A stretch of 64,000 bases of DNA from Sporopachydermia quercuum (Eukaryota; Ascomycota; Sporopachydermiomycetes; Sporopachydermiales; Sporopachydermiaceae), in contig BCGN01000003.1 of NCBI GenBank assembly GCA_001599295.1, positions 1,279,148 to 1,343,147 of the forward strand, given 5' to 3'. Numbering within the stretch: position 1 is the first letter of the stretch; the number at the start of each line of letters is the position of its first letter. Of the stretch, positions 1 to 64,000 are shown in pieces. Position numbers and translations under genes: made by a program. Under the pieces are notes generated by a model. That model worked only from the letters and a program-made list of their open reading frames with translations, did no database searches and had not been told where the DNA came from.

Positions 1-3000
1 AACAAATTAATCCGAGTATGCATATATTTTCTTGAAAAGGTTGAAGAACTTTCAATCAAACGTAAAGAAGAATTGAAACGACAATATGAAAAAAATAAGG
101 AATCACCTGTACAAGTGAAAGGCAAAGGAAGTAAAGCTAAGGCAACAAACAGTAATTTTCCTCCGCCGGATTTAATTCCAATCTCATTATATGATTTAAA
201 ACTTGTCCAAAGGCTTATGAATTTTGTCGTGATCCAAGGCTTCAGTTATGGTTTACCTTCTGGTGTTGGATTACCCATTAGTAGGAGAATATCCGCTAAT
301 GATCTAAATGACAAGGTATGGTTTATAGAAGCAATACCAAATATCAATCAAGATGCTGAAACAGAGAATAGGATACAACCAATAAGTAAAACAAGAATTA
401 ATCCTACAGAAAGGCTTGATTTATTATCTACATTGTGTGATTCATTTCTAACTATTATCAACAAACCTTCTGATCTCTCGATATTCATATCAAACGGCCC
501 TTGTATCAGTGATGTAATAACTGCGACAGCCGAATTGGCTTCAAATACTGTTTATAGTAGCACTGTCAACGAAAATTTCAACGAGAAATTCGATTCTTTA
601 TTAGAACATATTGAAGACACCTATCAACTATACGCAGTCTTCACGTCTCTACTAGCGACACCGAAGAAAGTACCATTATACTTCACATTATACATTTCAT
701 ATAAACTAAGTCTTGTTCCTTATCTACGTACTACTAATGGAGTTGAATCTCTCCTGGAATTTGTGCTTGGCCTTCGTGATGAATCTGATATTGATATCGA
801 CAAACTGAATAGNGCATTGAAGATTATCACCAGTGTTCCTAAGACGTTAACAGGAAAGCAGTATTTCACTGAAATTTTAAGACAATTATTCGAAATCCTT
901 GGTTCAGGGAATAATATTCTGAATAGGCCGACAATGGTGTCATCAGCTGCATTTATTGTTTGCTCAATTTACGATAATAAGCCTGGTATCATCAAAGATC
1001 TATTCATGCCTTATGTACTCAGTTCACTGGATCCATCGTATGTTCTAAGGAATGTTCAAACTACAAAAACTACTCATACTGGATCAGTTATCCTTTCTGA
1101 TAACACTATCAACAAAGGAATGAATGCAATCCTTACGTTATTGAAAAGAGCAAGCATAGAATTCACAGCTACTCTGCTTGACAATTCATTATGCATGATA
1201 TTATGGGGTATGCTCTGTTTTTGCAAGAAAAGTAAGAAACCAAGATATGATGTTATATTTGATCTATTGGTTTCATACTTTACAATTACCAACAATAATA
1301 ACAGCCAATTAAATGAAATCATCACCAGGCTTACATTCAGTGGTATCCATCCTTGGTATTATACCACTAGTGCTGCTGGCGACGTTGAAATTCGATACGG
1401 TGAACCTGAAGATCATATAGTTCAGAACCAAACCATTGGTAGTAGAGAGGATGCGTTTAAGCCTGTAGTTAATGAAATAACAGCTAGAATTGAGATATTT
1501 TCAAACCTAATACAAAAACTTGATAAAGAGATTGCTAGTTCAGTGTTTGCAGATGTATTGAACAAATGGATTATTCAGTCCAAGTTTTTATCCAATGACG
1601 AGGAACCTAACGTTATCCATAAGACAGTAGAGAAGTTAGAAACAGCTATTGAAGATACCACTATTACCAAGGCTTATAGAACGGAAAATGAAGTACTCAC
1701 AAGAGATTCTGTTGATGAATCCACTGGAATTGTTGATCTTAAGCTCAAATCTGAGAAACCAACAAAACCTATTATTTCACCAATATCAGCTATCAAGTCG
1801 AACGAGAGTTCAACTGAAGAGGACAGCAATGACGTTTTTACTCATTTCATCCAATTGAAACTGCTATATACTTTACTAGAGGACAATAAAGACAGAATAG
1901 CCAAATCTCCAACAGAAATCTTGAACATTATCGGTTTGATGCTTACACGGTATAAATCAGATATTAATACATTCTTACAGAAAAAGAAACAAGAATTGTT
2001 GGAAGATCAACAACCAAAAAAATTAATAGAAGAGATAGACAACACGAACAGTAACAGCGGCGATCAGCAAGAGATACAATTAGAGTCTTCCAACAACAAT
2101 GCTATTAACACTCTACTAGAACGACAGTTTGAATCTGATGATTCTGGCCATTTAGAACTCATGAAAACATTGCTTCAATTGCTATCTACTATTATTTCTG
2201 AAAATAAACCATCAGATCTTGATAGCTTTTCATTGGAGATTCTACATACATTGCCGGAGCCTCTTCTGTTCATTGGTTATTATGGCCCCAGTTCCTTAAA
2301 AGCAAATTGTCTATCATTAAGCAAACGGGTTGAATTATTCATACAGAACAACGAATCGATCAATTCATCAAATAGCTCAAAGGAAATACTACGGAAAGCT
2401 ATGATGAACCTAAGTGATCCACTAGTTCCTATTAGAGCTTATGGATTAGTTCTTTTGAAAGAACTAATAGTAAAGAAAGATCCAATCCTAAATATCAACC
2501 TTGCTGTGTCGTTGTATTTGGATCAAATGAAGGACAACGATTCATTTATTTTTCTTAATTGTATTAAAGGCCTAGAAGCGTTAGTTGACATCCATAAGGA
2601 ACAAGTTCTACCAATACTGATTCAGAGGTATCAGAACGAAAAGATTCCTTTAGAACAGCGGTTGAGAATTGGCGAAGTTATCTCGAGAGTTGTTGATAGA
2701 CTAGGTAAAGCACTTGTGTCTGATACTGCTTATAGAATTACTGTTACTATGCTGGAAATGATAAGTAAACGTGATGGCAAAGATAACAGTGGGAAGAATG
2801 AAAATAGGGTTGACAACAAATTGAGAATGTCTGCAATGAGTATTCTTGGAATTGTCTGCAAAACAAATCCCCAAGGAATCTCATCATTGATACCTGATGC
2901 TCTAGACTGTGCTAATGGTGTACTGATATTTGAGAAAGATGATGACAGCATAATAGTACGTAGGGCAGCAGTAGTGTTGATTGCGTCATTAATCACTGGG

Positions 3001-3159
3001 ATAAGCAGTTTGGGAGAGTTCCCTCCAGAAAAGGTGAAAACAACGGTCAGGAATTTAAAATATGTTGGTCAAACTGATAAAGATACTCTTGTGAGAGTTC
3101 AATGCGGACAAGCTCTCGATTTGATTGGCCAATCAATAGGAATGGCCCTTGGACAATAG
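1..3159 (+). CDS. RTP1: RTP1/TANGO6-like HEAT-repeat protein (5' partial)
   Basis: The reading frame is open from base 1, so the N-terminus lies outside the window; the first 72 bases are in frame and coding-like. The visible 1,052 residues are a helical, HEAT-like protein. The segment around bases 2390-2730 (residues reading LSDPLVPIRAYGLVLLKELI, then a conserved RIGEVISRVVDRLGKAL block) resembles the RTP1 C-terminal domain 1. The final part (MSAMSILGIVCKTNP) resembles domain 2. In S. cerevisiae Rtp1 is a cytoplasmic factor needed for nuclear import of RNA polymerase II and it contacts nucleoporins and R2TP. A poorly conserved Asp/Glu/Asn-rich linker lies near bases 1980-2100. One ambiguous base falls in a codon near base 813. 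The family call rests on the C-terminal blocks. Confidence 0.75.
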   Translation, partial: NKLIRVCIYFLEKVEELSIKRKEELKRQYEKNKESPVQVKGKGSKAKATNSNFPPPDLIPISLYDLKLVQRLMNFVVIQGFSYGLPSGVGLPISRRISANDLNDKVWFIEAIPNINQDAETENRIQPISKTRINPTERLDLLSTLCDSFLTIINKPSDLSIFISNGPCISDVITATAELASNTVYSSTVNENFNEKFDSLLEHIEDTYQLYAVFTSLLATPKKVPLYFTLYISYKLSLVPYLRTTNGVESLLEFVLGLRDESDIDIDKLNXALKIITSVPKTLTGKQYFTEILRQLFEILGSGNNILNRPTMVSSAAFIVCSIYDNKPGIIKDLFMPYVLSSLDPSYVLRNVQTTKTTHTGSVILSDNTINKGMNAILTLLKRASIEFTATLLDNSLCMILWGMLCFCKKSKKPRYDVIFDLLVSYFTITNNNNSQLNEIITRLTFSGIHPWYYTTSAAGDVEIRYGEPEDHIVQNQTIGSREDAFKPVVNEITARIEIFSNLIQKLDKEIASSVFADVLNKWIIQSKFLSNDEEPNVIHKTVEKLETAIEDTTITKAYRTENEVLTRDSVDESTGIVDLKLKSEKPTKPIISPISAIKSNESSTEEDSNDVFTHFIQLKLLYTLLEDNKDRIAKSPTEILNIIGLMLTRYKSDINTFLQKKKQELLEDQQPKKLIEEIDNTNSNSGDQQEIQLESSNNNAINTLLERQFESDDSGHLELMKTLLQLLSTIISENKPSDLDSFSLEILHTLPEPLLFIGYYGPSSLKANCLSLSKRVELFIQNNESINSSNSSKEILRKAMMNLSDPLVPIRAYGLVLLKELIVKKDPILNINLAVSLYLDQMKDNDSFIFLNCIKGLEALVDIHKEQVLPILIQRYQNEKIPLEQRLRIGEVISRVVDRLGKALVSDTAYRITVTMLEMISKRDGKDNSGKNENRVDNKLRMSAMSILGIVCKTNPQGISSLIPDALDCANGVLIFEKDDDSIIVRRAAVVLIASLITGISSLGEFPPEKVKTTVRNLKYVGQTDKDTLVRVQCGQALDLIGQSIGMALGQ

Positions 3160-4486
3160 TATTGATCAACGGCACACTGTTAGGTATAGGATTATTTAAT
3201 TTCCTATGCACAACGTTCAGCTCTACTTTCTACTGGCAAGTTTCATTCAAATCCAATGATAAAAGCTCCCCAGTGGATTCTTACAAGGTATCTAACACAA
3301 GCGCTAGTACAACCGTTGGTGCTCTACCAAATTTTATCAAAAGTCGGATCTCTACAGAAACATTGGGATATATTGAGAGAATTCTCTTTTCTGTTATCTT
3401 TACATTGTGATGAATGATCTCTCTTTTTTACCCTCTTGCTAGATCATCTGGGTATTCTTCATTTATTGGTGTAAGCGATGCGATTTGTATTTGTATTCAA
3501 AAACGACTTAGAATATCCACAACCTTTTACTTCTTCTATTAGTTTTGAGGCAATCGTGCGCTTCTATCCGTAGGCCTTCTTTCTAATGGTACATCTTGCA
3601 TCATTCATAATCATAATCAAACAGGAATGCTCCTTTATAACTGAAATAATAGCTGAGAGTATGAGCAATTGTTCTTCTATAAACAGGTCCATTGGTTGGT
3701 AATGACAAGGAGTTACAAGGATTCCATAGTATTTAATATTCTATAATATTCATTAAGATACATATGACCAATCACCATTCCTCTTAGCTAAACAACAGTT
3801 TATCATTTGATGCTTTCTGTATATTCTCCAAATTGTCTATTCTCTAGATTATATTACTATTTTCACTCAATTGCAACCTGTTAAGAAGAGTTTCAACATT
3901 TTGCATCACTTCGACAAGGTCTAGTTCTAATTAATTGGTAGAATAGCTTGCAAGCAGGTTCATTGACTCACTGAGGATATTATCAGGACATTACCAGGAA
4001 GCCATAATAATATTCATCACTCCTATAACCAGCATTTGTTTCCTTTGAATTCTCTCAGTTATAGTATACTATTGCTATTGATTGTAGGACTCAGTGATCT
4101 TCATACTGTCATTCTTGCTGCGGATACTGAACTACCATGATATTCTCATAATCTTATGGATGGGCCAAATAACAGATATCTTCGATAACAATGACCCTAT
4201 GCAACAAAGAATAGTTCAGCTTCAGCTTTAATTGTGGTAAATATGTACATAAAGTATGCTATTGTTGTTGATTATCAGCCATTAAAACTATAGCTATTAG
4301 AGTTGATAGCACCACTACTAATAACTGTCAACAGAAACATCATAAATCCAAGAGCATAATTTCTCGATATAACATTAAAGGCAAAAGAGTCTGTAGGCTT
4401 CTAAATCTCCATTCAGTCGTCAAGACAGTGCGCCCTCATTTCCCTTGAAAAGCTTCATCATCATTGTTTCTCTATTACCTGAATCA
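3160..4486. other. Long convergent spacer, no supported gene
   Basis: This 1.3-kb stretch separates the 3' ends of RTP1 (+) and MDM12 (-). Open frames are short. The longest starts inside RTP1 in another frame and runs to 3410, with no recognisable similarity. I found no tRNA-like or convincing donor/branch/acceptor pattern. It is longer than most other convergent spacers here (150-750 bp). Confidence 0.5.
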
Positions 4487-5662
4487 TCAAAATTCTATCT
4501 CAATCCACCCAGGCCATCCAACTTCATTACGACATATCGATCTAATGATATGCAGCAGGAAACTCTCAACTTTACCAACATTTCTCAATAATGAACCATG
4601 TCCTTGATGCTGATGTTGATCTCCTATTTCGCTTTCTATCTTAATACTCTTAATTATCTGAACTCGTTCTTTACCAGAATGGGCAATAGCATTACCATCG
4701 TCATCGATATCGCATAGAAAGCTGAAATTTATCCGTCTTCTATCTTCTTTATGTTTCTCACCGAATTCATCCTCATGAACCTCCTTGGTATATATATAAG
4801 CTACAACAGCTATAGCATGAATCTCTATATCGGTTACTCGTAGCTTTATAGGTAAAGAAAGGAAGCTTGGAGAAGGATAATTGAGCAATAAGCTGGCAGT
4901 GACATCTAATTGCATATCACCTTTATATTTAATCTCCACAATGAATTGAGTATCATCAGATAGTTGATCTTGTTCCTCTTGTTCAATAGGTAGTTGAGGC
5001 TGCTTCAAGGGAAATTGACCATTCGATGGATCAAGTGGTAAGTGAGCTAAATTCAATCCTGAGAACAAAGGAGAATTTCTACCGAGTGTATCAAGACCTA
5101 ATCCTAAATAGCTATCCTTGTTTATGAAAGGATGATGCGCAAAATAGCCTATGCTACTAGTTATACCAACTGAAGGACTAGGTACTGATTCAAGGTTACC
5201 GCTGGGGAAGATATTATTGGCATTGCTGTTACTGCTATTGATATCATCATGAGCGTCTAGTTCTTTATGTTCATGGGTGGCTAATGATTGAGCCATAGAA
5301 TTAGTATCATTAGTACGATCAGCAGCATCAACAGAATCTATTGTTTGGTTGTTATGATTTGCAGCTGAGTCATCGCTTTTACTGCTTGGCGCTTGAGATG
5401 GTGATTTCTCATGTTCAGTGTCTATATCGTCATCTTGAGAGCTGTGGTCCTCCTGGTAGAAATCAGTAAAAGGATCACCTATATGACGAATCGTCACTTC
5501 AGGTGGAACACTTCCAATATCGAATTTGTCGACAGAAACGTATTTCAAGTAGTTTGGTAAGGGAATTGATCGGAATTGATCATCAAGGAATGACTTAATG
5601 GCATTTGAGTATTTCTCATGTTCTTCTGGTCCAATGTCTGACCAGTTGATGTCAATTGACAT
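4487..5662 (-). CDS. MDM12: Mdm12, ERMES complex subunit
   Basis: A 391-residue protein of the SMP (lipid-transfer) family, the cytosolic subunit of the ER-mitochondria encounter structure that bridges Mmm1 in the ER and Mdm10/Mdm34 in the mitochondrial outer membrane. The start at 5662 gives MSIDINWSDIG, the canonical Mdm12 N-terminus; 30 further in-frame codons upstream are hydrophobic and unlike the family. The N-terminal block ends in the conserved EVTIRHIGDPFTDFYQED. The middle, residues about 95-230, is a low-complexity Asp/Ser/Asn insertion. The second half of the SMP fold follows (FIVEIKYKGDMQLDVTASLLLNYPSPSFLSLPIKL), and the protein ends GWPGWIEIEF. No intron is needed. Confidence 0.9.
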   Translation of the reverse strand: MSIDINWSDIGPEEHEKYSNAIKSFLDDQFRSIPLPNYLKYVSVDKFDIGSVPPEVTIRHIGDPFTDFYQEDHSSQDDDIDTEHEKSPSQAPSSKSDDSAANHNNQTIDSVDAADRTNDTNSMAQSLATHEHKELDAHDDINSSNSNANNIFPSGNLESVPSPSVGITSSIGYFAHHPFINKDSYLGLGLDTLGRNSPLFSGLNLAHLPLDPSNGQFPLKQPQLPIEQEEQDQLSDDTQFIVEIKYKGDMQLDVTASLLLNYPSPSFLSLPIKLRVTDIEIHAIAVVAYIYTKEVHEDEFGEKHKEDRRRINFSFLCDIDDDGNAIAHSGKERVQIIKSIKIESEIGDQHQHQGHGSLLRNVGKVESFLLHIIRSICRNEVGWPGWIEIEF

Positions 5663-6563
5663 ATTTAACAGATTTTCAGGAAACAAGACTTGTGGGTGCT
5701 TTGATAATATATAATATAGCCACAAATATAAGGTGATGCCTGCTGGATGCATTAACTGATGGTTTTATTGAAAGAATAAACAGATAGTTTATGATAATGG
5801 AATGAGGCCGCTAAGTGGTACAGTCATGTGACTTTGTTAGTAAGTAAGGTTTCATTTTATATGTACGAGTACGCAAGAGTATGCGAGGAACAAGGATATA
5901 AGAGAGAAAGGGTTCTGGAGAAAAGTTGTATTTTGTACCCCAGAGTTAAGGTAAAAAAAGAATTTATAACAAATTATATTAAGAGATAAAAGATGACCGC
6001 TGTACCAAAACAAATGACTTTACTATGAGTACTGTTCAGAAAGGAAAAGAGAAACTGAACTCCACACATAAACATGCAAAATATATGCATGATTATGTAT
6101 AAATGATGCTAAACCATAATTTACGTAGCCCATATCTTTGCTTTTACTACTTCATTGAAATTAACCCGTTTTCCATTCCCAGCTCCTCTTATTAGAGTTG
6201 TTAAGTTTCTAACTCATAATTCAACATAAATTATAAAAAACGGAGTGAATTCACTATAGAATACAATTTCCTTTCATCAGCTACTACCATCTTTCATTTC
6301 CTAATACGGAATTCCTACATATACATGCATGGTCCTCAACTTTATATCACAGTACTCCTATTGAATCCTCAACAACAGAACTTTTCAACTCTCGCGGCAT
6401 ATGAAGCAAGGGAAATTAATGTTGACTTGAGATAACCAAACCAAGTAGCTACCTTTGATTTAAGCATGTTGAAAGATTTGACTCACGTTGTGTAGAGTCA
6501 ATCTTCCTGTAAAGGGTGTAAGTCCTATAAGAAAGAACATTCACAATCTATCAGTACGATTAA
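5663..6563. other. Divergent promoter region MDM12 / COQ10
   Basis: A 900-bp AT-rich intergenic region between two divergently transcribed mitochondrial genes. A TATAAAAAA stretch near 6230 could serve COQ10, about 330 bp upstream of its start. No ORF or RNA gene is supported. Confidence 0.4.
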
Positions 6564-7291
6564 ATGATTGTAAGGACATCATTCATCAAACCAATACCTG
6601 GTTTGACAACAAAATTTATTGCATCTAGACAGATTTCAATACTGTCATCTTTAGGAGAGAAGCAAACCCCAAAGGAATATCAACAAGTTAAACTGAAAAG
6701 AACTCTAAAGTATGTATACACATAACAGCATGTTGGCATTGGGACAATAAATGTAGCATTCATTCACTGAATGAAAGTTTCAATAGGATCCGCCAGTTTC
6801 AAAAACATAAGAGGTTTTTTTTATTCATTGTCTGAATCATGTACTAATGTGATTATAGTGTCCCGCAACATATCTTGCTAGATGTTATCTCCGATGTTGC
6901 AAGTTATGAAAAGTTTCTTCCTTTCTGTGAAGAGTCAGTGGTGACATTGGAAGATGATAATGGTAAACCTGCCCAAGCTATTTTGAGAATTGGTTGGAAA
7001 GGAATTGAAGAGTCATATAAAAGTAAAGTGACAGTTCTGGAAGACTCTGTGACAGCTGTATCTCTAACACATCATTTATTTTCTCATTTGTATACTAAAT
7101 GGATTGTGAGAGAGAACGCTAGTAGAAGCGGAGCAAGTGATGCGGAGCTGGATTTACAATTTCAGTTTAAAAACAACTTGTATAATCAAATCACCAAATC
7201 ATTTGGCACTACTTTTAGTGAGGTCATGGCTAGATCATTCGAAAAACGAGCAAAGGAAGTTTATGCTCAATTGCAAAACAGACAGTCATAA
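6564..7291 (+). CDS. COQ10: Coq10, coenzyme Q-binding START-domain protein
   Basis: Two exons, 6564..6709 and 6859..7291, give 192 residues. The intron has donor GTATGT at 6710, branch TACTAAT at 6842-6848 and acceptor TAG ending at 6858. Exon 1 encodes a basic N-terminus without acidic residues for about 30 positions, as in a mitochondrial presequence. The mature part is the single polyketide-cyclase/START-like domain: after the junction VPQHILLDVISDVASYEKFLPFC, then the FKNNLYNQITKSFGTTFSEVMARSFEKRAKEVY C-terminal helix. Coq10 binds coenzyme Q in the mitochondrial inner membrane/matrix and is needed for efficient CoQ biosynthesis and respiration. Length is close to the S. cerevisiae protein (about 207). 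Confidence 0.9.
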
Positions 7292-8387
7292 AGAGCGATT
7301 AGAAAAAATATTCCAAACGAGCGGAGACATCAAACACGTTCCGCTGAGCTGTGAAGAAGTATAACACAGCTCATCTATTGAACAGAGATGCAACTTTCTT
7401 ATTCTTGCTAGTATTACAGAATGCGATCCTGAGGGTCTACACATCGGCAAAGTGAAGCCTAGCTCCATTACTCTCTTGTACATAACAACATCATAAGACC
7501 ATGCATAGATTACCCAAACATACATTTAGATGGACAAACATCCTCAGATTTACCTTAACTTCCTTTATTTGTCCTCAGATCATAAATCATAAGTATTCCG
7601 TCGTTTTTATCGTAAAATTGATTCCATCTGTTCATTCTTCTATCAAGTCTATTTACTGATTAGATAATCAATAAATGTTACTTCAATGTCTCCTCTCAGA
7701 TTTAGGAAACTTTCAGAAACACAACTGGGAACCTTTAATGAGTATACTATGCACATTAAACAGCAAAGGGAGAACAATTTCCTCCATAATTTATACAACT
7801 AGTAACCCAAACAAGTGGAATATTTACGCGTCAACCATCTAGTTAATATCAACGACCAATACTTTTGCTCTCTCCAGTTCTTATTCTAATTTCTCAAATA
7901 TCATCATCTATCCTCTACCCTCTCAACTTCACATCTCCTCCCAATATAATCATAACTTCCGCTATTTTCACAACTACTCGCCAACTAGGAGTTTGCAATC
8001 CTCTTTTCATACCAGGCTGGCAGGCCCCTTATCGGTCTAAGATACGATACATTAAATTACTATTATCAATCAATCAATAACTAAACTACTGATATAGCAA
8101 TTCCTATCTATAGCAGAAACCAGAGGAAAGCTGTTTGAAAATTACCGGGATTTCATAGGTGTTTCATTGACCTTCAATTTGTAGCAAATTGGTTACCTGA
8201 ATTTCACCAGAATAAGATATATTGTTTATCATTGTATATTATAATTATCATTCTGTGAAAGAGATACGGAACTTATTACAACTTGGCATATCAAGGTAGT
8301 GGAATTATAAAGACGTTTATATTCACGTTTTGAGCTACCTTTCATTATAATTTTTTATCTATTTATGCTTATGTCAAAAGAGTGACA
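7292..8387. other. Intergenic region upstream of MVP1
   Basis: 1.1 kb between the tandem genes COQ10 and MVP1. It holds the COQ10 3' end and the MVP1 promoter. Short open frames on both strands have no recognisable similarity or coding bias. A duplicated CAATCAATCAATAA motif near 8070 is simple sequence. Confidence 0.4.
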
Positions 8388-10633
8388 ATGTCAGGCTCCG
8401 ATTCATTATTTGGTGCTGTTGACTCCGAACAGGACCCTTGGTCATTACCAAGTGCGAAGATCAAAAACGACACCTTGTCAAGGTTAAGTACTCATACTAG
8501 CAATTTAACAGGTTATAACGTTTCAACGATTTTGAATGAAATCGAGGTTCCTGGATCATATAAACAAGCATGGGATGATGCTGCCTCTGATCCAAGCAGT
8601 GCCACTGTGTCAACATCGGATTTAGAAAACGTTCTCTCGCGATTAAATCTATCAGAAGACACTTTGACCGCTATTGATGACATTTTATCCGAGCATGGAA
8701 TCGGATTAGATGGGAGAGTTGATAGAGGCACTTGGTATAGTATTTTGGGCCTTGCTACAATTGCAAGAGACCTTAATCTTACTGGTGACGAGATCTCAAT
8801 TGATATCCTTGAATCCAGGAAAAACAACCTACCTGCTTTGAAAATTGGGCCCAAGAAGCAAGAAGGCGTACGAGCGGTTGTAAGCAATAACCCCCCCACT
8901 GCTGGCGCAGCGAATCCATGGGGCGTTGGCCTTATCCAGTCTGACCCTTTGGCCGTTGGTGCTACAGTCGAAGAATCACAAGCTCAGCGTGAATGGGACG
9001 AAGCCGATGCAACTCATAATGCGGAAATCTCATCGGCTTTCAACCCTTTCAGTCGTGATTTGATTAAAGTTTCTGTTGTGCCTGAAAAATCAGGAATTAT
9101 CTTTCGCCATGTTAACTATTTGATTGAAAGGATTGGGTTTACTGAAACAGATGATCAACAGAAAGTGATAAGAAGATATAGCGATTTTTTATGGCTTCTT
9201 GAAAGTCTCCTTAAGAGATATCCTTTTAGAATGATCCCAGAATTACGTAAGTATCATTCCTACATTGATTTTATCATACGCTATTATTTGCATATGTACA
9301 TGTGTCTATTTATGCATTTAGAACTCTGTTACTAACATTACTTATCTCTATAGCACCAAAGAAATTTACAGGTTAGTATTTTGCTAAATGGTTTCTCTTC
9401 CAAAAAGTAGTTAAAATAAATATGCATTTGTGGCTGTGATTACCTGAAGTGAAACCAAACACTTGCTTTTATTCGATTGGTAACCAAAATAGTTATTCTA
9501 ACACAATGCATAGTAGGTGGTTCTATGGAATCTGTTTTTCTAGAAAGGCGACGTAAAGGATTATCACGGTTTCTAAACATTCTCACAAAGCATCCAATTC
9601 TGTCTAGGGAGACCATCGTTGAAGTGTTTTTAACAATCCCTACTGAGCTTGCAACCTGGCGAAGACAGGCGACAATTGATTTAGCCGAGGAGTTTGCAGG
9701 AAGGAAAATATCGCGGTCTTTTATCGAAAGATGGAAAACAGAGGAGGAATCAATGTGGGTGGAATGCTCAGAAAGAATCAAAGCTGCATCTGATTCATGG
9801 AAGTATGTACTTTATCGCTGAGGAGAGTTAGGATTAGATCAGGCATAAACATAAGCATATGTATATGCCTAATTATGTGAAGTAAATTTATTAGTATATG
9901 GTCAATCAGTTCAAGTGATTGAACCAATAGTATTCTACCTACATACTTCTATCCTATTCATCGTTCATGATTCACCTATTACTAACAATATTTCTTATCA
10001 CACAGCCGTGTATGCATTCTTATTGAAAGAATAGCCAAAAGACAGGAGTCTATCGCTCAGGACTATGGCAGATTCTCTCAAGCGTTACAGCTATTTACAG
10101 GAACAAGTCCCTATGTGCCTTGTCAGAAATTAGACGAAATTCAAACAGGAATACATTCCGCGTCTTTACATATAGATAATGCCCAAACATTGCTTGCTGA
10201 TGAAAGCAATGGTAATGATGCTGTACTCGAAGACTTCAGGACGTATTATGATTATCTTGTATTATTGAAAAACTTGTTCGATCGCTATCTCGAAGATAGA
10301 AGCAATGATCCTGTGCCTAAGCTTGCGAGAAGAATTGAAGTCTATAAAGGAGAATTGGATCGTTTAAGCAATAAACCTGATGTTAAAGGTAATGAATTAG
10401 AGAAACTAAAACAGTCCATTGCTAAAGATGAAAATGCTATTTACGAAAGTACCAATAGAGCATGGTTGATAAAAGAGTGCATCAGAACTGAATTCAGTTT
10501 ATTCCAAACCACTTCTGGGCTTATAAGTAAAATTCTACAAGAATGGTCAGCCGATAGGTCGAAATACGGTGAATTGGGCTCAGAGAATTGGAATAAGCTG
10601 GTGAATGAGATTCAAGATTTACCTATTCGATAG
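8388..10633 (+). CDS. MVP1: Mvp1, SNX8-like sorting nexin (PX-BAR)
   Basis: Four exons: 8388..9246, 9354..9371, 9514..9802 and 10006..10633, giving 597 residues. All three introns have yeast signals: donors GTAAGT, GTTAGT, GTATGT; branches TACTAAC at 9330, TTCTAAC near 9495, TACTAAC at 9980. The start ATG at 8388 gives MSGSDSLFG. The PX domain (roughly residues 220-340) shows RRYSDFLWLLESLLKRYPFR and, across exons 1-3, PELPPKKFT; the sequence VFLERRRKGLSRFLN is a hallmark of Mvp1. The remainder is a predicted coiled-coil BAR region ending DLPIR. Mvp1 binds PI3P on endosomes and drives retromer-independent membrane recycling. Exon 2 is only 18 nt, and exon 3 has a tandem TAGTAG acceptor. The N-terminal 200 residues are variable in the family. 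Confidence 0.92.
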
Positions 10634-11367
10634 CTAATATAGGAGGGGACAGAAGAAGTGGTTTATTGAACAACGCGATGAGTGGAATAGTTATTTTGAT
10701 TGGAGTTGGACCAAATAATGTGTAGGTTATAGTGAATCGGTACTCATTTATAGAGGACATGAATTTCTAATTTTTTGTTGTGAATAGGAGAGTTGGAGCG
10801 AGCTTTGAATGTTCAGCATGGTTTATAATAAAGCAGCAGCTGTAGAGGCTGTATTGAGATAAGGAAGCACTAAGGAAAGAAAGAGAAAGAAAGATAGATA
10901 GATTAATATGCGTATAGATGAGTCTTCAGATATATGATACAACAATCATAATTAGATGATATGTGTGTGAGTTTATCATCGACTACCAACCTAACAATCA
11001 CGTAAGCTATGGATAGAATGGCAGACTTGTCTTCTGTTATGTCATTGATATATTTACATATAAAGTAGTGATAATACTTACTAGTATAATAATAGTATTA
11101 CAACCTCCTATCATTATAGTGATACTTCTAATGATTAGAATAAAGGTACAGTTTGAAGTTTTCTTATTTCGTTGTCTTGTTGTATCACAATAACTGATAA
11201 TTCCAACCTCTTGGATCATACATCAACTTACACTACTAGTAGTGCCCTCTTATTCGTTTGTTGAAAATCACCTTCTATACCAGTTCTAAAATACAACCCC
11301 ACTTCTCATTCACATTCTCCATAATCATTTCTACCTTTATTCAAATAATGTGGTATGCTATCTTTGC
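10634..11367. other. Convergent spacer MVP1 / RCL1
   Basis: 730 bp between two gene 3' ends. It contains purine-rich GAAAGAAAGA/GATAGATA simple sequence near 10865-10900. Small open frames only; nothing supported. Confidence 0.4.
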
Positions 11368-12647
11368 TTATGCTATTTTCTTATTGACATTGGTATACCC
11401 GATTCCCTTGATAAGCATCAACAATTCATCTTCTGAATCCTCTACCTCTCTCAACACTATTTCTTGTCCCATTAATGTTCTCACATCCCTACATAACACA
11501 ACAAAACTTTCATCAATAACCTTTGAACCAATTCTAAGTCTTCCAATGTCTTCTCGGCCTAAAATCATAAATACTGTTGCCAATGACAATTGAGAACCTC
11601 TACAAACACATCCATTGTAACTAACTTCCTGTAGTACATATTTTGCTATTGCCGTGCCTAGATCTTCTGGTACAGAACCCGGTTCACTCACTCCTTCAGC
11701 AGCATAACACCAGCCTTCTTTAGTTTCTGCAACAACAGTAATACCTGAGCCAGGACTCAAGCCCGATTCTTCTCCTCTGGCGACATCTGAGTAAATCATA
11801 GTATCACACCCAGTGGATTTCAAGACACTTCTCGCGGATTCTATCAGTCTATTTACAGTACTTGGCGATATTCTTGTCGAGTATGCAATACCTCTAACTC
11901 GATTGATTTTAGGTGTTTTCAATGCATGTAATGTTGTAGGTGTCGTGATGAGGTGGTCTAATTTGAAATGGACTTCTCCTCCTCCCAAAGGAGCCGACCC
12001 TCTTTTAACAATTCTCAGTTCCGGGCTTCTAATACCAAACTTCTCAATGACAGGGAACAGCGCCGTTCTTATATAATCGACTCCCAGATCTACTGAATTA
12101 TTGGTCACACCATTAAGAACGATTGAAAAAGGTTTCTTGGAAAAAGGCGCTAGATATAAAAGAGGCTCAATAAAATATCCTACGCTTCTTGTCTTAGGGC
12201 AATTGTGAGTATGAGAACCTCCAGTGATAAGTCCTGGTCGATAGATCACTGATGAACCCGTATAGGAGATTTCTATCACGGCACCATTTGTCACAGCCTC
12301 TAGAAGTCTGAGAAACGACACTTCATAATCTAGAGAGTAGATGTTAGTAAAGCAAGGATGCAATGAATGATCTCACTGTTGTTGTAGAATAATCACATAA
12401 TGTCTATCAGCTACATTTGTGTGTAGCCATGTATTCAGATATATATGGTTCATGCAAAATACTTCTTTCAGCGACAGCTACCAATTCCCCTCAATCTCAC
12501 CACATTTCCAAACAACCACTTACCTCTCAAACCAGGTTCTATATCGTCCGCTCTTATTCCTTCTATCTTAATGGGGTTACCAGATAATGTAGCCAATATA
12601 AGTCTCAGACGGAAGTTCTGATGAGTTTTGAACTTCAAAATAGCCAT
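11368..12647 (-). CDS. RCL1: Rcl1, RNA 3'-terminal phosphate cyclase-like protein
   Basis: Two exons on the minus strand, 12647..12524 and 12329..11368, give 361 residues (S. cerevisiae 367). The intron has donor GTAAGT, branch TACTAAC at 12349-12343 and acceptor TAG. Exon 1 encodes MAILKFKTHQNFRLRLILATLSGNPIKIEGIRADDIEPGLR, and exon 2 resumes DYEVSFLRLLEAVTNGAVIEISYTG with VIYRPGLITGG, the RTC/Rcl1 fold signature. C-terminal landmarks are RGEESGLSPGSGITVVAET and GSQLSLATVFMIL. Rcl1 is nucleolar, binds the GTPase Bms1, and acts in the SSU processome in early 18S pre-rRNA cleavage (site A2). It lacks cyclase activity in yeast. Confidence 0.95.
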
Positions 12648-13344
12648 GTTAATTACGTACTGCGACCGACGTTCCAATATGACTTTTCTTTATATCTACC
12701 TCCTGCTTTTCTTCTATTAGCCAATCTCCTCTACCAGTGAATCATTGTAATTCTTCTGCTAACTATTCTATCTACTCATGTATATAATCAGTAAAACTGC
12801 TATCTACATTTCACGATATCCTATATATGTTCCCTAACTAAATAAATTTTTTTAATTGTGGTTCAAACTTTAAATGCTATAAAAAGCGGAAACCCAAAAG
12901 TCTGGATCATTTCCGAACGTTATTTCTCAATTTTACAAAAACCTAACTCGGAAATTACACCTGTACACCCTTACACCAGATTTACCAGAATGCGTGAATG
13001 CATGTAGATATATATTATGAGAAGATATGTGATCGGTATTGGAATGTGTGAAGGGAAAATGTGCCAGGTTTTTGAGAACTTGAAAGGAAGGAATAAACGG
13101 CAGTTTACGAGTGAGTTTGGTTGTTATATTGAGCTGTGTTATTAGGTAGTTTTAAATAGTACTTTTAGTAGGATGAACTGATGATGGTGGGTTTGAATTG
13201 TTAAAAAATTTCAGCAGGCAACAGAGCAAGAGAAAAAGAGAGAAAGGCGGAACAAAGATACTGAATTCATAGGGACAATTGCATTTGCAGCTGAAAAGGA
13301 ACACAGTGTGGAAAAACAAGAGAAGAAGAGAAAGCGTCTACAAA
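12648..13344. other. Divergent promoter region RCL1 / TAF4
   Basis: About 700 bp. A consensus-like TATAAAAAG lies near 12879-12887 on the plus strand, and AAAAAATTTC near 13204 resembles a ribosome-biogenesis RRPE element. Purine-rich GAGAAAAAGAGAGAAAG leader-like sequence directly precedes TAF4. Confidence 0.35.
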
Positions 13345-14283
13345 ATGGTTGATAATTCGGGAGTCAAACGAACAGGATCTCAGATAGAACTTGCAGGAGG
13401 TGTGAAACGACAGAAAATAGGTGCTACTGGAGCTCGAACGGGGACTTCTACGCCAGACGTTGGTGGCGGAGGTACAACCGATGGAACAGCAAATAAAGGA
13501 GGTGGAGCTTCTCCACCAGCAGATCCAGAAAAGCTCACTGACGCTTTGTTAGCAGCAGGTGTTAATTTGAAAGAAGAAGAACAATTGCTTTCTTCTTCAA
13601 TTAATAATCTAGACGATCTAAAAGGAGATCCTAAATTTAGAAAGAAAGCAGCAATTAAAAAGTCAGAAGATGAAGAAACGATAGTTATGCCATTTTTAGA
13701 TCCAAGAGTGCTATTACCATTTGTAAACAGAATTATAGAAAGACATGGAATGAAGAAAATACAGAAGCAGAATCCAGAGTTACTTTTGCTCATATCTGTA
13801 TGTTGTGAAAGTTGGTTTAAAGGAGTTGTAGATGGGACCTTGACGTTAGCAAATCACAGACGGCGAACAAGAGGACCTATTCCGTCTTCACAGAGAAGTG
13901 AGACTTCTAAGGCACTGAAAGCATTGGCACTTAAAGAAAAAGAAGATGAAGAGAAAAGAGTCCAAAGACGAATTGCTCTTGGAATTGATTCTACAGTACT
14001 AGGTGTCAATCGTACAGGGCTTGAAGATACATTACATAGAGCCACAAATGAGACAGCTGCAATGATGACGTCTGCAAGAAAATACTCTTGGATGACATCT
14101 AGCAATACGCCAACGAAAAAAGTATCAGGATTAATTGCACCCAGAGGTGATAACGGTACAAGATTTAGGGAGCCTAAGGAGGAGAAATCTGTTACTATGC
14201 GTGATCTGTTAGGGGTACTTGAGACCAAGCGGTTTGGTACTGAACGGGCTGTTATTAAAGGCTATGCAAAGTTAAGAGATTGA
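13345..14283 (+). CDS. TAF4: Taf4, TFIID subunit
   Basis: A 312-residue protein. The ATG at 13345 (MVDNSGVKR) is chosen; the frame is open upstream but has no ATG. Residues 1-75 are Gly/Thr-rich low complexity. The conserved TAF4 domain follows: PEKLTDALLAAGVNLKEEEQLL, then a histone-fold-like region with FLDPRVLLPFVNRIIERHGMKKI and NPELLLLISVCCESWFKGVV, then a basic helix, and the terminal MRDLLGVLETKRFGTERAVIKGYAKLRD block typical of fungal Taf4. Taf4 pairs with Taf12 in the TFIID core and supports RNA polymerase II preinitiation complex assembly. It is somewhat shorter than S. cerevisiae Taf4 (388). Confidence 0.88.
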   Translation: MVDNSGVKRTGSQIELAGGVKRQKIGATGARTGTSTPDVGGGGTTDGTANKGGGASPPADPEKLTDALLAAGVNLKEEEQLLSSSINNLDDLKGDPKFRKKAAIKKSEDEETIVMPFLDPRVLLPFVNRIIERHGMKKIQKQNPELLLLISVCCESWFKGVVDGTLTLANHRRRTRGPIPSSQRSETSKALKALALKEKEDEEKRVQRRIALGIDSTVLGVNRTGLEDTLHRATNETAAMMTSARKYSWMTSSNTPTKKVSGLIAPRGDNGTRFREPKEEKSVTMRDLLGVLETKRFGTERAVIKGYAKLRD

Positions 14284-15078
14284 ATGCTTGATTTTGATTA
14301 GACTATGAATGAGTTGTGTATATTAGACGTTTATCTATTTGATAATTGAATTAATGACTGTTAAAAAGCTACATTGGCATGGGTCACGATGTTCCCCCGA
14401 CTGTAGGAATGGTATAAAGGGGTTAATGGCATGTAAACCTTGATATGATTTATTCCCATATGTTTTTATATTTATTTCATCACCAGTCAAGTAACATACA
14501 TGACTTAAGTTATACATCTCATTTCTTTTGCTGCTCTCTTTCTATACCAAGTGATCTACATACAACCCCCCTATTAAAGAGTTATAACATCTGTCCCATT
14601 CCGAGAACTAATTTCTATTAGAGTTTATAATTGTATGCATGATGTTGATTCATTGCATAAATATGAATATGCACATGCACACTTTTCTCCTTTTTGGTAT
14701 CTTACTTTCCTATTCAGTGCAAGTGTAAATACAGAATCACATCTTCCTAATGTTCTATTGTTCTAGCTTACTCTCTTCTTTTTTATGTCTTTGCTTTCGA
14801 AAGTTTTACCATTTCTAGTTTGTTGCTGATTAAATCAATGAATTCTCTGCAAGCAGATAGTATCAACAAGTTCAAATAGCTGAAGATTGCTTACAGAATT
14901 GCGAGGACAGCCTTTCAATAGATTCAAGAACCATAGCGTACTCATCTATTTACAGCAAAAAATCTACTACAAATCGTACTTACCTATCTACCACTCAAGG
15001 TTTACCTATCGTTATCATTGAAAGTAACAGTAATACTACTACTAGTAGAATCCATAATATACTACGAGAGCCCGAAAT
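14284..15078. other. Intergenic region TAF4 to YCS4
   Basis: About 800 bp between tandem plus-strand genes, holding the TAF4 terminator and YCS4 promoter. A short (ACT)n/(AGT)n tract near 15031-15047 lies shortly before the YCS4 start. No gene seen. Confidence 0.35.
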
Positions 15079-18000
15079 ATGGATTTCAACCTTGCAGAGA
15101 AACTATCGCAATTCCAGGCAGAGAGTCTGGATTCTTCTTCACCAAGCGATCCCGAACATATCCTTAACCATGTGACAGAAAACATAGCAATATCGCCTGA
15201 GGGAATTGCAAACGATGATACGTACGATTTGCTTGAAAATTTAGTGTTAGGACTAAAAGAACACCCTCCAAAACTACAAGGCCAAATTTCCTATCTGATA
15301 TCATCAGGACTCAAACTTCAGAAAGAATCATGTGCTTCTGTATTAGACTCAGCATCTATTGAATCTATTTCCGAGGTGAAAGTATATCTCGAAGCATATG
15401 CTTTCTTAGCTCATATCCTACTCATCAAACTAGCAGGCTTATACGAAGATCAGACAAAAGAAATGAGTGCGAAAAACTCAAAGAAAACTACTGTTATTAT
15501 GAAAAGCGTTGGAAAACTATTAGAAAACACTATGGAATGTATCTGCGAAGTATTGAAGCTTCATTTGTCGAAAATGTTTGTCACCACGCCTGAGAGAGAT
15601 ACATTTATTGGTCTGTTTACCAAACCAATGTATTTGCTCATGGAAAATGAAGTACTTATTCGAAGCACCAGTATCAAAATCTTTATATTCAAAGTGTTAG
15701 CTATGGCAGTTAAATTCCATGGACATACCTCTGCTGCCTTGATTTCTTTGACTCAAGGTCTTACATATTTTACCCATTTATCTAATGTCATTGCTGAATT
15801 TCTAGAAATCGTTTGCTCTCAATTCGATTATACACAATTAGCTGAAGAGCTATTAAGAGAAGTAAGCAATAAAACATATAATGCAAATGATAACAATGGA
15901 CCTAAATCAGTTGCAACATTTATCATCAAATTGTCAGAATTAGTTCCCAGAGTTGTATTAAAGCAAATGACTTTATTAGCTCTACTATTAGATAACAATT
16001 CCTTCACCCTAAGATGCGCTGTGGTTGAATCCTGTGGCAATATAGTTATTGAACTTTCGAAAGACGAAACCGAACTGGAAAGACATCAATCACAGGTTGA
16101 AGGTCTTATGGATTTATTAGAACAGAGATTCTTGGACCAGAATCCATTTGTTCGTTCAAGAGCTGTGCAAGCCTTCATAAGGCTGACTGGACTAGAAGTC
16201 AAGTTCACCAGAAGACGCCCTAGACTTACAGCTCTAGCCGTACAATCGCTAGAAGACAAATCCAGTGTTGTTAGAAAAAATGCCATCAAATTGCTTTCAA
16301 GACTTGTACTTAGTCATCCTTTTGGTTTGTTGCATGATACACAACTTAGTTTGAAAGAATGGCAAGTTCGTTTGGAAGATACTCAAGCAAAGGTCGACGA
16401 ATTGGAAGGCAATCATGAAGATACAGAAGCTGTGATTGAAAAACAAATATTGCTTGAAGAAACTGGCTATGAGGCGGATAGCTTAGAAGACGATGAAATG
16501 GATGGTTCTCATACGGAAGAAGACGAAGAAAACGACAATGATAATGATAATGGAAAAGAAGGAAAATGTGAGGTGGATCCTAACGTTTCATCTCCTCCTA
16601 CTAGTACCTCTTCTGACGCTAATGTCAACGAAATCTACAAGCTAAAGCTAACACTTCAATACTATAAAGAAGCAGTTGAGTTTATCAATTCGGTACATAA
16701 AGGAGCTGAAATTATCATGACACTTTTATTCTCTAAATACAAGCCAGAAGTTGTTGAAGCAATGGATTTCTTTGTTCTTATTGATGCTTATAACTTAGAC
16801 ATTGCCTCTGAAGGAGTAAGGAAAATGCTTCATCTCGTATGGATCAAAGGATCCAACGATGAAGGAACAAATATTGCTGATCATCTTATTGAATGCTACA
16901 ANGCACTGTTCCTTATCGCTCCTGATGAATTGGAATCAGAAATAGCTGAAGCCGCTTATATTGCTAAGAACTTAATTGGTTTAACATATGGTGCATCTAT
17001 TGCTGAGTTAACATCTCTAGAAAGACTATTAACACTTATGAGAGAAAAAGAACTTATCCCTGATAACGTGATTCATGTACTATGGCAGATTTATAACTTC
17101 CAGAAGAAAGAATTCTCGAAAACTCAAAGAAGAGGTTCCATTATCGTTCTAGGAATGATTGCTTTTGATGATTATAAAGTAGCCATTAAAGGCCATGAAT
17201 CACTATTGAATATTGGTCTTGGTGAACGAGGTAGAAAAGACCTCCAACTAGCTAAATACAGTTGCATTGCTTTACAGCGTATTATCAATCCAGAATTAAA
17301 GAAAAGGCTGAATAATCCTGAAAATCCTAATAAGATTCCTAGTGAACAAGTAACTATTCAAGCATTGACTGACTTCATTCTTATGTATCATGACAATCCT
17401 GAATGGTTCGGTGTTGCTGAGCAAGCTATCAACGCTGTTTATATCTTATCGTCCAATCCTAACTATGTGATGAGTGAATTGATCAAAGCAAAGGCCAAGT
17501 CGGTGTTTGCTCTTCCAGCTGTAGATACTAAATCTGCAGGTAAGACAATCAACCAAACCATCAGTTTGGCCCAGTTACTATTTATCCTGGGTCACACAGC
17601 CATCAAAACTTTAGTCTATTTAGACCTATGTGAGAACGAGTTCAAGAAGAAGAAACTTTCATCAGAATCAACAGAAAACAATAATAACGGCAATTCTGAT
17701 TCTACAAGGTCGCAGGAGGCTCAAAAGGAACTAGAAATGATTGGTGGTACGACAGAAGACGATTTTGCTGATGCCGTTATGTTCATCAAAGAGAACGAAA
17801 TCCTATACGGAGATCAGTCATTATTCTCTAGATTTGCACCATTGATTAAAACAATATGTGAGAACTTCAGTAGCTATCCTAATGAGATTTTACAATGTTC
17901 AGCGTCATTATGTCTGGCTAAGTTCATGTGTGTTTCTTCAAAATATTGTGAAGAGAACTTACCCTTATTGATCAATATAATGGAATCATCAGATAATCCA

Positions 18001-18555
18001 GCAATCAGAAGTAATGCTGTTGTAGGATTAGGCGATATGGCGGTGTCATTCAACAACCTCGTTGATGAGAACACCGATTTCTTATATCGTAGATTAACAG
18101 ACAAGAATATCATGGTTCAAAGAACGTGTCTAATGACAGTTACGTTTTTAATCCTTGCTGGGCAAGTTAAGGTGAAAGGACAATTATCACATATGGCTAA
18201 ATGCTTGGAAGATAAAGACCAAAGAATTAGCGATATGTGTAGGTTATTCTTCACTGAGCTTGCTACTAAGGATAATGCGATTTATAATGGATTTATTGAT
18301 ATTTTCAGTGGATTGTCTAATGATTCTACGTTATCAAAAGACGGCTTGAAGCGTATTATGAGATTCTTGCTTTCTTTCATTGAGAAGGAGAAACACCAGA
18401 AGCAGCTGATGGATAAATTGATGGTTAGACTTGGTAGATGCGATACTGTAGAACAATGGAATGATGTCGCCATGATGTTGACTGCATTGCCATGTAAGAC
18501 TGAGCAGGTGATAGAGGTTGTAAATGAGGGATTCAAATTGGTAGCAGCTAAATAA
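15079..18555 (+). CDS. YCS4: Ycs4/Cnd1, condensin HEAT subunit (CAP-D2)
   Basis: A single-exon gene of 1,158 residues. The start MDFNLAEKLSQFQ matches the family N-terminus. The protein is made of HEAT repeats (for example SVVRKNAIKLLSRLVLSHPF and NPAIRSNAVVGLGDMAVSFNNLVDENTDFLYRRLTDKNIMVQRTCLMTVTFLILAGQVKVKGQ). It ends with the condensin subunit 1 signature DKDQRISDMCRLFFTELATKDNAIYNGFIDIFSGLS. An acidic Glu/Asp/Asn linker occupies about residues 470-515. As part of the SMC2-SMC4 condensin complex it binds DNA and helps loop extrusion, mitotic compaction and rDNA segregation. One ambiguous base occurs near 16902. Start and stop look normal. Confidence 0.93.
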   Translation: MDFNLAEKLSQFQAESLDSSSPSDPEHILNHVTENIAISPEGIANDDTYDLLENLVLGLKEHPPKLQGQISYLISSGLKLQKESCASVLDSASIESISEVKVYLEAYAFLAHILLIKLAGLYEDQTKEMSAKNSKKTTVIMKSVGKLLENTMECICEVLKLHLSKMFVTTPERDTFIGLFTKPMYLLMENEVLIRSTSIKIFIFKVLAMAVKFHGHTSAALISLTQGLTYFTHLSNVIAEFLEIVCSQFDYTQLAEELLREVSNKTYNANDNNGPKSVATFIIKLSELVPRVVLKQMTLLALLLDNNSFTLRCAVVESCGNIVIELSKDETELERHQSQVEGLMDLLEQRFLDQNPFVRSRAVQAFIRLTGLEVKFTRRRPRLTALAVQSLEDKSSVVRKNAIKLLSRLVLSHPFGLLHDTQLSLKEWQVRLEDTQAKVDELEGNHEDTEAVIEKQILLEETGYEADSLEDDEMDGSHTEEDEENDNDNDNGKEGKCEVDPNVSSPPTSTSSDANVNEIYKLKLTLQYYKEAVEFINSVHKGAEIIMTLLFSKYKPEVVEAMDFFVLIDAYNLDIASEGVRKMLHLVWIKGSNDEGTNIADHLIECYXALFLIAPDELESEIAEAAYIAKNLIGLTYGASIAELTSLERLLTLMREKELIPDNVIHVLWQIYNFQKKEFSKTQRRGSIIVLGMIAFDDYKVAIKGHESLLNIGLGERGRKDLQLAKYSCIALQRIINPELKKRLNNPENPNKIPSEQVTIQALTDFILMYHDNPEWFGVAEQAINAVYILSSNPNYVMSELIKAKAKSVFALPAVDTKSAGKTINQTISLAQLLFILGHTAIKTLVYLDLCENEFKKKKLSSESTENNNNGNSDSTRSQEAQKELEMIGGTTEDDFADAVMFIKENEILYGDQSLFSRFAPLIKTICENFSSYPNEILQCSASLCLAKFMCVSSKYCEENLPLLINIMESSDNPAIRSNAVVGLGDMAVSFNNLVDENTDFLYRRLTDKNIMVQRTCLMTVTFLILAGQVKVKGQLSHMAKCLEDKDQRISDMCRLFFTELATKDNAIYNGFIDIFSGLSNDSTLSKDGLKRIMRFLLSFIEKEKHQKQLMDKLMVRLGRCDTVEQWNDVAMMLTALPCKTEQVIEVVNEGFKLVAAK

Positions 18556-18909
18556 TGCAATAAACTGCTGATGGGCAAATTTGTATTTTTAATCTATAGT
18601 ATATGATAGTACGATATGTAGTATAATAGTAATAGTTTTAATATCTACATAAAACAGTAATAGTAGTAGTAATGTATCATATAACACTATGTAAACATTA
18701 TTTTAAATTCGAATTTATGCTGTTCATTGCTTTTCATTAACTCACATTACTAACAAACTTCATCTCGATCTCTTACTCATATATATATAAAAAGACAGAA
18801 TCTCCAATCAAATCCATTAAAATTAAGATATTACTCTCCGCATCGTCTCTCCTCCTTTCAGGTCCTCACTGCTCTTACTCCTCTTTAAGATTGCCATATC
18901 CACTTGCTA
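18556..18909. other. Convergent spacer YCS4 / HEM15
   Basis: About 350 bp, very AT-rich, with (TAGTA)n-like simple sequence at 18600-18670 that probably contains both 3' processing regions. Confidence 0.4.
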
Positions 18910-20287
18910 CTACTGAAACATCTTCTTCTGAATTTCAAATCGATCATTAAATGGACATACAACGTCAAACTGTCGAGAATGTACCTCGCTTGATTCTAAA
19001 TGAGATTTGACAATGTCTGCCAAAGACTCAATGAATTCTGCATCGCCATTCATAGATTCTGCTCTCATAATCTTCTCTGGTTTCTTAGCCGTCTTAATCA
19101 GTTCAATGTCAATCTCATGCAATGTTTCAATATGATCCGATGTAAATGCAATAGGTACAATGATTAAATCATCATCGCATTTCTTTTGATAGTTATCAAC
19201 AACCTTTTGAGTTTGAGGACCTAACCATGGCTTAGGACCAACCTGAGATTGCCAACACAACATGTATCGATTAGAGAACTCCAGTTCCTGCATAACGGCA
19301 TATGCAGTAGCTGCAACTTCACCTGAATACGCGTCACCTAAATTAACGATCTCCATAGGTAGAGAATGAGCAGAGAAAAGGATCACTGCATTCTTTCTGG
19401 CTATAGGATCAGCAATTGTATCAAGCTTTTCCTGAATATGTTTCGCTACTACTTTGACAAATCCTTTGTGAGTAGGCCATCTGTCAATGAAACTCCATGA
19501 AATAGTTCTGTCAGGGTCGATTTCAGTACTTCGTTTATACAGCTCGTTAAAACTGCTTCCAGAAGTTGACCAGCTGTATTGAGGATACTGAGAAAATGCA
19601 ACAGCTCTTGTTATACCGTCAGATTTCATTTTAGCTAGAGTATCCTCAGTCAAAGGTTTAGCATATCGGAATGCAACATAAGGCTTATGAGGAGCTGTTG
19701 ATGGATTTATTTTATCTAGTATCTTACAAGTTTCTTCTACTTGGTATTCTGACCATTTTCTGATTGGACTGCCTCCGCCAATAGCTTGGTAGTACTTTTC
19801 AATCTTAGGTGTTCTCACAGTGGTGATGAATTTAGCAATTAGGTTTTGAAATCTACCGAATGGAATCAAATCTCCATCGCTCTTTGTTTGTTAGATGACA
19901 TTGTAATCAAATCGCTGAAATGACTAATATACTGGTACTAAAATAGCAGATAGTATCCAATTCTAAAAGCGAATATTTTACTTACAAATAGTCTGAATAG
20001 AAAATCTCTAGTTTCCGCAACAGTTGATGGACCTCCCATGTTCATGAATACAATTCCCTGTAATCGGTAGTAGTTAGTATCGTCTGGTATTCTGAGCGAG
20101 CGAGTGGATTAGCGCTGTTTGCGGGATTCCAATCTTCATATCTATTATCGTTACTTACTGTTCCTTTAGATGAGTCCATACATCTCTGATATCTGCTGAA
20201 GCATCTAATGAACTGAGCTGACTTCGAGACTGAGCTAGAAACTCCGAATTGTCTCATTATAATCACTGGTCTCNTAGTGAAATTCAT
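18910..20287 (-). CDS. HEM15: Hem15, ferrochelatase
   Basis: Three minus-strand exons, 20287..20159, 20057..19986 and 19881..18910, give 390 residues (S. cerevisiae 393). Intron 1 has donor GTAAGT, branch TACTAAC and acceptor CAG. Intron 2 has donor GTAAGT and acceptor AAG with a weaker branch candidate (ATCTAAC). Exon 1 is an Arg/Ser-rich mitochondrial presequence with an ambiguous base in codon 5. Exon 2 encodes GIVFMNMGGPSTVAETRDFL, the ferrochelatase start motif. Exon 3 resumes SDGDLIPF, then GGGSPIRKWSEYQ, the catalytic-His segment VILFSAHSLPMEIV, CWQSQVGPKPWLGP, and AFTSDHIETLHEID. The enzyme inserts ferrous iron into protoporphyrin IX on the matrix side of the mitochondrial inner membrane, the last step of haem synthesis. 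Confidence 0.95.
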
Positions 20288-21533
20288 GTAATATGTTTCT
20301 TTTCAAGTCTATCAAATACGTTCAACAGTTTCTGCTATTACCTGCTGTTATTACTGCTAGGATAAAGTCTAGTAGAACAATTGGCAAGTACACTACTACG
20401 GGAATGTCCCAGAAACTCCTGTGCTGATTCAAACTTGTCAATTGGAACGTAAACGCTTGATTTCCAGTCTCTTGATCTCACTTCTCTATCAATCCTGTCT
20501 ATTCTCTAAGTTGCTGTTCTATCTATTCGCAATTATACTGTCCAGTTCAATCACCAAAAGTTCCATCGCCATGCACTCACCACCTTTCACAACCAGAAAA
20601 CTATCAATCAAACAATCATACAACCGCTTTCTTCCGGCAATTGGTTCCTCAATTTTAATCCGAGTTTCCTTGTCCTTCTTTCCTTTTCTCCAGTTGTTGT
20701 TTATCACTGCCTTTCCGAGAACGCAAGCTTATCTCCGGTGTTTGACACAGTGAATTAATAATGGTTTTTTTTCTTCTTTAACAAAAACTGGTCTTGAGTA
20801 AGGTTTTAAAGTTGGCTCGGTTGCCGAATTAGATAGAATTTAATGATGTAATCAGTTAACGGCAATTGTTACTGGTTGCTTTTCGCTGGACAGGATGAAG
20901 GAATATTTGAAGCTAATCATAGAGATCTGAGGATATGGTAAAAGCGAATTGACTTTCTTGGCGTTGAATTGAATGAACTTTCAAGTTTATTCTTCTTCTT
21001 TTGATTGGTATCCGAAAAATAAATGAAATTGTAGGTTGGATAGATGAGAGATAGATTTTGCGCAAAACTTTCCGTTATTTGGTTATTATTTCCGGATCTA
21101 CTCAGATGTTTAATTGATGACGTAATNTATATTTTATCAGAAAATATATTGATTATATAATCAAATATTTTTATGAGCGCTTAGTGCGCAAGGTGAAATA
21201 TTATTGATTGTGCATAGAATTCGAAAGGAGGAGAAAGGAATTGATCTAAGACACCACTAACAGAAGTAAACAACAGAAAGCTCAGCAGGAATTAAAGTAT
21301 TGTAAATAGTGAGTTTATAATCATCAGCACCTATATATTGCGGGATCTGAATTATTGGTACTTCACATTGGTGTGAATGGTTCAGGATCTATGGTTTTAT
21401 TCATAGGATGCTTTTCAGTCATTGGCGANCGACATCTTTGACTTCATTATTGATCGTTGAGTTATTCAACGGATATTAAGCAACGAGTAGGATCAACATC
21501 CGTGTTCAATTATAGTTTCAGATTTCACTCAAA
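20288..21533. other. Divergent promoter region HEM15 / ALE1
   Basis: 1.25 kb with overlapping short frames on both strands (around 20421-20753) that show no domain and are probably noncoding. Two ambiguous bases near 21127 and 21429. Nothing else supported. Confidence 0.35.
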
Positions 21534-23388
21534 ATGGGTATTGCCGTTGTCGACTCATTTTATGCTTCTTTAGGTGAAGCGTTAGGCACCACAAGTGGTC
21601 AACTCAGGCTGATGACATGTCTATTTCTATCATATCCTCTATGTGGGACATTGAAAAGAATACCACCAGGGAAAAAGTATTCCAAGCAATTATTCATAAT
21701 TGCAGTTGCAGCGTTTTATCTGTTTGTTATTTTGTCGCTATTCAGTGGTATGAGAACATTACTTATCAGCTCCACATTCACGTACATTGTATCGCGATAC
21801 TACAAATCTTCATTCATGCCGTGGGTCAATTTACTGTTTCTTATGGGCCATTTGGCATCAAACCATTTTGCTGCACAGTTTTTCCCTCAGGAGTACAACC
21901 CTGATGAAATTGACATTACAGGTACTCAAATGGTGCTAGTCATGAACTTATCTGCTTATGGTTGGTCTGTTTATGACGGAAGACTCCCTGACTCAGCGCT
22001 ATCATCGTATCAAAGGGGTAGAGCGATTAAGAAGATTCCAACTGTTATGGAATACTTTTCCTATGTTTTCTTCTTTCCTGCTTTTCTCATTGGTCCCTCA
22101 GTGGAATATAACGATTTTGACAAATGGCTCACTTTAGAGATGTTTAATGATGGTAAACAGAAAATAGGTCAACCTGCTAGAATTCCTAGTAGCATTGGTC
22201 CTGCAATGTTCAAATTGTTTCAAGGTATTTTTTGGGTTTATGCATTTTTGAACAGCTCGATGCTTGCTTCTTTGGATTTTGCCTTAAGCACTGAGTTCTC
22301 CAAGAAAAGCTTTGTCTTCAAGATATTCTATCTATGGGTTCTAGGCTTTGTTTATAGATTCAAATACTATGGTGCTTGGTCTATCAGTGAAGGTGCTTGT
22401 ATACTTTCTGGTTTGGGATATAACGGCAAAGATAGTAAAACTGGTAAGATCAAATGGAACAGAGTTCAGAATATTGATATTCTGGCTTTTGAAACTGGTC
22501 AAAACTGTCACATATGTTTAGAAGCTTGGAATATGAACACCAATAGATGGCTGAAGAATTACGTGTATCTTCGTGTGACTCCAAAGGGTAGAAGACCTGG
22601 TTTCAGGAGTACACTTATTACTTTCATCACATCAGCATTTTGGCATGGAACTCGGCCTGGATATTATATGAGTTTTGCTACTGGTGCATTGATTCAAACA
22701 TGTGGAAGATACTATCGACGACATATACGTCCTATTTTCATGGAAGCAGATAAAGTCACCCCAGGAGCAAATAAGAAGTATTATGATATAATCAGTTATA
22801 TTGTCACACAGTTAGCATTTGGCTATTTAGTTCAACCATTTATGATATTAGATTTGGGACCCTCGTTGAAACTATGGGCTTCAGTATATGTAAGTGCTGC
22901 TTTACTGAATTAGGCTCCTTTGGGCCGTTTCTTTCCTACTTCCTATAGATTGCTAAAGATTTTTATTTTGGTACTAACAATTTTTCTAGTTCTATGTTCA
23001 TGTTCTGATGTTTGTCACTATTTATTTATTTAGTGGAGCTCAGAAGAAGAAGACAATAGCTTTCCTTGAGAAGTACTACCCGGCTGCAGAACCTTCACCA
23101 GCTCAAACAATTAAATCAACTAAACTTGCTGAAGTGCTGAAAGAGAAAGAAGATTATGAAAATAGTGAGCAAGTTTTCGGTGTCCCTGCTACTGGCTTCG
23201 ATGAAATCGGCATGGATGAAGTGGTAGCTGATATAAATGAAGCTAGAAAGGCTATACAAGACTGGAAAGAAAGAAGAGGGTCTGTAGCGGAGGAACAAGC
23301 TGTGCGAAATGCTTTTACTCAGTTACGTAATGATGTGCAGTCAAGCCTTAAAGGTGATTCTATTGCACCTGATAAGAAGGAAGATTAG
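21534..23388 (+). CDS. ALE1: Ale1, MBOAT lysophospholipid acyltransferase
   Basis: Two exons, 21534..22889 and 22990..23388, give 584 residues. The intron has donor GTAAGT, branch TACTAAC at 22972-22978 and acceptor TAG. Multiple membrane segments are visible (for example residues 52-72, 98-112, 175-190, 260-275, and FYVHVLMFVTIYLF just after the junction). MBOAT landmarks are the Asn-containing WNMNTNRWLKNYVYLRV (from residue 332) and the catalytic His371 in SAFWHGTRPGYY. Ale1 is the ER enzyme that re-acylates lysophosphatidylcholine, lysophosphatidylethanolamine and lysophosphatidic acid in the Lands cycle. The C-terminal 100 residues are a charged cytosolic tail. The CTG codon in the invariant RWLKN motif shows that CTG encodes Leu here. 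Confidence 0.93.
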
Positions 23389-24144
23389 TAATTATCTGTA
23401 TATACTTGTCAAATGCTTGACTAATGATTATGATAGCCGTGTGCTACGTAGATGTAAGCTATGTTACATATAATGGTTGGATGTAAACCTGAAAGTCAAC
23501 TCCAGTGCAGCTCGAGTTGTTATATTCAGCAGACTATACAATGCTTTTGGTCGATATATTACTGTCTTTATAGTAGGAGAGCTCTCTGAATAAACTGCCT
23601 TCCAATACAATAATATGATAAGAACACACATGATATAAACTAACTTGCACTTGAATATGAGTATTACATCCAATCCATGTTTGATCCAAGAGTTCATGTG
23701 AATGATGAATTTACTCCAAAAGTATGTAGAAAAGATTTTGGTTCTCTTGATTTGGGTTCTCAATTAAATTCAGTTCCAAATGCTCGGGGCCAAAGAGTTA
23801 TATATATTGTGTCCTCTAATATCGCATTCAAATGCATATCGATAGAACAGGCTATTATTTCTAACGCTTTGTATATCTATTTATATGTATAGGTAAAACA
23901 GTGTCAGTGCCGCAGAGAATACATCTTACATCTTTCTTTTGAGTACATCGTATCAAAATGACAAGCGTTCTGGTACTAATTCATTTAACATTAAAAGCTT
24001 TCAGAAACCTTTTAATGATGACTCGTTGTTTCTGTTTTCTTATAGAAAAAGCCAAGTCTGATAGTAGTATGTCTTCTTCTATTCTGCCACATGCTTTCAA
24101 AACCCCATTAGTTGCAGTAGCAATCGAAAATAGGCTTATTTCAT
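23389..24144. other. Convergent spacer ALE1 / MED4
   Basis: 750 bp with small frames on both strands, none convincing. The part near 24140 begins the MED4 3' end. Confidence 0.35.
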
Positions 24145-24921
24145 TCACAGATCTTCATCCTCATCAAATAGATCCAAATTCACCTGCATTTTTGCTTCCC
24201 CATCCCCTCCACTCACACCATCATCAGTACCAAATGAAAATGAACCTCGGGTTCTCGAGCTTGGATTAAATGTAGTGTTTGCTTCTGGCTTGTACTCCTC
24301 TTCCTTTTTCTTCGACAGTTCAGGGTCTTTTACTAGCTCATCTGCATTCAAAGACGCTATCGCAAGCATTCCTTTCCGTAAAGCATCTTCAGAAGGCCAA
24401 ACAAAATTTGGAGGTCCTATAAATGAAGAATCGATCATTGGTGGAACGCTCGAGAATTTAGATAATCTCGAGGCATATTTCAATATCAATTCAACGTCTA
24501 GACCATTCTCTGAGGAGGTTTCAGAATTACCAGCAGTGTCGGTACTTTGATCAAAATCTTTACCACTGTTGCTATTGCTGTTTCCTGTAAACTCTGAGGC
24601 GGATTCTTTTTCGTAATCATCATTGGGTAACTCTCTTAGCTTCCGCCGGCAGTCAGCTAATGTTAGTATGGCTTCTTGAGTTATTGAATTCAGTCCTTGG
24701 TACTTTCCTTCAAGCTGTTTTATTCGTTTTCCTGTTTGCTGATGTTCTATTAGCTCGTCTACCGATTTGTATAGTTCTTTGTTACATTCGTTGAGTTCAT
24801 GAGCTAGTTTAACACTGGGATTGAATTTTGATATAGAGAGCACCAGTCCAGCTAATGTAGTGTCAAACTTGTTCAGTAATGACAGAATGGACAATGCCAC
24901 TTCTTTGTTTTCAGTTGACAT
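24145..24921 (-). CDS. MED4: Med4, Mediator middle-module subunit
   Basis: A 258-residue single-exon protein. The N-terminal half is predicted coiled coil (KELYKSVDELIEHQQTGKRIKQLEGKYQGL). The diagnostic Med4 block is ILKYASRLSKFSSVPP followed by FVWPSEDALRKGMLA. A Ser/Asn-rich linker lies between the two, and the C-terminus is acidic (DLFDEDEDL). Med4 pairs with Med9 in the middle module of Mediator, which links activators to RNA polymerase II. Length is close to S. cerevisiae Med4 (284). It is divergently arranged with TIM22 across a 1.26-kb spacer. Confidence 0.88.
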   Translation of the reverse strand: MSTENKEVALSILSLLNKFDTTLAGLVLSISKFNPSVKLAHELNECNKELYKSVDELIEHQQTGKRIKQLEGKYQGLNSITQEAILTLADCRRKLRELPNDDYEKESASEFTGNSNSNSGKDFDQSTDTAGNSETSSENGLDVELILKYASRLSKFSSVPPMIDSSFIGPPNFVWPSEDALRKGMLAIASLNADELVKDPELSKKKEEEYKPEANTTFNPSSRTRGSFSFGTDDGVSGGDGEAKMQVNLDLFDEDEDL

Positions 24922-26179
24922 AATGAATCAATGTTTTAGTTGATTTAAGAGTGACAGCAATGGCGATAGCAATAGCGATGATGGTAAGATGTGTTTGATA
25001 ATGTTGATATAAGACATAAGATGGTCGATTAGATTCTAGGTAATAGGAGATGCCAATTACCTTTTGTTACACAACAAATGAGCTGCCTGTAGGGAGTTAA
25101 TCAAACTGCAATATAAACTGACACATCGCAGTTGCTGCTAAGCAATATTAATTGGCTATTAGTATTCAATCATCTATCTAGAACAAATTCCAGCATACAT
25201 CTCATAATCCTTTGTCCTTTCAGTCAATAACCAGTTTAAGCAATTCAATTGGAAATCAACGTCAATGTCGAGTAGTGAACCGGAAGTACAGATGGATAAC
25301 ATGAACCGGATAGATTCTGGACATGCTGATGTCCACTTTGTTAGATGTGAGCCAGTGGTATAACTGAATGAACTGGCATTAGTTAACGTTAATTTTAACT
25401 TCAACTGCATGCTCAACCGCAAGATGGTTGCAACTAATAAACAAAACTACTTCTAAATAACAAGATCAAAATATATTTCAATCAAAATCAACTGCATAGT
25501 AATTATATACCTCTTCATTTCCTCCATTCATCATCCGGTCCATTATGCCAATACCCTGTATAACCGTCCGCTAATCGACAGCTCCCCCTCGCATCTTTGT
25601 CTATTTCCTTCCGGACAGTCAATTTTTTCACTTTGAATTACAAGGGAATCTATTGATGATAAAGGAGCGAGAAGTGGTTGGGACAGAATAGTTGGAACCT
25701 TCTACTGAACAGATTGTTGATTGATTCATTGATTAGCTCGTTGGATCTTTGAATAGGATAAACGGAGTTGTAGCCTATTTGTAAATGCCTCTAGATTGTA
25801 TGATAGGAAAGTGATTGTTGTACTATTAAATAACTATCAATAGTCAGTCGGAGAGGAAAGACACATAGATCGATAGGTATAGGTTTAGTATCAGATTCGG
25901 TTCTTCGTTTCTGCTAGAGTATTTCATATTTTACACCAGAAATCAAGCAATAGAATTGGTTGATTCAATATCAGTTTATTGAGAAAGAGAACACATCAAC
26001 AGGATCAGTAGCATTCAGAACAGCTTTTTTATAGTGAGTGCCTCAGGTCACAAGTACAAGTGCAGCATAGCATATCAGGTAATGATACAACTCAGTACAA
26101 TCTAATATAATATACTACAATACAACACAACACAACACAACACAACACAACACAACACAACACAATACAATACAATACG
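24922..26179. other. Divergent promoter region MED4 / TIM22
   Basis: 1.26 kb. An 82-codon minus-strand frame at 25174-25422 has no recognisable domain and no splice context, so it is not called. The right end is the pentameric repeat that forms the TIM22 leader (separate entry). Confidence 0.35.
26116..26178 (+). repeat. (YACAA)n pentameric tandem repeat in TIM22 leader
   Basis: About twelve 5-nt units, mostly CACAA with TACAA at both ends, run without interruption up to 2 bp before the TIM22 start codon. The plus-strand leader therefore contains almost only A, C and occasional T, lacks any upstream ATG and cannot fold on itself. It is a microsatellite likely to vary in length between strains. 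Confidence 0.95.
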
Positions 26180-26956
26180 ATGAATAGCGAAGGACAAGGT
26201 GTAGGGGTGACCGCCTATCTGATCCCAAAACCAAAGAAGAATTATGGAGAAATGACACCGGAAGAACAAGCAGAAGCTGGTGCTCTTGCAATGATGAATT
26301 TTATGCAATCATGTCCTGGTAAATCAATCTTTGCTGGTGTCACTGGATTTGCTTTAGGNGGTGTTTTTGGTTTGTTTATGGCTAGTATGTCCTACGATGC
26401 TCCTGGTGTTGGTATGGGTCAAAAGAACCCTATTTCAGATTTGCCTTTCAAACAACAAATGAAAATTCAATTTACAGATATGGGGAAACGTTCATGGTCT
26501 AGTGCTAAGAATTTTGGTTATCTTGGTTTTGTTTTCACTGGTGTCGAGTGTTCTATTGAATCTGTAAGTGTTGTTAGATTTGCCGGTAGAGCTTCAGTAG
26601 TTCAGAAACTATTTAAGCCGTCATGTATATATAGTATTCATAATACTAACATTGAATAGCTGAGAGCTAAGAATGATATCTACAATGGAGTTGCTGCTGG
26701 TTGTTTGACTGGTGGAGGATTGGCTATTAAATCAGGACCTCAAGCAGCTTTATTAGGATGTGCAGGGTTTGCAGCATTTTCTACAGCAAGTAAGTAACTG
26801 GACATTAGGTGTTGATGGCGCTATTAGTTTATATTTTGGAGGCTGTGCTATATGGCAGCAGTTCTAAGAACAATCACTAACCTATTTTTTCCTGCAGTTG
26901 ATTTATACATGAGAAGTGATGAAGCCCCACCTCCGGCCAACGATTATGATTCATAG
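26180..26956 (+). CDS. TIM22: Tim22, carrier translocase channel subunit
   Basis: Three exons, 26180..26563, 26660..26789 and 26898..26956, give 190 residues (S. cerevisiae 207). Intron 1 has donor GTAAGT, branch TACTAAC (26644-26650) and acceptor TAG. Intron 2 has donor GTAAGT, branch CACTAAC and acceptor CAG. The Tim17/22/23 fold is visible: [23 protein letters not shown], then a segment with Cys near [21 protein letters not shown], then exon 2 [43 protein letters not shown]. Exon 3 encodes [13 protein letters not shown]. Tim22 is the core of the TIM22 complex that inserts metabolite carriers into the mitochondrial inner membrane. One ambiguous base occurs in a Gly codon near 26360. Confidence 0.95.
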
Positions 26957-27360
26957 AGTAAGAACGGCTGCCGATGATAGTGCATTTGAAGGTGAGAAGA
27001 AACAATAAAGGAACGGAGATAAAGGAAGGATAGAAGAATCAAGAACTTGTATATAGATGGTAGATCTAGAGGGAAGATAGTTTAATGGATAAAGAGGTGA
27101 TAATGGACGGTAACGTTAATTGTATGTGATGTAGGAAGAATACGAACAGGAATAGGAATAATAATAGGAATAGTGATTGAGGCATGAGCCTGGAATAAGA
27201 ATGTATTAAGAATATTATTACACTTGTCATAAGGATTGAATATAAGTTGATGGCTAATGGTTTAAATTGTTGGTACTTTTTGGTATGCTTTGTTCCTGTT
27301 TCGTTTCGTAGTATTGATACGTTTTTATATTGATACAATTGGTCGTCGAATCTTTTAATG
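26957..27360. other. Convergent spacer
   Basis: 400 bp between TIM22 and the tail-anchored gene. It includes AGGAATAGGAATAATAATAGGAATAG simple sequence near 27145-27175. No gene seen. Confidence 0.35.
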
Positions 27361-29343
27361 CTATCGTATGACTAGGTGCGCCACTCTTTCATTCATACTA
27401 GGGATAGATAGAAAGACAATAGCAACAAAGATTAAAAGCATTGTTAGCAAAGGACTGTTTAGTATCACCAGCATTGTTGGTTGACGGTTCAGCTTGCTGT
27501 GTATATTTGATCGCTGAGCCTCTTCTATTCTTCTTCTTTCGTCCTCTTTCTCTTCTTCCTCAAGCACATTTTCTAAAGTTTCCAATATCTTATTGATGTC
27601 AACATTGTTGGTTAATTTGTTAATACCAACATTTAAAACATTTTCACCATATTTCAAAGGCTTAAACATTTCTTGATGTTTCTTTGTAGTACTAGTTCTT
27701 CCTTTACCTGTGGAACCTTCTATGCGTGTAGTGAAAACATCACCATCATTCTTGCTGTTACTATCGTCAAATACGCCATCCTTTCCAAACATAGGATCAG
27801 CCTTCATCTCTCGATACCTCTTGAGCAATATTGATTTGGAAGTAGTCAATCCTTTCCTAATGCTACTATCCTTACTTCTGAGAGGACTAGGCTGCTTCAA
27901 AATTAAGCTCTCTTGCCTTTGGATGTCTTGCTTCAAGTCCAAAACAGCTTCTCTGATTGCCAGATAGTCAAGTTCCAAATCTTCCAGTATTCTTCTGCGA
28001 TCTGCTGAAGATTGTACTATACCTTCTTCGGGGATTGTAGAGTTGCCCATGGTAATCGATGTAGCCATTGTTGAGTTGGTAGTGTTGGTCGCATCGGTGA
28101 AAAAAAGTAGAGAATCGTGTGGTTTACCACTGCTTGTATTAGAAGGAGGAGTTTCTATGTTAGCCATTTTCTGGAGGAACGTTTTATGTGATTGGAAAGA
28201 TCCATGGGCAAAGACATCTTTAAAAGGAGATCCCATTAGTTTTTCTGGAGTCCTTGGGGATGTAGGAGTTCTTGGTCCTGAAAATGATGAGCTCTCTGAG
28301 TCTTCGTAGTTGAAATAGTTAGCTTTTTTGTCTGGATTGCTTGTATTGCTTCTTGTTTCGCTTCTATCACTTTTATTGTGTATTAACCTGGGTCTTTCTT
28401 TCAGTATAGAACCTGCAAATGATTTATTTGTTGTTAGTTTCCTGACTAAATGCTCATCCTTGAAGAAATTTAATTCTAATTCTTCATCATCTGATAGATT
28501 CTGCGTAGCTTTAAATGAGTTATTTTTACCATCAAGAGACAATGAATATGCTTTTGCTTGCTGACGGAGTTTTCTAGCTGTTATTGGCGATAGTACGTTA
28601 GCATCCTCATTGAAAAAGGTAGGTTTATAGTTCTCATTATCAGAAGTGTTATCACCTAGAGACGGAGATCCATAATCGGTCGTCCTGTGGATATTTTGCT
28701 GATGGCTATCATGGTTTTGGTTACCATTATTAAGGTTAAGGATATGATGTGTATTGTCTCCTCCATCAAGTGACGGTGTTCTTTTCAAGTCAGGTAATGG
28801 AGAAATGGGCTGAACGAGTGCTCCATACCAAGAAATGGGTCTTCTTTTACGGACAGAATTATTTTTCCTTGCAGGTTCTGGTGCTCTTTCTCGGTTGGCT
28901 CTTTCGGTAATATTAATGGGCTTCAGCTTCACTGTGTCTTTATAATCAAACAGACGGCTAAGTTTATTCCATTCGACTTGTCCATGTCTAGTTGGGAAGG
29001 TGTCATTGCTAGTGTTTGATGTGTTTGCCGGTGAAGTCATTGATCCTGCACTAGTGTTAGTCAAGATACTTTTTGTAGGAGTCAATAGAGAATTCTGTGG
29101 GATAGTGGTCTTGTGGTTATGAGAGCTCTCTGGCTGATCATTGTCAGCAAACAGATTGTCCTGGTCAGAGTTACTTGCAGCGGTATTTTTGTTGTTTAGT
29201 TCTGCTTGTTGAACACTGACATCTTGCGACTTTTCCAGTTGTATGTCAAATGATAAATTGTTGAATACATGCGATATTGCTTGGATTGGATCGTCAGATA
29301 GTACTTCTGAGTCAGGCTGGCCGTGATCCTCTAGTTGATCCAT
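27361..29343 (-). CDS. Unrecognised Ser/Asn-rich tail-anchored membrane protein
   Basis: A 660-residue protein if the first ATG at 29343 (MDQLEDHGQPDSE) is the start; 38 further in-frame codons upstream lack an ATG. Most of it is low-complexity and polar with several short ordered motifs: VEWNKLSRLFDYKDTVKLKPI (about residues 130-150), RKRRPISWYGALVQPISPLP, and a likely amphipathic or coiled segment RRILEDLELDYLAIREAVLDLKQDIQRQES (about residues 450-480). The extreme C-terminus has one strong hydrophobic helix (LLTMLLIFVAIVFLSIP) followed by only 12 residues, the layout of a tail-anchored ER, nuclear-envelope or mitochondrial outer-membrane protein with the bulk in the cytosol or nucleus. Many SP/TP sites suggest kinase control. 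I do not recognise the family. Coding is supported by an uninterrupted frame. Confidence 0.75.
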   Translation of the reverse strand: MDQLEDHGQPDSEVLSDDPIQAISHVFNNLSFDIQLEKSQDVSVQQAELNNKNTAASNSDQDNLFADNDQPESSHNHKTTIPQNSLLTPTKSILTNTSAGSMTSPANTSNTSNDTFPTRHGQVEWNKLSRLFDYKDTVKLKPINITERANRERAPEPARKNNSVRKRRPISWYGALVQPISPLPDLKRTPSLDGGDNTHHILNLNNGNQNHDSHQQNIHRTTDYGSPSLGDNTSDNENYKPTFFNEDANVLSPITARKLRQQAKAYSLSLDGKNNSFKATQNLSDDEELELNFFKDEHLVRKLTTNKSFAGSILKERPRLIHNKSDRSETRSNTSNPDKKANYFNYEDSESSSFSGPRTPTSPRTPEKLMGSPFKDVFAHGSFQSHKTFLQKMANIETPPSNTSSGKPHDSLLFFTDATNTTNSTMATSITMGNSTIPEEGIVQSSADRRRILEDLELDYLAIREAVLDLKQDIQRQESLILKQPSPLRSKDSSIRKGLTTSKSILLKRYREMKADPMFGKDGVFDDSNSKNDGDVFTTRIEGSTGKGRTSTTKKHQEMFKPLKYGENVLNVGINKLTNNVDINKILETLENVLEEEEKEDERRRIEEAQRSNIHSKLNRQPTMLVILNSPLLTMLLIFVAIVFLSIPSMNERVAHLVIR

Positions 29344-30330
29344 TATGATTCGTGTTGCTTCTATGTATTTTGGCTGTGACCAGAAAACCAAACTGTAAGA
29401 ATCCACTTTGCTGGTGGTTGACCTTTCGATATCTCTTCGCTTGACGGTGATCTCCAAGCAAGCTTCTGCTATTCGTAATTATATTCTAAGCCTGCAATTG
29501 GGAATGATCCAACTCCGTCTTCTAGCTACTTCTTCTGCTTATTTTTACCACCAATGGTTATTCATTTATGCATAAACACCAAAACAAGATACCATGCTCT
29601 GCTTGACTATGAGCGAAAATATAGACGGATAAATGGTAGCAAACGAAAACTACAAGTGAGAGCTGAGAATTGAGAATTGAGAATTGAGGATTGAGGATTG
29701 AGAACTGAGACCGCTGCAAAACAAGAGCAACGAATTCTTCGCGCTGAAAGTTTGTTTCAAGCCAGTTAGATAGCAAATTGAGCTTTTGGCAGCTTCCTTG
29801 TAATTAATCAGGATCTCTCTGTAATCAACGAACTGCTATCGCGACGTACTATTACCATCAATATCTATATACTCAGTACTTCCAGAAGCTGCCAAAAGGT
29901 CAAAAGATAAACCAATCGTAGAAAACTGTCTCTTTTTCTTTTTCTGTGTGAACTTTGAATCAGACACAAAAGAATCGATTAAAGAATGCTTTGTATGTAC
30001 ATGTTAAATACATAGACATCCAAAATATGGTTTGAAACCTTAAGTCTGTTTTCAGTAAGGCATAAATAGGAACGTCCATAGATCGAAAACATGAAAGGAG
30101 AAGTTAAAGCAAGAGAAACTAACGGAAAAGAGCATTTTTTTCACAAGTAAATAATAAATGATTGGTAAAGTTTATAATAATCATGTTATTTAGTTAGTCC
30201 GTTCGCTACGAAGTACTGATATCAAATTAATATGTAAACTCACTCCGACAGCTGGATCTGATAGAGGTGTAGAGTTCACCTAAATAGGAAATTTACATGT
30301 TAATGATAATATGCATGACTATGCATAAAA
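29344..30330. other. Intergenic region upstream of tail-anchored gene
   Basis: About 1 kb, containing a heptamer repeat (separate entry) and no supported ORF. The following 240 bp may hold a structured RNA. Confidence 0.35.
29665..29709. repeat. (GAGAATT)n heptamer tandem repeat
   Basis: About six units of a 7-nt repeat, three GAGAATT followed by two GAGGATT and a GAGAACT. It sits some 320 bp upstream of the tail-anchored gene's start. Confidence 0.85.
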
Positions 30331-30572
30331 CCAAATTAGGCTGCGCGATTGGCAAAGACGCGTAGCATCTTGTTNAAGATACGCGTTATAGGACATTCTT
30401 CACATGCCAACCGAAAGGACTGAAAAATTATTACTAGAACTGACCGTAGAAGATATAAGTATCCGGGATGATAGCCGTAAGAGTAGTTGGATGCATTATA
30501 TCGAATTGCCCTATTAACGTGAGGGCCCTGTTGAAAGGGAGTGAAAGGTACACGAGTAGCCTCTCTGTCATA
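30331..30572 (+). ncRNA. Candidate structured noncoding RNA
   Basis: The segment has no ORF but shows nested complementarity. TTGGCA (30349-30354) pairs with TGCCAA (30405-30410). Inside that, ACGCGT...ATCTT (30358-30371) pairs with AAGAT-ACGCGT (30376-30386) around a 4-nt loop. Downstream, CCCT and AGGG (near 30526-30540) could form a small hairpin. An A-box-like TGGCAAAG lies at 30350, and a T5 run at 30572 could end Pol III transcription. I could not match it to SRP, RNase P, RNase MRP, U1-U6 or U3. The strand is a guess from the T run. It may be an unrecognised yeast-specific RNA or chance pairing. Confidence 0.25.
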
Positions 30573-30872
30573 TTTTTGGTCACGCTTATGTAATTATGTA
30601 GATGCAGACATTGTACAATTGTAGAATTGATAGGCTAGCTAAGATGAGGATCGCTAGATAATTCATAACAATGTTCTGGATAGTCATTGCCTCGTTGGAG
30701 ATAGTAAAGATGAGATGCTAGTTTGTTTGTCTTTTGGAGGAATAGGTCGAAGAGCTGACATTACTGTTGATATATTGAACCAGGTATCACGATTGGTTCC
30801 TGTGCTGGATAATAGATCATCTAGAATAACAAGCAATCAGCTCCCAATAGTAACGACTTCTTTTGCTGTTGT

Positions 30873-32525
30873 TCACTCAAAATTGAAAGTAGTAGCTTCC
30901 TTCTGATCAGAAGCTCCAAAACGAAATACTTCATGGTCGGCGTCTATCATTGGCTCTACATTCATGTCGATACCTAGAACATCATCATCCTCTTCACTGA
31001 AATAATTATCCAGGACCCTATTTGCAGCATCAAAAATGTCCATGTTTTCACTGGCCAGCAACTCATTGAACTTGCTAGTTCCATTCTCTTCTGCAACCTT
31101 CATCGCATAACGATTGTACGGTAGTTGCTTCGATATTTTCTCTTTTTCCCCTGAAATTAGAATATTCTCCAATGCAATCAAACAGATACTTGACATTCTC
31201 ACATCTCTAACATCCAATGCTTCGTACAACGGTTTGATGCATCCTTGATTAACAATGTATTCAATTTGGCCAGATTTTGCTAATCCGCCTGTTGACAAAT
31301 TAGTAATCACCCAAGCACTTTCAGCTCGTACGTTTACGTCAGAGGATTCAATTAGCTTCACCACTTTAGGTATCAAATCTGATTCAATAAGTGCTTCAAT
31401 TTGATAGTTATTTCCCGCGCCAATATTACTCAACGCCCAACAAACTTCCCTTTGAACGTCGTATTTAGATGAATCCAGTAACTTTTTAAGTGCATTGAGA
31501 CATCCGCAATTGATGATAATTTGAGTCTGAAAATCATCTCCACTGACAATATTTCCAACGGCTCTTAGTACAGGTGAGTGAATTTCATACTTTTCATGGC
31601 CTAGCAGTTCAACTAAACGTCTAGGAATACCAGCATCAATGAGATTCTGTATTTGCTCGGGTGAACCTTCAGAGTAGCGTGCAATACACCAACAGGCATC
31701 CACTAGTAACTCTTCATCAACTGAATAGATTAACTGAGCAAATGCTGGTACAGCAATAGAAATTTTTTCCCAATCAGGACTCGGATTCTTACCTCGGCAG
31801 AAATTACTTATAACCCAGGTACAGAGTCTTAGCGATCTGATTTTTGATGATGTATTCAATATCCTAAGTAGATAAGGCAAAACACCATAACTGAATACAA
31901 CATCTCTGAAATTGCAGGAATCACCTGTTATATTGCCCAGAGCCCAAATTGCTTGTTCCATAATCTCAACATTAGAATGTCTAATCAGTTTCACTAGTTT
32001 AGGGATACATCCAGCATCTACCAAAGCTTTCACGTTCATACTATCGCCAGATGCAATATTGGTGATGCACCAAACAATATACACTAATAGATCCACCTTT
32101 TCAGACTCTAGTAAGCTCACAAGACATGGAATTACTTCGTATTCACAGTAAAGCTGAACCGGAAATTTGGGCCGTAATAGTTGTTCCCTAATTCTCTTGA
32201 CGGCTTCCAATTGAGTCTCCAACTTGTTTGATAATAAACCAACGTGTATTGACGATATTTCTCTTTTCAGGCTACCTTCTTCATTTGTATAGTCAATAGC
32301 TTTATTTAAATCTTCGTCGTCACTGTCGGTAAAGAAAGCCGATAAAGAGAATTCATCCTTGATATTTCGACGTTTAGCAAGATTTTGAAACCTTCGAGTT
32401 TTTCTAATTTCTACTTGGGTCTCTTCATGGCGTTTCCTCACCTCGGAAGGGCTGAACAAATCCCTGTTCTTATATCCACGTCTTCTATGCTCTGGAACAT
32501 ATCTTTGTATTGAGTCACTTTCCAT
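30873..32525 (-). CDS. SRP1: Srp1, importin alpha
   Basis: A single-exon gene of 550 residues (S. cerevisiae 542). The N-terminus is an importin-beta-binding domain (residues 9-50: PEHRRRGYKNRDLF...EVRKRHEETQVEIRKTRR), followed by ten ARM repeats from about residue 90 to 480. The repeats carry the NLS-groove Trp/Asn ladder, for example EQAIWALGNITGDS, DACWCIARYSEGSPEQIQ, REVCWALSNIGAGN and AESAWVITNLSTGG. It carries classical NLS cargo into the nucleus with importin beta (Kap95) and is recycled by Cse1. Start ATG at 32525 gives MESDSIQRYVPEHRRRGYKN. Confidence 0.97.
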   Translation of the reverse strand: MESDSIQRYVPEHRRRGYKNRDLFSPSEVRKRHEETQVEIRKTRRFQNLAKRRNIKDEFSLSAFFTDSDDEDLNKAIDYTNEEGSLKREISSIHVGLLSNKLETQLEAVKRIREQLLRPKFPVQLYCEYEVIPCLVSLLESEKVDLLVYIVWCITNIASGDSMNVKALVDAGCIPKLVKLIRHSNVEIMEQAIWALGNITGDSCNFRDVVFSYGVLPYLLRILNTSSKIRSLRLCTWVISNFCRGKNPSPDWEKISIAVPAFAQLIYSVDEELLVDACWCIARYSEGSPEQIQNLIDAGIPRRLVELLGHEKYEIHSPVLRAVGNIVSGDDFQTQIIINCGCLNALKKLLDSSKYDVQREVCWALSNIGAGNNYQIEALIESDLIPKVVKLIESSDVNVRAESAWVITNLSTGGLAKSGQIEYIVNQGCIKPLYEALDVRDVRMSSICLIALENILISGEKEKISKQLPYNRYAMKVAEENGTSKFNELLASENMDIFDAANRVLDNYFSEEDDDVLGIDMNVEPMIDADHEVFRFGASDQKEATTFNFE

Positions 32526-33522
32526 ATCTGGTTAGAGCTCAAAATATTTATATATAATGTAAATAGTTCAAATGAATTTTATCTGCAACTAATCTTATCA
32601 CTTAGTTATCTTAGAAGACGTAGAAGGTTGAATGCAACAAGGGTATACTTTTCTGATACCAAACAATGGATCTGTTCAAGGCTTATCATTTAGACGAACA
32701 AGTATCACCAAAAATGTCTTAGAAGTGCCAATCGTTTAGCCTTTGTTGTTATTGTTATGTTACCATTCAAACTGTGGTTTGCTCTATATTGAAGGTCAGA
32801 TGATGGCTTTGTTGTTCTCCCAGACAAAATCCGTCTCTAACCTCAGTCTCTTCCAAAAGGTTCCAACTAACAACTAAGTTACCACCACTATTCTCATCAG
32901 TGAAAACTGTCATAAATGTTTTCTACGTGCACTGGTCTCTATCACATTCAAGTTCAGTTTGATCCGAAGATCAACCAAACATTTGACGTAAGAACAAGTA
33001 ACCGTGGAGAAATGAAAATGCACTCCCACGCAAGATAAAGAATAAGCTTGATGTATACATAATTGTGCATAACAAAGTATATTTACGTACAAACAACTTA
33101 CTATTCAATCTGGTACATGCATCATGTATAAATATGTAGCTATGTGCGAGATAGACTCCATCGGGAAAATGAATCTTAGTAGCACATCTCATCGCAAACT
33201 CAATTCATTTGTTTGTGGAGTAATTCAATTACAATTGCACCATTGTTTCTCTCTGCTTTTCTTCTTTTTCATTTTTTCATTCCTTCTGTTCTCCTCACTG
33301 CAAGTTGTTTGGATAGCTCTGTTTATCTTTTGCAAAGCNATTGGATTTATCTCCAATGATAATTATTCGATATATTTGCTTGGCAGATAGCTGGTTGGAT
33401 AGGCCCTACTATGTTCTATTCATTCAAGTGACCCATCATATTCGTTAAGAATCATCTTTGAGATATAATTTAAGTTACTGTCTTTCTCATTTCCGGTGAT
33501 ATATCACAAGACCACAAGCTGA
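32526..33522. other. Divergent region SRP1 / membrane-protein gene
   Basis: About 1 kb. It probably holds the SRP1 promoter and the missing first exon of the downstream membrane-protein gene, but I could not fix that exon: no ATG plus donor combination in 32900-33500 has the right phase. Short frames near 33124-33390 are T-rich and unconvincing. Confidence 0.35.
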
Positions 33523-33621
33523 GTAGCCACTGATACTTTGAATTCAAGGTCAGTAGATATTTGGAGCAAATTTGATGTGGAAGTTCATTTTACTGAACAG
33601 GTTTCTTATCTAATCGTGCTA

Positions 33622-35434
33622 ATGGTTTTTTTCTATTTTTTCGAACCCACAATGTTACTCAAACGAGTCAATTTTCCCATTGTCTCAGTGGGGAAGTATC
33701 ATCTAAAAATCATTTATCTAATCAATGGTTTGCTGCTATTGTTAGCTGCATGGTGCGTGATATCAAACTGCTGGAGTCAGTTGAGTTGTTGGCTTTCTGG
33801 TGCGGTTTACTCTCCATATGAAGAAGTTATGAATCCTTATGTGTTAGGTTGTAAAAAAGTTAGTAATAGTTTGAAGTGTTGGAGAGTCAATCAAATGGCT
33901 GGTAGTGCTCATGAAAACGTGTTGGATGGTGACGATATAGTTACTTCAACTCGTGGTATCAGGTCTGTTGAACCTATTTAAATTCTAGAATTTTATGTGT
34001 AACACTAACAAATGATAATAGCAGTAAGAATCAGGACAATTCCCAACATTTTGATGATGAAATGGAAAATGTAAACATTGTTTTAGATGAGAACTTACTA
34101 CAATATATTGAAGGCTTGAAAATCAATCGCCAGGGCTCTGAAAGTGTGGAAATTACTAATGTTGGTTTCGGTGTAACTATTTTCATTTTTATTTGCGTGT
34201 TTCTATCCTCTATCAAAGAGTTGTTTACTCTTCGTGACGTTGTCAGCTGTTTAAGTAAACTATCAGATGGAAAATCTCAAGATTTTCTCAAGCAGTGGTC
34301 TTCAAAACTCCAAATTATTGCCAATAATGACGATTCTATTCAGGAACAGTTCTCCAACTTGAGTTCACTAAGCATCAAAGTTGACTCTTTAGCGAGTGAA
34401 GTAAAGAGGAATTCTGACCAGCTTGATTTAGTTAAAGCTCAATTAAAAGATAGGGAAATCTTATCGCCAAGGCCTGTTGCCTACTATAGTGTTCCTACAA
34501 TACCTCAACAGATACCCACTATTAAAACCTCTCCTTTGGTCCAGCAAAAAACTTGGTTCAGTAGACCTATTGCAGAGCCTAAGCCGTTTAGATTTGGTTT
34601 AAGCACAGAACGCCAATTACCCTCTAAACGTTTGTGAATTACCATTTAGGCGAATCAAATGATGTTCCTTTCGCATGAAACTACTGAGTTATTCGTGAGC
34701 TAACTGATTCTACAATTTTAGCATTTGTCTCAGGATCTGCGAAACTGTGTAAACCAAATTCAAGTACTGATGCTCAAGAGATGGAGTTTTTTCTAAGTGA
34801 TCCAAAAGGACTGGCAGATTGGAAAGAATTTGTCAAGCATGGGACTGTCAAAACACCCACAAGCGTTGTTGATAAGCCTGTAATAAAGTTGACAACTCAA
34901 CCGAATACATCAGATCTTCCAATAAAACCAGCTAATAATTGGAAACATTTATTAGCTAATCACTTTCCCAAAACTCAGGGCTTGAACTTAAGATCTGAGA
35001 ACGATTCAACAAAAAAGAACACCAACTTTTTTTCCTATGATTTCAAAACTGGGAACAATCAAGTATCTAAGGTTTCATCAAAGTTTGCTGGTTCAAAGTC
35101 TAACAATAGCAACAGTCGTCATTCTAACGCTGATGAAAATGCTCCCATCAAGGATACATTCAAGAATGGGTATCAATTGAAAACACAAGGTAATATCAAT
35201 TTTACTAGTCAGGATAATACCCAAGAGAATANAGAGTGTGAAAACCAACAATCAGACAATCCTGATGGCAAAAATGGAGATCTGAACAGTCTTCAATCAG
35301 GAACAGTGAGCAGATTGGATAAAAATGGGAAGCCCCATAGAAGGGTGTTTGTCCCTGGTAGAGGTTGGATGGCTGGTAAAAAGTATGATGAAGAAATTGC
35401 CAATAGTGGAAATGTATCTCTACCGGTTGCTTAA
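33622..35434 (+). CDS. Unrecognised multi-exon membrane protein with C-terminal VPGRGW motif
   Basis: At least three exons: (33523 or later)..33962, 34022..34629 and 34722..35434. Intron 1 has donor GTCTGT, branch CACTAAC and acceptor TAG. Intron 2 has donor GTTTGT, branch GCTAAC and acceptor TAG. Phases agree (2 and 1). The first in-frame ATG at 33622 gives 553 residues, but the frame is open back to 33523, so an upstream exon is likely. Three hydrophobic segments are seen: around SYLIVLMVFFYFF, IIYLINGLLLLLAAWCVIS and GFGVTIFIFICVFL. A Ser/Thr-rich soluble tail follows with a short coiled coil near exon 2's end. The C-terminus has HRRVFVPGRGWMAGKKYDEEI, a compact basic/aromatic motif. Donors are non-canonical, so boundaries are provisional. 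The family is unknown to me; the topology would fit a nuclear-envelope or ER protein. One ambiguous base near 35232. Confidence 0.65.
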
Positions 35435-35588
35435 ATATTTTAAAACAATGCTCTAATAAGCTAAAATATAAAACATTTCTCAGTGATCTGTTAAATTCAT
35501 ATCATCTACTATACTTGAAAACCTACTCTTTGTCTTTCTAATGTACCTCTTTGATCGATAAATCTTATTTACTTTCTTATAACTAGAA

Positions 35589-36835
35589 CTAGTTCACAGG
35601 TACACCGTTCAATCCTCTGCTTCTTCCTTCTCTTTCTAATGGCGGAATTGCATCTGAGTTTGCAACTGGAATAGATCCCATTAAGCCTTGACGAGCAGCA
35701 AAACCACTTCTTCTTTGGAATAATGGGTCAGGTTGATAGTACTCATCAATAATTGGATGCAACAGCACTGTTTGATCTCGTATTGTCAACACTGAATTTG
35801 AAGGTACCGTTATCCAATCACCTCTTTCAAAGGTTAGAGGCTCTGAAGAGACCATTATAATATCCTGTCCTCTATCTAGTCTTTCCATTCTATATTGACC
35901 TGGTTCATATTCTGTAAACTTGGCTCCACTGGAGAAATGTAATGATGCTGCTTCTTCTGTGCTAGATGTAACATAACGGCTAACTACTACTGAGCTACCA
36001 TCAGTCACAGCAATATTTAGTAATGTAGGTTCTGCATCTTCTTCTTCAGCAAACTCTTTCACCCACTCTTTGATATACTCGATGGTTTTCAACAAAGCTG
36101 TCCTCAGAGCTTCGTGGCCAAAATTTCCTTCTGGTGATGCTGGATTGTATCCCAGCTTGTCCAAAGTGTCTAGAAATAAAGCAAACGCCCATTCTGAGTC
36201 GGTGCTTCCCTGCACCGATAAAAAGTACTCGTCTTTTATGTGGTCCACAAACTTTCGTTTCACTTTACCAAAACTTCCAATTGATCCATTGTGCATGAAC
36301 ATTAGCGTATGATAGGTGAAAGGGTGACAGTTGGTTTCAGAAAGAACTCCCGATGTCGATGCTCGAACATGAGCAAAAATGAGATTACTTTTAGTTTTCT
36401 CAGATAGTTTCTGTAAATTCATATTGTTCCATGCTGGCGTGATAGCCCTAAATGTGCAAGGTCCATCGTTTAGTTCAGGGTCCAAGCTATAGTATCCCAC
36501 GCCGAAGCCATCACCATTAATTGGTCGCCGCATGTCAACTCTCAGCCTACTGTCAAATGATTGGCTATACAAGTTTCGTTAGTTTCCAGTTCAACAAAAG
36601 TAAACATTCTGATATAATTTCACTACTAGAGACACCAAAGGATGCAAGAGCATTTATCGGTGATCTGATTGACACTTACTTTATAATCGAATGGGCTGGT
36701 CTTGTCAATAAATGCGATAGTAAGATAGGATCCTTACCTATATATTCATTCTTAGTTAATATCAATAGTAACAAATCCAATCAATCAATCACAAAGGTTC
36801 TTCGACATACCTTTAAAAATCAAGAATCGGCACAT
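35589..36835 (-). CDS. DUG3: Dug3, glutamine amidotransferase of glutathione breakdown
   Basis: Three minus-strand exons, 36835..36811 (25 nt), 36737..36680 (58 nt) and 36564..35589, give 352 residues (S. cerevisiae 357). Donors are GTATGT and GTAAGT; intron 2 has branch ACTAAC. Exon 1 encodes MCRFLIFK, whose Cys2 is the N-terminal nucleophile of class-II (Ntn) glutamine amidotransferases. Exon 2 gives GKDPILLSHLLTRPAHSII, and exon 3 gives NQSFDSRLRVDMRRPINGDGFGVGYY. Further motifs are LIFAHVRASTSGVLSETNCHPF and LMFMHNGSIGSF. Together with Dug2 it cleaves the gamma-glutamyl bond of glutathione in the cytosol. It is convergent with the membrane-protein gene, 154 bp apart. Confidence 0.95.
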
Positions 36836-37553
36836 TTTATAACCTTCTAGATGATCTGGTAGTATCCTCTTCTTTTCATATATGTGCTACAAATCGACGA
36901 TTAGATAATCAACGACGTCGTCAACTACCTCTTCTATCCAATCTCAATTTCACAAACTGTTACTAATAGACAACTCTCTCTCAAAATAAAAGATGCCTCC
37001 AACAAAAGAAAAGGCGCCCATACAAAAAAATAAGCATATACTCATCACCTAGTCATCTGACCTTATCATCTCCCTCTAATTATTCCTTTTCATTGTATGA
37101 GTCCTAACGTCTTCACATGACTTGATACAATGTCATATGTGAGGGAAATGTGATACAAAACTTAAATTAAGAATATTTCCGGATAAAAAGTCTAAACAAT
37201 CCGGGATCTGTTGCAAATCGGCATAACAATCTACAATTTGTTGCTTAGTGCTCTCGGTGAGATATTGTGCACTACTACTGGATATTGGACAGTTGCTTTA
37301 CGATAAGAATGGTAAAATATAAAAGGAAGGAAACGGGAATGAGATCAATTGCGATGGGTTGAGAAAGAACCTAAGTCTTGTGATGGTTGATTGATGAAGG
37401 TATTGAAAATTCTTTACAGTCTTTGAGGTAGCTCGAAGTGGACTGAGTATATCTGCAAAGGTATTTTAAGTGAAATGTTGAAGGGAAAAGTTGAATTGAA
37501 GCATAGTAGATAGGAGAAGTGAAATAATGCATTGGGTTAATTCATAGGATGCT
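36836..37553. other. Divergent promoter region DUG3 / stress-protein gene
   Basis: About 720 bp, AT-rich, no ORF or RNA gene supported. Confidence 0.35.
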
Positions 37554-38780
37554 ATGAATCGAAAATTATTAAAGAAAAATAAAACAGAGTTCAAGAGAGA
37601 GAAAATAAAAGCTAGGAATATATGGTATGAAATGGTTGATGATACTGCAAATGGGGTCAAAGTTCCTGCAGTACTAGTCTCTCCGGTTGCAGAAGGCCTT
37701 GAGAGTTTGACATTAAAATCATCTGTGAAAGATGAAAATGATGAGACAAATCGTGGAAGATTAAGCGGTAGAAGAAGTTCTATTTCTTCCTTGAGCCTTC
37801 ATTCTTCCTCCTCGTATGTTTTCTTTGAAGAATTAAATCATTTTTTTTCTAGTTTATTATTGTTATTCTAACACGTTGCTCTTCAATAGACCTTTTAGAA
37901 GAGGTGTGTCATTTGATACATTGTCGATTAAAGGATCGGAAAGGGCGTCTTTACGGCTCAAATCTAAACATATTGACTACCAATTTGACCGGCATTCAAG
38001 AAGATTCTTGGTTGGTTTAACAGATCACGAATTCTCTTTTAACGCTGTAAGATATATTATACAAGAGTTAGCTGTCGACGGTGATGAAATTATTTGTGTA
38101 TATGTTGTTGAACCAGGATCTAAATTGGCAGACTACCAAAAGTCCAAGATCTACAGAGAAGAAGCTGAGAAGTTTCTCAATGAGATTGTTGATCTGAATA
38201 CCTACAATATCAGAATATGTATTATATTTGAACTTGTGACAGGAACAGTATCAAAGCAAATAAGTGAATTTGTATGTTTGACTATTAAAACAGATTTAGT
38301 AGTAGCGAACATTTGCATCATAGATCCATTTTCTAACGAAAAAACTTCGCCTTAGGTTAAAATTTATCAGCCCCAAGTAATCGTACTTGGTGAGAAAGAA
38401 AGATCAAAATCAGTAATAAAGAATCTTCTAACGCAACCCCTAGCTGAGTAAGTTCTTGCTTGACAATCTATAATCGTTTGTATATTATGAAAAAAATCCT
38501 ACATAACTAACACATGAAAAGGTGGTGTATAATCAATTTCAAAATACCGGTTCTTGTTGTTCGAGAGTCGTATGACAATCAGCATAAGCTTCCAGAAAAA
38601 GCTTCACCGCAATATTTCAGCTCAATAGCAAGACTAAACAATTCGTCAAACAATTCGTCAGACTGTGGTGCCCTGCTGGGAGACGATCTGCAACCAAATA
38701 GCACAAATTCAGACGAGGAAACTCAAAGAGCAAGATCAAAATCACCTGTTCGAAGATTAAAAGCATTTCTATCTAGTTGA
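37554..38780 (+). CDS. Universal stress protein (UspA-domain) family protein
   Basis: Four exons, 37554..37813, 37890..38271, 38356..38447 and 38522..38780, give 330 residues in phase throughout. A second ATG at 37632 (MVDDTANGVKV) would give 304. Donors are GTATGT, GTATGT and GTAAGT; branches TTCTAAC, TTCTAAC and AACTAAC. Residues 1-110 are disordered with a Ser-rich RRSSISSLSLHSSSS stretch. The Usp domain then follows: RRFLVGLTDHEFSFNAVRYIIQEL, DEIICVYVVEPGSKL, and VKIYQPQVIVLGEKERSKS. It ends with FKIPVLVVRES and a basic, Ser-rich tail (RARSKSPVRRLK). Usp domains bind ATP/AMP; fungal members of this kind are little characterised. Confidence 0.85.
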
Positions 38781-38933
38781 TCATCATTGACTTATACATA
38801 ATCTTTAATTCTGTATTCTAAAATTCTCGATATCTTCCTTTTCCCCTTCTTTATACATATTTATATGAATGATGAGCAACCAAAGTATAATAGTTCATTT
38901 GCATTTATCGTGAGTCTTGTTCACATTCTCACT

Positions 38934-39520
38934 CTATCTCCTTGGTTCTCTTGTATCGTATTGTATTGTCACAGGACCATCATTAACAAGGGCGACATCC
39001 ATCATAGCACCAAACTTCCCATCTTTGACGGCTTCATGGCCCAGTGGATGTCCTTCCCCTATCAATTCTTTCACTTTCTCGTATAACTCGACAGCTATAT
39101 CACCTTTTGCGGCCGCATGGAAATCAGGTTTTGTACCTTTCTTGACTGTTCCATATAACGTAAACTGAGATACACATAATATTTCTCCATTGAAATCACT
39201 AACGCTTTTCTTCCACTGAGCTCCATCTTCATCTGGCCATAGTCGTAATTGCAAGATCTTCTGTGCTAGCTTGGTGCAATCAGCCTCCGTATCATCGTTG
39301 GTAACACCAACTAGTACCAAAAGTCCTTTTGAGATTCTGGAGTCGAGATGTTAGTCAAAGCAAAATAGAAGTAGACGTAACAGTAAACAAATTAGATCAG
39401 TAAACAATGCAATCATTATTGCCCAAATATATATATCAATTACATTTCAACTTACGAAGAAATCACCTCGGAGTCAACTCTGACAGATGCGTTTTTAACT
39501 CTTTGTATAACTGCTTTCAT
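38934..39520 (-). CDS. DTD1: Dtd1, D-aminoacyl-tRNA deacylase
   Basis: Two minus-strand exons, 39520..39456 and 39336..38934, give 155 residues (S. cerevisiae 150). The intron has donor GTAAGT, branch GACTAAC and acceptor CAG. Exon 1 encodes MKAVIQRVKNASVRVDSEVIS, the family start. Exon 2 gives SKGLLVLVGVTNDD, and both active-site signatures are present: SQFTLYG and the C-terminal NDGPVT (the cross-subunit Gly-Pro motif). The dimeric cytosolic enzyme hydrolyses D-Tyr and other D-amino acids from tRNA. It is convergent with the stress-protein gene at 153 bp. Confidence 0.95.
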
Positions 39521-40426
39521 AACTATTAACCAAGCCTAATCTCAATCAATTCCTCTTACAACTCAATTCACATTTATCTATCGGGGTTTCTAAAATCCAG
39601 CAAATCAGTATATCAACGAATTATCTATCTGTCAACCACTTCATACCAACTATAAAAGATATCTTACTATCAACAGAAATGACCAAATTCCTCATGATAT
39701 CTCATTTAAACTTGCCTTCTCCGGAAACCTCTTCCAAGTAAGCCCAAACTAACTAAGCAGGCACACTAAAGATCAGTGGAAAAATCAATTGCTTGCTAAT
39801 ATTACTATGATCTGTCCTAATTACCAATTCGCCAAATATATTAACTATATGTTACTTACTTGTCATATAGATCCATATTATTAATTTTATTATCTTTTAC
39901 TATAAAAGGTGTTTCAGACGTTTGGATCAATGAGTTCTCATCTTTTCTTTCCTTTCTCTATTATACTCATTGAGCGAAAGGAAATAAAAGGTTCGTCCCT
40001 TACTGCAACGAACGTGTGGAAGTACCTGAAAACAGTAAAAACGGTGGTTATTCGGTAATAACAGGTTTAGTGTTACAAGCGACAATAGAAAAACGGGATA
40101 ATATTAGTAAAAAGAAGAGAAGAGTGAATAAAAAAAAAGGAGTAGTAAATTATATACGTAAGAGAGAAAGTGCTATGATTTTTCTGATCTAATAGACAAC
40201 TGTTTCGAACGTTTTCTATATGTGTTGAGAACGCTTTTTTTGGTATAGATATAGGAAAGGAATAGATAAAGGGAAAAGCAGTACTGGCTGTAAGGAACTA
40301 TGATAAAGAGATAAGACTGATAACATAGATTAGAATAGGGTAAGTTAANATAAGATAAAAAGATAAATCTGGAGAGTATAATAAAAAGGATAGAAGGATA
40401 GAACTATTGAGATCAGAATATCAACG
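39521..40426. other. Divergent promoter region DTD1 / FMO gene
   Basis: About 900 bp, AT-rich, with purine-rich GATAAA/GATAAG runs over the last 250 bp that form the likely FMO leader. No gene seen. Confidence 0.35.
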
Positions 40427-42000
40427 ATGAGTACTTCTAAAATAGGAGAAAAGCCAAGTGTGGCAATTATTGGTAAGTATCTGTTGATTTGAATGAGCTA
40501 GTTTGACTTTTGGTGTTATCGACATGAAAGTATTGATGGCAATGATGGCAATGAACTTGTCCTTTCTTCTCACTTTTATAATAGTGTAGCGATCAAACAT
40601 CAAGTTCTAACAGCTTTTCGTCATTAGGGGCAGGACCTTGTGGAGCAGGAACAGCAAGAGCATTTTTGGCTGAGAAAGCGTTTGGAAAAATCAAAGTATT
40701 TGAAAGAAGAAGTGCAACTGGAGGGCTATGGAATTATCTTGAAGATAAAGCAGATATTCCTGTTCCTTGCAATGATCCTAATCATGATTGCCCTTATGTA
40801 GCAAGAAAAGACGGTACGAAAGTATGGCCAAGTGCAATTTATAAATATTTGGATACAAATGTTCCAACCAGTGTTATGGCATATAAAGGAGAACCTTTCC
40901 CTGAAGATGTACCATTGTTTGCTCAGAAAGAAGATGTTTTGGCTTATATGAGGAAGTACTCTGAACCAATTGTTCCTTTTACAGTGTTCAATACGAATGT
41001 TATTGATATCAGAAAGAATGAAGATAAAACTAAATGGATTGTTACATCGAAATCATTGTCCGACGATTCCAAAATCGAAAAAGAAGAGTTTGATCTAGTT
41101 GTGTCCGCGTCTGGAAATTATGACGTTCCTTTCATTCCAGATAGAAAAGGACTCTCTGAATGGAACGAAAAGTTCCCTGATTCGGCGATTCATTCCAAGA
41201 ACTACTGGAAACCTGAAGACTTTGAAAACAAAACTGTTCTGATCGTTGGTAATTCTGCTAGTGGTGCGGATATTGCTTATCAATTGGCTCAGGTACCTTC
41301 TATCAAAGTCTATAAGTCGTGTCGAAGTGAAAACATGTTACCTGGAGGGAGACATGAGAGAATAAAGGATGTGGCGGATGTAGAAGAGTTTTTGGCAGAC
41401 CAGAAATCTGTAAAACTGATTAATGGTGACGTTCTAAGAGATGTGGATAGTGTGATTTTTGCCACTGGGTTTTTGAAATCATTTCCGTATCTTAGCTCAC
41501 TAAACGGAGTTGACCATCCGCTGATCACTGATGGTGAGAAAGTTCATGGTTTGTACTTGCAAATGATTTACTATAGAGATCCGACACTGGCGTTTATCGG
41601 TCTACCACGTTACGTTTTGCCTACTAGATTATCAGAAAGTCAGAGTGCATATCTTGCTAGAATATGGAGTGGACGAATCAAACTTCCTTTGTTTGAAGAG
41701 ATGCAAAAAGAAGAGAAGGATCGAGAAGCAGTCACAGGATCTGGAAAACATTTCCATGACATGAAAACGCCTGCGGACATGATATACTGCAATATGCTTT
41801 ATGATGAGATCATCAAGGCTGGAACAGATCATGGATTGTTTCCTGTAAGGTGGGAAGGAATAGACTGGGATGTTCGAATAAAATTCAAGTATCTCAAAGA
41901 AGGAGCAATTGAATATAAGAAAGACACAAGAAAAGTTGCAACATCAGTCCAAGAGTTAATTGATCTTGGTTATTTTCAGTTAGGCACTGAAGACGAATAA
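40427..42000 (+). CDS. FMO1: FMO1-like flavin-containing monooxygenase
   Basis: Two exons, 40427..40472 and 40628..42000, give 472 residues. The intron has donor GTAAGT, branch TTCTAAC and acceptor TAG, and it splits the FAD-binding motif GAGPCGAG (residues 16-23) after its first base. The FAD pocket continues with VFERRSATGGLWNY. An NADPH-binding motif VGNSASGADIA follows near residue 205. SVIFATGFLKSFPYL matches the FMO/BVMO ATG-containing motif. S. cerevisiae Fmo1 is an ER-surface thiol oxidase that oxidises glutathione and helps ER redox balance. Specificity is inferred from the family. The protein lacks an obvious C-terminal membrane anchor. Confidence 0.85.
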
Positions 42001-42209
42001 GTATGGTAGTTATGGTAGCTAGTTAACTATATTGTCAAAAAATTGTGTAGTATATCCATTTACGAATCTGAGAGTTTCATTTAATGTCTTTACGATAGGT
42101 TTTCAACGATAGAAGTTAGAATCCGATTTTATTACGATATATTACCAGAGTAACATATTCCTAGGTTATCAACTAGCAGAAGTGAGTAATAAAAATTAAA
42201 AAAAAATTC

Positions 42210-42282
42210 TGCCTCGAGCCGGAGTCGAACCGACGATCTTAACATTACTAGTGTTACGCCTTACCAACTTGGCCATCAAGGC
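42210..42282 (-). tRNA. tRNA-Thr (AGT)
   Basis: 73 nt on the minus strand, intronless. The acceptor stem GCCTTGA pairs with TCGAGGC, with discriminator A. The anticodon stem TAACA/TGTTA flanks the loop CTAGTAA, anticodon AGT. The T arm is GTCGG-TTCGACT-CCGGC, containing a B box. A run of T on the transcribed side (A run at 42191-42207) is the Pol III terminator. Confidence 0.96.
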
Positions 42283-42294
42283 TGCTTCGAGTTT

Positions 42295-42552
42295 CTTACT
42301 GTCTGCTCATATATCATTCAGTAAAATAAAATGAATTTTAAGAAAAAATGAAGAATTATATTAGANTTCTTGCTCTTTTCCCTTCTTCTCCTTCTTCTTC
42401 TTATTAATTAGAAAGAGAAGAATGAGAGTAAATAATCAGCGAAGTAAATAGTATATATATATAAAAGGTACAAATAGAAATATAGATAAATGTAAAATGC
42501 CAACGTGTCACGTGAAAGGTCACGTGGTTCAGTAATAAGTAATGCATAGCTG
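42295..42552 (+). repeat. Diverged direct repeat, copy 1
   Basis: Starts near the tRNA-Thr 5' end and shares aligned blocks with copy 2: TATATCATT.AGT.AAATAAAATGAATTT, TTCTTCTCCTTCTTC, AATTAGAAAGA, ATCAGCGA..TAAATAGTATAT, AAAAGGTACAAATAG, TGTCACGTGAAAG and TAATGCAT. I estimate roughly 75-80% identity with small indels, by eye. Confidence 0.8.
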
Positions 42553-42832
42553 GTTGTTACAAGTTATCACCCGTTCAATGATAAGAAAAAAAGTCATGTA
42601 GTATTGATATGTCCAAATCAACTGCTAGTAAGTAATCAAAATAATAATATGAGCTAGCCACAAACATATAATTATATAAACATCAACTAATCCCTAATTC
42701 TTAAGTATAAACAGTTCTTCCTTCTTATTATATAGCAGAGGTATGTATAAAGAGAAGAGCATGCAAGTGAATAAAGATTTAGAGTGAAAAACGGAGAGAT
42801 AAAAAGGCAGGAAGTCCACCAAATGCGATTTG

Positions 42833-43085
42833 CTTCTGTCTGATCGTATATCATTGAGTGAAATAAAATGAATTTAAGAAATAATGAAAAATTACATTAG
42901 AATTCTTACTCTTCCCCATTCTTCTCCTTCTTCCTATTGGTAATTAGAAAGAAATAATGAGAAAAAAAAATCAGCGAGATAAATAGTATATTTATAAAAT
43001 AAAAGGTACAAATAGGAATAGTTAAAAGTTAAAAGTTAAAAGGTTGATATTGTCACGTGAAAGAAGTACATAATAATGCATTGCC
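42833..43085 (+). repeat. Diverged direct repeat, copy 2
   Basis: The second copy, in the same orientation about 537 bp further on, not adjacent to a tRNA. It contains a (GTTAAAA)n triplication at 43021-43043 absent from copy 1. It could be an old tandem duplication or two remnants of a tRNA-targeted element; no terminal repeats or coding parts were found. Confidence 0.8.
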
Positions 43086-43401
43086 AGGTCTTTGCATGAT
43101 TTCTTTAGATCAATAACTAGATATTAGTGTATGGTGCCAAAGGTCTGTAATAGTACTTCGTTTTACCCTTTCTGCCCTGGACAGTGTACATATGTACATA
43201 TATATAACTTTATTGCTCAGCTTATAGTATGACAAATAGCGTGACTAACAATTACTGGAATGTGCGTCTAAATTCGTAGTTTAACGATGGGTGGTGCTAT
43301 ATATGTTTTAAGAAAGACTTGTCAGTGTCAGTAAATCGTTTCCTCACTTGAGTAATTGTAAAAGATATACTAAATAAAAATAAAAAAATATATAAAANAA
43401 T

Positions 43402-43474
43402 TGCCTCGAGCCGGAGTCGAACCGACGATCTTAACATTACTAGTGTTACGCCTTACCAACTTGGCCATCAAGGC
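43402..43474 (-). tRNA. tRNA-Thr (AGT), second copy
   Basis: Identical in all 73 nt to the gene at 42210-42282, with the same anticodon AGT. The flanks differ apart from a shared TTCGA just outside the 5' end and an A-rich 3' flank on the plus strand that gives the T-run terminator. One ambiguous base lies at 43398 in that flank. Confidence 0.96.
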
Positions 43475-44410
43475 TTCGAAAATTGGAAAAATATGCTGTT
43501 TATATCACATGAGATATGATATTCCTTGAAGAACTTTGTTCATTTTCATTGTTTTCAAAATAATAATCTTATTATTTGAAACCAGTCATCATTAGATCTA
43601 TCACAGGTATTATATTTCAATCTATCATCACTTTGAAGGTGCTCCGATGTTCTTTTCGTCCAGTGATGAAACCTTTCTTATTTCTCGTACATCCCTGGTA
43701 CACAAGATCCTCGATTATGGGTAGTCATTTTCAAGTAAATCATACCATGAAAAATCATTAGAATATTATACCTCTAGCTAACAACCTGCTTAAATAGATT
43801 GTTCTTAATTGACTGTTTCAAATGATTTGCAATAGAGTCAGAATGGTATCCATGTTGTACAATGTAAATCCGCAAAATAAATTCTAGGAACATCAAATGT
43901 CGCTAACTTTTCTCACTTGCATATGCGTGCGTCTCTTTCTTAACAAATATCTCATAACTTATAATTCATTAAATTATCTTTCGCTCTTTACTAGAAACCT
44001 ATAGCTTCTATTTCAAGAGCATATACAGTACATATTTACAATNATTTATAGGCAAACTAACATAGTCATTCTGATCCCAGAAGCCTTTAGCTCGATTCAT
44101 CAAACCTGTAGTCAATGCTCATTGAATCAAGTGCCAGAGGAAAAGAAAACATACAGTTAGCATCACCAACATCTCTATAGGCCCATTACATCAGACCAAT
44201 CTCGGATCGGGCTTCTAGAAATTTTTTCATTATTTCGTTGATATAGAACTTTACAACCAATGACTAGAAAGAAAGTCTCAAAAGAAGAGTATGAATATCA
44301 ATTTGAATACTACATTGGAGTGTCTCTATGGACCTGAGAATATCCTCTGAATCGAGTTTAATGGAATACTAACAGTAAGAAACTATAGATCAGCATCTGA
44401 CTCTGACATC
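43475..44410. other. Intergenic region upstream of APN1
   Basis: About 940 bp. No supported ORF; a short frame at 43576-43761 has no features. It includes the APN1 promoter. Confidence 0.35.
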
Positions 44411-46049
44411 ATGAGTTTCAGATTTCTTCGGAAAGCAAGCGCAACGCTCAAGATTGGTGCTCATGTTGGAATGGCAGGTGGCATTCAAAAGTCGGTTGTT
44501 AACTCGATCGACATTGGGTAAGAAGAGATTGATTCTAGTGATCACTAGTATTTGTGCGTATGCTTCTCATGAAACCTCTAACAACAGAAATAATCTAGGG
44601 CTAATTCTTTTGCTATGTTCCTGAAAAGTCCTCGAAGATGGGTATCTCCAGCCTTTAAGCCAAGCGAGATCGAACAATTCAAAGCAAGATGCGAACTGTA
44701 TAACTATAACCCCGCGAAGTATGTAGTCAAACAAAAGATCAAAATTCTCAGTGCACCCACACCGGTGATAACCGTAATATAATTCATTTTGAAGCTCGAA
44801 CTAATAAGAAATTAGGGATGTCTTACCTCATGGATCATATTTTATCAATCTTGCTAATCCTGATGCAGAGAAAGAAAAGAAATCTTTTGATGGTTTCTTG
44901 GATGATTTGAAACGTTGTGAACAATTAGGAATTGGACTATACAACTTCCAGTATGTACTACAAATTGTTTGATATGCATCTCTTTCATATGTAGCAGCTG
45001 CTGTCTAAGAATCATTTCGACTAATCCTAGAAGTTTCTAGTTCAATTATGTCATACTAACAAGGTAAACAATTTAGTCCTGGTTCAGATTTGGGCTCTGA
45101 TCACGATCAAGCATTGGATAGACTTGCTGACAATATAAACAAAGCAATTGCTGAAACTGCTACTGTTAGAATTGTTATCGAGAATATGGCTGGTCACGGA
45201 AATCTGATTGGTTCCGATATAAGTGACATAGGTAAAGTGATTAAGAAAATCAATGATAAATCAAGGGTTGGCGTATGCATCGATACATGCCATACATTTG
45301 CTGCTGGTTATGATATCAGTGATGAGGCTGGATTCAAATCCTTCTGGGATCAGTTTGAGAGTGACATCGGCTTTGAATATTTATCAGCTTTACATCTCAA
45401 TGATTCTAAAGCTCCTTTAGGTGCCAATAGGGACCTTCATCAAAGGATAGGCTGGGGATTTCTAGGCCTAGAATGTTTTCGACTTGTATGTTAAATTCAG
45501 ACTACTATTCCCTGAATAGTCATCAAGGAACTATTTCAAAAGCTTAGAATTTAATATTGAACTAACAAGTACCCATTTCTCTTATAGCTTGTCAATGATG
45601 AAAGATTTCATGGACTACCGATGATACTAGAAACACCTGATGACGCTGATGGAACAGATAACATGAGAGGACAAGAAATTAAATTATTGGAATGGTTAGT
45701 TGGCAGATCTAGTGATGATAAAGAGGTAATTGCTAAAGCAATTGAACTTCAAAAACAAGGAGCAAAGGAAAGAAAAGAGTATCAATTGAAATACGATAAA
45801 AAGAAAACAGCTCAAGCAGCAAGTCCAAAGAAAGCGAAAAAGACTGACAGCGGGTCATCAATAACAGATTTTTTCTCTAAGCAGAAAAAAGAAACAGTAA
45901 ATGGAAATACAAAGGAGATTTGCAAAGTAGCAAAAGTGAAAGTAGAGTTACAGGTTGAAGAAGAAAATGAAGTAATAACAAATGTTGAAAGCGGCGATGA
46001 GAATGGTGATACAGATAGTAAGAAAAGAAAGCGAAGGAAGAAGAATTGA
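44411..46049 (+). CDS. APN1: Apn1, AP endonuclease (endonuclease IV family)
   Basis: Five exons: 44411..44517, 44599..44718, 44816..44950, 45077..45485 and 45588..46049, giving 410 residues. Donors are GTAAGA, GTATGT, GTATGT and GTATGT; branches CTCTAAC, AACTAAT, TACTAAC and AACTAAC. The TIM-barrel motifs of the Zn-dependent enzyme are intact: [92 protein letters not shown] and PMILETP. The N-terminus [14 protein letters not shown] is basic. The C-terminus is Lys-rich, and residues 346-357 ([12 protein letters not shown]) resemble a PIP box. Apn1 cleaves 5' to abasic sites and trims 3' blocks in base excision repair, in nucleus and mitochondria. It is longer than S. cerevisiae Apn1 (367). Confidence 0.95.
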
Positions 46050-46326
46050 TATCGTCAACATAGAAAGGAAGGGAACAATCCTTTATTATTCAACACTTCT
46101 ATTGATGTTAAGAAATATTACTTCAGAAAACTTCTATTAATTTCACAGGATGTTAATCATTCTAATAAGAGTTTTAACGCTCTTTAAGTCTATTTTAATT
46201 CAAAGAAAGTACATGTACATATGAGATAATTACCTAATGGTATAATGCTAAAAGAATAATTTTATAGAACCAGGAACCAAAAACAACCAGAAACAAGAAA
46301 CCAACCGAACATAATTAATATCAAAC

Positions 46327-48240
46327 CTATTTCTGTTTCAAAACCCTTTTGGGATCTACACCTTTCCTCCTAAGTTTCTTTGTTAGATTCTTCGTGATAA
46401 TCTCACTATCTTCGTCTTCATTAAAGTCAGCGAAATCACCATTGATCAGACTTTCTTCTTCATTTCTTGCTAATCCTTCCTTTTCTTTGGCTCCAGCCTT
46501 AGAATTGTCATGCGGACTTGATTCAATCTTCTTGAATTTAGCGACGTAGAAACCATCGACATTATATGTATGAGGATAATAACGTCTCGTTAATTTTAAT
46601 GATGGATGAAAATGTTTACCTCGAAAGCTAGTGAAACCTTCTTTACCAATTTCTAAACCAGTGTCTACCAACTTAACATTAGGTCTTTTCCTTAAAGCAT
46701 AATCAACAACAGCTTCATCTTCATCTACAGTCACTGAACATGTGGAGTACACGATATAACCACCAGTAGGAGAATCGGCATCAACTGAGTCAATCGCAGA
46801 TAACAGCAGTTGCTTTTGAAGATGGGGCAATTGAATGAAATCCTTTTCAGTTCTTGACACTTTAACACTCTCATCCTTTGAAATAACACCAGTACCTGAA
46901 CAAGGAGCATCTAATAATACCCTATCAAATCCACCAATAACTTTAGGAAACTCTCTTGCATCATAATTACATACAATAGTATTATTACAACCCAATCGAT
47001 GAATATTAGCAATAAGGGACTTGGTACGAGCTTTGTTAGCATCATTAGCGAATACACAACCAGTATTTTTCATTAATGCTGACAAATAAGTAGTCTTACC
47101 ACCGGGAGCAGCAGCCATATCTAACACTCTTTCATTTTCTTGTGGAGCTAAAGCCATAACAGGAAGAAAAGATGATGCAGCCTGTAAAATATAATAACCA
47201 GCAAGATATTCTGGAGTAGCACCAATTGGAACTTGAGAATCAAACACTTGTAAACCGACTTTAGTCCATGGACCAATTGGTTGTAAATTAACACCTCTAT
47301 TAATTAACATTTGTGCTAAGTCACGTCTTCTAGTCTTTAATGTATTTGCTCTTATCGTAACAGGACGAGCGATCTCGTTTGCTTCAAAGAATTCAATTGC
47401 TTCTGAAGGTGAGAACAATTCGAATAACTTTTGAGCTAAGAATGGTGTATATCCAAAGTATTTACAAATATCTCTAATCAGTTGCTCAGTATACTCTGTT
47501 CTACTTCTGCCTTCTTCTGCTAAGCTCTTGAAATCTTCTAGAACACGAACAATTTCAAGCATTCGGGTTCTAATCATCGTAACATCTTCATTTTCTTCTG
47601 CATCATCAGCATTCTCCGGTAAAATAACAGCTCGTGGTTCTTGTTGATTGAGTAATTCTTCTTCAGCTTCTTCTTCCATTTCTTGTTGTGCCAGATCCAG
47701 TTTTCTCGACAACGCTTCCATATTAGCTGCATTTAACATATCTTCATCTTCGTCGTCATCACTGAACATTGGTTTCTCTTGATCATCGTCAGAATCATAG
47801 AAATCTTTGTTATCCTCATCATCGTCATCATCATCACTACCAATACCTGATAAATCCAATTCATCATCTTCTAAATCCTCCAGACCCTCAACCTCATCGT
47901 CGTTATCACTATCATCAAACAGGCTTAATTTCTCCTTTTCTAAATGTTTCAAGTCCTCTTCATCTAAATCCTCAGCTGGATAGGAAACATTATCTTCCAG
48001 CTCCTCCTCTTCAACATTTCTTTGTTTCTTGGACTTCTTAAGTTTGGTAGAACCTGATTCTGATGTTTTAACCTTTTTCGCTTTAGTGCTGCGTTCTGAT
48101 TTACCATTGGACTCTAATTTCGACGAAACTTTCCTCTTCTTTGATTCTTTATCATTGCTATCTCTCTTTCCTTTGTAGATTTTATTGAATTCATCTAAAC
48201 TAGGAGGAACTCCTTGTTTACCTTTAGCTTTACGACCCAT
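46327..48240 (-). CDS. NOP2: Nop2, 25S rRNA m5C methyltransferase
   Basis: A single-exon gene of 637 residues (S. cerevisiae 618). It starts MGRKAKGKQGVPPSLDEFNKIYKGKR. Residues 30-75 are Lys/Ser-rich and basic, and 76-170 are strongly acidic, both typical of a nucleolar protein. The SAM-dependent RsmB/Nop2 fold follows: RVLDMAAAPGGKTTYLSALM (residues 371-390), the PC motif DAPCSGTG with Cys447, and the TC motif YSTCSVTVDEDEA with catalytic Cys501. The C-terminus is basic. Nop2 methylates C2870 of 25S rRNA and is needed for 60S ribosome assembly. Its upstream region holds RRPE-like sites (separate entry). Confidence 0.97.
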   Translation of the reverse strand: MGRKAKGKQGVPPSLDEFNKIYKGKRDSNDKESKKRKVSSKLESNGKSERSTKAKKVKTSESGSTKLKKSKKQRNVEEEELEDNVSYPAEDLDEEDLKHLEKEKLSLFDDSDNDDEVEGLEDLEDDELDLSGIGSDDDDDDEDNKDFYDSDDDQEKPMFSDDDEDEDMLNAANMEALSRKLDLAQQEMEEEAEEELLNQQEPRAVILPENADDAEENEDVTMIRTRMLEIVRVLEDFKSLAEEGRSRTEYTEQLIRDICKYFGYTPFLAQKLFELFSPSEAIEFFEANEIARPVTIRANTLKTRRRDLAQMLINRGVNLQPIGPWTKVGLQVFDSQVPIGATPEYLAGYYILQAASSFLPVMALAPQENERVLDMAAAPGGKTTYLSALMKNTGCVFANDANKARTKSLIANIHRLGCNNTIVCNYDAREFPKVIGGFDRVLLDAPCSGTGVISKDESVKVSRTEKDFIQLPHLQKQLLLSAIDSVDADSPTGGYIVYSTCSVTVDEDEAVVDYALRKRPNVKLVDTGLEIGKEGFTSFRGKHFHPSLKLTRRYYPHTYNVDGFYVAKFKKIESSPHDNSKAGAKEKEGLARNEEESLINGDFADFNEDEDSEIITKNLTKKLRRKGVDPKRVLKQK

Positions 48241-48771
48241 AATGAATACAAAACCTCAACTTCCTAACTAATCTATACTTTGATGCACATTTGCTAGAAG
48301 TATTCTTTAACTAAGAGTTCAACTAATAGTATTGATAGTGTCTACAAAGTACAGATACACTCGCCATATAACAAAAATTTTCCTTATAAAACAAAATTTT
48401 CATTTTATTAATTTTTCACTTGAAGCGATCAATTGAGAGGAGTCATGAAGTATTTAAGGGGTGCACTCTCAAGATGAAAATAAATTGTTACCCGGAGTTT
48501 GTGTGGGACGATTTAAGGTTTAGATAATCATTAAATGATAGGAGTTAATGAGAAGGCTGAGAAATCGAGAAGAGGATGAGGCGAGTTGTACATATGCTTT
48601 TATAACATATAGATTGGTAGAGATAGATCTCATACTATTAATATATCCATTATTAGTATCTTACTGGAAATTATTACTGTTCAATTGATTACGAAGATGA
48701 ATATCTGATCAACTGGAGAGCAGGTGGAGGTGTATTCAATTTAGATTTATTATTCTGTCATTGCATTCTCT
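48241..48771. other. NOP2 promoter / RAD27 3' region
   Basis: 530 bp between tandem minus-strand genes. No ORF. It contains the RRPE-like motifs listed separately and a GGATGAGGCGAG stretch near 48572 that loosely resembles the PAC element. Confidence 0.4.
48374..48402 (-). promoter_or_regulatory. RRPE-like elements of the NOP2 promoter
   Basis: On the minus strand, two AAAATTTT cores (48400-48393 and 48381-48374) lie about 135-160 bp upstream of the NOP2 start. The first is in the context TGAAAATTTT. The RRPE motif (TGAAAAATTTT type) marks ribosome-biogenesis genes in budding yeasts. NOP2 is such a gene, so the match is meaningful, but the sequence is AT-rich and chance is possible. Confidence 0.4.
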
Positions 48772-50101
48772 TCATCTTCTTTTACGGAATCCACCAGGCT
48801 TTGTAACTTTATTACTTTTTTTCGTTTCAGCAGCTTTTTTCTTTTGCTTTGCTAATTGTTCAGCAGTCTTAGGAACTACTTTGAAAAAGCCATCAAGACG
48901 ACCTTGAGGAGCGGTTTTGAGGCTTTTCTGTAACCTTGTTATACCAGAACGAATTCTATCTTCTGAAAAACCTTTCTCCTTGACCAAATAATTAATCAGT
49001 CCATCAACATCAGGCTCAGTCCATTTCAATTCTATCGTTTCTGGATCTAGAACATCAGGATTCTTGAATAGCTCTCTTGCTTGCGCGTAGGGCCAATCTT
49101 CAGGAATTTTGTATTTTGACTTTGGTTCACTTTCAATCATCTCTACGATTTTTTCAATTGACTTGTGTTCTTTGATCAGTTTATAAGCGGTGGCAGGACC
49201 AACGCCTCTTATTGTTTCACAGTAATCACATCCTAAGAGGATACATAAATCAATAAACTCGTCATAAGTCAATTCAAGTCCTTGAATAACCTTCTCATAA
49301 GATATCTCATCTACAGGCATCTTTCTTTGTTCTGAGAACGTCAAATGTCTCAACAGATATGGTGGTTTATAACAAAGTGTATCCATATCCTCTGAAGCAG
49401 CAGCATATACTTTTCCAGCTTTAGCTAAAACAGCTGCTTGAGCTTCAGCTTCGCATGGTGCTTCAACGTAAGGTATACCCATTAATTTAAGTAGTTTCTT
49501 AGCCTCCTCATTTTGTTCCTTAGTTACTTTCACTTTCCTTTTCTCTAGTTTAGTAATCTCCTCCACTGTGCCTGTTTCCTGAATTTCCTCTGCCTTTTTA
49601 GTAGCTTCCTCTCTTCTCTCTAATCTTTTAGCTAGTTCACCTGATTTCATTACCGGTGGTTTACCGTCAAATATATAACATGGCTTTATACCATTGTCAA
49701 TCATTCTCAGTGTTCTATAAAACATTCCCATCAAATGTGATGTAGTCTCTCCAGCGTCATTTAACAATTGTTGACCATCCTGTTGTCTGACTGCAATCAG
49801 AAATTGATACAATGCCATAGATCTATTATAAAATACTAGTTAGTATTTAATTTTTCATATGATACTAAAACATGGGTATACATTCTATCGTAAGGTACTT
49901 ACGCATCCTATCAATCGTTAGTATTTCTTCTATTAATAATCAAAATATCTCTTGTTCTCTCTAACAAACAAAGAAAATATACGAGAATAAAATATATCTT
50001 ACAATTGCAACCTTTCTACCAAAAAAGGTCTTGATCTCAGAGGCTTTGATAGCATAACCTGCATAATCAGCTATAAGCTGATTCAACCCTTTAATACCCA
50101 T
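48772..50101 (-). CDS. RAD27: Rad27/FEN1 flap endonuclease with a 5-nt micro-exon
   Basis: Three minus-strand exons, 50101..50003 (99 nt), 49907..49903 (5 nt, GATGC) and 49822..48772, give 384 residues (S. cerevisiae 382). Exon 1 encodes [15 protein letters not shown]...FFGRKVAI; the micro-exon plus one base of exon 3 encodes Asp34-Ala35; exon 3 resumes [16 protein letters not shown]. Intron 1 (95 nt) has donor GTAAGA, branch TACTAAC (49923-49917) and acceptor TAG; intron 2 (80 nt) has donor GTAAGT, branch TACTAAC (49845-49839) and acceptor TAG. Active-site motifs [21 protein letters not shown] and GCDYC are present, and the PIP box QGRLDGFF sits near the C-terminus. The nuclease removes 5' flaps in Okazaki-fragment maturation and long-patch repair. 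Confidence 0.97.
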
Positions 50102-52062
50102 CTTGATGACACTAAGCACTGTACTATGTTGGTTCTATTCGTTATACCTGTAGATTTACACCTTCTCAATAATTAAATACAAATACTGAGCGTTATTTAA
50201 CTTTAATGGTTTAGTTTATAATATATAATATAATAACTATCTTTACCTGAATAAAAGAGAAGAATGATTCTCAATATGTATGTATATCTTTTGCGCGTTT
50301 CTTGAACTATAAATCAGAACGCGTTTCATCTCCCCAGACTCGAGCTAAAAAGCGGTAGATTCACCTTTAATCAAACAATTAAAGTGTATCAAATTCAAAC
50401 AAATGATTTAAAAGACTATTACTAAACAAACTCTCAAATCTTGAGAATCAGTGGCCTATTTGAAATAATGTCAAAAGGAATTACGATACACCTTACTGTA
50501 AATCAATGTCCACCTGATGGGAACATTTGAACTATCTACATGATTTGCAGAAGTCACGTACATTAACTAATAGTATAATACAATACAATGAAAACAATAC
50601 ATTTACTCTAAAAAAATTGTCACGAAAGTTTCTTTCCCATATTCACTTTCCCTTTGTGAGAACATTATTCAAGAGAATAACAAGAAAAATGGAAAATATG
50701 TACTCCGTATTCAATCTAGGACAACTGTATCAGTGAAGGACCCATAATAGAAAAGATAACTATAACAAATCAGAAATTGACTGAGACAATTAACAATCTA
50801 CGGGAAACCCGGGCAATTCACTTTCTTTGTCATCCAGCTATTAACTCCATTAAATAGTATTCTTATCTTTTATAAATCTTCCAGTAATAAACACATTTCG
50901 ATACCTATCAAAAATCTTCACTAATGCTTGATGATTGGATTGGATCAAACGGGAAGTGTGTAATGTGTGCCGTGAAACTCACTGTGCATATTACTAGAAA
51001 CAAGATACGAGATACCAACGATATCAATAGCCACATAAAACTCGTTTTCGACTTAACTTTTCAATCAATAAGTCACAACATCTCTCTATTGGGAGAGAGA
51101 GGATTACTCAAACGCTGCAACTTCTATAGTGAAGAAGAATTTATTATTTGCCGTATAAACTAGTAGCTCAACTACATAAAGAATTTGCCATTTTTTCCTT
51201 TTTCTCTTTTTGGCGAAAAGACGGGAGTGGTATTTTAGATAACATAATCATTTATTTTTATTTTATGCAAGATCTCATCGAACATTCTAGTAAACTCGGC
51301 ACTATAAATGAAATTTTGTACGTAAGCAATTGGTGATACCGGGGATATGTAGGAGGTAAGATGTGATAAACACAAAGAATAACAGCCTTTAACAAAATCA
51401 TGAAATACCTGAGAAACGTGAAACCATATATAAGAAGAACATCTGAATAAATAAAATATAAAGTGGCTCATAAATATACTATTCAAGCGATAATAATAGT
51501 ATAGCTAATAATCATCTTGTGACAAATTATTGGTACGGCCAGTATCCTTATGCGTCTAATTGGGGAAGTCTCAAGACAACGGTTTGATAAATGTTTCCTG
51601 CCAAGGCAATATCTTAGTACTAATCAATGTAATGAATTTCGGGTCATAAAATGCTTCTTCGATATTCTTTGTTGATAACAATGAATATATGATAAAAAAA
51701 CAGAAAAGAAAACCAAAAATCTCTTATGGAGAAATTATATTTACTACTCTTCACCATTGCTTTATTCTGAGTTCTATTTTAATCAAGAAAAGAAATAAAA
51801 TTGCTTTAACGCCATAACGATTATACGATTCTTTTCTAATACACAAATCATCCATCTATTGCAAAGATTTGATAAGAGCACACTACAATAAAGGCAAATG
51901 TGTATATAGTGCAGACTTACGATAGATTCAATTTTCGAGTGCAGGGTTAATAGGAGATTGAAACTAATCAAGAATACCTGCGATAATATCTTTTGCAAAA
52001 GAAGCTTTACTATTAGATCAGCTTTACAGAAGAGTTAAAATAACCCAAGTCGTCAACTAGAC
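50102..52062. other. Long divergent region RAD27 / OPI10
   Basis: Nearly 2 kb, the longest gene-free stretch here. Frames at 50527-50736 and 50924-51163 (+) have start codons but no similarity and no coding signature I can defend. No tRNA or tandem repeat seen. It holds both promoters. Confidence 0.35.
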
Positions 52063-52971
52063 ATGTCTATGTTTGGAGTATTATGTTCAGGTCGGCCTGG
52101 TATGTCTGATTGGTAATCTAATTCCATTTATAAGAATCATTGAACTTCGGTTTCTAACATTTTCTATAGTGATAACCGACCTAGAACAAGTTGACGTTAA
52201 TAAATATATAGTTAGCATACCAGATGCATCCAATATCCATCATGTAGGAGTATTTCTACTTCCTGGAGGTATGTTTGGTTGGAATCAATTGTGTAGAAAA
52301 GATTATTATCGTCTAATGATCTTAGAACGTACGACTTTTACTAACGAGCTATTAGTTAACTTAGAACCAGCATATGTTGCCTCAGTATATTTTCAATTGC
52401 CCGGGAAAGACTTTCAGCTACTTGGAGTGTATGCCGTCTGATTTGCAGTATGATTATCGACGTTATCTTTTAACTCAGATACAATTATTGTCGTGTACAT
52501 CAGTTTGAATCAAATCTAACATTTATAACTAGGATATCGAGTTCCAAACCATCCGCATTATTCAAAATATCTAGCGGTAACCAAAATGGTAAACCAATTG
52601 GCACGGGGACAGGCATGGTAAATGGATTTTCATACAGTAACGACTTCAGTATTGGTAATAGCAATGGCAATGGTAACAATAGCAGTTTCCCTGTGATAAT
52701 AGGAATTTCTATTGAATCTGCAGATCAAGCACAACAAACACTAGAAGCAGAGAAACAAAGGCCAAATGGATTTAGTGTAGGCGAAATAGCTAAATCTAAT
52801 CCTCAAGGAACTGCTGAACTAGCAAACAAAATCATTCAACATGCATATAATTACTTGAGTGGATTCGAAGATATGAGCGGGAAAGTTTCTTTGAAACATT
52901 TTAATGATTGGTGGGATAAATTTAAGAATAGATTGAGCGTAGATCCTAAATTTCTTGATAGGGTAAATTAG
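52063..52971 (+). CDS. OPI10: Opi10/Hikeshi-family protein
   Basis: Three exons, 52063..52099 (37 nt), 52170..52428 and 52533..52971, give 244 residues (S. cerevisiae 246). Intron 1 has donor GTATGT, branch TTCTAAC and acceptor TAG. Intron 2 has donor GTATGC, a TCTAAC branch and acceptor TAG at 52532; a second in-frame AG nine bases on is possible. Exon 1 encodes MSMFGVLCSGRP. Exon 2 gives VITDLEQVDVNKYIVSIPDASNIHHVGVFLLPG and YVASVYFQLPGKDFQLLG. Exon 3 resumes SSSKPSALFKISSG and ends WWDKFKNRLSVDPKFLDRVN. The family binds Hsp70 and, in animals, carries it into the nucleus under heat stress. In yeast, loss causes inositol excretion. Confidence 0.93.
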
Positions 52972-53329
52972 ATTTAGGATGATTTAACAGAAGAAATTTA
53001 AATAACGGAAAAGAGAAGATGATCACTTTTGTAAACCACACAGAATAGCAACAACAAAAGACAAAGGAAGAAAGATAAGTAGTGTGAAAGACAACGAGAA
53101 TAGGTATACGAGTAAAGCTTGATTTGTAATAATAATGGTTAATAATGAGAAGTAATGTATTTTGAGATAATTGTAGTCTAAAATGCTATTTCACTTGCAT
53201 GCTTTTAAATGCTTTTGAATGTATATACAATAAATGATTAATCTCCCATAACCTCCTATCATCGTCAATAATGAAAACAGTGTCATCATGCTCTATATCT
53301 ATATATAGGCTAACCTTCAAAANGTAAAA
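52972..53329. other. Convergent spacer OPI10 / SIL1
   Basis: 360 bp, AT-rich 3' processing regions. One ambiguous base near 53323 just beyond the SIL1 stop. Confidence 0.4.
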
Positions 53330-54574
53330 TTAAAGATCATCGGCAAATGCTTTCCTGGAAGCTAAAGGATTTCCAAAGACTAAATGTCTTGCTTCTTTAA
53401 TAATAGTCTTGAATTCTAAATCATCTTCATCAACATTTCTTTTCCTTTTATCTTGTTGTATCGACTCTGATATCTCTGCTAGTCGAGAGACAAATGAATC
53501 GTCAACAGGAATGACTCTGTTGTATTTTTCCTTAATCATTTTCAGAAGTTCAAACATTCCTTTGCGCAAATTTAAGTTTTGCGGAGTATCCTTATTAAGA
53601 CCAGTGCAATCAACGAATTCTTTCTGTAAAAGGACGAACCACTCTTTGGCGGACAATATTTCGGAGTCCTCATTAGACAAACCTCGTTTCTCCAATTCCT
53701 CATTCTCCTTGTCCACTAGAACAGTTTCATCACTTTTATATCTATCTAGAAGAAAGTTGAGGACTTTAGTTTTGGTCCGTTCATCACCAGTTCTGAAAAC
53801 GCTTTTCAGTATTCCACCTCCATTGTTCAGCTTGAACTCTCTTAAAGCTGACAAATCTGCATCTGGTGTTGCAGCAGATAAAGCATACAGATATCTAGGA
53901 GTCAGCTCATTTTCGCTATTCTTCAACAGCTTAAGCAGAACACCAATAGTTTGAAGCTGTTTAGAATTCTCATAAGCATTCGGATTATTTCGCAAACTAG
54001 CACCTAGTACTCGTAAAACTTGTTCTTTGATGGAATTGTCAACATCAGATCTTAATATCTTGAAAAAGCAAGTCAGATTGTCATCACGAGTTATTAGATC
54101 CCCATACTTTAGATCATGGGATAGATGAATTAAAGTCTCAAGACTCTCATTTATCAGCTTTTTATCAACTGATTTTCCCTCGCTCAAGATTTTTATGCCA
54201 TTCAAAGCTTCATTTATTGACCCTACATCACCTTGACTATTAGGAAAAATCCTCATATCATCAGATCCCGAATCAGATTTAAAAGAGACTGGCTCCAGAG
54301 CAGCTCTGTTTGGTTCATTAACTGTTTGAACCAATTCACGAGACTCGTCGTTTTGATCCTCAAAGTCCATAAGTTTAGCCTCTTGTAGACCAGTCTCAAG
54401 ATTCATTCTAACGTGAAGCCCTGGTGGGATCTGTTGATCTGCTTTTATCACTTGCCAATTATCTGATGCTTCAAACAACTTTGGATAGCATTCGCCTCCA
54501 CGACAAATAGTTGATTGTCCAACCACTAAGCCAAGAGAAAATCCTAAACAGATCAGCAAGTTTGATACCTTCAT
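53330..54574 (-). CDS. SIL1: Sil1, ER nucleotide exchange factor for Kar2/BiP
   Basis: A 414-residue single-exon protein. Residues 1-19 (MKVSNLLICLGFSLGLVVG) form a signal peptide, followed by CRGGECYPKLFEASDNWQVIKADQQIPPGLHVRMNLETGLQEAKL, the conserved lumenal start of Sil1/Sls1 including its Cys pair. The rest is an armadillo-like helical domain (DLKYGDLITRDDNLTCFF, RVLGASLRNNPNA, LKLLKNSENELTPRYLYALSA). The C-terminus is KAFADDL, a possible HDEL-like retrieval signal. Sil1 opens the BiP nucleotide pocket to release ADP, supporting translocation and folding in the ER. Confidence 0.88.
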   Translation of the reverse strand: MKVSNLLICLGFSLGLVVGQSTICRGGECYPKLFEASDNWQVIKADQQIPPGLHVRMNLETGLQEAKLMDFEDQNDESRELVQTVNEPNRAALEPVSFKSDSGSDDMRIFPNSQGDVGSINEALNGIKILSEGKSVDKKLINESLETLIHLSHDLKYGDLITRDDNLTCFFKILRSDVDNSIKEQVLRVLGASLRNNPNAYENSKQLQTIGVLLKLLKNSENELTPRYLYALSAATPDADLSALREFKLNNGGGILKSVFRTGDERTKTKVLNFLLDRYKSDETVLVDKENEELEKRGLSNEDSEILSAKEWFVLLQKEFVDCTGLNKDTPQNLNLRKGMFELLKMIKEKYNRVIPVDDSFVSRLAEISESIQQDKRKRNVDEDDLEFKTIIKEARHLVFGNPLASRKAFADDL

Positions 54575-55127
54575 AATTATCTGTATTAATAGGTTTATAG
54601 AATGTTTTAATAATTAAAGACTTAGTATTAATAGTTGTGAACTTCTGAAGAAAAGAGAATAATAAGTGGAGAAAGGTAGAAATCTATGTGCCAGATAAGC
54701 ATAGAGAAGAGATGGAAATGACATGTGAGACTTCTCTTAAATGATGACATAATCGTAATGATATTGAGATGCGATGTGTGAATAAAGAAAGCATGAGAAG
54801 GAAGGAAGTACGGTATAAGTGGAAGTAAAAGAATTGAACCAGATAAAAAAATAACATTTTATATACAAAAGAAAAAAAGTAGACGGTTGACAAGTTTGAT
54901 TTCTCTGTTTACATATTGTATTATAGGAGTCTTGGAAATATGAGAGAGCAACTAAAAGCATAAATGATGCAAATACATGCGGTACCTGCATATATTTGCA
55001 GGATTTCGTAAACTTTATTTCTCAGGGAATATGGATAGTTATTCGATTTTAAGCCAATAATGAAAATTCTAGTATTATTTTTTTTTTTTCTTTCAAAATC
55101 CCCTTACAAATACTAACTACTAGGTCC
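54575..55127. other. SIL1 promoter / MRI1 3' region
   Basis: 550 bp between tandem minus-strand genes with a T-run at about 55078-55092. No gene supported; short minus-strand frames at 54684-54991 look like chance. Confidence 0.35.
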
Positions 55128-56258
<1,131 letters not shown>

Positions 56259-58083
56259 TGTATAGATAATTAGTCAGGCGTTATACAAGTGGTAATGCAG
56301 CAAAAACTCTTGAACTCTCGACTTGTTTATTTGGTCTACTTAGTCTACTGCAAAATATAGCAGTTTATCTTGAATTTCACAGTAGCTCAAATTTACATTA
56401 AATATCACAGCCCCTATCTATTTTCCTATTATCAAAGAAGACATAACAATTCATTTAGTTTCATAATAATAGCTCTCCGCCGTAAATAACATTGTCTTGA
56501 AAATAAAACATAGAATATGAATTTTCATTTGCACGTGCCAGGTATGTACGAAACAAAGAATCAAGGGATACCTAAAATAAGACAGATATTTCTGGGTCAT
56601 ACCAATTTGCTGATTTTGCTTTGTGATTGTACTTATGGATGAAAGAAAGAAAAAAAGGAAGGATTATGTTAGTAGGCGGAACTGAAGGGAACCAGAACTC
56701 AGTCACAGATAGGTTAGAGCATTTTCTCATTTCTCTGACCTTTTTCAGTATTCAATTAAGAAGCGTCTATATCTTCACTCCTAGCTAATATTCATACAGA
56801 AACACTCAAGCGTCGAGACCTTTGAACTTCTGTTAAGAGTTCGAAACCGATTATACAGAATTAGGTTGTAGAATTATATTATCACCAGTGACGAGCTTCT
56901 GCAACCCGCAGTAAACCCGCAGCAAGGCTACACCAACTATTTTTTTATTATTTAGCATTGTTTTTCATTCTTATTCACAACTATAAGCAGAACTACCTAC
57001 AGTATTGTATACAAAACTAAACTATAGTTATCAGTTTTATTGCTATTTTTTACCCCAATTCTTCTATCCACTACATTCCTCTACAACATAACACTTTCTC
57101 AACTTATATTAGTTTTCTTTGCGCTCTCGTTCCTATTCATTACCAACCGCTAATATGCAACTTCATGCATAGACTCTACTAGCTCACTATCCAGCTAAAC
57201 CTAAACCTCTTTGCTTCTGTCCGTTCCACAGGCGATGAATTCGGGACATTTTTTATTTTCTTTTTGTATGTTTGATCACTAAATTAATGTATTGTGGTAT
57301 TCATCGTTCTTGTTAAATATAGAACAAAAGATCAATTCTCTGCTCCCGATATTCAAATATTGTTTATTCATTAGTTGTTGATGGCTGTTAGTTCTTGAAG
57401 CTATTATACATTGCTTTAGAATTAATAGATACTAATATTTGCGCGTGTGTATTAGTAGACATCCTGAGTTTGGTATCATAACATACTGGAGGTGAATCTT
57501 CTATTGCATTGCTTCTCGTTTTCATTGATCCCAGTAGTCAAGGTATTTATAGTAAAGCAGTATTCATGAAAATCAGAATATTATAAATGAACTGCTTGAT
57601 GAAACCGTGATTCATCTGACTGTTCACCGAAGACAAAGGAAGTTTGTATTATGTATTAGGCATCAAAATAGTGTATGTTAAAACAACTGGCTTGAAAGTT
57701 TTGATTGTACATTAAAGGCACTCATTTTCATTCGGCCAATAGCATCAGGATAGCAACAGCTATTCGTGAGATACAAAAACATTATTAGCACTAGTGACGG
57801 ATTAGTTTATAGCAGCACTTACGAATCTATCTCGGTGAGCAAAATTTGTGTATTTATATGCATATTATGAACGCTTTGTGCGGACAGTCACACGTCTTAA
57901 ACCATTATAACGCTAAGAATTAGCAGATCAAAAAGCATCAAGCATCAACAAGATCTCGAATCAATAGCACAAATATTTGACCAATAAAGCAGTCACACAA
58001 TTATTTTATGTGTTTGAAGTCACTTTTAATTGCATCCCTTCAACCAAAAGGGTTTTAAGCAACACCATAAAATCATCCTAACT
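56259..58083. other. Long divergent region MRI1 / NNF2-like gene
   Basis: 1.8 kb, AT-rich. No convincing ORF, tRNA or repeat seen. A GTTCGAAACC near 56839 matches a Pol III B box but has no tRNA around it. A 5' UTR intron for the downstream gene cannot be excluded. Confidence 0.35.
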
Positions 58084-61000
58084 ATGGTAACCTTGCCATC
58101 GAATAAAAATAGTTCACTGGCAGCGGCTCGCCATAGAGCGAGCAGTATAGGGAGAAACTACTCTCCAGCAAGGCCACGTACTGTTTCAATAGGCTCATCA
58201 GCTTCAATTAGTGCCGAAGGACCAAACGATCTCGATAATACTACCAGTGGAGGCAATAGCAGTAACATCAACAATAATAGCTGTAATAGCAATGGCAAGC
58301 ACAATGCCACCTCTACACAACCATCACAAGGATTAAACAGCAATAATAGCAGCAATAGCAGTAACAATTCAAATACATCGAATGATGATCATTTGCTATT
58401 TCCTGATCCTTTACGTGATACTATTTGTTTATTCATTGTCCTGATCACCCTACCAAAATGGCTTGCCATTCCAATATTTATTATTCGTCTGATAGTTGAT
58501 GTTCATCCAGAATTTGAATTTGATAGACTGTTGCACGGTGCTATTCCTTTCACTAGAGCAAAAATAATGAAGTATATTGTTTTTTACAACCATAGGTTTT
58601 TCTATACTCAGCCTGAAGAAAAGAATAATGATAACAGTATCAATAATCAGATAGAAACAACTACCGATAATCCTACATCAAAAACCGTTCATATAAACAA
58701 AAACCATAAGAAGTCCATTACTAAGATAATTGATTTGGACGATAGAATATACAATCCATTCACAAATATTCACTTTTATGATTCAAAAACTGGCGTCATA
58801 TACAATTTACCTGCTCAACAAGCTAACGAAGGTAAAAACTACTCGTACTATACCGGAAAGCTATTAATCCCTACTACTATACAATGGCTTCTGAAAGAAA
58901 CATCAACACACGCTTTAATAGCAGTATTAATCAGTTTATTTGCTCCACACTTCTGGCCTTATCTTATCGTATTTGCTAATTCCGTTGTATGTGGAACTTT
59001 AGCTGGCAGAAACAAATTCACTAGCAAAGGCCATAGCAACATATACGCATCATCATTGTTTCATGCTTTACTAGTATCAGTTATTTATTTAACTGTTGCA
59101 GGTTTGGTATTAAAAACTTTNCCCCATAGTACTTTACTTCGGCCTATTAACGAACAGAAAAACTTTCTATTGAAATTGTTATCTGGTGCATTCTCTCCAG
59201 CCATTGCAATATTTTCACAGGATAAAACAAACTTCAACCAAACCTCAGATTATCTGTTGCGACAGCATTATCCCTTTCTTCAATTAACTCTTTTCTTTCA
59301 TAATGAGTTCAACTTTCGAACGTTCATTGATCATGTCGTTCATTTATTTGCTGATCTAACACATTATTACTCTTCAGGGCTATCATCTGTTAACTCTTTG
59401 ATGTATGGAACAACAGTGGCAGGCCCTTTGCATGGGAGATTTTGGAGGCTCGCTTTAAGCGTTGATGGAATTTATGCTGTGGTGGTTTTCATGTTCGGCA
59501 AATTCTTGGATTTTGCCTATTATTTCCTGCTGATTCATTTCTTTATGCTGTGTTTTGACCCTTCTATTAATGTTTTAGGAAACTATCTACTGTACAGATT
59601 GCCTGTTCCTGAAAGGATTCGGCAGTATCTGAAAGCTCATCTATTGCATGATGTCCATGTCACTGATAGTATGGATGACCCTATTAATAACAATGGCATT
59701 TATGAAGTAAATACAGGGTACCGCTCTAATTCAATTGGATCAATAACTCCACCTTCAATCAGTATAAATGATTCAACTGTTAGAACAATCGCTCCCTCGA
59801 CTACCTCTTCATCTGCTTATACAAGCAACAATTCTAACTTCAGTGGTGTTCTAGAAAAAGGATTCAAAGGCAAAAATAACCCGAAGGATTATGAATCGTT
59901 TGATCTGAGTTCTAACAATAACCAAGCAGCGTACCTATCGTCTGTTTCTAGACTATCAGTATCATATTCCAGTAAAAACAGTAATGTCAACACTACCAAT
60001 ATGAGCAATAATGGCAATGTGAACACCAGTCTTGCAGTAATCAGTACGCCTTTCTTACCATCACAGATTGAACCCGGAGTATCAAAAATGGGTGAAATGA
60101 TTCTGATTGATCAGACGGGTTTTTCAAGAAACTCAAGCGTCATTCATATGCCCGTTGTTCTCCAAGATGAACTTCCAAAAGTTAAATTACTTGCTACTGA
60201 TGATTCTCGCCCCGAGAGTAACTATGCAGCTTATTATTCTGATTTGTCGTATAAGGTGACCAAAGTCAACAAGAACTCAAGAAGAACAGGACTGTTCCGA
60301 CCTTTATTGAAAAAATTATGTCTGCTTTCTATCTCGTTGAAGGATTTCGAGTCAATTGATCCAAAACAGAACATTACTGCTTCAGATATACTATCAATGA
60401 CTGATTCAATCACCGGGGCTACTAACTTTGAAAGATACTTATCAGGTAAAACAAATGAAAGGTGTCAAGTCACTGGGTTTGATTCTGCTGTCGTAGCAAA
60501 TATCTATCAATGTGATGATGGCTTAAATATATATCCAGGGAATGTGATTTCGAATAGTTTCATAGCAGTTGCATCTAGTGAAACTAAACTCGCTAGTTCT
60601 GGTTCTAGTGCCGATAGTAGCAACAGTGGTACTGCTTCAAACACAGAATATAATGCAATATCCAAAGCAGAAGATGAACCAGTAGTGTTAGGATACAATT
60701 CTATTAAAAGGAAAATTCTTCCTTTATTACCATCTCATTGGACCAGCTGTGAACTATTGGGTCCATTTTATTCAACTATTTCAACATCAGCGAAAAAAAT
60801 GTCTCTTATAAGGTTGAACGCTCCTATCATGAGCTATTTAGGTGCACTCAAGCTACTCAATGGGAAATTCTGGGCTGGTGGAGATTCTCTTCTCAACAGC
60901 GCCATTACTAGAAGCAACACTTCTGATGAGCCATCTTATAACAGACCATCATCAGGTGATATCAACGACCCTATCAATAACCTACAAGCATGTCTCTCTC

Positions 61001-62181
61001 TTTCATATATTGATTATTCTGTTATTTGCATTGAAGCTGATATATGGATTTTTGGTGGAAAACGCTTGGACTATGAAGACGATATAACTACCATTGTCAA
61101 TGGAATCAAATGGCCTATGGTTATTATTGGTGAAAGATCAGAGAGTGTCAATGAGAATCAGCAATTTTATTCTGCTGAAGGTATATTCCATTCAAGTGTC
61201 AACGTTGTCATTTCTGGGTTGGAACCATTAACAGTTTATGATGTGGAAGTAAATATTATCTCTCCAGCTGTTTTCAATCAATCTTTCCGTATTATAACCA
61301 AATCTTCGTCTTCTCCCTCATCATCATCTTCATCAGCACCTTCAACGGCATCAGTATCGGCTATAACACCAACTTCAACATCAGCTGCCACATCAATTAC
61401 AAACAGTTCCACAACGTTCAACAGCTCTACGACATCTAACAACGTTTCTTATGAACTAGAGCCAAGAACCATAGAATCGACTCTTATGTCTACCCTTCAA
61501 TATCTAGAAAGTCAAACAGGAAAACTGAGAAACGAATTGAGGACTATCCGTAAAGAAAGAATCAAAACTATCAACAATTTGTCTAAAGAAATAGAAAACC
61601 TTCGATCGAAGGATTTGATGGTGAACAATGAAAAAGCTCAAAAGACTAAACAAGGCATTGAAACTAATCTGAAACATATTGAAGAAGACTTGGAACATCA
61701 CAATGAGCATGTATCATCATTAGAACAAGAAGTTAAAACAAAAGCTCTACTTGTTGATAACATAAAGAAAGATCTTGTGAAAACAAGAAAGAATTATGAT
61801 ACCTATAAACTCAAGTTCGAAAAGGAAATTGCTAACGCAAAGAAAGAGCTAGAATTTGATGGACTTGAGACTGAAGTCAAGAATTTCACACTAAAGAAGG
61901 AAAAGGGCTTAGCAAAGTTGAAGAAGATCGAAGCTGCTTTGAAGCTGGATATTGAGGAGAATGGTACGGTTGATGATAATTTGGATGAATTGCAGAAGGA
62001 GCTGATTGAGAAGATTATGATCTGTCGAGAGGACGAAACTAAAAGACGTGAATCAGAGCTTCATAAGAAACAGGAACAGTTGGAAAAGAAGTATTCAAAG
62101 ATTCAAGAGCGGAAACAATTCATTAGACAATTGAGTAATCATATCAATTCTAAGCATATGAGTATGGATCAAGGATGGTAG
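58084..62181 (+). CDS. NNF2: NNF2/AcrB-like membrane protein with coiled-coil tail
   Basis: A 1,365-residue single-exon protein; the ATG at 58084 is the first in frame. Residues 50-100 are an Asn/Ser homopolymer-like stretch encoded by AAC/AGC/AAT repeats. Hydrophobic segments follow at about 112-140 (ICLFIVLITLPKWLAIPIFIIRLIVD) and 280-350 (ALIAVLISLFAPHFWPYLIVFANSVV, LFHALLVSVIYLTVAGLVL), and another at IYAVVVFMFGKFLDFAYYFLLIHFF. A long Ser/Asn-rich region leads to a short fibronectin-like block (VVISGLEPLTVYDVEVNII). The last 220 residues form a coiled coil (RNELRTIRKERIKTINNLSKEIENL...). This layout fits the fungal AcrB/Nnf2 family (ubiquitination-network signalling protein), whose biochemical role is unclear. 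The family name is from layout and motifs, so moderate confidence. Confidence 0.6.
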   Translation: MVTLPSNKNSSLAAARHRASSIGRNYSPARPRTVSIGSSASISAEGPNDLDNTTSGGNSSNINNNSCNSNGKHNATSTQPSQGLNSNNSSNSSNNSNTSNDDHLLFPDPLRDTICLFIVLITLPKWLAIPIFIIRLIVDVHPEFEFDRLLHGAIPFTRAKIMKYIVFYNHRFFYTQPEEKNNDNSINNQIETTTDNPTSKTVHINKNHKKSITKIIDLDDRIYNPFTNIHFYDSKTGVIYNLPAQQANEGKNYSYYTGKLLIPTTIQWLLKETSTHALIAVLISLFAPHFWPYLIVFANSVVCGTLAGRNKFTSKGHSNIYASSLFHALLVSVIYLTVAGLVLKTXPHSTLLRPINEQKNFLLKLLSGAFSPAIAIFSQDKTNFNQTSDYLLRQHYPFLQLTLFFHNEFNFRTFIDHVVHLFADLTHYYSSGLSSVNSLMYGTTVAGPLHGRFWRLALSVDGIYAVVVFMFGKFLDFAYYFLLIHFFMLCFDPSINVLGNYLLYRLPVPERIRQYLKAHLLHDVHVTDSMDDPINNNGIYEVNTGYRSNSIGSITPPSISINDSTVRTIAPSTTSSSAYTSNNSNFSGVLEKGFKGKNNPKDYESFDLSSNNNQAAYLSSVSRLSVSYSSKNSNVNTTNMSNNGNVNTSLAVISTPFLPSQIEPGVSKMGEMILIDQTGFSRNSSVIHMPVVLQDELPKVKLLATDDSRPESNYAAYYSDLSYKVTKVNKNSRRTGLFRPLLKKLCLLSISLKDFESIDPKQNITASDILSMTDSITGATNFERYLSGKTNERCQVTGFDSAVVANIYQCDDGLNIYPGNVISNSFIAVASSETKLASSGSSADSSNSGTASNTEYNAISKAEDEPVVLGYNSIKRKILPLLPSHWTSCELLGPFYSTISTSAKKMSLIRLNAPIMSYLGALKLLNGKFWAGGDSLLNSAITRSNTSDEPSYNRPSSGDINDPINNLQACLSLSYIDYSVICIEADIWIFGGKRLDYEDDITTIVNGIKWPMVIIGERSESVNENQQFYSAEGIFHSSVNVVISGLEPLTVYDVEVNIISPAVFNQSFRIITKSSSSPSSSSSSAPSTASVSAITPTSTSAATSITNSSTTFNSSTTSNNVSYELEPRTIESTLMSTLQYLESQTGKLRNELRTIRKERIKTINNLSKEIENLRSKDLMVNNEKAQKTKQGIETNLKHIEEDLEHHNEHVSSLEQEVKTKALLVDNIKKDLVKTRKNYDTYKLKFEKEIANAKKELEFDGLETEVKNFTLKKEKGLAKLKKIEAALKLDIEENGTVDDNLDELQKELIEKIMICREDETKRRESELHKKQEQLEKKYSKIQERKQFIRQLSNHINSKHMSMDQGW

Positions 62182-63058
62182 AAGAAATAATAGTAGAATA
62201 TGAAAGAAAATTGCTATTTGATTAATTGGATTAAATACTAATAAGAGTTGATTCTTAAGTGCTATGAATGAATTATAATGATTGAATTATTGTGTATGAT
62301 AGAAAACCAGTAGAGCAATAGTATTACCAATAATACCTTATATTATGTCATACGAACATGAACAGAACTCAAGCTGAACTTGCTCTTTATGATTTAACCT
62401 TTTTTTAGATTTAAGTATTATGGAATTATTCATTGTTGTTTTATACTAGTAAATATGACATTACTGTTAATGTTTTATACTTTATAAAAGATAGTATAAC
62501 ATGTAAATCTTTATTCATCATCGTCATTATCATTTCCTTTTTCAAATATCACATCTATTATATACAAGAATCGTCCACTCCAGTTTATTCATAAAAAGTC
62601 TAGCAAATGCAATTAATATGTCGAATATCTCAATGCAACGTCAATTATTTGCTTTAACGCATGCAACCAACCAAGAAAACAAGAACAAAAGTAAGTCAGA
62701 AATTCTTCGATTCTTCAATACAAATATAAGACAAGTGTCAAAGATGAAAGAAGCTTTTCATAAACCATAATGCTACATCAACGACCAAGAAAGAACAGTT
62801 TCGGTTTAAACAGCAAAGCCAATCACCAGGACAGTAAAACATTTCAGAAGTGAGAGGACATTTAAATAGTAATCAGAAGCAGTAGTCAAAATGATAATGC
62901 CAACTCACACCTAATAATTCCAATACCTTCCGAGAATCCTGATCCTAACAAGAAAACACTACCAAGCTTCCATATGCTTTTAAACAGATCCATAAAAGAT
63001 TTTTTTAAACACCAGAACATCTACACTTTTTATCCAATAACACAATAGTCTATCCATT
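62182..63058. other. Convergent spacer
   Basis: 880 bp, AT-rich, no ORF. Nothing else seen. Confidence 0.35.
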
Positions 63059-64000
63059 TTACTCCTTATCTGTGTCTTCCTTTTCTCTTTCATCTTTAAG
63101 CTCGCCAATTAAATCTCCAATTTGATGAAACCGGTGATTATGATACAATATTCCTCCCTTAGGTTCTTGTCTATGCTCTATACCTAATACCTTAGCAACC
63201 CATATCTCATGATCATGTACTTGGAAGACATTCATCTTCTCACAGTATAAAACATCTACTGCTGAGGCTATCGTTGGTATATGATTTTCTTTCTGTTCNC
63301 TGTTAACAGCAGAATCCCATAAATCAAACTGCTTCTGAGTTACTATGAAATCGTGTGACTGTTTTTCATGTTCTGTCAGTTTGTCTAAAGAAGATCTTGC
63401 TCTAAAGGTTACATCATTATCAAATGGATCATCGGTTGAATTCTCGATTGCCTTGGCACCAGCAGCAAATTTCTTGCACAAATCTACTGAAGATTTAGTT
63501 GGTGGCAATACATTTAAAGAGAAATGTTTTGACTCATGTAATAACTTAGAAGTGCTTGAAGGAACCTGCATGTTGAATTGAATTAAAGGTGTTGGGTAAA
63601 CTGAAAGTGAAGTAGCTGATGAAAGGGTCATTCCTCTGTTGATATTCTCTGCAGATACTAGTAAGATCATAGCTGAAAAACGTTGGTTAGTAGGTGTCAT
63701 AAAAGCCTTCCATATAATAAGATTACTGATTTACAATATAATTTAGACGTTTCAGCAAACGATTTCTTGTGTGTGTGCGTGTGTGTGCGTGTGTGTATAC
63801 TTTCTTAATCATATAACATACCTTGAGATGAGATGCCACTCATGACCTTTTTGAAAGAGGTATGGATTGGGGTATTAGGTCTTTTGGGAACAGTAATGTC
63901 CCTAGTAGTAGCATTAGTACTACCACTACCACTACCACTACCACTGCCACTGCCACTGCTATACCATCTCCATAGTATCCTTCTAGTAGTATTCAATGTT
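63059..64000 (-). CDS. Flavin reductase-domain (FMN split-barrel) protein, 5' partial
   Basis: Two minus-strand exons, (beyond 64000)..63822 and 63672..63059. The intron has donor GTATGT, branch TACTAAC and acceptor CAG (63673-63674), and carries a (GTGTGTGC)n tract. Splicing joins FKKVMSGISSQ to AMILLVSAENINRGMTLSSATSLSVYPTPLIQFNMQVPSSTSKLL, the FMN-binding signature of the flavin reductase-like family; downstream are FSLNVLPP and HHRFHQIG. The frame is open to the right edge without an ATG, so the start lies outside. The visible N-terminus (RRILWRWYSS) is Arg/Trp/Ser-rich, followed by a (Gly-Ser)n run, and looks like a mitochondrial presequence. The substrate is unknown. One ambiguous base near 63299. 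Confidence 0.82.
63768..63798. repeat. (GT)n/(GTGTGTGC)n microsatellite
   Basis: About 31 bp of alternating GT with interspersed GC, inside the intron of the flavin reductase-domain gene. Confidence 0.9.
63915..63961 (-). repeat. Hexamer repeat encoding (Gly-Ser)n
   Basis: On the plus strand TACCAC and TGCCAC units alternate about seven times. Read on the minus strand in the gene's frame they give an (SG)6-7 run right after the presumed presequence. The length is divisible by three, so contraction or expansion keeps frame. Confidence 0.9.

Follow-up and report, generated by a model that had tools for sequence, protein, structure and literature searches.

The window analysed here is a stretch of 64,000 nt (C3:1279148-1343147) in a genome of 16.39 Mb assembled in 12 contigs. 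On its minus strand, examined over 48200-50700, lies RAD27, whose predicted coding sequence, read and spliced in a script, falls into three exons; the second consists of the 5 nt GATGC. Exon 1 (50101-50003, 99 nt) ends in phase 0 with ...FFGRKVAI and aligned with residues 1-33 of a solved FEN1. It is followed by intron 1 (50002-49908, 95 nt; GTAAGA...TACTAAC...GATAG), with the donor at 50002, the TAG ending at 49908 and the TACTAAC branch site at 49923-49917, leaving 10 nt between the branch A and the 3' splice site. The micro-exon (49907-49903, 5 nt) supplies the Asp34 codon and bases 1 and 2 of the codon for Ala35. Intron 2 (49902-49823, 80 nt; GTAAGT...TACTAAC...AATAG) has its donor at 49902, its TAG ending at 49823 and its TACTAAC at 49845-49839, 17 nt from branch A to 3' splice site. 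Exon 3 (49822-48772) opens with A TCT ATG, the third base of Ala35 and then SMALYQF, and runs to the stop codon, encoding the rest of the XPG_N domain as well as XPG_I. The joined frame is 384 aa long. Every RAD27 feature given in a preliminary description of this DNA was found base for base. GATGC is internal, shorter than the 15-nt limit for ultra-short micro-exons, and sits between an AG and a GT with a complete intron on either side. Elsewhere in the window, two tRNA-Thr(AGT) genes lie about 1.1 kb apart (42210-42282 and 43402-43474, both on the minus strand).

We enumerated all one- and two-intron GT-AG models of RAD27 with introns of at least 30 nt, counting a model as open when its frame continued past 350 aa. 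Only one of the 36 open models produced VAI-DA-SM, and it was the one predicted in the preliminary description. None of the three open single-intron models contained DASM and none of the 32 other open two-intron models contained VAIDASM, so all were discarded; two of these share GATGC but end exon 1 elsewhere (KDASM and FFDASM), and thereby lose or add residues. Joining exon 1 directly to exon 3 shifts the frame, as had been argued before, and the computed product of skipping GATGC stops after 54 aa. Retention of intron 1 was computed to give a stop after 46 aa, and retention of intron 2 a stop after 35 aa.

To gauge chance, the 180-nt RAD27 stretch was shuffled 40,000 times per run with dinucleotides preserved and the splice ends held. 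The pattern YAG-GAYGC-GT appeared anywhere in 3 of 40,000 shuffles, and in none once an upstream TACTAAC was required; none had it with a GTAAGT or GTATGT donor either. In a second run, likewise, no shuffle contained a micro-exon of 2-14 nt that kept the frame and had both branch sites (0/40,000). These results bear on the idea that the junction is different or the assembly wrong, such that VAIDASM arises in some other way, through one intron only, through non-canonical splicing or through an erroneous base. Annotation often fails at such places, according to PMC8831610, and scattered N letters do occur elsewhere in this genome (L042, L020, L045 and L061). No N lies within 49823-50002, only the one GT-AG model works, and a base error would not make two complete adjoining introns that none of the shuffles reproduced; we therefore consider this explanation extremely improbable.

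Protein comparisons provided evidence that stands independently of the shuffle test. The exon-3 open reading frame alone matched XPG_N at 75 bits over profile positions 35-101, lacking positions 1-34, and adding exons 1 and 2 raised the match of the spliced protein to 121 bits over positions 1-101 of 101. XPG_I was matched at 103.6 bits (1-89 of 89). Against the solved FEN1 chain 8yjh_D, which we take to be human, the spliced protein scored 467 bits over query residues 1-382, with no gap over residues 1-48, that is, across the micro-exon. This gapless alignment bore out the earlier placement of Asp34, which aligned together with FDGKPP, EAEA, EDMD and DYC. By both domain content and end-to-end alignment, the predicted 384-aa product is a FEN1/RAD27 flap endonuclease. 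Asp34 of FEN1 is presumably a metal ligand. The passages of PMC5490271 consulted on this point do not mention Asp34 by name.

Among the 120 RAD27 relatives listed, 115 carried the motif [RK][VIL]A[IV]DA[SY]; of the five others, three records start past the motif, one has Leu for Ser36 and one has His for Asp34. The RAD27/FEN1 protein records of other budding yeasts resemble the gene described here both in overall protein and in the VAIDAS motif. RAD27 of S. cerevisiae differs from it in having no known intron. The best yeast record for the RAD27 protein among the matches listed was from Nadsonia (75% over 95% of the query), while the top score went to an insect record that is doubled (60%). 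With NOP2 as query, Scheffersomyces stipitis scored best among the matches listed (69% over 99%), and a few records reached 78% over 76-78%. In a RAD27 tree drawn with a midpoint root, the window fell, weakly supported, close to Nadsonia, Yarrowia and Lipomyces. The host is probably an early-branching budding yeast, to judge from these sequence relationships.

Several FEN1 records begin at the Met that directly follows VAIDAS, namely P0060 (W. anomalus), P0107 (Lipomyces japonicus) and P0037. These starts suggest that an intron also lies directly upstream of that Met in FEN1 of W. anomalus and Lipomyces japonicus, and given such records RAD27 intron 2 may be old. A search for exon-1 read-through open reading frames in RAD27 relatives gave no candidate. 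The FEN1 record of Babjeviella inositovora (P0008) reads VAIHASM, with His at the counterpart of Asp34; as this replacement should kill the enzyme, it may reflect an intron at this position that the gene model handles wrongly. Three flap endonuclease records (P0069, P0114 and P0116) carry the name 'Elongation of fatty acids protein 2'; the names were probably confused, for yeast ELO2 was formerly also called FEN1.

We then scanned the genome with four patterns composed of a branch site, an acceptor, a short gap and a donor. Matches numbered 16, 5, 16 and 21, against 16, 10, 57 and 32 with the reversed-pattern controls, so the counts prove nothing by themselves, not being above the controls. 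The set described below rests on case-by-case homology, judged by eye and partly against known yeast sequences, and the gene names in it, beyond those printed by the tools, are presumptive. The four scans contributed 16, 5, 9 new and 20 new matches, or 50 distinct ones, which comprised 13 micro-exons of ≤15 nt, four exons of 18-23 nt and 33 matches that were not accepted. Including RAD27, the genome accordingly appears to hold at least 13 micro-exons of 1-15 nt, each placed precisely where the product of a conserved gene calls for them. The preliminary description had called exons this short very rare in budding yeasts, which does not hold for this genome.

Alignment to a solved structure without a gap at the tiny exon was obtained for TUB2, encoding beta-tubulin ('G', 1 nt, L023:1525, plus strand), ARP3 (ACAA, 4 nt, L022:1507-1510, minus strand), COX9 (6 nt, L009:1519-1524), TIF11/eIF1A (9 nt, L016:1517-1525) and a FAL1/eIF4A-III-like gene (11 nt, L011:1518-1528). 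A Pfam family match spanned the exon in an MDP1-type phosphatase gene ('CT', 2 nt, L013:1507-1508, minus strand), a YGR210C-like GTPase gene (8 nt, L042:1520-1527), VPS13 (9 nt, L017:1507-1515), a FAH-family gene (13 nt, L019:1507-1519), ACT1 (14 nt, L025:1519-1532) and PRE3 (15 nt, L027:1521-1535). The PHO85 micro-exon (9 nt, L045:1507-1515) is partly supported, by a family match and a known yeast sequence, because residue 8, whose codon belongs to the micro-exon, is the first that the kinase match covers.

In TUB2, introns of 132 and 259 nt surround the single G (TTAG|G|GTATGT), which is needed for CGQAGNQV, and a single Gly codon contains both splice points. An error in one base might in principle look like a 1-nt exon, but this is unlikely given the series of TACTAAC, TTAG, G and GTATGT found there. 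In the MDP1-type gene, introns of 100 and 573 nt enclose the CT needed for DYTLWPHYCDC, and skipping it brings a stop after 42 aa. In the VVMDNGTG motif of ARP3, ACAA encodes Asp-Asn. Of the 13 micro-exons, 8 have lengths that three does not divide; in these, skipping breaks the frame and the frame itself thus forces inclusion. Skipping keeps the frame in the other five, COX9, VPS13, TIF11, PHO85 and PRE3 (6, 9, 9, 9 and 15 nt), for which the case for inclusion accordingly comes from length and similarity only.

The four slightly longer exons were recognised by eye in RUB1 (18 nt, plus a further 30-nt exon; L061), CCT5 (18 nt; L064), DID2 (20 nt; L059) and TUM1 (23 nt; L020), with a Pfam comparison made for RUB1 (ubiquitin, 87.8 bits). 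The 33 matches not accepted by eye, L051, L052, L053, L060, L062 and L063 among them, included ordinary exons (for example L014, L015, L026, L029, L046, L050, L055 and L058), a likely decoy (L008) and the element at L010; the remainder lacked a recognisable gene on both sides. At L010:1501-1536 a 13-nt exon-like element between two donor/branch sets lies upstream of an open reading frame that by eye resembles the carbamoyl-phosphate synthase small subunit; it is possibly a micro-exon in a 5' UTR.

The 26 introns that flank the micro-exons ranged from 80 to 691 nt. Their donors were GTAAGT in 15 cases and GTATGT in 8, with GTAAGA, GTACGT and GTAAGG once each; their acceptors were TAG (20), CAG (4) and AAG (2). 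A branch site was recognised in 23 of the 24 flanking introns of 12 genes, the MDP1-type gene standing outside this comparison, and in those 23 the branch A lay 10-23 nt from the acceptor. The distance was 10-12 nt in nine of the 23, so the 10 nt of RAD27 intron 1 is normal. RAD27 is therefore typical of the set except for its GTAAGA donor, the only one among the 26. Branch sites of the first introns were chosen by the scan patterns themselves, making the second introns the less biased view. Exact TACTAAC occurred in only 5 of the 13 second introns, from which we roughly extrapolate that the true number of micro-exons could be about three times that found.

The preliminary description had suggested that splicing could act as an on/off switch for the RAD27 nuclease; inclusion would then be regulated, with skipping turning FEN1 off under some condition. 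The skipping and retention products are indeed all truncated, the intron 1 donor is of a less usual kind, and a fungal precedent exists in the glucose-dependent 20-nt micro-exon of Trichoderma virens Xlr2 (PMC11121469). The GTAAGA donor leaves room for some regulation of RAD27 splicing. Yet we found no sequence mark of regulation: both introns carry full signals, and the RNA fold of the region is ordinary (z -0.38), for which reason RNA structure was also rejected as a driver of the micro-exon. Skipping GATGC would only make a truncated frame. A second FEN1 gene was likewise not found among the six XPG_N places in the genome; two of these are the RAD27 exons, and the other four were judged by eye to encode an EXO1-like protein (L002), a RAD2-like one (L001) and two of more distant relationship (L004 and L006). 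At least 12 other genes, including those for tubulin, actin, ARP3, eIF1A, FAL1 and a proteasome subunit, share the arrangement, and loss of frame would be destructive there too. The proposal of an on/off switch thus found no support and appears quite improbable; judged from the sequence, the micro-exons look like a routine feature of this genome and not like a special device of RAD27.

We also weighed nested removal of the kind known from stwintrons, in which one intron would interrupt a splice signal of its neighbour, and the excision of one complex intron in two steps would leave GATGC behind. Stwintrons are documented in filamentous Ascomycota (PMC9024468 and PMC12403724). In RAD27, by contrast, both introns are intact in donor, branch site and acceptor, neither interrupts a signal of the other, and with either removed the other stays complete. 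Removal of intron 1, for example, gives ATT-GATGC|GTAAGT, so that donor 2 is whole both before and after. We therefore rejected this explanation, which is very unlikely in view of the uninterrupted signals.

We consider it very probable that RAD27 is a three-exon gene in which GATGC is included almost constantly through sequential intron definition, as one of at least 13 micro-exons in the genome. The flanking introns are ordinary small budding-yeast introns, each with its own donor, TACTAAC and TAG, and would leave one after the other by intron definition, so that recognition of the exon would not be needed. Once either had gone, GATGC would simply close exon 1 or open exon 3, and it would be expected in essentially every productive RAD27 mRNA. 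That core genes have micro-exons of lengths not divisible by three also argues for routine inclusion by intron-by-intron splicing. We infer this order of splicing and the constitutive inclusion from the arrangement of the signals.

The most likely origin would be retention of neighbouring introns at the 5' ends of genes while introns further 3' were lost, a scenario inferred from position only. A coding start was chosen in 12 of the 13 genes, and there the distance from it to the micro-exon is at most about 100 nt; if the MDP1-type gene began at an in-frame ATG further upstream, its distance would be about 150 nt. This 5' position fits retention of closely spaced ancestral introns, and fungal ancestors are described as intron-rich in PMC8476143. 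We also considered tandem intron duplication and dismissed it, because the neighbouring introns showed no clear likeness in the 12 pairs compared (the MDP1 pair lay outside the comparison). Introns 1 and 2 of RAD27 gave a local score of 20, which a fraction of 0.185 of 200 shuffles equalled or exceeded, and the lowest such fraction among the 12 pairs was 0.05 (TIF11).

The closest fungal case is the 1-nt exon of Fusarium CYP621A, called the first for a fungal gene, which is likewise an inferred ultra-short exon inside a conserved motif and without which the frame is lost (PMC12940212). That exon belongs to one P450 gene of filamentous fungi and is backed by 18 transcript reads (PMC12940212), whereas the predicted exon of RAD27, a gene for DNA repair in what is probably a budding yeast, has 5 nt and is one of at least 13 in its genome. 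In plants, Arabidopsis APC11 has a 1-nt exon (PMC4674806) and 2,398 micro-exons of ≤15 nt were reported in 10 species (PMC8831610). As in RAD27, these are ultra-short and essential to the frame; they are often absent from annotation, and the one in APC11 is constitutive (PMC4674806, PMC8831610). The present case differs in lying in a budding yeast with UACUAAC-type introns, and budding yeasts have been described as having very few introns (PMC4202332).

The 4-bp micro-exon of human MPC1 resembles that of RAD27 in that its length is not a multiple of three, and it is included constitutively (PMC9929638). The title of that paper on a vertebrate gene stresses exon-definitive regions (PMC9929638), whereas in RAD27 the intron signals alone look sufficient. 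Xlr2 of Trichoderma virens is comparable as a fungal gene whose protein is altered when a micro-exon is absent; its 20-nt exon was shown by RNA-seq to be regulated by glucose (PMC11121469), and RAD27 bears no sign of such regulation. According to the same article, experimental tests of fungal micro-exons had been limited to S. pombe. Among the papers listed in the literature searched, with subscription papers mostly outside its scope, none had an exon this short in Saccharomycotina. The RAD27 exon therefore joins a known ultra-short kind, and the surprise lies in such a set in one budding-yeast genome of the UACUAAC type.

Most work on micro-exons concerns animals and plants, in which exon definition is believed to hamper the splicing of very short exons. 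The reach of intron definition by itself could be tested cleanly by nature's own example, a small yeast genome whose branch sites are near consensus and whose core genes have exons of 1, 2, 4, 5 and 6 nt. Automatic gene models would miss Asp34 of FEN1, the N-terminus of ARP3 and the frame of beta-tubulin, and genes with such exons would be wrongly called broken or truncated. A broader reading, which we regard as speculative and rather unlikely, is that ultra-short exons could be common throughout a lineage, with a few tens per genome at the 5' ends of core genes such as those for tubulin, actin, ARP3, eIF1A, FAL1 and RAD27. Such exons, down to 1-2 bases, would be spliced by intron definition in a fixed order, and the pair of introns at the start of each gene might then serve as a gate that checks or controls productive expression.
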